Virus record (IMG/VR): IMGVR_UViG_3300035701_000193
Coordinates: 1 to 30,132 of that record
Length of the DNA: 30,132 bases
Source: a virus
Strand: one strand, 5' to 3'
Shown here: positions 1 to 30,132 of the stretch, piece after piece
How the letters are laid out: each line of letters starts with the position of its first letter
How positions within the stretch are numbered: the stretch's first letter is position 1
Made by a program: the position numbers and the translations under genes
The notes under the pieces: model-generated
Told to the model about the DNA's origin: nothing
Database searches by the model: none
The model's input: the letters and a program-made list of their open reading frames with translations, nothing else

Positions 1-94
1 TCTTTTCTAGTAGTTCAACAATTCTTTTTACTGACTTCTCCATAACGTCTAGTCGCTTGTTCATGTTGCTAATAAAGTCTTCTAGGCCAAACAT
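1..94 (-). CDS. Hypothetical protein, 3' end beyond window (partial)
   Basis: A reading frame starts with ATG at 94 and runs off the window edge after 31 codons. An AAAGGAG ribosome binding site lies seven bases upstream, which is the main support. The visible part is helical and charged (MFGLEDFISNMNKRL..., ending VKRIVELLEK) and could be the start of a coiled coil. It follows a 37-residue gene in the same direction with a 12-base gap. No family recognised. Confidence 0.55.
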   Translation of the reverse strand, partial: MFGLEDFISNMNKRLDVMEKSVKRIVELLEK

Positions 95-106
95 GTGCTA
101 TCTCCT

Positions 107-220
107 TTAGAAAAGGGAATCTCTTTTTGCTATTGCTTCTTCTAATGTTTCATATGTTTTTATGTATCCAATGCCCTTCCCTTTAACAGCAAAACCTTTA
201 GTTAAAGTTATATTAGGCAT
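107..220 (-). CDS. Small hypothetical protein, 37 aa
   Basis: ATG at 220 lies inside the last codons of the ribonucleotide reductase gene and the frame ends with TAA at 107. The protein begins MPNITLTKGFAVKGKG and ends with an acidic helix (TLEEAIAKRDSLF), so it reads like a genuine small protein. There is no clear ribosome binding site of its own, so translation would depend on coupling with the upstream gene, as at other overlaps here. It fills the space between the reductase and the next well-started gene. Function unknown. Confidence 0.45.
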   Translation of the reverse strand: MPNITLTKGFAVKGKGIGYIKTYETLEEAIAKRDSLF

Positions 221-2178
221 GAGTCATTATCGCAAAATTTCTCGATAACAGTGTCTTCAACCTTGTCTAGAACATACTTCTTCAACTTCTTGGTACTTTC
301 CTCATACTGCTCTTTGGTGATAGACTCGTAAGGGGCCTGCTTGTAAACCTTGTCCCCCCGCAGCGGCAGGAAGCTGACTGCCTTCAGGCGTTTTTCATAC
401 ATGGAGAGCGCACGAGGAAGATCCCGAGCTTCAGCAGGGGGCACAGTGATCGTAATCGATACTTGGTTGTCCGACCACTTAGCTTGCATTGCAGCGGCCA
501 ATTCAAATTGTTCCCAAATAGACACTTCGTCTTTGCTACGGTCAAAGTGAGGCTCATGTACAGGGAATTCTACAACCATCGTGTTGTCCTTGTATACGCT
601 TTTCTCAATGTTGTAGCCTGCCTTCTGCATGATCTTCCACAGATCTGAGGACTCATTTACCTCCACACGCCGAGTATAGTATTCACTATGGGGGAAGTGG
701 ATACCCGGAGTACAACCCGGTAGTAGACTGACTGTGCCCGAAGGCTTAACAGTTGTACGCTTGATAGACTTAGGAACACAAAGCCAATCAGAGTAAATTT
801 GATCCCACGCACTAATCTTTTGATAGCCCTCTTCACACCATTGTACATGTTCTCTGAACCCCACTCTGTTGATATTTTCAATGATCCCGGTCTGACTTAG
901 ACCGATTCGCCTATTTCGAAACATGACTGCATTGGTTCTCGGGTCGTGAGTCGCAATAAGAGTTACCGTTTTGGCGTATAGGTATGCGTATTTTAACGTG
1001 TTGATGTAGTCATCACAGTTAGAATGTTTTGAAGGAAACGTCTCCACTAGGTTGCAAAGTTCAAAAGGCTCTAGAGACTGCTCACCACAAGGGTTGCAAC
1101 CTCGGACTCTATGATCTTTGAAAGTTTTGCCATCGTGCATGCGACCATATGCCTGTGCGTTCTCTAGCCAAAAGAACCCGGGCTCTCCATTGGTAGCTGA
1201 CCCCTTCGCTAACTCGGAGTAGTCCATCCCCGTCTTGGCTAGGATAGAGTTGTTCGAAGCCCACCTAGCTAGGTCAGGATTCTCAATGTTCTCTTGTGAC
1301 TTCAGCGTGCGAAACGATTCATCATCCAGCCTACCAAACGCGATCTCTGCCGTTCGTCGAACTCCTCCAGCGACTACGGCTTCTCCAGCAAAGTTCATCA
1401 AATCTACGATAAGTTCTGAGTCTACTGGGGCATTCTCCCCCGCGTAGCCATCTAGTGTGTGAATAGTTTTTTCAAGTAGTTTCTTAAGAGGATCGGGGCC
1501 AGGGGCAATCCCTCCAAATGTCAGGATGGGTGAGCCAGCAGGTCTGATCTTTTCAAAGTTGAACTCCTTGGGCATACTGTCCCTGCCAACGTAGGAGTCA
1601 AGGACACGGCGGAAAGCTTCAACCCACCCTTCTCGGGTATCAGCAATTTCGAAAATCTCCTTCGAATTTGAGCGGGGCTTCTTCACATAGAGTGCTTTAC
1701 CAAACGCCCCTTCGGTATCAAACCCAATCCCAACCCCGTGCATAGACATGTCCATGAGCCAGCAAAAAGGATTGCTGAAGTCTTCATGAATGTCTAAGGT
1801 ACTAACGAACCCACAGTTGTTAAGACAAGCGCCGCCGCGCTCCCACATGGCAAGGGTTCCCATATTTGCAAGCCCCCTGCCCGGCGGCAGAAACTTAAAG
1901 TCCCACATGAGACGGAACATCTCTTGTGCTGATCGCTGTGATCGGTGTTCACTCCACGGAAGCTTCCACCAAGCACAGTGCCTCTTTTGTACTAGAAAAG
2001 TAGCCTCTACTACTCTCTGCAATGTCTGCCAGTATTCCTCGGTCTTGCCCTTATCTAAGAGGCGAGCATAGGTGCGCTTATAGGTGAAGTATCCAATCGG
2101 CCCCCATTTTGGCTGCTTGCCCTTAAACTTTGAGAGAAAGTTCTCGGTGAGGTTAAACTCTACTTCTTCACGTTCCAT
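208..2178 (-). CDS. nrdJ: Adenosylcobalamin-dependent (class II) ribonucleoside-triphosphate reductase
   Basis: Reduces ribonucleotides to deoxyribonucleotides using coenzyme B12 as radical source. At 656 residues it is somewhat shorter than the monomeric Lactobacillus-type enzyme (about 739). Visible landmarks are the N-terminal Cys region (GGACLNNCGFVS, about residues 114-125), the radical site NPCGEQ followed by ELCNLVE, the KPSGTVS...GxxPGxH loop, and a C-terminal CDNDSC pair that would shuttle electrons from thioredoxin or similar. No separate NrdB-type radical subunit is seen in the window, as expected for class II. The gene overlaps its upstream neighbour by 19 bases and is the last large gene transcribed here. 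It would supply dNTPs during replication but depends on the host for cobalamin. Confidence 0.93.
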   Translation of the reverse strand: MEREEVEFNLTENFLSKFKGKQPKWGPIGYFTYKRTYARLLDKGKTEEYWQTLQRVVEATFLVQKRHCAWWKLPWSEHRSQRSAQEMFRLMWDFKFLPPGRGLANMGTLAMWERGGACLNNCGFVSTLDIHEDFSNPFCWLMDMSMHGVGIGFDTEGAFGKALYVKKPRSNSKEIFEIADTREGWVEAFRRVLDSYVGRDSMPKEFNFEKIRPAGSPILTFGGIAPGPDPLKKLLEKTIHTLDGYAGENAPVDSELIVDLMNFAGEAVVAGGVRRTAEIAFGRLDDESFRTLKSQENIENPDLARWASNNSILAKTGMDYSELAKGSATNGEPGFFWLENAQAYGRMHDGKTFKDHRVRGCNPCGEQSLEPFELCNLVETFPSKHSNCDDYINTLKYAYLYAKTVTLIATHDPRTNAVMFRNRRIGLSQTGIIENINRVGFREHVQWCEEGYQKISAWDQIYSDWLCVPKSIKRTTVKPSGTVSLLPGCTPGIHFPHSEYYTRRVEVNESSDLWKIMQKAGYNIEKSVYKDNTMVVEFPVHEPHFDRSKDEVSIWEQFELAAAMQAKWSDNQVSITITVPPAEARDLPRALSMYEKRLKAVSFLPLRGDKVYKQAPYESITKEQYEESTKKLKKYVLDKVEDTVIEKFCDNDSCLI

Positions 2179-2447
2179 ATCTTGTCTTCTCTCCTTTGAC
2201 GTTCATCTACAACCCAATTCTCTAGATCTACCAAACATTCCTCGGTCATATGCCATCCAAAATAGAGCGTCTTAAGGACGTGAGTTTCTAATTTATCTAT
2301 TACTTTCCAACAAGCGCAGCAATAAACGATTACTGGCTTTATTTCGTTTAGGGTTTTTGGGTCATACCGCATCTCGTCGTGTAAGTCAGGAAAGATGAAA
2401 GGATTCATCGGATCATATTCTAGATCCCACCAGTCAGAGTCCGGCAT
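2160..2447 (-). CDS. Hypothetical protein with Cys cluster, 95 aa
   Basis: ATG at 2447 overlaps the stop of the upstream gene as ATGA, and the end overlaps the start of the ribonucleotide reductase gene. The N-terminal third is acidic and aromatic (SDWWDLEYD). A central CCACW motif and a later ECL give possible metal-binding Cys residues, and the C-terminus is charged. No family recognised. The position directly before the reductase might suggest a link to it, but nothing in the protein shows this. Confidence 0.7.
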   Translation of the reverse strand: MPDSDWWDLEYDPMNPFIFPDLHDEMRYDPKTLNEIKPVIVYCCACWKVIDKLETHVLKTLYFGWHMTEECLVDLENWVVDERQRREDKIWNVKK

Positions 2448-2737
2448 CAGTTTACCTTTTCGGGGGCTACAACGGAAATTTCTACCGTCATAAACTTTGG
2501 GACATAGAAGATAGCCCCATAGGGCATCTCTGTGCAGGGCTGCACTGGGGTTCCTTCAAATAGAACAACGTGCCTCTTCGGTATTTCTAAACCAAAAGTT
2601 AGCTCGTCATACATGTCAGGGTGAACTAGGATCTTTGAGAAAAGGTCACTCAAGCTGCTGTTGTGGTCGATGTTAATTCGCATTGCTTTACGATACTTTC
2701 TAAGAAAGGAGATGGCTTCTGATCTTGTTAAAGCCAT
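2447..2737 (-). CDS. Hypothetical protein, 96 aa
   Basis: I place the start at ATG 2737, which overlaps the stop of the metallophosphoesterase gene as TAATG and has GGAGGT about ten bases upstream. An upstream in-frame start at 2854 would add 39 residues lying wholly inside the neighbouring gene and is unlikely. The product begins MALTRSEAISFLRKYRKAMR (basic helix) and ends in a beta-rich section (FMTVEISVVAPEKVN). No family recognised. Confidence 0.7.
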   Translation of the reverse strand: MALTRSEAISFLRKYRKAMRINIDHNSSLSDLFSKILVHPDMYDELTFGLEIPKRHVVLFEGTPVQPCTEMPYGAIFYVPKFMTVEISVVAPEKVN

Positions 2738-3588
2738 TATGCTCTTACCTCCCTGCCATCCGGAAGCACACAAGACCCCTTCTTGTTGATCGGGATAATG
2801 TACTGTGTCCAGCTCGTAGCTCCCACATAGATCAAAGCGAACCCATGTGACCACTCGCTCGGGTTCCCTCCCGTCTGGTATAGGGGTTGAAGTTTTGAGA
2901 GGGTGCCAGGATTGAAGGCGATGATCGTCTTCCCTGTCCAGGGATCTCTACTTGCTTCCATTTGCGCCCGATGCGTGTGCCCGTATACAATGGATTGGCT
3001 TCTACTCTTCTCAAGGTGAACACGGGCAGCGTTCTTAGCCCATGACCAACCGTGAACTGCTACCAAACCTCCCGTATCCATTTTAGGGTGATCTTGAACG
3101 ATCTGTACGAAACCCATTCGATTTCCAGTCGCAACGTCGTATGGAACCATGTTAAACTTTTTGCGATAAACACCATTTCTTTTCCCCACTGTTTCTTTAG
3201 GGGCGATAAGCTTATAAATCTCTTGCCCCACTCTCCCGGCGTCTACTGCCCATCGTTCGATCCGTTGCTCATGGTTCCCTTCCAAGAGATGCGTCATTCC
3301 AGTTGTGTGATCTTGGATGAAGTCTAAGAATTGATTACAAGGATCAACCTCTAGCTTTTGATAGTCATAGTCCGCTAGCTCTCTGACTGCCTTCATATCG
3401 TGCTTGGAGAAGATGCCACAATCTAGCACATCCCCTAGCAGTAGAGTGTTCGTAGGCTTAAGAGTGCTAGCTACCTTCTTTACAATCTCTAGAGCTTGTT
3501 GCTCATGGTCGGGGAAGTGAATGTCGGGAAGAATGAGCCATAAGGCTGCCTTGCCAGTAGGTGCTTGTACTGTTACTTTCTTAGCCAT
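2737..3588 (-). CDS. Calcineurin-like metallophosphoesterase
   Basis: A 283-residue phosphoesterase with the full set of metal-binding motifs: PDIH (D22, H24), GDVLD (52-56), GNHE (104-107), a VHGW segment and the C-terminal YGHTH. Such enzymes use two metal ions to cut phosphoester bonds in nucleotides, nucleic acids or phosphoproteins, and the substrate cannot be told from sequence. The start chosen is ATG 3588, overlapping the nuclease gene upstream by eight bases. An in-frame start at 3621 would add 11 residues (MPNGGRRTGIT) with no better support. It lies downstream of the recombination nuclease genes, so a nucleic-acid role is plausible. Confidence 0.88.
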   Translation of the reverse strand: MAKKVTVQAPTGKAALWLILPDIHFPDHEQQALEIVKKVASTLKPTNTLLLGDVLDCGIFSKHDMKAVRELADYDYQKLEVDPCNQFLDFIQDHTTGMTHLLEGNHEQRIERWAVDAGRVGQEIYKLIAPKETVGKRNGVYRKKFNMVPYDVATGNRMGFVQIVQDHPKMDTGGLVAVHGWSWAKNAARVHLEKSRSQSIVYGHTHRAQMEASRDPWTGKTIIAFNPGTLSKLQPLYQTGGNPSEWSHGFALIYVGATSWTQYIIPINKKGSCVLPDGREVRA

Positions 3589-3949
3589 TGTTATGCCCGT
3601 TCTTCTTCCACCATTCGGCAAAGTCTTTGAGCCTCATTACTACCAGGGTATCCTCATAGAGCACACGCGGCGGCTTCCATGCAACGAGAGGTAGAGTGTC
3701 CTTAAAGGCATTGTAGCTCGCCTGTCGAATCTCGTCCATAGCAGGAATCTTCTTTGTATTTTTGCACTCGACCGTAGCCGGAAACTTCTTCCGAGCTGCG
3801 GGACTTGCCATAAGATCGGCACCCCCTGAGCCCATCGGTCTGCTAACAAGATCCCCTTCTTCTAGATCAAAGATTTCTGTGAGCATGGCAGCAACTCGCT
3901 GTTGCAGCACGCGGCCCTTCGCCTTTGCCGATTGGGGTTTGATAGGCAC
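3581..3949 (-). CDS. PD-(D/E)XK-fold nuclease, possibly Holliday-junction-resolvase-like
   Basis: 122 residues beginning with GTG at 3949, which overlaps the TAG stop of the protease gene upstream (TAGTG). A helix near residues 10-24 (KGRVLQQRVAAML) precedes SGGADLM (D45) and TVECKN (E61, K63), the spacing of a PD-(D/E)XK metal site. Archaeal-type Holliday junction resolvases and VRR-NUC proteins share this size and layout. Its place after Rad50/Mre11-like and RecA-like genes fits a role in resolving branched recombination intermediates. The fold call is good; the exact substrate is inference. Confidence 0.75.
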   Translation of the reverse strand: MPIKPQSAKAKGRVLQQRVAAMLTEIFDLEEGDLVSRPMGSGGADLMASPAARKKFPATVECKNTKKIPAMDEIRQASYNAFKDTLPLVAWKPPRVLYEDTLVVMRLKDFAEWWKKNGHNNG

Positions 3950-4599
3950 TAGCTAATCCGCTTTTCAGCGAACTCAAACTGTTCAATAGCCTGCTCGATC
4001 GTTTCAGATACTTGCAGAATATGATCGACAATCCCCTTCTCGTGCATTTCCGTGGCGTCATACCACAGCTCACCCTTCGTGGTTGCTTGCTTCGCCCAGG
4101 TTGTAGCAGGGATCTTCGTGTGCTTGCCCATGATCTCCCAGAACTTGTTTCTAAACTTCCTCCCAATAGCTACCTGTGCTTCGATTTCATTGTCGGAACC
4201 GACGATAAGGTTTTGCATTTGGTGTGCCATGAAGAACGAGTTGGGGGTTGCGATGCGCAGATCCCCAGATACTAGGATTAGCCCTGCGGCTGAGTAGATG
4301 CCTCCAGTCCCCACAGTAACTACAGGGCACCGACACGACTTCATTGCGTCATAGACGAAAAACATTTGGTCAACGCTGCCTCCGGGGCTATTAACGAAAA
4401 TCGTAATAGGCTTCTTCGAATCCTTAGACTCAAGATAGTGAAGATCCTTGACGAATTCGCTACAAGCGTATCCTTCAATTTCATCAGTCAGGTAGATCCT
4501 TCTCGTGTCTACATCGACTGAGTAGTCATGTAGAGCACAAAGACGACGTTCATCTTCAGTAAGCCCAGTCTTTCTAGGCGACAATTTGCGAGATGCCAT
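3949..4599 (-). CDS. ClpP-like serine protease
   Basis: A 216-residue member of the ClpP/crotonase fold. The start chosen is ATG 4599, with GGAG seven bases upstream; an earlier in-frame start at 4614 adds only five residues. NSPGGSV (70-76) is the substrate-binding turn, GIYSAAG holds the likely nucleophile Ser103, and PNSFFMAHQ holds the likely His126. Where ClpP has its catalytic Asp (the D of ERDRF in the E. coli enzyme) my alignment places Glu, with an Asp three residues further on (WYDATE). Phage ClpP-like proteases usually mature capsids beside portal and capsid genes. This one lies among recombination genes, so its target may be different. Confidence 0.85.
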   Translation of the reverse strand: MASRKLSPRKTGLTEDERRLCALHDYSVDVDTRRIYLTDEIEGYACSEFVKDLHYLESKDSKKPITIFVNSPGGSVDQMFFVYDAMKSCRCPVVTVGTGGIYSAAGLILVSGDLRIATPNSFFMAHQMQNLIVGSDNEIEAQVAIGRKFRNKFWEIMGKHTKIPATTWAKQATTKGELWYDATEMHEKGIVDHILQVSETIEQAIEQFEFAEKRIS

Positions 4600-6403
4600 T
4601 TGTTTTCTCCACATGGACTCTATTCGGAATAAGTCCTTTTAGGGTTTCTTCGTTGCTTACTAGAAAGATTGTACTTTTAATCTTTGCTAGTTCCTCCTTC
4701 AAGTATGAGATGACAGATTCACTGTTTCTATCATCAAGACCTACGAAGGGTTCGTCCAAGATTAGCAAGTTGCTTCGCGATTTTACTTGAGTAGCAGCCA
4801 AATCCGCTAGGGCGAGCCCCACAGAAAAGTCTACCATCTGCTGCTCTCCTCCCGAGAGTAGAGAATAAGATCCTCCACCCGTAGAAGATAAGGCGGTAGC
4901 AGAAAATTCCTCTTTGGTCGAGGAGTCTTTGAGCTGCGCCACGGTTGAAAAGTTTACCGTAATCTGTGCATTGTTCAAGGCTTGTAGATGATGGTTAGCC
5001 CTTTCAGACAGGAAAGGACATACCCTATCGTAAAGAAGCAGTCTTAGATCTTTGGAATATGCTTTCTCCCACAGAAGAACGGACTCCTCCTCCTCTATAA
5101 TTATCATCACTTTTGCTTGAAACGCTGAGACTGCGAACTTGTGTGCTGCAATCGTACTATCAATGTCTACCAGGGTTTGAACATAAGGATTTGTTGAGGC
5201 CACAATTGCACATAGCTGCTCTTCAATTTGTTTAATCTTGCTTGTACTCTCTTCCTCCCCCAATTCTACAAGTCGTGAAACCATTTTATCATATGTGGCT
5301 TTGACTTTTTTCCATTCATTGATGTTTGCAGTGTTGAGTTCCATTATGGTGATGCAAACGTCAATGCTATTTTCCAATGACTCTTTCTCAAAAAGCAACC
5401 TCAACATTCTAGCTTGGTTGTGTGACTTCTCTGCTTCTGGAATAATGACTGCCTGCTTGCAAGTAGGGCAGGTTGAATCATCAACCATAGTCCGAAGAGT
5501 ATAAAGCTCCGTATTAGCAATATGAGATTCTGCCTTGTGGGTTGCAATCTTTGTAGATAACTTAGCGTTCTCTTGGAGCGTATTCATAATTCGCTTGTCA
5601 AAAGAACCCATGTCCCATTCAGTAGTTATCTTAGTAAGTTGCTTTTTGATGGTTTCAATCTCGACTTTTTCCGGAGATAGTCTTAGAATGTTCACTTCGT
5701 TGGTTAGCTTCTTCGTCGTGTTGGCCTTCTGAAACTCCCATGCAGCGTGCTGCCTCTCGATACTAGAACGCTGCGCCTGAAGCGCCCCCTGAGCCGCCAG
5801 GGCCTTATTTACTTCTATCTCCGCAGCCAACTTCACCGTGGCGACTTCTCGCTTCGCGAGCTTAGTATTCGCTAACCATTCGTTCAAATGTTCAAAAGGA
5901 AGAATTCGTTCCAGCACCTCCTTCTGTCCTGACGGAGACAGCTTCATAAAAGGAAAGCTGTTTCCCTGTCCAAAGAAATCTGTCTGGATAAACGAATTGA
6001 TATCTCTACCGATGGTGCGGTTAATCATCTCTTGGGTCGAGCGCACGTCACGAGTGGATATGCTTTTCCCATTTTGAAAAAAGTCTAGTTTAGTTACTCC
6101 TTTTCTAGTACGAGTTCTTTCAATCCTATATGTGACTTTGCCAATCCTAAATACCAGGGTAGCACTGCCATCTGTTGCCTCTAGGCGGCGGTTAAGAACT
6201 TCGTCGGACTTCAGTCCTTCCGCAGTTTGACCAAATAGCGTCCAGAGTAAACTTTTGTTAATAAGGCTACTCTTACCAGAACCATTACTAGACCCTTCAT
6301 CGAGGGATCGTCCTGTAACTAGGACAAGGCCCTTATTGTTTAGATCGACAGCGAATGAGGCAAACGAGAATAGCCCGATTCCGCTAAGACTTAGGAACTT
6401 CAT
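4574..6403 (-). CDS. SbcC/Rad50-like recombination ATPase (T4 gp46 type)
   Basis: 609 residues with the split-ATPase layout of Rad50. The N-terminal Walker A is SSNGSGKSS (38-46), a Q-loop-like FFGQGNSF lies near 143-150, and long helical arms flank a zinc hook CPTC (312-315). At the C-terminus are the signature LLSGGEQ (515-521) and Walker B LLILDEP (546-552). It works with the SbcD-like nuclease encoded just upstream (20-base overlap) to process double-strand DNA ends, as gp46/gp47 do in T4 recombination-dependent replication. It is much shorter than bacterial SbcC (over 1000 aa), as is usual in phages. Confidence 0.93.
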   Translation of the reverse strand: MKFLSLSGIGLFSFASFAVDLNNKGLVLVTGRSLDEGSSNGSGKSSLINKSLLWTLFGQTAEGLKSDEVLNRRLEATDGSATLVFRIGKVTYRIERTRTRKGVTKLDFFQNGKSISTRDVRSTQEMINRTIGRDINSFIQTDFFGQGNSFPFMKLSPSGQKEVLERILPFEHLNEWLANTKLAKREVATVKLAAEIEVNKALAAQGALQAQRSSIERQHAAWEFQKANTTKKLTNEVNILRLSPEKVEIETIKKQLTKITTEWDMGSFDKRIMNTLQENAKLSTKIATHKAESHIANTELYTLRTMVDDSTCPTCKQAVIIPEAEKSHNQARMLRLLFEKESLENSIDVCITIMELNTANINEWKKVKATYDKMVSRLVELGEEESTSKIKQIEEQLCAIVASTNPYVQTLVDIDSTIAAHKFAVSAFQAKVMIIIEEEESVLLWEKAYSKDLRLLLYDRVCPFLSERANHHLQALNNAQITVNFSTVAQLKDSSTKEEFSATALSSTGGGSYSLLSGGEQQMVDFSVGLALADLAATQVKSRSNLLILDEPFVGLDDRNSESVISYLKEELAKIKSTIFLVSNEETLKGLIPNRVHVEKTNGISQIVA

Positions 6404-7484
6404 ATGACCCCTTCCTCAACTCTTCTCCAATTTGCCGTTGCCGATCTGTTAAACCTTTTTCGAATTCTCCTAGTAGCTCTTCCATACTAAGAAATTTGGA
6501 GCTTTCTTTGTCAAGGGGATTACTGTGCTTCTCCGCAAACTTCAGTTCAACAGAATGAGCACCTAGTTTGAGCAGGCACTCTTTAAGAGCTTCGGCTTTT
6601 TCCAATGACATGTCGGACACGTTATTGACTCGAATGAAGTTTTCATATACGATATTGCGAAGATCATCGGCTTCTGCTAGATTAGAAAGCGCCCTTAAGA
6701 ACCCTGCCTCTACATTTACAAACTTAGGGTTGTCATGGACTTGTTGCCGAGTAAATTCGCCTGTCTCCGTATCTACAACCAAGATGCCACCTTCTTCTTT
6801 GGTATCTGCCCAGGTGTGCTGCATCGGGGGGCCAACGATCACAAGCTTTCCAAGATCTTGGTGAGTATGGTAGTGCCCGGTGAACGCCCTAGTTACGTTA
6901 TCAGGAATCATTGCAGGCGTTAGGATTTCGTCAATCAAGTATCCAGACCCCATCGGAGCCTTTGCTACACCTTGATGAAGGAACAAATAATGAGGATGTT
7001 TATCAGACACCCTTCTAACCATCTCCAAATTAGTTGCGAGCAACGAAGCACTTTCGGTAAAAGGGATCATCGAGACAAGGATGTTAGGGTGAGTCAAGTA
7101 TTTGCCAATGACAGGAGAAGATACAACCTTACTAAAGACAGAAAACTGCTCTAGTGAATTAGGCTCCAACGGAAACGTGTCCTTAAAGTTTTTCGAAATG
7201 TCGTGGTTTCCTACTATAAGCCACTGGCTTACTCCTTGAGCGGCGATGTAACGCAACCCTTGGGTGCCTAGAAACAGTGCGTTTGTAGCAACTCTCCCGT
7301 GGGTATGAAAAAAATCTCCACAAAAGAAAAGCTCCATGATGTTGTTTTCTTTACAGTATTTCCCTAGCTGGTACAGAAAGAAATACTGTTCCCGTAGTCT
7401 AGTATTGCTCCCATAGGTATCTTCTGTCGCACCGTATTCCCACGGGTGAATATGCAGATCGCTATAGACAGCAAATTTACCCAC
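6384..7484 (-). CDS. SbcD/Mre11-like nuclease (T4 gp47 type)
   Basis: A 366-residue metallophosphoesterase-family nuclease. Motifs in order are YSDLHIH (D9, H11), CGDFFH (55-60), VGNHD (91-95), LFLHQG, and GHYHTHQDLG. The HxGHxH-type C-terminal metal ligands are present as HYHTH. It starts with ATG 7484, eight bases inside the end of the recA-like gene, and overlaps the Rad50-like gene downstream. Together they should form the end-resection complex that makes 3' single strands for the RecA-like protein. The gene order RecA, SbcD, SbcC makes a compact recombination operon. Confidence 0.93.
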   Translation of the reverse strand: MGKFAVYSDLHIHPWEYGATEDTYGSNTRLREQYFFLYQLGKYCKENNIMELFFCGDFFHTHGRVATNALFLGTQGLRYIAAQGVSQWLIVGNHDISKNFKDTFPLEPNSLEQFSVFSKVVSSPVIGKYLTHPNILVSMIPFTESASLLATNLEMVRRVSDKHPHYLFLHQGVAKAPMGSGYLIDEILTPAMIPDNVTRAFTGHYHTHQDLGKLVIVGPPMQHTWADTKEEGGILVVDTETGEFTRQQVHDNPKFVNVEAGFLRALSNLAEADDLRNIVYENFIRVNNVSDMSLEKAEALKECLLKLGAHSVELKFAEKHSNPLDKESSKFLSMEELLGEFEKGLTDRQRQIGEELRKGSYEVPKS

Positions 7485-8556
7485 TAACTTCTCCGTAAGG
7501 ACGCATTAAACCATTTTGAAAGCACCACTGGTAGAATTGACTGTATACCTCGTCAACCCCCCCAGACTCTTCGACAAATTGACCCCAGTCAGCTTTACTG
7601 ACTACACGTCCCGGATCTATGAACTTAAGCGTTCCTGTCTTTGCCTTAGCGGCCCATTCCACCATACCGGATTCCTTGGCCGCTTCTAGGAGGTTGCCAA
7701 CCGTATCGAAGCCGTAGGTATTCATTAGCTCTACCTTGATGTTTTCGATTGATACTCCTCCTACCTTGCTCTTCTCGATGAAGATGTTTGTCTCCGCACC
7801 AAGAAGATTTTTATCGGAGTCCTTGATCTTAGTAGACTTTTTGAGTTCGCAACGGGTACTGGCAAACAGCTTGATAGCGTGACCGCCTGCCGCTTGCGAA
7901 GCTTTAGCATAAGTTCCCGCAATCGTAGCGACTGCATGGTTAATGAAGATAAGGACAATCTTGGTAGCAGAAACGTCTGCGGCGATGGTGCGCATGCCAG
8001 TTCGAATTGACTTGGCTTCCTGTCCAATGCGCTCGGCTGCGCCAAATGCGTAACCGCTCTTCTTATCAGCAAGTCGGGTAATGTTGTACTCTAGGTTAGA
8101 CCCCGTAACTGAATCGTAAAGGACAACCATAGGCCGAGTTTCACCCGACTCCTTGATTGCATTCGTAATTCCTTGGATTGCTCTAAACCCTGCCTCCACG
8201 CTGCGCGCCTCGATGCGTGCAAAGTCTTCACCATATTTTTGTGATACCCCAATCTGGGTAGCTCTATAGGGATCGAAGGTTAGCTCGGAGTCAATGAATA
8301 TGCCCATGCCGCCCATGCGCTGCACTTGGGCGATGGCATGCAACCCCAACGTAGTCTTGCCACACCCCTCAAACCCATACAACTCTACTACTCTGCCTGC
8401 TGCCCAGCCAGGACGGCCCAAGGCTAGGTCGAGCATAGGCACCCCTGTTCTTACGCCATAAGGGATTGTGGAACCTGCGAATGTCTGAGAGGAGTCGATA
8501 AAGGTTAGCATGCCGTCGTCTTTGATTGTCGCGCCTAGTTCATTGAAAAATCCCAT
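7477..8556 (-). CDS. RecA/UvsX-like recombinase
   Basis: 359 residues with a RecA core. Walker A is GFEGCGKTT (61-69), the catalytic Glu lies in IDSELTFDP (about 91), Walker B is MVVLYDS (about 143-149), and a loop-2-like stretch runs INHAVATIAG...QAAGGHAIK before FASTR. It would coat single-stranded DNA and drive strand invasion for repair and recombination-dependent replication. The start ATG 8556 has TTAGGAG upstream, directly after a tRNA gene. Overlap with the SbcD-like gene suggests coupled translation. A terminator-like element lies between this gene and the HTH gene upstream, so recA expression may be attenuated or driven separately. Confidence 0.94.
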   Translation of the reverse strand: MGFFNELGATIKDDGMLTFIDSSQTFAGSTIPYGVRTGVPMLDLALGRPGWAAGRVVELYGFEGCGKTTLGLHAIAQVQRMGGMGIFIDSELTFDPYRATQIGVSQKYGEDFARIEARSVEAGFRAIQGITNAIKESGETRPMVVLYDSVTGSNLEYNITRLADKKSGYAFGAAERIGQEAKSIRTGMRTIAADVSATKIVLIFINHAVATIAGTYAKASQAAGGHAIKLFASTRCELKKSTKIKDSDKNLLGAETNIFIEKSKVGGVSIENIKVELMNTYGFDTVGNLLEAAKESGMVEWAAKAKTGTLKFIDPGRVVSKADWGQFVEESGGVDEVYSQFYQWCFQNGLMRPYGEVSG

Positions 8557-8569
8557 GATACTCCTAAGG

Positions 8570-8641
8570 TGGTAGCGGGGGTGGGAGTTGCACCCACCTG
8601 TGAATGCTTATGAGACATTCTAGCGCCTACACGCCCCCGCG
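8570..8641 (-). tRNA. tRNA with CAT anticodon, shortened D arm
   Basis: Folded by eye. A seven-position acceptor (CGCGGGG with CCCCGCT) ends in ACCA encoded in the DNA. The anticodon loop is CTCATAA, giving CAT (Met or lysidine-modified Ile). The T arm GTGGG-TGCAACT-CCCAC has G in place of the second T of TTC. The 1-72 pair is C-T, a mismatch, which recalls initiator tRNAs, but the three G-C pairs of the initiator anticodon stem are absent. Only 15 bases lie between acceptor and anticodon stem, allowing a D stem of about 3 bp (GCG/CGC). It is 72 nt long and could be a divergent functional tRNA or a decaying one. Confidence 0.75.
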
Positions 8642-8643
8642 AT

Positions 8644-8685
8644 AAAAAGGCTCCCGTTAACTGTCTCTGCCCTCAAGCACGGGAG
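8644..8685 (-). terminator. Terminator-like hairpin with U run, part of a possible pseudoknot
   Basis: On the transcribed strand CTCCCGT (8685-8679) pairs with ACGGGAG (8657-8651), a 7-bp stem followed by CCTTTTTA. It comes after the HTH gene stop and before the tRNA and recA. The 21-base loop is long for a strong intrinsic terminator. A second stem, CTCAAG (8695-8690) with CTTGAG (8677-8672), has the first arm of the terminator in its loop. The two could compete or form an H-type pseudoknot. Confidence 0.5.
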
Positions 8686-8703
8686 AACACTTGAGCGTGA
8701 CTA

Positions 8704-9018
8704 CTAGCTAAAGTCAGCCGGGAAAGTAAACGTGGGAGTGTCTTCATCCTCCTTCACAAACACCTTCGGGAAGCATTCCGTCCGATGTGCTTCAGGCTCG
8801 TGTGATTCTAGGGGATTAACTAGAACCTCCGTTTTAGTGGTGCTTCGTGTCCCACGAGGGCGCAAAACTCCTCCCTGTACCTTAAGGAAACGTGATACTG
8901 TAGAAGGGCTAATCCCAAATTGCTTGCCAATTTCTACGATACCCTTTCTATCCGAGACATACAGTCTCAACATTTCGGCCTTATCCTGATCGGTAAGCGT
9001 AAGCGTTCTTCGTGCCAT
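8704..9018 (-). CDS. Helix-turn-helix DNA-binding protein
   Basis: 104 residues. The N-terminal half is a resolvase/transposase-type HTH: LTDQDKAEMLRLY, then IVEIGKQFGISPSTVSRFLK (the recognition helix is likely PSTVSRFLK). The C-terminal half is Pro/Thr-rich and acidic with no recognisable domain, so this is a lone DNA-binding module rather than a recombinase. It starts at ATG 9018 with GAGGAG upstream, three bases after the SSB gene. A structured terminator-like element follows it. A local regulatory role is possible but is inference. Confidence 0.75.
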   Translation of the reverse strand: MARRTLTLTDQDKAEMLRLYVSDRKGIVEIGKQFGISPSTVSRFLKVQGGVLRPRGTRSTTKTEVLVNPLESHEPEAHRTECFPKVFVKEDEDTPTFTFPADFS

Positions 9019-9021
9019 TGT

Positions 9022-9834
9022 TTACTCCTCGATGACGGGCGGGGGTACAACCTCGCCGTCATGCTTTAGATGGTCAAAAAGACCTTTCGGCATGTCCGGC
9101 AACGTGCCTACTACATGAGGGTGAGAGAGGCGGGGACCACCGGGGAATCCAGGGGCAACCTGCTTATTCTCAAACCTAGTCTTCAGGTCATCATACTCTA
9201 GAGCCAGCATTTGAGCGTAGTCTGCAAGATTCAGTAGCTCCAACGTATTCAGGTCTACTCCATGTGCAGCAAGCTGAACTTCCAGGCTCTTGTTCTGGCG
9301 ATTCGGAACCGGAGTAACTGAATACTCCGTATTCTCTCGGGCATTACCAGCACGAGCGATGGATACGTTAAATCCCGTATCCGGGTTGGTCATGTCGCCC
9401 CAACCCCCTGCTTCGTCATTGTCCAAGTTTCGCAGGTTCTTGAAGATCTTAACTCCAGTGCGCATAATGCGCACCCCATCCTTGGGAGATACCTTGCCGT
9501 CTGCGCTCGTGAATACAATGACGTTGTAGTAATACTGTTCACGAGGACGTAGGCTGATTGCCATCTTAACATTCTCTTCGATCTGGCTGCTGTAGAGAGC
9601 TTCCCCTTCTTCACAGATAGGGCAAGGATGCCCAAACCCGCGCCCACACGGGACATACCCGTGCCCATCTACCCAATGTTCGTTGCTCTTGTGGAACCAC
9701 ACATTGGACGTAGGATGCGGCGGTAGGATACGAACCTGTGATGTGCCCACCTTAGGCCGGAACTCTACTGAACCTTCAGTCGGGTTTTCGGCTGCTACCC
9801 TATCTCGATTGACTGTGCCATGTACGAATGCCAT
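9022..9834 (-). CDS. Single-stranded DNA-binding protein, gp32-like
   Basis: 270 residues. The N-terminal region has the phage SSB signature VRILPPHP (34-41), then WFHKSNEHW and a Cys cluster C63, C71, C74 (PCPIC) like the zinc site of T4 gp32. The middle carries beta strands typical of an OB fold (YYYNVIVF), and the tail is acidic/proline-rich (PPPVIEE), the usual partner-binding tail. The start ATG 9834 overlaps the upstream stop as TAATG. It sits between the possible recombination mediator and recA, as expected for the protein that coats ssDNA during replication and recombination. Confidence 0.85.
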   Translation of the reverse strand: MAFVHGTVNRDRVAAENPTEGSVEFRPKVGTSQVRILPPHPTSNVWFHKSNEHWVDGHGYVPCGRGFGHPCPICEEGEALYSSQIEENVKMAISLRPREQYYYNVIVFTSADGKVSPKDGVRIMRTGVKIFKNLRNLDNDEAGGWGDMTNPDTGFNVSIARAGNARENTEYSVTPVPNRQNKSLEVQLAAHGVDLNTLELLNLADYAQMLALEYDDLKTRFENKQVAPGFPGGPRLSHPHVVGTLPDMPKGLFDHLKHDGEVVPPPVIEE

Positions 9835-10160
9835 TATTTCTTGCTCCTTTTCTTGGGTGTCGTCTTCTTCTTCGGAATCGTCTTCTTCTTCGGAGCCACC
9901 TTTTTCTTGGGGGCTTTCATATTATCACCTTTTGCGGGCTTTTTAGCAAGTCGTTGGGTTACTTTAGCCTTTATAGCTTGTAGTTCTTCCAACTGGTCCC
10001 GAATGAGGAAAAGCTCGTCTTCCATAGTAAAAACATCGGTTACTAGATCATCAGCCTCGTCAATGAGCTGATGAAGGCTGTCTATCTCTCGGTCTACATT
10101 GTTCGCTAGAGTGGTAACTTCATCGTCAAGCTGTTCAAGTGTCTTAGGTTTAGTTGTCAT
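9834..10160 (-). CDS. Coiled-coil protein with PKKK-repeat basic tail
   Basis: 108 residues in two parts. Residues 1-70 are an acidic heptad-rich helix (LEQLDDEVTTLANN through LRDQLEEL-like segments) that should form a coiled coil. The last 35 residues are repeated Pro-Lys-Lys-Lys blocks (APKKK, VAPKKK, TIPKKK, TTPKK) like the tail of histone H1 or bacterial H1-like proteins, and should bind nucleic acid without sequence specificity. ATG 10160 has AAAGGAG upstream. It is translationally linked to the SSB gene by TAATG, so it may work on ssDNA or on the replisome. Function not known. Confidence 0.8.
   Translation of the reverse strand: MTTKPKTLEQLDDEVTTLANNVDREIDSLHQLIDEADDLVTDVFTMEDELFLIRDQLEELQAIKAKVTQRLAKKPAKGDNMKAPKKKVAPKKKTIPKKKTTPKKRSKK
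9860..9894 (-). repeat. 18-bp tandem repeat inside the basic-tail gene
   Basis: Two copies of a 17-base unit (TCGTCTTCTTCTTCGGA on the plus strand) start at 9860 and 9878, period 18. They encode two adjacent six-residue PKKK blocks. Such repeats can vary in copy number by slippage. Confidence 0.85.
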
Positions 10161-10174
10161 TTGATCTCCTTTCG

Positions 10175-10603
10175 TTAGATCGTATTTCCATAACTCTTCA
10201 TTTCCTGTCGGTGCTGATACAATAGTGTCGTAATGATGTCCACCTTCTTATGAAGGGCACGAAGCGTATTGTCTACTGCGTGCATGTTTCGCAATGATGC
10301 AATAAAAAGTAGCTTTGCATCCTTGACGCGGGTATCAAGAGTAACCAGTTCCTTCAGCCTGTCAACTGTCAGTTTCTCTGTAGAGGTGCTTCGGATACCG
10401 TCCGCCACATAGGAAGAGATTTCTTCCATAGCAAACTTAGCTCTTTCATTATTCGCCTTTAGCTCGGCAAGCATCTCTCCGTAGGTGGCGAGTAGGCCAG
10501 GGGTTCTACAAGCCTCTCTTTGAAGAGATACAGCGTCGTCCGGAATTGCTACATCCTCTTGGATCTTTAGTTCAATTTCTTTACCGTTGATTTCGATAAA
10601 CAT
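10175..10603 (-). CDS. Hypothetical all-alpha protein, possible UvsY-like recombination mediator
   Basis: 142 residues starting at ATG 10603 behind GAGGAGG. After a short beta start (MFIEINGKEIELKI) the protein is almost entirely helical with no Cys-rich motif. Size, helical make-up and a C-terminal basic helix (ALHKKVDIITTLLYQHRQ) recall T4 UvsY (137 aa), and the neighbours are SSB and RecA-like genes, UvsY's partners. I see no diagnostic motif, so the link is by context and size only. Other helical replication accessory proteins remain possible. Confidence 0.75.
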   Translation of the reverse strand: MFIEINGKEIELKIQEDVAIPDDAVSLQREACRTPGLLATYGEMLAELKANNERAKFAMEEISSYVADGIRSTSTEKLTVDRLKELVTLDTRVKDAKLLFIASLRNMHAVDNTLRALHKKVDIITTLLYQHRQEMKSYGNTI

Positions 10604-10958
10604 TTAGCACCTCCTCTATATTGGGCTCAGTATAATTATCGCCTTTTTGGATCTTTCCACTTTCATCTTTTTCGTTAGATTTTGTCATGTTTGAAATGTG
10701 AACCGCATTGAACACGTCGTCAATCGGAATGCCGTATGCGTCCGCAGTTCCGTACACCACATACAAAAGGTCAGCTAGTTCTTTGGCTAAGTTGACCATG
10801 TTCTTAGTTGCCATTGCCTTCACCGTTTCAGCCAGCTCTTCATTCATTAATCGTACTCTATTCAGGGCTTGACCCTCGGGAAGAAAGGTGGGATACTGCC
10901 ACACCTTCCCCACATTGTACTTATCATGAAACGCTTTCACCTTTTCGAAATTAGTCAT
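10581..10958 (-). CDS. MazG/HisE-like NTP pyrophosphohydrolase
   Basis: 125 residues with the all-alpha NTP pyrophosphohydrolase pattern: MNEELAETVKA (EExxE-type metal site) and KELADLLYVVYG (ExxD), then VHISNMTK and GKIQKGDNY, the tail motif of phosphoribosyl-ATP pyrophosphohydrolase-like phage proteins. It should hydrolyse a nucleoside triphosphate or related substrate to the monophosphate, either cleaning the nucleotide pool or adjusting alarmone levels. It overlaps the polymerase stop as TAATG with GGAGG upstream, so it is co-translated with the polymerase. Confidence 0.88.
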   Translation of the reverse strand: MTNFEKVKAFHDKYNVGKVWQYPTFLPEGQALNRVRLMNEELAETVKAMATKNMVNLAKELADLLYVVYGTADAYGIPIDDVFNAVHISNMTKSNEKDESGKIQKGDNYTEPNIEEVLNVYRNQR

Positions 10959-13636
10959 TACGCCTCCGTTACTTTGTTAGTCTTTGATTCGGCTTCGGCC
11001 CATGTTTTCCCAATACCCAGATCAACTGTAAAGACCCTACCTCCAAGTTCGGGGATGGGCCGCTCTGCCGTTGTCTTCATAAGAGATAAAGTCCAAGCTT
11101 GAAGCTTCTCGTGAAACTCTGTCATCAACGAGTCATGCACTGTATTGACAATGCGCACATGGGATCTCTTGAGTTGACCCTGTTCCCGAAACTTCTTTAT
11201 CTGTCGGTGCATAATGCTCATTGTATCAATCGTAATTTGCGCAGCAGGCGACTGGACGGTGAAGTTGACCAGCTCTCGTTCTGCCTTGCCTCGCTTCTTA
11301 GGATCTCTACTGTTCAGAGCATCCCCCATATGTCTCTCTCGTCCCATCACACTAATGAAAGTATTATCTTGCTTCCTAGTCAGGTCTGGGATCAAAGCCA
11401 TATACTCTCTAACTGAAGGATACATGTTGTGAAAACGATTGATCCCCATGTTGACGGTATCCCAGGTCATGGAATACTTCTGCCCCTTCAGCCCTTCATA
11501 TTCTTTACCAACTAGGTCATACCCAGATGACCCGAAGATAGCACCAAAGTTGAATGTTTTCCCTACATCTCTATTTAGGGGGCTAACCAAATCCTCGGGG
11601 ATCTCAAGCAAGATTGCAGCCATCGTTCTATGTGCGTCAGACTTGGGATCGAAGAAGATGTCTACGAGCCGGTGATCTCCTGTCAGCAGATAAATGAGAA
11701 CCGCATAGACCTTTAGTTCAATTTGTTTATAGTCCATGTACCCAAAGAGGCAGTCTTTTCCAGCCACAAACAGATCCCTAAGGTTGTGAATGCCACTCTT
11801 AGTAGCCTTGGGGACTTGGTGTAAGAACGAACAAGAGAGGCGTCCAGATTCAGTTCCGTGAAGCATGAAACTTTTACGAATTCGACCGTCAGGATCTAAC
11901 TCTGTTAGGGCGCTTTCAAGGTAGGTTGAAATCATCTTCCTGTTGGTACGATACTGTAGAATGTCCCCAGCTATCGGCCACTTTTGAGAAAGATCAAGCA
12001 GCACTTCCTTGCCTGTAGACCACCCAGATGACTTACTAAGGTCTGATATGGCATCCGAATGTCCATCTTTAATGGCGGCATTTCGTACATCTACGGTGCT
12101 CATGGGGTTGAATAAAGGGTTGCATGTTTTGGCCTTAAGAGAAGATAGGATTCGGGCCTGTTCTTTTTCATAGTCAGTTTTGTATTGGATCGTCAGATCT
12201 TTATCCATCTGGATGCCGTCATCTTCAACATCTACTAGAGCTTCAAGGGCAGGTTGAACCCTATCAATATAGAGAGAGTAGAGTTGAGGGTTCTTGTTCA
12301 TTACCCTTTCAAGGATCTTGAAGTTGTAGACACAGGCTAGCCTAAACACGTTTTCTGCATCGATAGCTGCATACGGACAGAAGATATGGTGGGGTATGCA
12401 GTCGTACCCCTTAGCATGGCCTATATCTTCTACTTTCGAGTTATATGAACCAATGGCAAACTCAAGGTCCGCTAAGTATTTGAGATCATGAGGTTTTTGC
12501 TCCCTAATCAAGTGATGAAGAAGCATAGTGTCGTATAATGTGCCTTTAAGATCCGACCCTGCCCACTTGCGGATGACATGCCAGTCATACTTCAGATTGT
12601 GAGCAGCCTTGACTATCTTCTCATTTTCAAAGATGTGCGTCTTTAGCTCACTGAAGAGGTAATCCAAAGGAGCCCGATGTTTGCTAGTTCCCCAGAAAGG
12701 CTCCACATGCCATCCTAGGGCATTAGGAGTAGGAGAATGGTGGTAGATGGGAAGGACAGCGGTTTGCTCTCCAGGCCGATCATATCCCCAACAAAAGCTC
12801 ATCATAAGCATAGGCTCTCGGTGAGCAGGAAGGGACCGTGACTCTGTATCAAAGGCAACTAACGGTGCCTCTTTCATTTCCGCGATCATCTCGTTAAACT
12901 GCTTCGTAGTCTTGATAAGACGGAACTTGTTCTTAGGCTTTGCAACCTTCACAGCATCTCCACGAACCATGTCTGCGGCCAGGATATAATCATCAAACAT
13001 CCGTTGTTCTGCTACGGGGTCGTTCTTATAGAAGAACATGCTAGGATGGAACGTAGGAATCACTTTGAATGTCGGGCCGTCTTCCCAATCAGGGAGCTTC
13101 ACATTGAACACCTTGCCACGATTCTTGAAGATACCCCCCTCATTGTGCAAGTTGAAAGCTCGCATCGTAGTAGAGCCGACAAGCATGACCACTTTGGGTT
13201 GTGCCTTTTCTAGCTCATGCCTAAAGTGAACCAAGCAAGCCTTACTCTCCGTTAAGGAGGCTTTGCGACCCTTAGGAGGGGCGCACTTAACCATATTGGT
13301 TATGTACACTTGAGAAGATGCAAACCCTGCCTGTGCAATGCAGTTCGTTAAGCGGTCTGCCAGGGAACCTGCAATGGGAAGGTTTCGCTTGTCTTCTTCA
13401 TCTGTGATCCCCTCCAAAAGAATAACTACATCGTATGTTCTACCAACCGCACTTCCTCTGTTCGCAGGCGCCCACCCACGTTTGGTAGTCTGGTAGTTGT
13501 AGAAGATGTCAAAGGGGATACCTTTGAGTTCGACTTGCTTATTCTCGATTAAGCACCCAAGAGCGCATTTCGGTTTACAGCCTACCCCCTTGCAGGAGGA
13601 GTAAGGTTCTACAACTTTGTCTTTAGTCTTCGCCAA
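10958..13636 (-). CDS. DNA polymerase family A fused to N-terminal family 4-type uracil-DNA-glycosylase domain
   Basis: About 892 residues from a TTG at 13636 with AAAGGA eight bases upstream. An in-frame GTG at 13726 has no good binding site and would lie deep in the membrane-protein gene. The first 230 or so residues look like an iron-sulfur UDG: clustered Cys near the N-terminus (CKGVGC, CALGC), LLEGITDEED, NMVKCAPP with a second Cys 16 residues on, and FHPSM. Next is a 3'-5' exonuclease (FDTES, NLKYD, YAAID). The polymerase has motif A MDYKQIELK, motif B R-x3-K-x3-F (NRDVGKTFNFG, then FG not YG) and motif C VHDS where most have VHDE. It replicates the genome and may sense or remove uracil. 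Confidence 0.93.
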   Translation of the reverse strand: MAKTKDKVVEPYSSCKGVGCKPKCALGCLIENKQVELKGIPFDIFYNYQTTKRGWAPANRGSAVGRTYDVVILLEGITDEEDKRNLPIAGSLADRLTNCIAQAGFASSQVYITNMVKCAPPKGRKASLTESKACLVHFRHELEKAQPKVVMLVGSTTMRAFNLHNEGGIFKNRGKVFNVKLPDWEDGPTFKVIPTFHPSMFFYKNDPVAEQRMFDDYILAADMVRGDAVKVAKPKNKFRLIKTTKQFNEMIAEMKEAPLVAFDTESRSLPAHREPMLMMSFCWGYDRPGEQTAVLPIYHHSPTPNALGWHVEPFWGTSKHRAPLDYLFSELKTHIFENEKIVKAAHNLKYDWHVIRKWAGSDLKGTLYDTMLLHHLIREQKPHDLKYLADLEFAIGSYNSKVEDIGHAKGYDCIPHHIFCPYAAIDAENVFRLACVYNFKILERVMNKNPQLYSLYIDRVQPALEALVDVEDDGIQMDKDLTIQYKTDYEKEQARILSSLKAKTCNPLFNPMSTVDVRNAAIKDGHSDAISDLSKSSGWSTGKEVLLDLSQKWPIAGDILQYRTNRKMISTYLESALTELDPDGRIRKSFMLHGTESGRLSCSFLHQVPKATKSGIHNLRDLFVAGKDCLFGYMDYKQIELKVYAVLIYLLTGDHRLVDIFFDPKSDAHRTMAAILLEIPEDLVSPLNRDVGKTFNFGAIFGSSGYDLVGKEYEGLKGQKYSMTWDTVNMGINRFHNMYPSVREYMALIPDLTRKQDNTFISVMGRERHMGDALNSRDPKKRGKAERELVNFTVQSPAAQITIDTMSIMHRQIKKFREQGQLKRSHVRIVNTVHDSLMTEFHEKLQAWTLSLMKTTAERPIPELGGRVFTVDLGIGKTWAEAESKTNKVTEA

Positions 13637-13857
13637 AGTAGGTATCCTTTTGTGTCGATATAGATGAAGGGTATTGCCCAAACCCAGATAGAAGTCATCC
13701 CCATATAGAGTCCCACCACGGCCCACCCAGTTTCACCTGCGAGACGTAGCAACCAGCCTACTTCGCGTTTCTTGCTAATCATCACCATTCCGAGGAAAAT
13801 AAGCAAGTAAAATAGATGACCTAACCCGTCGAGGATAAGCCTTTCAGTTGTCGGCAT
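13609..13857 (-). CDS. Small membrane protein, two to three helices
   Basis: 82 residues from ATG 13857 with GAGG five bases upstream. Hydrophobic stretches HLFYLLIFLGMVMI (about 14-27) and WAVVGLYMGMTSIWVWAIPFIYI (about 45-67) are separated by a basic loop (SKKREVGWLLRL), and the tail is basic (LLWRRLKTKL). It overlaps the primase end by 37 bases and the polymerase start by 28. The layout recalls small PnuC-like or phage conserved membrane proteins, but this is a weak resemblance. A membrane protein between primase and polymerase could anchor replication to the membrane (inference). Confidence 0.75.
   Translation of the reverse strand: MPTTERLILDGLGHLFYLLIFLGMVMISKKREVGWLLRLAGETGWAVVGLYMGMTSIWVWAIPFIYIDTKGYLLWRRLKTKL
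13645..13650 (-). promoter_or_regulatory. Ribosome binding site deciding the TTG start of the polymerase
   Basis: AAAGGA on the transcribed strand lies eight bases before TTG 13636. No comparable site precedes the upstream GTG at 13726. This start leaves a 28-base overlap with the membrane-protein gene, which is normal for this genome. Confidence 0.6.
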
Positions 13858-14735
13858 ACGTCCCTCACATTTATGTTGCGAGAAGATCCTAGTCTTGCTA
13901 TTGCGACTATTTCCCTGATAAACTCAACCGGATAATCATCAGGTTGTCCTATGATGTTTATAAACTTGGAATTGATTCCGTGCCTACGAAGTTTTTGAAT
14001 TCCTACTTCAGCCTTGTAGATAGCATCGCCATCCCAAAGGAAAATGACTTCTTTCACTTTTGATCGAGCAATCAGCCCTACCTGTGCATCTGATAGGTGG
14101 GAACCAAAGTTGGTCGTACAGTTTACTTCGTTCCGTAACCAAATGGATACAAACGTGTTTTCTACTAAGGTCATCCATGTCCAGTCTTGCTCGTCCCACC
14201 CGAACAAGAAGTTCGTTACTGACACCCCCTTAGCATACTTGTATTTCATCCCGTGGTCGTTAACGTCATATAGTCTGGCAATGTACTGTACAAGGTTCCC
14301 CTTAGAATAGATCGGGACATAGATCCTCTTGTAGTTCGCCAGGATGCCCCAGTGATAGATCTGTTCTGGAGTAAGCTTTCTCTTATTGAGCCAATTGTAA
14401 GCATCAAACATTCTAGTAGTATAGTTTGTTTGGTTTAACTCAATCACTGGATGGACATTCTTAGGAAGGGCCACGAGAGGCTTGTGCTCCACAACAACCT
14501 GCGGGACGGGCGTCCATCCTACATCAGAAGGTTCGGACCCCCAATGCTCTGCTAAAGCTTTGAGAGAAGGCTTCCAATGGCAACTAGCCCGGTGGCAGAA
14601 TCCCACCCCCTTACTCATGTTGAAGTAGAATTGAACGTGGTCGCACTTAGGGCATTTCATATGTACTTCGGAACCAATAACCAAGGTAACCATTCCTTGT
14701 TTCCGAAGCCACGCGAGTATGTTAGAATTGTTCAA
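13821..14735 (-). CDS. DNA primase (zinc finger plus TOPRIM)
   Basis: 304 residues. An N-terminal zinc ribbon (CPKC at 28-31, then FCHRASCH) is followed by a linker and a TOPRIM-like core: VENTFVSIWLR (catalytic Glu) and IFLWDGDAI (DxD). The helicase domain found in T7-type primase-helicases is absent, and a separate DnaB-like helicase is encoded at 17750-19216. It makes RNA primers for lagging-strand synthesis. It starts at ATG 14735, overlapping the phosphoesterase by 14 bases. Confidence 0.87.
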   Translation of the reverse strand: MNNSNILAWLRKQGMVTLVIGSEVHMKCPKCDHVQFYFNMSKGVGFCHRASCHWKPSLKALAEHWGSEPSDVGWTPVPQVVVEHKPLVALPKNVHPVIELNQTNYTTRMFDAYNWLNKRKLTPEQIYHWGILANYKRIYVPIYSKGNLVQYIARLYDVNDHGMKYKYAKGVSVTNFLFGWDEQDWTWMTLVENTFVSIWLRNEVNCTTNFGSHLSDAQVGLIARSKVKEVIFLWDGDAIYKAEVGIQKLRRHGINSKFINIIGQPDDYPVEFIREIVAIARLGSSRNINVRDVCRQLKGLSSTG

Positions 14736-15288
14736 CTTTGCTTCTTTCTTTAATCAAATCCCAAAGATTGGCCGGACCGTAATTTGTTTGTTCTACAGAT
14801 ACACAGATGCAACGAGGGTCAGGGGAAGGTTTGGAATGTGTATGACCGTGAATATTCCAATCCGCACCAGATATTGCAAACATTTTTTGCATTTCTTGCA
14901 CACCGGCAGGGTATCTATCGTCTAGGTGTACGAGAGGAAAGTGTGAAAGAAATACATTTTCGATCTGGACATAACGCTGTACGGTATCGAATCCACAATC
15001 TTCAACGAGCCAACGACGAGAAAACCCGTCGTGGTTGCCACGAACGAAGTGCTTGCGACCCTGCAATGATTTAACTGCCTCGGCACACTTTTTACGTTCG
15101 TCAGCGCGGCACAAAGCTAAATCTCCCAAGCAGTACCACTCACTATTATCAGACAGTACAGCACGATGCCGCTCCATAAGCAGTTCTTCATAGCCTTGCG
15201 GGCGGGATTCGTACTCAAGCATTTTTTTGTGACCCCAATGCCAATCGGCGGAGGCAAAAATGTTAGTCTTGTGAAACTGCTCTTCCAA
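14722..15288 (-). CDS. Metallophosphoesterase
   Basis: 188 residues from TTG 15288 (GGGAGA six bases upstream). An in-frame ATG at 15327 would add 13 residues inside the neighbouring gene and lacks a good binding site. The metal motifs are ASADWHWGH, LGDLA, VRGNHD, FLSHFPL and HGHTH, the compact pattern of small phage and bacterial phosphoesterases. Substrate unknown. It is the third protein of this superfamily in the window, after the 2737-3588 enzyme and the SbcD-like nuclease, and is clearly different from both in length and motifs. Confidence 0.87.
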   Translation of the reverse strand: MEEQFHKTNIFASADWHWGHKKMLEYESRPQGYEELLMERHRAVLSDNSEWYCLGDLALCRADERKKCAEAVKSLQGRKHFVRGNHDGFSRRWLVEDCGFDTVQRYVQIENVFLSHFPLVHLDDRYPAGVQEMQKMFAISGADWNIHGHTHSKPSPDPRCICVSVEQTNYGPANLWDLIKERSKVEQF

Positions 15289-16153
15289 TTTGTCTCTCCC
15301 AATCTCGATTTGATCTAACAACTTCATTCACGTCCCAGGCAGCGTCAGCCATGAGAGACTTGAGCCCTAGGGCAGACACGATCGCAGCATAGGCTCGGTT
15401 GTCCTTGGGGAAGCAGTGCCCTCCCCATCCAAAGTCCCCATCATGGCCGGGGACTGCAAAGTGACTACGGCCAATCCTACCATCTTCGAGCACCTCTCCA
15501 ATTACATTGTCAGGGTTGGCACCAGCCGCACCACACACTCCGAACAACTCATTGAAGAACGATAGCTTAATCGTAAAGAACGTGTTCGTTGCGTATTTCA
15601 CAAGGCTCGCCTCTTGCCACGTTAGAATGGGGATACGAGTCTTGGGGAATCTAGAACGAAACAACTCAGCTACCATCATTACATCAGGATTCATCTGACT
15701 GTCGAACCTCCCGTTCACAAAGCTATCCGGATCTGTGCCAAGGATAAAACGAGAAGACTGGATGAAGTCTAATGTTGCTGTGCGCTCTGTAAGGAACTCG
15801 GGCATGAAGATGATCTCCATCCATCCTCCATAAATTTCTGCCATGCGAGCACAAAAGTAAGGAGGAACCGTACTACGAATGACGACTGGCTTGCGCACCG
15901 TTCTATTCTTGAATTCTACTTCTAAATTCTCTAGAACAGATTCAATAATGCGGGTGTCACAAGATCCGTCCGGGTGCATCGGAGTAGGGACTGCGATAAA
16001 GATAATGTCCGCATTAGCCACTTCTTCATAGCTGCCAATGTTTCGGTCTTTATCATAACAGTAGATGTCTGTGTGACCAGCGAACCCTTTGTACATCGCC
16101 CCACCAACGAAGCCTAGACCAATTAGCCCGATACTAGGGATTGAGTTGTCCAT
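15263..16153 (-). CDS. UDP-glucose/GDP-mannose dehydrogenase-like protein, C-terminal domain missing
   Basis: 296 residues. The N-terminal Rossmann motif GLIGLGFVGGAM (9-20) binds NAD, VPTPM and STVPP are family signatures, FMPEFLTE holds a catalytic Glu, EASLVKYATNTF holds the Lys and Asn, and GGHCFPKD (244-251) holds the catalytic Cys247. These enzymes oxidise a UDP- or GDP-sugar to the uronic acid. Full-length members have 390-450 residues; the C-terminal UDP-binding domain is absent here, and the protein ends about 50 residues after the Cys. It starts at ATG 16153 behind GGAGG. A sugar-nucleotide enzyme inside a replication operon is unexpected, and no glycosyltransferase is seen in the window. 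Confidence 0.88.
   Translation of the reverse strand: MDNSIPSIGLIGLGFVGGAMYKGFAGHTDIYCYDKDRNIGSYEEVANADIIFIAVPTPMHPDGSCDTRIIESVLENLEVEFKNRTVRKPVVIRSTVPPYFCARMAEIYGGWMEIIFMPEFLTERTATLDFIQSSRFILGTDPDSFVNGRFDSQMNPDVMMVAELFRSRFPKTRIPILTWQEASLVKYATNTFFTIKLSFFNELFGVCGAAGANPDNVIGEVLEDGRIGRSHFAVPGHDGDFGWGGHCFPKDNRAYAAIVSALGLKSLMADAAWDVNEVVRSNRDWERQIGRAVSQD
15295..15300 (-). promoter_or_regulatory. Ribosome binding site supporting a TTG start
   Basis: GGGAGA lies six bases before TTG 15288 of the phosphoesterase. It supports the shorter form, which begins close to the first beta strand (NIFASADWH) as is usual for this family. Confidence 0.5.
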
Positions 16154-16317
16154 TCATCCTCCTCTTCGTCTAGTACCCCAACAACGGCATCTAAAACTTT
16201 CATCTGCTCCTGTAACCAAGTATGGAACTCATTTAGGCGCAGTTTGAGGTTAGCGTGCTCGGCTTCCAATTGGTCACATAAATCACAGTTGCCATGATCG
16301 TGAATTGAAACGGTCAT
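16123..16317 (-). CDS. Small helical protein, 64 aa
   Basis: ATG 16317 overlaps the upstream stop as ATGA, and the end overlaps the dehydrogenase start by 31 bases. The protein has an N-terminal CDLC pair followed by a heptad-like helix (LEAEHANLKLRLNEF) and an acidic tail (DEEEDEW). No family recognised. Confidence 0.65.
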   Translation of the reverse strand: MTVSIHDHGNCDLCDQLEAEHANLKLRLNEFHTWLQEQMKVLDAVVGVLDEEEDEWTTQSLVSG

Positions 16318-16829
16318 TTCTTACTCCTATAAAGTCCTGTTCCTTCTAACGTCAGCTTCTTTACTTCGACCCCATTTTTATGTTCGAAGTATCCTGTCCA
16401 AGACTTATAAAATCCATATGTAGGATCTTGAAATCGATCTCCATCCACCCCTTGTTTGCTTTCTTGATCGATCTGTTTAGCTATCGCGTTAGCTTCCTTT
16501 ACATCAACAAACGCAATGGGAATAGCAAGGCACCCTTCGCAACGGCCAAAGGTATCCCCTGTAGAGTAGGAAACCACAACGGCATAGATCGTATCCGTGC
16601 CTTCTTTCCAGTCCGGCACCTCTACTGAATCGAACCCAAAAACACCCTTAGGACGGGATAGAAGAAAGTAATCCTCTACCTCGTAATGACGAATCTCTGT
16701 CTCACGATCCGACCATTTTTCGCCAGGGGTAATATCTCCCCCGCCCTCTGTCCAGGCAAGGTCACACTTGACATATACCTTGGGGTATTCAACCACAACC
16801 GGCTCAACCTTCTTCTTCTTAGACTTCAT
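16314..16829 (-). CDS. Hypothetical protein, 171 aa
   Basis: Start chosen at ATG 16829 with GGGAGA upstream; a start at 16847 would add six residues. The N-terminus is strongly basic (MKSKKKKVEP), and the rest is a mixed alpha/beta soluble protein with many aromatic and acidic residues (YAVVVSYSTGDTFGRCEGC, then FVDVKEANAIAKQI). The pattern IYAVVV...TGDTFG resembles small phage proteins of unknown role. No catalytic motif recognised. Confidence 0.75.
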   Translation of the reverse strand: MKSKKKKVEPVVVEYPKVYVKCDLAWTEGGGDITPGEKWSDRETEIRHYEVEDYFLLSRPKGVFGFDSVEVPDWKEGTDTIYAVVVSYSTGDTFGRCEGCLAIPIAFVDVKEANAIAKQIDQESKQGVDGDRFQDPTYGFYKSWTGYFEHKNGVEVKKLTLEGTGLYRSKK

Positions 16830-16977
16830 CACTTCTCCCATGCTCAACGAGGTAGTCTACTCGCTGTGCCTCTAGTTCAGTAATCTTTTCGTCTTTGATA
16901 GTTTTGAGTTGTTTTTCGATTAGCCCAACAAGCTTATCCTGAATCTCCGCAAGCTGTTCGAATGTTTTAGAGTCCAT
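16819..16977 (-). CDS. Small helical protein, 52 aa
   Basis: ATG 16977 follows GGGAGG by six bases, a strong ribosome binding site, and the frame ends with TAA at 16819, overlapping the next start by 11 bases. The protein is a single charged helix (MDSKTFEQLAEIQDKL... KITELEAQRVDYLV) and could be a short coiled coil. Function unknown. Confidence 0.7.
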   Translation of the reverse strand: MDSKTFEQLAEIQDKLVGLIEKQLKTIKDEKITELEAQRVDYLVEHGRSDEV

Positions 16978-17062
16978 GTCTATCCTCCCAAAAGTTAAAG
17001 GCTACTAAAACTATAACCAATATAAGCAAACCCTCAGCAATGAGTGAAAGGATATGTTCCAT
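16967..17062 (-). CDS. Single-pass membrane peptide, 31 aa
   Basis: ATG 17062 overlaps the upstream stop as TAATG, and the frame ends at 16967 within the next gene. The peptide has one hydrophobic segment (SLIAEGLLILVIVLVAFNF) followed by a charged end (WEDRHGL). Translation would rely on coupling, since a separate binding site is poor. Very short phage membrane peptides of this type are common but their roles are rarely known. Confidence 0.5.
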   Translation of the reverse strand: MEHILSLIAEGLLILVIVLVAFNFWEDRHGL

Positions 17063-17265
17063 TACTCTAGGTTCTTTGACCAAAGCTTATGGATGGTATA
17101 GGCTGCCCGTGTGAGGGCTTCCACCATACGAGCTGCCTCACTTTTTGAGGTAATGACTGCACTAGAGTTACCGTAAAGATCAATTTCAATAATCGGATCA
17201 TCGATCAAATTCTGTGTTTTTCTAAACCGAATACATGTTTGATCTGAAATGATGCTAGCTGCCAT
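17062..17265 (-). CDS. Hypothetical protein, 67 aa
   Basis: Starts at ATG 17265 behind AAAGGAG, about 25 bases after the end of a potential structured RNA leader (17290-17388). It is the first gene after the only long non-coding gap. The protein alternates beta strands (IIEIDLYGNSSAVITS) with a C-terminal amphipathic helix (EAARMVEALTRAAYTIHKLW). No family recognised. Confidence 0.75.
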   Translation of the reverse strand: MAASIISDQTCIRFRKTQNLIDDPIIEIDLYGNSSAVITSKSEAARMVEALTRAAYTIHKLWSKNLE

Positions 17266-17289
17266 GTTGTTCTCCTTTTGATTAGGGTG

Positions 17290-17388
17290 GAGAGTCTGAA
17301 GGGGCTACCGAGGAGTCGGCTCTACTCGCTGTTAGAAAACTTGCTCAGTAGTATAATGTACGTAGTACATAGACCCCTCCAGACTCTC
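17290..17388 (-). ncRNA. Candidate structured RNA leader (four-helix fold)
   Basis: On the transcribed strand the ends pair over about 18 bp: GAGAGTCTG with CAGACTCTC, continuing through a G-T pair and AGGGG/CCCCT, then one bulged T and CTA/TAG. Inside are TGTAC-TAC-GTACA, CTACT...AGTAG, and CCGA-CTCC-TCGG, giving a cloverleaf-like junction with short linkers. The G-T pair would be an A-C mismatch on the opposite strand, so the fold favours the transcribed strand. It ends about 25 bases before the start of the next gene, so it may be a cis-regulatory leader or a small RNA. No known class recognised. Confidence 0.5.
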
Positions 17389-17492
17389 TCTCGTCACTTC
17401 GTTCCTTCGTTTTTTCTTTCTTTATCGATTTTTTTTTCGTTTTTGTGTTTCTGTGTTAGTAGTGTGTTGTTTGTTGTGTTAGTTTATCTTTC
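17389..17492 (-). other. A-rich, T-poor low-complexity intergenic tract
   Basis: Between the stop of the 85-aa gene and the structured RNA, the transcribed strand is almost free of T and largely A with C, then A with G (runs such as CGAAAAAAAAATCG and AAAGAAAGAAAAAACG). I see no gene or clear promoter in it. It might be an unstructured leader, an easily melted origin element, or a protein-binding tract. The helicase gene lies just upstream. Confidence 0.6.
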
Positions 17493-17750
17493 TTATTTGT
17501 CGCTATTTTGGGGTCGGTCAGACTGCTCTGCCGCCTTGCTTCGCGATGCCTTATTATCACCATTTCCTTGAACTTTTACAAGTGGAACCAAAATCATGAG
17601 TCCCCGTTTGGACTTAACCCATTTTTGAACATCTTCGATATTCTTGCCCAAAGTCCACTTTAGAATAGGGGCAGCCTTAATGACAATTCCATCCTCGCTT
17701 AGTAAGCCAGCACAGAAGTAGCCAACATCGATCTTCCATAACTCAGACAT
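17493..17750 (-). CDS. Hypothetical protein, 85 aa
   Basis: ATG 17750 overlaps the DnaB-like helicase stop as TAATG. The N-terminal part is a small alpha/beta unit (KIDVGYFCAGLLSEDGIVI, then WVKSKRGLMILVPLVKVQ). The last 25 residues are polar, Asn/Ser/Lys-rich and probably disordered. Its position makes it a candidate helicase partner, but no motif supports this. Confidence 0.7.
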   Translation of the reverse strand: MSELWKIDVGYFCAGLLSEDGIVIKAAPILKWTLGKNIEDVQKWVKSKRGLMILVPLVKVQGNGDNKASRSKAAEQSDRPQNSDK

Positions 17751-19216
17751 TACTTTCTCCCTTGGTACTTCCCCTTACTGTTTTTACGCTGCTGCGCTGT
17801 CATGCCTGAAGATGTGGTAGCCGCATGCTGGACTGTAGGCGTGCCCGAGGGCGTTGCCGATCCTGAATTGTCCACCTGATCTGTTGCAAGAACTTGCGCA
17901 ACATTGTTCGTTATATTCATCTTACTCAAATCTGCCTCAAGGATTACAGAGTCAAAGCTAAGCTTGCTCTGTCGTTGCTTGAGATTGAAAAACTGTATAC
18001 CTACTTTACCTGTCTTATCTCCATCTACGATCTTCCTTTGCTTCAAGGCGATACATGCTGTAGCTTCCTGAATATGCCGAATAGAAGATTGAACGTGGGT
18101 TAGGTCAAGCTCTTCTGCTGACGCTCCTCCACGGTTAGTCTGTACCGCAGTCCAAATGATAATGTTGTGACGTTTCGCCAAACTTACTAGGTCTTGGGCA
18201 ATGAATTGCATGTTAGACCACTCATTATCAATCTTCGGTCTTCCCCTGCTCATATCAGGCTTCATGCGTTCCATGAAGTCGAGCACAATCACTTCGGGCA
18301 TGAACCCGTAAAGATTTCGATTCCTAATCATTTCATCTTCGATGTCGGCTGCTGAAATGGGCGGTCGGACGTATTCAGTGATGAAGAACTTGTTATCGAG
18401 CCGATTCATCTTCCACTGGCGAGATAGTTTGCCTAGCCCCATAGCCGGGGCATCGATGATGTCAGTCAGGCCAACTCCACTTAGCCTAGAGAGCATTCGC
18501 TCTGTGGTTTCGTACAAGCTTAGCTCGTTTGTTACCAGCCAAACCTTCCTGTCCTCGTTTCTGCTCATTCTATCTGCAATGTTAATCAAGCATGCACTCT
18601 TACCATGACCTGTGACGCCCACGATGATTCCTAATTGTTTAGGTCTTAGTCCCCCACCACACCAGATGTCAACAATGTTGATCCCTGTAGGCACTCTCTG
18701 GAGCATTGGAGTAAACCCATCAGACTTCACTAGAGACTCTACTGCTTCACGGAGGTTCATCGTTTTGCGGTCTGTGGTGCTCTCGAAACGCCTCTGTAGC
18801 GAGTTAATCTGCTTCAGGATCTCTGCCCCGTCTGCCTCCTCGATCGCCCGTTGTACGCCAACATCCTCTGTCATTTGCTTAAAGGCTCTCACTGTAGCTA
18901 CGTCTTGTGCCTTATCCAAAGTCCAGGCGATCTCGGCCTTGTCTACGTTCTTATCGTAATTCTCGATCTCGTCTAAGACTTCCTTGATCCTAGCCTCGTA
19001 GATCATTACATCCTTTTGCTTAAAGATTACCCTTAGTATTTTGATACTAGGGGGGAGAAGGTGCTTCTTGAGGAAGTGCCGCATCTCCTGAAAGACATAG
19101 CCACACTCAGCACGATCGAACCAGTCTTCGTGGTACGATGCACAGAACTTTTTGCAATCCTCCTCTCTCAAAAGGAGAGAGTAGAGGAAGACAATCTCGT
19201 CAAACTTGGGCTCCAT
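17750..19216 (-). CDS. DnaB-like replicative DNA helicase
   Basis: 488 residues. The N-terminal 160 residues are helical, as in DnaB-family loader or primase-contact domains. The RecA-like motor follows: Walker A GVTGHGKSA, Walker B VIVLDFMER, and a later IRHIQEATACIALKQR with the arginine-finger-type region near KQRQSKLSFD. It should form a hexamer that unwinds the replication fork with the separate primase (13821-14735). The Ser/Thr-rich C-terminal tail ends in a basic NSKGKYQGRK. Start ATG 19216 behind GGGAG. Confidence 0.9.
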   Translation of the reverse strand: MEPKFDEIVFLYSLLLREEDCKKFCASYHEDWFDRAECGYVFQEMRHFLKKHLLPPSIKILRVIFKQKDVMIYEARIKEVLDEIENYDKNVDKAEIAWTLDKAQDVATVRAFKQMTEDVGVQRAIEEADGAEILKQINSLQRRFESTTDRKTMNLREAVESLVKSDGFTPMLQRVPTGINIVDIWCGGGLRPKQLGIIVGVTGHGKSACLINIADRMSRNEDRKVWLVTNELSLYETTERMLSRLSGVGLTDIIDAPAMGLGKLSRQWKMNRLDNKFFITEYVRPPISAADIEDEMIRNRNLYGFMPEVIVLDFMERMKPDMSRGRPKIDNEWSNMQFIAQDLVSLAKRHNIIIWTAVQTNRGGASAEELDLTHVQSSIRHIQEATACIALKQRKIVDGDKTGKVGIQFFNLKQRQSKLSFDSVILEADLSKMNITNNVAQVLATDQVDNSGSATPSGTPTVQHAATTSSGMTAQQRKNSKGKYQGRK

Positions 19217-20653
19217 TTATCTCCCTACTTTTACAGTAGTTACTTTGAATCCTTCGTCTGTCCATGTCGCGAGTCGCTGCTTAGAGTGCTTCTCTAGGAT
19301 CTTCGGGTTCATGTCGTAGAAGTCCACTACTTCAACCGCATCCTTACCAACTGCCCGACGAAGCCCTCTTCCTAATCTTTGGATAGACCTTATCTCACTC
19401 TTCTTCCCTCCAGCTAGGATAAGGCTTCTTAGGTTGGGAATGTCCAGTCCTTCATCAAAGATTGTTGAAGCGATCATGAACGGAACCTTACCTTCCTTAC
19501 AAGCCTGAATCCATTGTAGTCTTTCTTCCTTGGAAGTATCCCCTCTAACAAACGGAACATCCCGCATCAGGTGTTTCTTCATTAGCCCTTGGATAAGATC
19601 CCCATGTCCGATTTGGTCTACCATGATAAGGCAGGGCGTCGGTAGCGCCGCTGCCTCGTTAACAATGTGCATGTTTCTTTCTTTGTTCAACATAATTCCA
19701 TGCTCATAGCAAGTCGGCCAACGATTCGGAGTTTGCCAGTCAGCTCGTACTTCGATCATCTTGATATTGGGAGGAGATAGGTGCCCCTCCTCAATCAGCT
19801 TCTCACTTCTAATCGCATATACGACGGGTCCGGCCACTCCCTCCAAAATCCAGTTTGAAAACTTGTCCTTACGGAACGCTGTACCCGTAAGTGCCCACCT
19901 CATATATGCACTACTGAACAGATTGCATACACCAGCGAAAGTATTTACCGAATCAATCTTGCTGGCTAGAGTATGTGCTTCGTCATAGAATAGTTGCTGT
20001 ACATCTTGTATCCAATCTAGCCGGTCCAGATCTCCTGCTTTTTTAGCTGAATGAAGCGTTTGTACCGAGGCAACCGTAACTTTTTTGGGGTTACATACTC
20101 CTGCACTTAGACGCCCTGCGTCAATTCCTAGCTTCTTGAATTCGGCAATCGTCTGATCCAGTAGGTGCTCACGATGAACAATGAAAGCCGTGGGCACATC
20201 GGTCATAGTAATCATGGCCCCGGCAGTCAGGGTCTTTCCTCCACCCGTAGCGATTTCGATGACGCCTCTCGGCCACCATGTTTCGCCGAGCTTATTTCCG
20301 AAGGCAGCAAGGACGGCTTCTTTTTGGTAATCCCTTAGCATTTCCGGTACCTTACCAAAGGTCATGAACTTTAGTCCCCTCTTATCAATTAACTCAACAT
20401 CGCACTTTAGTAACTTCAGCCGCTCACACGCATAGGGAACTAGACCAGCAGGGATCTTGCCATACTGCATCATTGTGACTCTTCCATTCCATCCTGCCTT
20501 CCCTCCCGTCCGTTTGAATAGTTTGTATTGAGGCATATGAATCGCTGTCTCTAGAAAGATGTCGAACTCTTTCTTGAGTTTTTCTAGGGCCTTAGCATCC
20601 TGTCCATTGTCAGGTGCAAAAGCAGCAGAGATGTTATCGAACACTATTTTCAT
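19217..20653 (-). CDS. Superfamily 2 DNA helicase, UvsW/SSL2-like
   Basis: 478 residues with superfamily 2 motifs in order: LRDYQKEAV (Q-motif area), IATGGGKT (I), FIVHREHLL (Ia), FYDEAHTL (II, DEAH), LTGTAFR (III), and IQRLGRGLRR (VI). The N-terminal 110 residues form a small extra domain, as in T4 UvsW, which remodels branched recombination intermediates and R-loops. In T4 it switches replication from origin-driven to recombination-driven, and the same job fits here given the UvsX and gp46/47-like genes. Start ATG 20653 behind GGGAG; a 20-base overlap with the upstream gene. Confidence 0.9.
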   Translation of the reverse strand: MKIVFDNISAAFAPDNGQDAKALEKLKKEFDIFLETAIHMPQYKLFKRTGGKAGWNGRVTMMQYGKIPAGLVPYACERLKLLKCDVELIDKRGLKFMTFGKVPEMLRDYQKEAVLAAFGNKLGETWWPRGVIEIATGGGKTLTAGAMITMTDVPTAFIVHREHLLDQTIAEFKKLGIDAGRLSAGVCNPKKVTVASVQTLHSAKKAGDLDRLDWIQDVQQLFYDEAHTLASKIDSVNTFAGVCNLFSSAYMRWALTGTAFRKDKFSNWILEGVAGPVVYAIRSEKLIEEGHLSPPNIKMIEVRADWQTPNRWPTCYEHGIMLNKERNMHIVNEAAALPTPCLIMVDQIGHGDLIQGLMKKHLMRDVPFVRGDTSKEERLQWIQACKEGKVPFMIASTIFDEGLDIPNLRSLILAGGKKSEIRSIQRLGRGLRRAVGKDAVEVVDFYDMNPKILEKHSKQRLATWTDEGFKVTTVKVGR

Positions 20654-20906
20654 ATAGCTCCCTAGTTAACGTAACAAGCGCCGGAGGAACAGCACTACAT
20701 TGTTCACATTTCCCATCTATAACGAGATACTGCCATCCATCCGGGAATTGCGACGGATGAATATGCAGAGCGATGTTCCCAGTTGAGTAACACTCAACCA
20801 TCCACTCTTTATCGAAATAGATGATTTTCATACAATGTGTCCCCTTTTCAAATCGAATTGCGGCTGCAATTGCTTTATTGAAGTCTGCATCGGATAGTTC
20901 AGTCAC
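20634..20906 (-). CDS. Hypothetical protein, 90 aa
   Basis: Starts with GTG at 20906, overlapping the upstream stop as GTGA. A short N-terminal helix is followed by beta strands (CMKIIYFDKEWMVECY, GWQYLVIDGKCEQC), a Cys pair EQC near residue 70 and a terminal helix. No family recognised. It precedes the UvsW-like helicase with a 20-base overlap, implying co-translation. Confidence 0.7.
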   Translation of the reverse strand: MTELSDADFNKAIAAAIRFEKGTHCMKIIYFDKEWMVECYSTGNIALHIHPSQFPDGWQYLVIDGKCEQCSAVPPALVTLTRELYENSVR

Positions 20907-21538
20907 TTTTGAACCTCATATTTTTGGGTAACATGTATGGTCTTGAGCCCGTCGGTGATATTTGTTTTCGTGTCTTCCCCATTGGCGAGCTTCTCGATCT
21001 CGTCCGCTATTGAATTATCTCTCTTCGGCGTGCGAATCTTAGTTGGTCTATCTTCATTGAAAACCATGTAGCGGCTGTGGATAGCAATCTCCTCAAGAAT
21101 TGTATTCATTTCATGCTTGATTCGTCTGAGCTTCTCCCACCCGTCCCCATTCTGCACCGCCCGTATCAAAGCCTCTGTCAAGTCAGCAAACGAGTCTACA
21201 TCAGGGATTCTTTCCCTCAATCTTTTGTGAGGGCTGTACTCCTCCTTGTGGGTCGCACACACCAGTACAAGGTTGTCTGTGTTTATGGCTCCCCCCTTCG
21301 CCAAGGGCATCTCGAATCTGAAGTAAGCTCCTGTATACCTGTATGCAAATTTTACCGTTGTTAGTATGCCACAAAAAGCGCAAGCCCCCTTGTATTCAGT
21401 GTAGACTTTGAAGAGGTCATCGAGAATGAACCGAGGGAGCTTTAGAGCCCTCCAGTGTCTCTTCTTCTCAAACCTGCGGATCTCCTCATTGATCTCAATG
21501 AGAGGCTTCCTGAACTTTACGAGGCCAGCTTTAGGCAT
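20903..21538 (-). CDS. HNH-like protein with a degenerate active site
   Basis: 211 residues. Residues 50-100 match the zinc-supported HNH fold: CAFC (53-56), AKGGAINTDNLVLVC and ATHKEEYS (C94, H97). The first catalytic motif, normally DHIxPLxxGG, reads RFEMPLAKGG, so the Asp-His pair is missing. It is likely inactive as a nuclease, or uses another residue. The C-terminal 110 residues are helical and charged. It may be a remodelled HNH protein serving as a DNA-binding or structural factor. Confidence 0.7.
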   Translation of the reverse strand: MPKAGLVKFRKPLIEINEEIRRFEKKRHWRALKLPRFILDDLFKVYTEYKGACAFCGILTTVKFAYRYTGAYFRFEMPLAKGGAINTDNLVLVCATHKEEYSPHKRLRERIPDVDSFADLTEALIRAVQNGDGWEKLRRIKHEMNTILEEIAIHSRYMVFNEDRPTKIRTPKRDNSIADEIEKLANGEDTKTNITDGLKTIHVTQKYEVQK

Positions 21539-21764
21539 GGAAACTATTGTTGCACTCCGGGCAAGTGTGTAGGATCTCTCTTCCCTTCTCTACAAACCCT
21601 CCCCTCGCAGCTTTCCTAAAGAAAACCTCTCTTTCATCAGGTGCCCATAGGTCGATGACGGTTTCTGTCTGGCACTCTTCACAATGAATTACCGTCCCAG
21701 AATCAATCCAGTCTGCATCGAACTTTCCTATTCCACAAATTCTACAAGGGAATGCAATTTTCAT
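21531..21764 (-). CDS. Small Cys-pair (zinc ribbon) protein, 77 aa
   Basis: Start chosen at ATG 21764 with GGAGG upstream; an in-frame start at 21800 has no such site. Three CxxC pairs are visible: CRIC near residue 7, CEEC near 28, and CPEC near 71, ending CNNSFHA. This is a two-zinc-ribbon pattern. The end resembles that of the 24760-24990 protein (CPDCNTSWRA). Confidence 0.7.
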   Translation of the reverse strand: MKIAFPCRICGIGKFDADWIDSGTVIHCEECQTETVIDLWAPDEREVFFRKAARGGFVEKGREILHTCPECNNSFHA

Positions 21765-21765
21765 T

Positions 21766-21867
21766 TTACTTCCTCCATCTTTCAATCCAATCCCACACAA
21801 TCATAACTACATGTCCGGCCAGCACAATACTAGCCATAGCTATGATAGTAAGAAGAAGGCTTGTCAG
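21766..21867 (-). CDS. Single-pass membrane peptide, about 33 aa, possible CTG start
   Basis: The frame holds TSLLLTIIAMASIVLAGHVV followed by a basic end (WDWIERWRK), a clear membrane helix with positive charges after it. ATG 21837 would cut the helix in half. A CTG at 21867 overlaps the upstream stop as CTGA and lies seven bases after GGAG, in the same layout as ATGA junctions elsewhere. I give the longer form with low certainty about the start. Confidence 0.45.
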   Translation of the reverse strand: MTSLLLTIIAMASIVLAGHVVMIVWDWIERWRK

Positions 21868-22364
21868 AGTTTGTCTCCAATTTTCTTGAATAAGTATGTA
21901 TTCATGATCTCAGTTTTTGTAATAGAGAATTTGCATGAGTTACATGTATATTTCTCAGGTAGTCCATCAAACCAGTCGCCCGTTTTGTCTGAACAATCTA
22001 GGATAATGTCATCAAAAGCACTCTTTCCGCAGTTGTTGTAGGTTCGGTTTATGTAAGTGATTGAATCCCTAACCTTACTAAAACGAAACCGCGCAAAGGT
22101 TCTGTTGTCAGGCTTAATGCAAGTATGCTTAATTCGAATGCCCTTAGTTGCCAGGGGCTTTACCTTTTTCGGGCGCTTACCCTTACCCTTAGCCAAGGCT
22201 TCGTGCCTGCCGATCCACCTCTTGGCTGCGGTTAGAGTCGAAAGACATGATCTTTGCGCAATCGGCGTGCCGTCACTTGCTCTCTTAACCGCGTCATAAT
22301 ACGTCCCTCTATGAGAGAAGATTTCCCACCCTTTGTAGGTCATGGTTAGCGTAGGTTTGCTCAC
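21864..22364 (-). CDS. Hypothetical protein with C-terminal Cys-rich domain shared with 26173-26472
   Basis: About 166 residues from GTG 22364, which overlaps the upstream stop as GTGA; an upstream ATG at 22382 is also in frame. The N-terminal half has YKGWEIFSHRGTYYDAV and a strongly basic linker (KGKGKRPKKVKP). The C-terminal 85 residues hold HTC, NNC, and YTCNSCKFSITKTEI, four Cys residues likely to bind zinc. That part aligns with the 99-residue protein at 26173-26472. Function unknown. Confidence 0.75.
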   Translation of the reverse strand: MSKPTLTMTYKGWEIFSHRGTYYDAVKRASDGTPIAQRSCLSTLTAAKRWIGRHEALAKGKGKRPKKVKPLATKGIRIKHTCIKPDNRTFARFRFSKVRDSITYINRTYNNCGKSAFDDIILDCSDKTGDWFDGLPEKYTCNSCKFSITKTEIMNTYLFKKIGDKL

Positions 22365-22603
22365 TTTACCTTCCCCTTCCATAGAATGTCATTGATAACA
22401 TCCTTCATTACGTCAAGCTCCCTAATGCTAAACGGGCCAGCAATCTTCTTAGTATCTTCTACATGATCTTCAACAATGATAACGAGTTTGTTAGTCTCAG
22501 GGTTTCGTAGTGCCGTTATGGTTACTTCCCCGCCCACTACACTCCTCTGTTTTTCGTTCTTGCAAATTTCTACCGTATAACCCTTCGGGATTAGTATATC
22601 CAT
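22361..22603 (-). CDS. Hypothetical protein, 80 aa
   Basis: Start chosen at ATG 22603; an in-frame start at 22651 would add 16 residues lying inside another gene. Six G residues lie seven bases upstream. The protein (MDILIPKGYTVEICKNEKQ...) has beta strands and ends with a basic helix (VMKDVINDILWKGKVK). Its first 107 bases overlap, in another frame, the end of the gene at 22497-22955, an overlap much longer than usual here. Confidence 0.65.
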   Translation of the reverse strand: MDILIPKGYTVEICKNEKQRSVVGGEVTITALRNPETNKLVIIVEDHVEDTKKIAGPFSIRELDVMKDVINDILWKGKVK

Positions 22604-22955
22604 AATCAGCCCCCCATCTGTTGGCAAACATTGTTTCTTTCTCACTGTCAAACGTCATGTATAGGAAATTCGGAATGTCGAAACTGTAATCATCTTTGCC
22701 AGGAGCAACGGAGTGTGCAATCAAAGCGATGTCTTCGTATGCAAATGATTTCCCAAGCACAACATTTACCATCCCAAACCTTTCCCAGATCAAAAATTTT
22801 GCTTCATGAATCTTGAAGATTTGCTCAGGTCTAAGGCTGTCTTCTAGGGCTTTTCGATTCCGCTCGCTAACAAAAGAGAACCCATTCTCAGGACTTAGCG
22901 ATTGAAACTCATAGACGGATTGCCCCGATGTTCCTCTATCTTTTTCGTTGACCAT
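22497..22955 (-). CDS. Hypothetical protein, true C-terminus uncertain
   Basis: 152 residues from ATG 22955 with GGGAG 11 bases upstream. The central part looks natural (FSFVSERNRKALEDSL, IHEAKFLIWERFG, NFLYMTFDSEKETMFANRWG). After RWG it runs on in a frame overlapping the next gene by 107 bases, with a polar, unconvincing tail. RWG is coded at a run of six G (22610-22615). A single extra G, or a -1 slip, would end the protein just after RWGG, three bases before the next ATG. Confidence 0.55.
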   Translation of the reverse strand: MVNEKDRGTSGQSVYEFQSLSPENGFSFVSERNRKALEDSLRPEQIFKIHEAKFLIWERFGMVNVVLGKSFAYEDIALIAHSVAPGKDDYSFDIPNFLYMTFDSEKETMFANRWGADYGYTNPEGLYGRNLQERKTEECSGRGSNHNGTTKP

Positions 22956-23866
22956 GCTAGATATTTCTCCCATGTCCAGTTGTCTAGAAATTCTCGTCCA
23001 GCCACATAGCCGGAATGTACAAGCCACTCTCTCTTTGCTCTAGGTAGATCAAAGTCTGCCGTGCCAATGTTCCCTGTAGGAACCTTAATGATCCTATGCT
23101 CAAAGTCTTCGGGGGTAATGAACTTTCTGTCGTGTGCCTGCAACATCGTATTCAGGATTGCTTTCAGGTAGCTCCACCACCCACTGATCTCATTGTGCCT
23201 TTCGTATTCTCCGCCGTCTAGTAGGATGCCAATGGTAGGATGCGTTATCTCTTCAAGATGTTGAGCATCGAATAGCCAGATCGGAAAGTTTGACGTAGCC
23301 CCACCATCAATGAACCAAGCATCCCAGGCTTTGACCGGACGAAAGTAGAAAGGCAGACTCATGCTCATACGCACAGCTAGGGCCACTTCAACTTCATCTG
23401 GATTCTGCCCATACTTCTCTGCATCATCAGGTAGGACAACCATCTCATTTCGCGTGATGTCTGTTACGATAACCTTTAGCTTCCATCTCCACTTATAGTC
23501 AGTCTCCGCATACCCATTCTCTTTGTAGCAGATCAAGTCCCCAAACGTGGTGACGTTCTTCTCTGCCAGCTTCTTTTTCATAAAATGATAGAAGGCGTCT
23601 CCCTTGTATAGCCCTTGATTGGCAATCCAATTGTAAGCTGTTAGAAACTTGTTTCCATCGAGGAAGCTCTTAAAGTCTAGCTGTAGTATCAAGTTTTCTA
23701 ATTCGGCGGCAGAGTATCCTGCTGCTTTCAGGCTCGTCACAATGGCCCCGGCCGATGCCCCAGCCATATTGACAAACTCAAATCCTTTATCCTCCAGAGA
23801 CTTGATACCTCCGACTAGACCACCGATCTTAGTGCCCCCACCTTCGCATACTAGGTCGCACTTCAT
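22895..23866 (-). CDS. Patatin-like phospholipase
   Basis: 323 residues with the whole patatin pattern: the oxyanion loop EGGGTKIGG (8-16), the nucleophile elbow GASAG (36-40, Ser38), and the catalytic Asp in FIDGGATSNFP (Asp187). These enzymes cleave acyl chains from phospholipids. No signal peptide is present, so the protein is cytoplasmic, or acts on the inner membrane face. Start ATG 23866, overlapping the HNH-AP2 gene by four bases. A phospholipase in a phage early-type region could modify host membrane or act in lysis or exclusion; nothing in the sequence decides. Confidence 0.88.
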   Translation of the reverse strand: MKCDLVCEGGGTKIGGLVGGIKSLEDKGFEFVNMAGASAGAIVTSLKAAGYSAAELENLILQLDFKSFLDGNKFLTAYNWIANQGLYKGDAFYHFMKKKLAEKNVTTFGDLICYKENGYAETDYKWRWKLKVIVTDITRNEMVVLPDDAEKYGQNPDEVEVALAVRMSMSLPFYFRPVKAWDAWFIDGGATSNFPIWLFDAQHLEEITHPTIGILLDGGEYERHNEISGWWSYLKAILNTMLQAHDRKFITPEDFEHRIIKVPTGNIGTADFDLPRAKREWLVHSGYVAGREFLDNWTWEKYLAWSTKKIEEHRGNPSMSFNR

Positions 23867-24366
23867 TTGATTTTGTTCAATGTGGCGAATTCTTTGAACA
23901 CTTCGGCTGCCGCCTTGTTATACATGAGTCCTGCTTCCTTCTCGTCATCAAACAGTCCAAGGTGCTTTAGCTTTCTGTCAATGACAATGTAGCATCTCCA
24001 CTTCTCATGCTTCTTAGACCAAGAGACTCCCTTGTACTTGGAGCTAGTCCCCTTACGCTTGCCCTTGTTCGCATTGTTTTGCGTTCGGTTAGCCATTCTC
24101 AAGTTGCTGCGTCTACAGTCTAGCTTGTCCTGATTAATATGGTCAACGAGTTCGTCCTTCTTTAGAGAGCGGCCGATTAGCTCTTCCATAATCAAAGTAT
24201 GTAGCCATACTCGCTGCCGCATTCCCCCGATGGTGGTGCGCATACAAGCATAGTTGCCGCTCTTACTGCCGTGGGCAGTCCAGCTACCCAGGCTCATAAC
24301 GTCAGCATCTTCCTCTGAAATTTTGGCCCAGAGTCCGTTTCCAAGTTTAAGGTCTATATGGCTCAT
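23863..24366 (-). CDS. HNH homing-type endonuclease with AP2 DNA-binding domain
   Basis: 167 residues. An HNH core at about 70-105 (ELVDHINQDKLDCRRSNLR, then RTQNNAN) is followed by an AP2 domain at about 112-155 (YKGVSWSKKHEKWRC, HLGLFDDEKEA). This pairing is typical of free-standing phage homing endonucleases that cut a related genome and spread into it. Unlike its neighbours it has its own sigma-70-type promoter directly upstream, plus AGGAGG before ATG 24366. The four-base overlap with the patatin gene suggests an old or well-fitted insertion. Confidence 0.9.
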   Translation of the reverse strand: MSHIDLKLGNGLWAKISEEDADVMSLGSWTAHGSKSGNYACMRTTIGGMRQRVWLHTLIMEELIGRSLKKDELVDHINQDKLDCRRSNLRMANRTQNNANKGKRKGTSSKYKGVSWSKKHEKWRCYIVIDRKLKHLGLFDDEKEAGLMYNKAAAEVFKEFATLNKIK

Positions 24367-24382
24367 GGATACCTCCTAGACA

Positions 24383-24411
24383 ATTATCACAATTTTCGCT
24401 GGCCTTGTCAA
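24383..24411 (-). promoter_or_regulatory. Sigma-70-type promoter for the HNH-AP2 gene
   Basis: On the transcribed strand a consensus TTGACA (24411-24406) is followed 17 bases later by GATAAT (24388-24383) with an upstream TG (extended -10). It lies in the 46-base gap before the HNH-AP2 start. It is the best promoter match I see in the window. Confidence 0.75.
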
Positions 24412-24412
24412 G

Positions 24413-24763
24413 TTATCTGGGGGTAATCTTTTCCTTCAATGTGTAGAAAGTTCGAAACGCCAGAGCTTTCTCTTTAATGTGCGGCGGGATAGTCTTCATC
24501 TTCGGCCATTCCTTGTCGCTGTATTCAATCCAATACTCTCTTCCGTGCTCGCGGCGGCCTTGGCGGTTAATACAAACATACACATTGCCCGCTCGCTTTG
24601 TGAGTTTCTCCACTATCCTGCTGTATGGCTTATAGTAAACGAAGTAACCTTCCCCCTCTTCAATCATTTCTAGCTTGTTGTTAGGTGACTTGATATGGTC
24701 TTGCATACTTTTAGGGAAGCCACCTTTAGTATAAACCGGATTTAGAAAGACTCCCGGCATCAT
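24413..24763 (-). CDS. Hypothetical protein, 116 aa
   Basis: Start at ATG 24763 (a second ATG follows at once at 24760), overlapping the upstream stop as ATGA with GGAG just before. An in-frame start at 24784 would lie inside the Cys-rich gene. The protein is basic with Tyr-rich strands (EGYFVYYKPYSRIVEKL, then VYVCINRQGRREHG) and a C-terminal helix. No family recognised. Confidence 0.7.
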   Translation of the reverse strand: MMPGVFLNPVYTKGGFPKSMQDHIKSPNNKLEMIEEGEGYFVYYKPYSRIVEKLTKRAGNVYVCINRQGRREHGREYWIEYSDKEWPKMKTIPPHIKEKALAFRTFYTLKEKITPR

Positions 24764-24990
24764 GCTCTCCAGCTTGTATTGCAATCAGGACACTGAAACC
24801 TAATCGTGCGATCCTGCTCTCTGTCGTAGATACTAATCTTTCTACTGAAGTGAGTCTTATTCCCATAGTATCCTTTTGCACGAGACTCCTCTGGGATCGG
24901 ATCTCCATTTAGACAAGAGGAACAGAAAGGACAATGCTCTCCAGGGCACACACCTAACTTACACACTAGGGTTTCGAAGTCTGTCTTCAT
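24760..24990 (-). CDS. Cys-rich small protein, 76 aa
   Basis: ATG 24990 overlaps the upstream stop as ATGA with GGAG seven bases before. Cys residues cluster at the N-terminus (VCKLGVC, HCPFCSSC) and the C-terminus (FQCPDCNTSWRA), giving likely zinc sites. The middle is basic. The last ten residues match the end of the 21531-21764 protein (CPECNNSFHA). Restriction-alleviation-like zinc proteins of phages have similar size and Cys layout, but I cannot confirm this. Confidence 0.7.
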   Translation of the reverse strand: MKTDFETLVCKLGVCPGEHCPFCSSCLNGDPIPEESRAKGYYGNKTHFSRKISIYDREQDRTIRFQCPDCNTSWRA

Positions 24991-25253
24991 TCCAAGTCTC
25001 CATTCTCTTGAATCTTCTTATCCTCATAGGGTGCTAGCTTACGACGATAGAATTCTTGCTTGGCACACTCTAGTACCCCAACGAGTTCATTCCCTGTATC
25101 ATACCTAGGGTTACAGTCCCATGCTGCATGGAGTAGTTTCGTGATAATGTAGTTTAGATCTCCAGGGGGAAACGAGTGCCCTTCTAATACGGCAAGCAAC
25201 TCGTTTAACCCATCAGCATATTCCCATCGTCTGTCTTTCTTGACATAGGGCAT
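24987..25253 (-). CDS. Phage conserved small protein (DUF6899-like), 88 aa
   Basis: Start chosen at ATG 25253 behind GAGGAG; the frame is open further upstream (to 25499) but there it lies inside the secreted-protein gene. The pattern MPYVKKDRR, GDLNYIITKLLH, LECAKQEFYRR and PYEDKKIQENGD matches, from memory, a widespread phage family of unknown function (DUF6899). It is helical and probably cytoplasmic. Confidence 0.8.
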   Translation of the reverse strand: MPYVKKDRRWEYADGLNELLAVLEGHSFPPGDLNYIITKLLHAAWDCNPRYDTGNELVGVLECAKQEFYRRKLAPYEDKKIQENGDLE

Positions 25254-25257
25254 TGTG

Positions 25258-25569
25258 TTACTCCTCGTCTGTATCGATGATCGTGGTGCGAGTTCGTTCC
25301 CCGTCCGACTCTCTGATTGTAGTTGTCCCGTTTGTGTAGTCTTCATCGATAATCGTAGTGCCTGCACTTCCTCGGCGAATAGTCGTAGTCTTGTGCGGGC
25401 GACTGGTCCGATTCCACTTGTCATTATCCCTAGGCTGTTCTTTAGTTGTAACATTTCCGATGTTACATTCGGGGGTAAAACACATCCAAGTACCCGCATT
25501 TGCTACGGAATTTAGCCCAAGTGATTCATAAACAAGAGAAATTATTACAAGAAACTTTATTAGGGTCAT
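25258..25569 (-). CDS. Secreted protein with TTxI repeats
   Basis: 103 residues. The N-terminus is a signal peptide (KFLVIISLVYESLGL) with a good signal-peptidase site after VANA (about residue 26). The mature part has two Cys residues (MCFTPECN) and then repeats TTTIRR, GTTIIDED, GTTTIRES, and RTTIIDTDEE, alternating basic and acidic turns between short strands. This could build a small beta structure on the cell surface or in the periplasm. ATG 25569 overlaps the membrane-protein gene upstream. Function unknown. Confidence 0.75.
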   Translation of the reverse strand: MTLIKFLVIISLVYESLGLNSVANAGTWMCFTPECNIGNVTTKEQPRDNDKWNRTSRPHKTTTIRRGSAGTTIIDEDYTNGTTTIRESDGERTRTTIIDTDEE

Positions 25570-25856
25570 AGATAGTGCCCTCCTACCGGCTTAGGTGCGT
25601 CTCCTTCTTCGTCACCCTTCTTAGCTTTGCTGTTTACCATCTTAGCAAAGTCCTGTAGGCTCATGGAAGTGGCGGGATAAGCTGGAGAACCCATGTGTCC
25701 ACCTACTGCTCCCATCGCATTCATGTCCTGCTCCAGTAGCTTGCCTACCATGCTGCTCGTCATTCGAGAAATGTACAAGCCATAGATAGCAAACACATAT
25801 GCAGGGATGATTGCTAGGAACAATAGGAATGCGAATAGCCCTTCACTGATATTCAT
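25566..25856 (-). CDS. Membrane protein with one N-terminal helix, 96 aa
   Basis: A hydrophobic segment at about residues 6-29 (GLFAFLLFLAIIPAYVFAIYGLYI) is followed by a soluble domain with a Gly/Met-rich stretch (MGAVGGHMGSP) and a charged tail (AKKGDEEGDAPKP). ATG 25856 lies behind GGGGG and overlaps the upstream stop. It sits next to the secreted protein gene, so the two may act together at the envelope (inference). Confidence 0.75.
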   Translation of the reverse strand: MNISEGLFAFLLFLAIIPAYVFAIYGLYISRMTSSMVGKLLEQDMNAMGAVGGHMGSPAYPATSMSLQDFAKMVNSKAKKGDEEGDAPKPVGGHYL

Positions 25857-26173
25857 TTTACCCCCTTCTTCTTTGCTGTGGCCTTCTTCTTAGCCGTAAG
25901 CTGTCGGAGTTCTTTCAGTTGTTGGTCGGCTGTTCTTCCTAGACAACTTATTTCTTCTAGCATTCCTCGTACTTCATCTGCCGATTCTATGAAACTGGAA
26001 TTGTGATCTTCCAGCTTTTCGATATAACTCTCTTGATTTTGTAGTCGTGCTTCTAACTTCTTGTTGGCAGCTTCAAAGGCTGCTAACTCTTCTCGATATT
26101 CCTTATGAATCGCAATCCGACAACTCTTAGTCGCCTGTGTCAATAGCTTGTCCAATAGGCTCGTGTTGTCCAT
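25853..26173 (-). CDS. Coiled-coil protein with Lys-rich tail, 106 aa
   Basis: The central 60 residues are heptad-like (LAAFEAANKKLEARLQNQE, IEKLEDHNSSFIES) and the tail is basic (LTAKKKATAKKKGVK). ATG 26173 follows GGAGG. The layout parallels the 9834-10160 protein (coiled coil plus Lys blocks) without clear sequence identity. A nucleic-acid-binding oligomer is a guess. Confidence 0.75.
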   Translation of the reverse strand: MDNTSLLDKLLTQATKSCRIAIHKEYREELAAFEAANKKLEARLQNQESYIEKLEDHNSSFIESADEVRGMLEEISCLGRTADQQLKELRQLTAKKKATAKKKGVK

Positions 26174-26472
26174 TATACCTCCAATTTTCTAAGTAAATAC
26201 TCAGACGATATTTCTTCTTTGGATATTTTCCACTTACAATGTTTGCATTCAAAATCTTTTAGTTGAGAAGGCCACCAGTCGTTTTCTTTCTCTGCTTCAA
26301 AGAATGTTTGCTCTCTTGTAATTTCTTGATCCCAATCTGGGCAGGATCTAAAGATTAATCTTTCCCCTCTTTTTGGAGTATTAGTTAATTCTCTTGTGTA
26401 TTTAGTTCCTTCTGGTCCGGGGTGAGTCGTGCAGCTATGAACCATCTTAATCTTTCTTATAGTCTTTCGCAT
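26173..26472 (-). CDS. Four-Cys small protein, paralogue of the 21864-22364 C-terminal domain
   Basis: 99 residues from ATG 26472 behind GGAGG. Landmarks are HSC, RSC, NDWW and FECKHCKWKISKEEI...YLLRKL. The last part aligns with YTCNSCKFSITKTEI...YLFKKI of the other protein, and the earlier Cys and DW positions also match. Likely zinc-binding; function unknown. Confidence 0.75.
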   Translation of the reverse strand: MRKTIRKIKMVHSCTTHPGPEGTKYTRELTNTPKRGERLIFRSCPDWDQEITREQTFFEAEKENDWWPSQLKDFECKHCKWKISKEEISSEYLLRKLEV

Positions 26473-26474
26473 GG

Positions 26475-27476
26475 CTATGCCTCCTCAAAGAATGCTAGGA
26501 GTTCCTTTAGTTCAAACCGTTCACTTAGCTTTTTCAAAGCCACGTCTTCAATCTGTCGAAGGCGCTCCCTCGTCAGTGCAAAGTTCATGTACTCACTTAC
26601 TTCTTGATAGGTGAGAATCTTGCCGAAGGATAGGTATCTAATAAAGATAACCTCTCCCTCCTGCTCTGTCAAGTATCTACCAAGAGCCTCCTTCAGTGAC
26701 TCTCTAATCAAACTCCTGTCTACATTCTCTTCTAGGGTCGGCCCATCATCAGGGATCATGTCTGCTAGGCTTCGCTGCCTTCCTACGTCTACGTTTTCCT
26801 CTAGTGAGAACCAACTACCCGTCCCATCCTCTACCTCAGCCGAGTGGGGAATGTGAACCATTCCAAAAGGGTCTTCCATTAGCTTCTGTTTCATCTTGAA
26901 GTGAATCTTATGATGCGCATAAGTACAGAATCGAACGCCCATTACCGGGTCAAACTTCTTAGCTGCCTCAACTAGCGCAAGGTTCGCAACTTGTACCGCA
27001 TCTTCGTGCGCCAGTCGGCCCCGGTATTCCATAGCCAAACGAACCGCCATCTTAAGACACGATAGCACAAGCTTCTGCTCGATCTTATCTGCTTGTGCTT
27101 TGAAAATTTCAATAGCAAAAGCCGAATGGGTATCTACCCGTAGCCAACTTAGCAGCTTGAAAAGCCACTCCATTCTGAAGTTACAAAGGTGAAGGTTCGC
27201 CTTTGTAGGCTCTACAAGAATCTCTGTGACCCTTTGTTCTACATCCGAGTTATTGCCTTGCTTATTACTATTGAAGTCGTTAGTCACCGAGGCAACCGAC
27301 GTAAGCCTCTTTACCTCGTCTACAATAAGCCCCGGCATTCCATCTACTGAAAAGATTTCTTCTCGTAGTGAAAAACGAATGTTAGATAATGAGTTCACTA
27401 ACTCACGTTCTTCTTCTCTTTCGATATTCTCCTGATAGTTCCCAACGTCTTCGTAATACTCTTTGAATGATCCCAT
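26475..27476 (-). CDS. Sigma-70-family RNA polymerase sigma factor
   Basis: 333 residues. Region 2 lies at about 143-200 (VRLAMEYRGRLAHEDAVQVA, FDPVMGVRFCTYAHHKI), a region-3-like stretch MVHIPHS follows near 207, and region 4 at about 265-320 holds the HTH (TYQEVSEYMNFALTRERLRQ with IEDVALKKL). The first 130 residues are not sigma-like and may carry a phage-specific function. It should direct host RNA polymerase to phage middle or late promoters, whose sequence is not evident here. Start ATG 27476 behind GGGGG. Confidence 0.9.
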   Translation of the reverse strand: MGSFKEYYEDVGNYQENIEREEERELVNSLSNIRFSLREEIFSVDGMPGLIVDEVKRLTSVASVTNDFNSNKQGNNSDVEQRVTEILVEPTKANLHLCNFRMEWLFKLLSWLRVDTHSAFAIEIFKAQADKIEQKLVLSCLKMAVRLAMEYRGRLAHEDAVQVANLALVEAAKKFDPVMGVRFCTYAHHKIHFKMKQKLMEDPFGMVHIPHSAEVEDGTGSWFSLEENVDVGRQRSLADMIPDDGPTLEENVDRSLIRESLKEALGRYLTEQEGEVIFIRYLSFGKILTYQEVSEYMNFALTRERLRQIEDVALKKLSERFELKELLAFFEEA

Positions 27477-27484
27477 TTATCCCC

Positions 27485-28603
27485 CTATAGTAACTGGCTT
27501 TTGTTGCCAACAATAGAAAACATCTGGTGCCAATTCGTTAGCACCGTTGCCCCTTCAGGAATGGATCGATCATAGTGTGCCTTATATGATACAACCCCCT
27601 TAATGTAGTTGTGTACTCCATCGTTGTAGTATTGTGCCAAACATCCCGGACTGGACGAAAGAACACGACCCTCTCCAAAAAAGAGCTTCTTATCAAAGGC
27701 AAGGTACTTGTGAACAAACTTATCGGCTCTGCTCTTCCATGCCAATAGTTTAGATCTATGTGTTGCTACCTGATCTACTGTTTCAGTAACCGCACACGGC
27801 CCCTCTCCGTTATAAGGCACCCCATACTCATACTTTAGGTCAAAGTTTGCCCTATGGTCTGCTGCCGCGCTAAGTAGCGCATCATAATACGGAGCCTCCA
27901 TCGCAAGTATAGGTTTATTACAAAAATCTTCTATCTCTTCGGGAGTAGGGTTAAACTCCCCAATCTCAGCTTCACCCTGATTAATTAGCCATGCTCCACC
28001 CACAAACACGTCATTTTCTTTGATCCATTCCGGAGTTATAGCTGCCGTACTTGCCAATGTAGTGGTCGAAGATACCGGCACCATCACAGTATAGTAGTTC
28101 TTAGCTATCGTAGTAGTATGTCCCGGCGGGGAATCTATCGGGATAAAGGTCAGAAGATTTGATTTGTTTACTGTATCGTTAGGAAGACAAGTAATGAGAT
28201 ACTTTCCACTAGGAAGTTCAATGAGAAAGTTCTTACCGTTCTGGTTAGTAATGTGTAGGTTACTAAGGTCTTCCTCGACACTAAGAATCTTCCCCGGCAG
28301 TTCAAACGATACGTCCGCAAACTTTTGCGCCGCATCTCGCGGAGCATTACAATCTGATCGTCGCTTGCTCTGTACTGCGCGGCCGTTATGGAATATGACT
28401 ACCTGCCCATCGGGCGTCTTCGTTCGAAGAAGAACCACTTGTACTGTTTCACTTGTCACAGTAGCGCGAGCACATGACTCATCAAAATAGAGGAGAACGT
28501 CCGCAGTCGGACCTGCAATGGTATAGTAATTACCATACCCTTCCTCTGTTCGCCCTACTGCTGCAAAGTTATGTATAAAGTCACAAAGACTTCGAGTCGT
28601 CAT
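27485..28603 (-). CDS. Hypothetical protein, 372 aa
   Basis: The largest unrecognised gene. ATG 28603 overlaps the upstream stop as ATGA. The first two thirds are beta-rich (YYTIAGPTADVLLYFDE, VQVVLLRTKTPDGQVVIFHNGRAV, NFLIELPSGKYLITCL) with Thr/Ser-rich stretches. The last third is helical and aromatic (APYYDALLSAAADHRANF, LLAWKSRADKFVHKYLAF). No signal peptide, membrane segment or catalytic motif is apparent. It may be a structural or cell-surface-directed protein, but there is no evidence for either. Confidence 0.8.
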   Translation of the reverse strand: MTTRSLCDFIHNFAAVGRTEEGYGNYYTIAGPTADVLLYFDESCARATVTSETVQVVLLRTKTPDGQVVIFHNGRAVQSKRRSDCNAPRDAAQKFADVSFELPGKILSVEEDLSNLHITNQNGKNFLIELPSGKYLITCLPNDTVNKSNLLTFIPIDSPPGHTTTIAKNYYTVMVPVSSTTTLASTAAITPEWIKENDVFVGGAWLINQGEAEIGEFNPTPEEIEDFCNKPILAMEAPYYDALLSAAADHRANFDLKYEYGVPYNGEGPCAVTETVDQVATHRSKLLAWKSRADKFVHKYLAFDKKLFFGEGRVLSSSPGCLAQYYNDGVHNYIKGVVSYKAHYDRSIPEGATVLTNWHQMFSIVGNKSQLL

Positions 28604-28857
28604 TCAAAAGGCCCCCCAAGTTCTTCTTGTTCGAGAATTAGTTTAGCGGTTTGCCAAACCTGCTTCTCATACATTGCGCTTTTTAATGAAAAAGCACAAA
28701 GACAGAAAAATGTTCCAAAGATTATTACCCTTAGTGCATCCCCGTGCCATGCAGCTACAGATGCAACATACAGATTACAAAATACCCCAATGCCACAGAG
28801 CCATGTCACTGTCGTCGCAGAGCGTAGCTTATTCTGTACTATGTCTTTAGTTGTCAT
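28600..28857 (-). CDS. Small membrane protein, two helices, 85 aa
   Basis: Start chosen at ATG 28857 (GGTGGGC upstream, 11-base overlap); the frame is open to 28974 but that part lies inside the upstream gene. Two hydrophobic segments are visible, TVTWLCGIGVFCNLYVASVA and VIIFGTFFCLCAFSL, with a helical acidic tail. It could be a holin-like or exclusion protein, but there is no lysis gene beside it. Confidence 0.65.
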   Translation of the reverse strand: MTTKDIVQNKLRSATTVTWLCGIGVFCNLYVASVAAWHGDALRVIIFGTFFCLCAFSLKSAMYEKQVWQTAKLILEQEELGGPFE

Positions 28858-29128
28858 GCCCACCATGAGCCCTTTCAAGGATGCCTGCCAAGTCCTTAGC
28901 TTGGCAGTAGTTCCAATGTGCGTCCGCCTCCACCTCAATCGCTCGGAAGTAACGCTGGCTGTTGTCCCCTGCAAGGCGACGAGAATAGTCTACATCAACT
29001 GCGGCAGCGTGCCAAAGGTTCCGGGCGTTCCTAACTTCAGGACTATGAAAATTCTCAAAGTATCTCGAATTGTTCGCAAACACCTGATCGACTAGGGCCT
29101 GCTTTACTAGAGTTTCAAAGTCGTCCAT
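28847..29128 (-). CDS. Hypothetical protein, 93 aa
   Basis: Start chosen at ATG 29128 with GGAGG upstream; a TTG at 29140 is in frame. The product is soluble and helical, rich in His, Tyr and Trp (RNLWHAAAVDVDYSRRL, EADAHWNYCQAKDLAGIL). No family recognised. Confidence 0.7.
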   Translation of the reverse strand: MDDFETLVKQALVDQVFANNSRYFENFHSPEVRNARNLWHAAAVDVDYSRRLAGDNSQRYFRAIEVEADAHWNYCQAKDLAGILERAHGGHDN

Positions 29129-29129
29129 G

Positions 29130-29363
29130 TTATCCTCCAAGTTTGAATGCTAATGCGATTAGTCCAGGGATCTCTTTAGTACATCTAGCACACTTATTAT
29201 CTATCCCCAGCATAGAAGGTCGCTGTCCTACATGTAGGTGGTAGTAGTGTCTCTGGTGATATGCCCATTCTACAAATTGTCCCCCTCGTTCGTCTTCTTC
29301 TACCCAGATTAGCTCAAAGCTTTGTCCTTTAGTTACCCTTGTATTCAGTCCTACCATCACCAC
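29130..29363 (-). CDS. Hypothetical protein, about 77 aa, start uncertain
   Basis: Two GTG codons (29363, 29360) and an ATG (29357) lie in a row, and the second GTG overlaps the upstream stop as GTGA. The protein has strands (FELIWVEEDERGGQFVEW), a His-rich stretch (YHQRHYYHLH), one Cys pair (CARC) and a hydrophobic C-terminal helix (GLIALAFKLGG). No family recognised. Confidence 0.65.
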   Translation of the reverse strand: MVMVGLNTRVTKGQSFELIWVEEDERGGQFVEWAYHQRHYYHLHVGQRPSMLGIDNKCARCTKEIPGLIALAFKLGG

Positions 29364-29743
29364 CGTAGCTCCCCGAAGCCTGCATCGTCTAGGCTAAAGT
29401 AGATACGGTGTACCCCCGCTTCTTGAATGATTCGGAAGCAAGTGTCACAAGGCTTAGCTAGCCCTTGTGTGCCATCCTTGCGAACACGAAAGATATACAG
29501 CGAGAATCGTTTGTCAACCTCGTCCGGCTTCCATCCTCTACAAGCGGCCAATTCGGCATGAACCCTAATCAATGGCTTTCTGGTACCTCTACTATACTCC
29601 GTCATCAAAGGGTGAGACTTACTCATGTCATTGCAGCCTAGTCCCATAATCGAATTACCCTTCGTCAGTACAGCACCCACCCTAAACTTAGAGTCGCTAG
29701 TGCAAGCGATCTTTCTAGCCAGCCCCAGGAATCGAACCTTCAT
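29357..29743 (-). CDS. dCMP/cytidine deaminase-family protein
   Basis: 128 residues with the zinc deaminase motifs VHAELAA (His62, Glu64) and KPCDTC (Cys99, Cys102). The N-terminal MKVRFLGLARKIACTS and the NDMSKSHPLM region fit deoxycytidylate or related deaminases. It probably converts dCMP to dUMP for thymidylate synthesis, complementing the class II reductase, though tRNA or cytidine deaminase activity is not excluded. Start ATG 29743 behind AGGAGG. The 61 bases before it hold a short CCCGCGGG-type palindrome and no clear promoter. Confidence 0.82.
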   Translation of the reverse strand: MKVRFLGLARKIACTSDSKFRVGAVLTKGNSIMGLGCNDMSKSHPLMTEYSRGTRKPLIRVHAELAACRGWKPDEVDKRFSLYIFRVRKDGTQGLAKPCDTCFRIIQEAGVHRIYFSLDDAGFGELRW

Positions 29744-29804
29744 CGTTTCCTCCTATCATACTTATCGGTATTCCCCGCGGGAACTTTAGCATTTAGTTCA
29801 AATG

Positions 29805-29881
29805 TGGTACTCCGAGTAGGGGTCGAACCTACAACCTCATGGTTAGAAGCCATGTGCTCTATCCAGTTGAGCTACCGGAGC
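29805..29881 (-). tRNA. tRNA-Arg(TCT)
   Basis: A complete cloverleaf of 77 nt with CCA encoded. The acceptor GCTCCGG pairs with TCGGAGT (G-T at both ends), the D arm is GCTC/GAGC, the anticodon stem CATGG/CCATG has loop CTTCTAA, and the T arm is GTAGG-TTCGACC-CCTAC. It reads AGA codons, often rare in bacterial hosts. Four bases separate it from tRNA-Leu. Confidence 0.95.
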
Positions 29882-29885
29882 ATAA

Positions 29886-29973
29886 TGGTGCGAGGGACGG
29901 GACTCGAACCCGCACGCCCTTTCGGACAACTGATTTTGAGTCAGTCCTGTATACCAATTCCATGCACCCTCGC
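29886..29973 (-). tRNA. tRNA-Leu(CAA)
   Basis: 88 nt. The acceptor GCGAGGG/CCCTCGC is followed by ACCA, the anticodon stem ACTGA/TCAGT has loop CTCAAAA, a long variable arm (TGTCC...GGGCGT) is typical of Leu, and the T arm has TTCGAGT. It reads TTG codons. Confidence 0.95.
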
Positions 29974-29982
29974 ACTCTTTTA

Positions 29983-30132
29983 TCATTTTGCGATTGTTAT
30001 GTATGCACCTAGCTTAATGGCAAGCCATATCATATCGGGGATTTTTTCTTTAGAAACTTTTGCAGTTAGTTGCTTGTTTCTCACTTCTAGTATATCTCCA
30101 TTATCCTTAATCCAGTACCATAGGGCTTTGTG
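29983..30132 (-). CDS. Hypothetical protein, 5' end beyond window (partial)
   Basis: A frame open from the window edge to TGA at 29983 gives 49 residues, ending IPDMIWLAIKLGAYITIAK. It is basic in the middle (NKQLTAKVSKEK) with a hydrophobic C-terminal helix. Its stop lies nine bases before the tRNA-Leu gene. No family recognised. Confidence 0.5.
   Translation of the reverse strand, partial: HKALWYWIKDNGDILEVRNKQLTAKVSKEKIPDMIWLAIKLGAYITIAK

What the first reader, a model, noticed from the sequence alone, without database searches (positions are those of the whole stretch)
17290..17388. Potential four-helix structured RNA just upstream of a small gene
The transcribed strand can form an 18-bp closing stem with one bulge, enclosing three hairpins (TGTAC-TAC-GTACA, CTACT...AGTAG, CCGA-CTCC-TCGG) with very short linkers. 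One pair is G-T on this strand but A-C on the other, which favours function in the transcript. It sits in the only long non-coding gap of an otherwise packed genome and ends about 25 bases before a start codon. It could be a cis-regulatory leader, a small RNA or a tRNA-like element.
Basis: partly seen in the sequence, partly recalled or inferred. Interest (0 to 1): 0.68.

Follow-up and report, generated by a model that had tools for sequence, protein, structure and literature searches.

The report
Structured leader RNA in unclassified phage
A roughly 100-letter stretch between two genes of an unclassified virus, probably a tailed phage, can fold into a strong multi-arm RNA that probably helps set how the following small genes are translated; it is real and matches no described RNA family, but its job is inferred, not shown.

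Summary
The transcribed (minus) strand of 17290-17388 is the most stable 99-nt fold in the window (-45.3 kcal/mol, z -5.7), lies in its longest intergenic gap, and ends 25 nt before a start codon. The only close relative found (83-kb contig) keeps it: one compensatory pair (G-C to A-U), one G-U to G-C, no consensus helix broken apart from one end pair lost to a deletion. No Rfam family, tRNA or intrinsic terminator fits.

New: the RNA holds a 12-codon reading frame (MYYVHYTTEQVF) with a Shine-Dalgarno buried in the closing stem; the stem's 3' arm can alternatively pair with the next gene's Shine-Dalgarno. Best reading: a cis-acting intercistronic leader tuning translation (confidence 0.38). 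Rivals: RNase III/mRNA-stability stem, DNA-level origin, trans-acting RNA.

About 20 contigs with ~42% identical DnaB carry a different, also family-less, structured leader after dnaB. Covariance models do not link it to this RNA.

Evidence for selection rests on two sequences in a mosaic stretch, so function stays unproven.

The parts
17290..17388 (-). Structured RNA element (whole)
   Evidence: MFE -45.3, z -5.7; most stable 99-nt fold in window; kept in G001 13481-13583
17374..17388 (-). 5' arm of closing stem GAGAGUCUGGAGGGG; contains the GGAGG of the 12-codon frame
17290..17304 (-). 3' arm of closing stem CCCCUUCAGACUCUC; its end UCUCC (17293-17289) can instead pair with the downstream Shine-Dalgarno GGAGA
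   Evidence: alternative pairing
17356..17370 (-). Hairpin 1, AUGUAC-UAC-GUACAU (three-base loop; UAU in the relative)
   Evidence: In every predicted form of both sequences
17305..17351 (-). Switch region: either CUACUGAG/CUCGGUAG (8 pairs plus inner helices) or the two hairpins CUACU/AGUAG and CCGA/UCGG
   Evidence: -45.3 vs -45.2 kcal/mol in window, -40.4 vs -38.0 in G001
17332..17370 (-). 12-codon reading frame AUG..UAA, MYYVHYTTEQVF, with GGAGG at 17380-17376
   Evidence: Same peptide in G001, single change synonymous; SD+AUG+frame arises in 0.3% of shuffles of the RNA and 1.4% of the gap
17394..17492 (-). A-rich, U- and G-poor unstructured segment upstream of the RNA, conserved in G001
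17271..17277 (-). Downstream Shine-Dalgarno AAGGAGA
   Evidence: kept in G001 although another small gene follows it there
17062..17265 (-). First downstream gene, 67 aa, unknown family
17493..17750 (-). Upstream gene, 85 aa, unknown; follows DnaB-like helicase 17750-19216

Best explanation
A cis-acting intercistronic leader RNA of an early/replication-type operon in a probable tailed phage, which tunes translation of the small-gene cluster after it. Closed state: the 15-pair stem buries the 12-codon frame's Shine-Dalgarno and ties up the stem's 3' arm, leaving the next gene's Shine-Dalgarno relatively free. Open state: a ribosome on the 12-codon frame of the nascent RNA, or another factor on the 5' arm, frees the 3' arm, whose UCUCC can pair with the next gene's GGAGA and lower its translation. 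The two near-equal inner folds would set how easily it changes state. Shown: structure (computed), conservation in one relative, the short frame, the competing complementarity. Inferred: that it is transcribed, that ribosomes use the frame, and that translation is the output.
For: Strong fold on the transcribed strand in both sequences; compensatory G-C to A-U and G-U to G-C in the closing stem. Short frame with SD: 0.3-1.4% by shuffling, identical peptide in G001. Modelled accessibility of the downstream Shine-Dalgarno falls from 0.49 to 0.18 (window) and 0.32 to 0.19 (G001) when the 5' arm is occupied. Leader and Shine-Dalgarno are kept while the first gene after them differs. Relatives at ~42% DnaB identity also place strong folds just before the next gene's Shine-Dalgarno (z about -5 to -8 in 8 of 9), with an upstream CUCU able to pair with that Shine-Dalgarno.
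Against: Only two sequences, in a mosaic stretch: four-fold sites differ by 3% in the upstream gene and 15% in the downstream gene, so 94% identity of the gap is not by itself evidence of constraint. The UCUCC/GGAGA helix is only 5 pairs, with a wobble in G001. The short frame was noticed after the fact; one synonymous change proves little. No convincing promoter in front (one search finds no clear excess over shuffles). No expression data.
Confidence: 0.38

Rival explanations
1. An mRNA processing or stabilising stem: a long duplex in the only wide gap of the operon is cut by RNase III, or shields the downstream mRNA from exonucleases, separating the helicase message from the small-gene message.
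For: 15 continuous pairs that can stack on 8 more in the two-arm form; mid-operon position; independence from the identity of the first downstream gene. T7 early mRNAs are known to be cut at intergenic hairpins by RNase III (own knowledge).
Against: Does not need the short frame or the bistable interior; 15 pairs is short for an RNase III substrate and the longer stack is interrupted by hairpin 1.
Confidence: 0.27
2. A DNA-level element, such as a replication origin: inverted repeat beside an A/T-rich tract, next to the replicative helicase gene.
For: 99-nt A-rich/T-rich tract beside an inverted repeat, close to DnaB; tract conserved.
Against: Folding energy is better on the transcribed strand in both sequences, as G-U pairs become A-C on the other; cumulative GC skew of the 83-kb relative shows no turn here, only at the gene-direction switch near 39-40 kb; pieces of the gap are not repeated elsewhere beyond chance.
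Confidence: 0.13
3. A separate trans-acting small RNA released from the operon.
For: Compact, strongly folded, kept apart from the downstream gene's identity.
Against: No promoter clearly above chance and no terminator at its 3' end; the stem is followed by CACCCUAAUC, not U's.
Confidence: 0.1
4. A decayed or rapidly changing leftover of the larger structured leader that relatives carry after dnaB, without a present role.
For: Same position after the dnaB region; relatives' leaders are diverse.
Against: Stem kept by a compensatory change and one repaired wobble; models of the relatives' leader find nothing here.
Confidence: 0.12

Closest known systems
Leader-peptide translational attenuators (ermC/tnaC type; own knowledge)
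   Same: Short frame with its own Shine-Dalgarno inside a leader with mutually exclusive helices, one touching the next gene's Shine-Dalgarno
   Different: No known stalling motif or inducer; the downstream Shine-Dalgarno is partly free rather than firmly buried in the resting fold; nothing tested
T4 genes e, soc, 49 and I-TevI RNA structures at translation starts (reviewed in PMC3014915)
   Same: Phage mRNA helix burying a Shine-Dalgarno and start codon
   Different: There the buried site belongs to the regulated gene; here the buried site is that of the 12-codon frame
[quoted passage not shown] PMC3014915)
   Same: Hairpin tens of bases before a phage start codon
   Different: The gene 43 operator is an 18-base hairpin bound by the polymerase; here a 99-nt multi-arm fold before a gene of unknown function, and the first gene differs between the two relatives
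T7 intergenic RNase III sites (own knowledge)
   Same: Long hairpin between phage genes in one operon
   Different: Irregular long hairpins versus a 15-pair stem with a branched interior; no processing data
The 300-400-nt structured leader after dnaB in relatives (L095-L121, L130, L139, L149, L150)
   Same: Place after dnaB, A- or purine-rich unstructured stretch, then strong stems just before the next gene's Shine-Dalgarno; hairpin core GUAYUAC shared by four relatives and this RNA
   Different: Relatives have a near-consensus promoter and a 5' domain that the window and its relative lack; covariance models do not detect this RNA

Membership tests
Any Rfam 15 family | Covariance-model score above the family's gathering cut-off | tested here: not met
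   none; best chance hit 8.3 bits against a cut-off of 180
tRNA or tRNA-like | ARAGORN/RF00005 match, T-arm with conserved loop | tested here: not met
   Searches find tRNAs elsewhere in the window but not here; the third hairpin loop is CUCC
Intrinsic terminator | G+C-rich stem followed at once by a run of U | tested here: not met
   Minus strand continues CACCCUAAUC; no hit at this stem on either strand
Leader-peptide attenuator | Short frame with Shine-Dalgarno upstream of the regulated gene, conserved as peptide | tested here: inconclusive
   Present in both sequences, 0.3-1.4% by shuffling, one synonymous change only (one search finds no further copies)
Leader-peptide attenuator | Mutually exclusive helices, one sequestering the downstream start | tested here: inconclusive
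   Predicted shift in Shine-Dalgarno accessibility 0.49 to 0.18 and 0.32 to 0.19; small helix
Leader-peptide attenuator | Ribosome stalling in response to a signal | not testable with these tools
   Needs toeprinting or ribosome profiling
RNase III processing site | About two turns of duplex, cleaved by RNase III | not testable with these tools
   15 continuous pairs plus a possible 8-pair stack; cleavage needs an experiment
Structured leader after dnaB of related phages | Match to a model of that leader's 5' domain or 3' domain | tested here: not met
   R2: no hit in window or G001; R3: best 5.5 bits, chance level

The most novel reading that the evidence does not exclude
The RNA is a far-diverged member of an undescribed class of long structured leaders that sit behind the replicative helicase gene in much of an unclassified phage lineage, keep their architecture while sequence and downstream genes change, and link ribosome traffic on a tiny leader frame to expression of the following small-gene module.
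Probability: 0.2. Interest if true: 0.62.

Novelty: new member of a known kind. Interest (0 to 1): 0.42.

Why it matters
If it works as proposed, it would be a compact, testable phage translation switch that belongs to no described RNA family, in a lineage with no close relative among the sequenced phages searched. It also points to a larger unrecorded set of structured leaders behind dnaB in about 20 related contigs.

Tried and rejected
Nucleotide search in annotated phages: no match. Searches with the 85-aa and 67-aa neighbours: only G001, or nothing. A model of the RNA found only its two sources (each on both strands) in 46 loci and nothing in 10 relative records; the L115/L128 hit (14.3 bits) lies on the other strand of a palindromic stretch and is not claimed. 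DnaB and loop-motif scans of 84,980 genomes: nothing. Tracts of the gap are not repeated elsewhere in either genome beyond chance. I first took the relatives' leader for a protein gene because frames are open in some; a one-base indel between close relatives (L096 versus L130) breaks the frame, so it is treated as RNA. RNAalifold gave no consensus for that leader on the 18-row alignment. A literature search on T7 RNase III sites returned nothing.

Full report
WHAT IS THERE. Genes around the site run on the minus strand, with the DnaB-like helicase (17750-19216, PHROG 19, E 3e-47) and an 85-aa gene of unknown family (17493-17750) upstream, and a 67-aa gene of unknown family (17062-17265) downstream. 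Between them lies the longest gap in my gene list, 17266-17492. Read on the transcribed strand it is an A-rich, nearly unstructured stretch, then the 99-nt RNA (17388 to 17290), then 24 nt with a good Shine-Dalgarno and the ATG of the 67-aa gene.

IS IT MORE THAN CHANCE. The minus strand folds at -45.3 kcal/mol, z -5.7, no shuffle of 200 as good; the plus strand is weaker, -38.9, z -4.1. It is the lowest 99-nt energy on either strand of the window, at 49% GC. Across the window plus the 83-kb relative, some stretches of the relative are lower. In the relative the two-arm form wins by 2.4 kcal/mol.

CONSERVATION. One close relative was found, IMGVR_UViG_3300031997_000620 (G001), 83 kb. Its version (13481-13583) folds with z -5.0. 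Across the two, the closing stem has one pair changed on both sides (G-C to A-U), produced by a base change in one arm and a one-base deletion in the other that shifts the register, and one G-U became G-C. A G-C became G-U in the inner helix and two loop bases changed; the changes do not break a consensus helix except that the innermost G of the 5' arm loses its partner to a deletion. This is encouraging but thin. Four-fold sites differ by only 3% in the gene just upstream, 15% in the gene downstream and 22% in dnaB, so the stretch is a mosaic and the 94% identity of the gap cannot be read as constraint.

A SHORT FRAME INSIDE THE RNA. The 5' arm contains GGAGG and, five bases further, AUG opens a 12-codon frame, MYYVHYTTEQVF, ending in UAA (17370-17332). 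The relative encodes the same peptide with one synonymous change. A Shine-Dalgarno-AUG-frame of this kind appears in 0.3% of dinucleotide shuffles of the RNA and 1.4% of shuffles of the whole gap. A search of 2.9 million viral contigs with all codons for that peptide found only G001. This is suggestive, noticed after the fact, and not proof of translation.

HOW IT COULD WORK. In the closed fold the frame's Shine-Dalgarno is fully paired (accessibility 0.00). If the 5' arm is held by a ribosome or another factor, the freed 3' arm (UCUCC in the window, UCUUC in G001) can pair with GGAGA, the Shine-Dalgarno of the next gene; modelled accessibility of that site falls from 0.49 to 0.18 in the window and from 0.32 to 0.19 in G001, although in G001 the predicted minimum uses a different partner strand. 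This gives a competition between the 5' arm and the next gene's Shine-Dalgarno for one strand. The helix is only five pairs, so the effect may be modest. A feedback loop specific to the first downstream protein is unlikely, because in G001 a 27-aa membrane-type peptide frame sits between the same leader and the homologue of the 67-aa gene.

WIDER CONTEXT. A pattern on a conserved DnaB motif brought in about 24 contigs with 40-48% identical DnaB and a later family scan a few more. In most of them dnaB is followed by a near-consensus promoter (TTGCAA or TGGCAA, about 17 bases, TATAAT or TATAAC) and a leader of roughly 300-400 nt with a conserved 5' domain. No Rfam family matches. In the outer stem of its central hairpin one column pair reads G-U, G-C, A-U or U-A in 18 of 18 sequences. 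The last 100 nt before the next Shine-Dalgarno fold at z about -5 to -8 in 8 of 9 relatives examined, against a mean of -0.3 in control windows within dnaB, and in the five aligned relatives an upstream CUCU can pair with that Shine-Dalgarno. Models of the 5' domain (R2) and 3' domain (R3) do not detect the window's RNA, and the model of the window's RNA detects nothing convincing in the relatives. A shared core GUAYUAC in a hairpin at the same place (four relatives and the window) is a lead only. So similarity of place and layout is shown; common descent is not.

VERDICT. A real, strongly folded RNA element with no described family, most likely a cis-acting intercistronic leader. The general statement that it acts in cis on the mRNA (translation or processing) I put at about 0.65; the specific translation switch at 0.38. 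The decisive missing evidence is more sequences from this sublineage and a reporter test.

Noticed in passing
L106:5646-6027, L107, L100, L110, L149, L105, L103, L095, L098, L099, L121, L117, L139, L097, L150, L130, L115, L096 (after dnaB): About 20 related contigs carry an undescribed structured leader of roughly 300-400 nt behind dnaB, mostly with a near-consensus sigma-70 promoter; conserved GAGGGAGG...ATG and a hairpin GGUUA..GUGCUAGAGGCAC..CUURCC whose outer pair covaries; no Rfam match. Possibly more interesting than the given finding.
   Followed up: partly
window 16967-17062 (-) and L003 4481-4564 (+): Tiny single-membrane-span peptide frames sit on different sides of the 67-aa gene in the two relatives (MEHILSLIAEGLLILVIVLVAFNFWEDRHGL after it in the window; MGFFIGFVIGSILVLLGMLVGLHMGRD before it in G001).
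   Followed up: no
window 24411-24383 (-), same in G001 6155-6183 (+): Clear promoter TTGACA-17-GATAAT before the gene at 24366; the weak candidate before the RNA (TTGTAA-17-GATAAT, 17581-17553) shares its second box but is no better than chance.
   Followed up: partly
window 26475-27476 (-), homologue L006:3090-4091: Phage-encoded sigma factor (PHROG 351, E 5e-26 in the G001 copy), so promoters of this phage may differ from sigma-70 consensus.
   Followed up: no
window 12792-14735 and 17493-20653 against G001: Sharp mosaic divergence from G001: four-fold sites differ by 3% in some genes and 49% in a neighbour, pointing to recent exchange.
   Followed up: no
G001 near 40.7-40.9 kb, 57.5 kb and 60.0-60.1 kb: The most stable 99-nt folds of the relative lie here (-47 to -57 kcal/mol), stronger than the RNA under study; not examined.
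   Followed up: no
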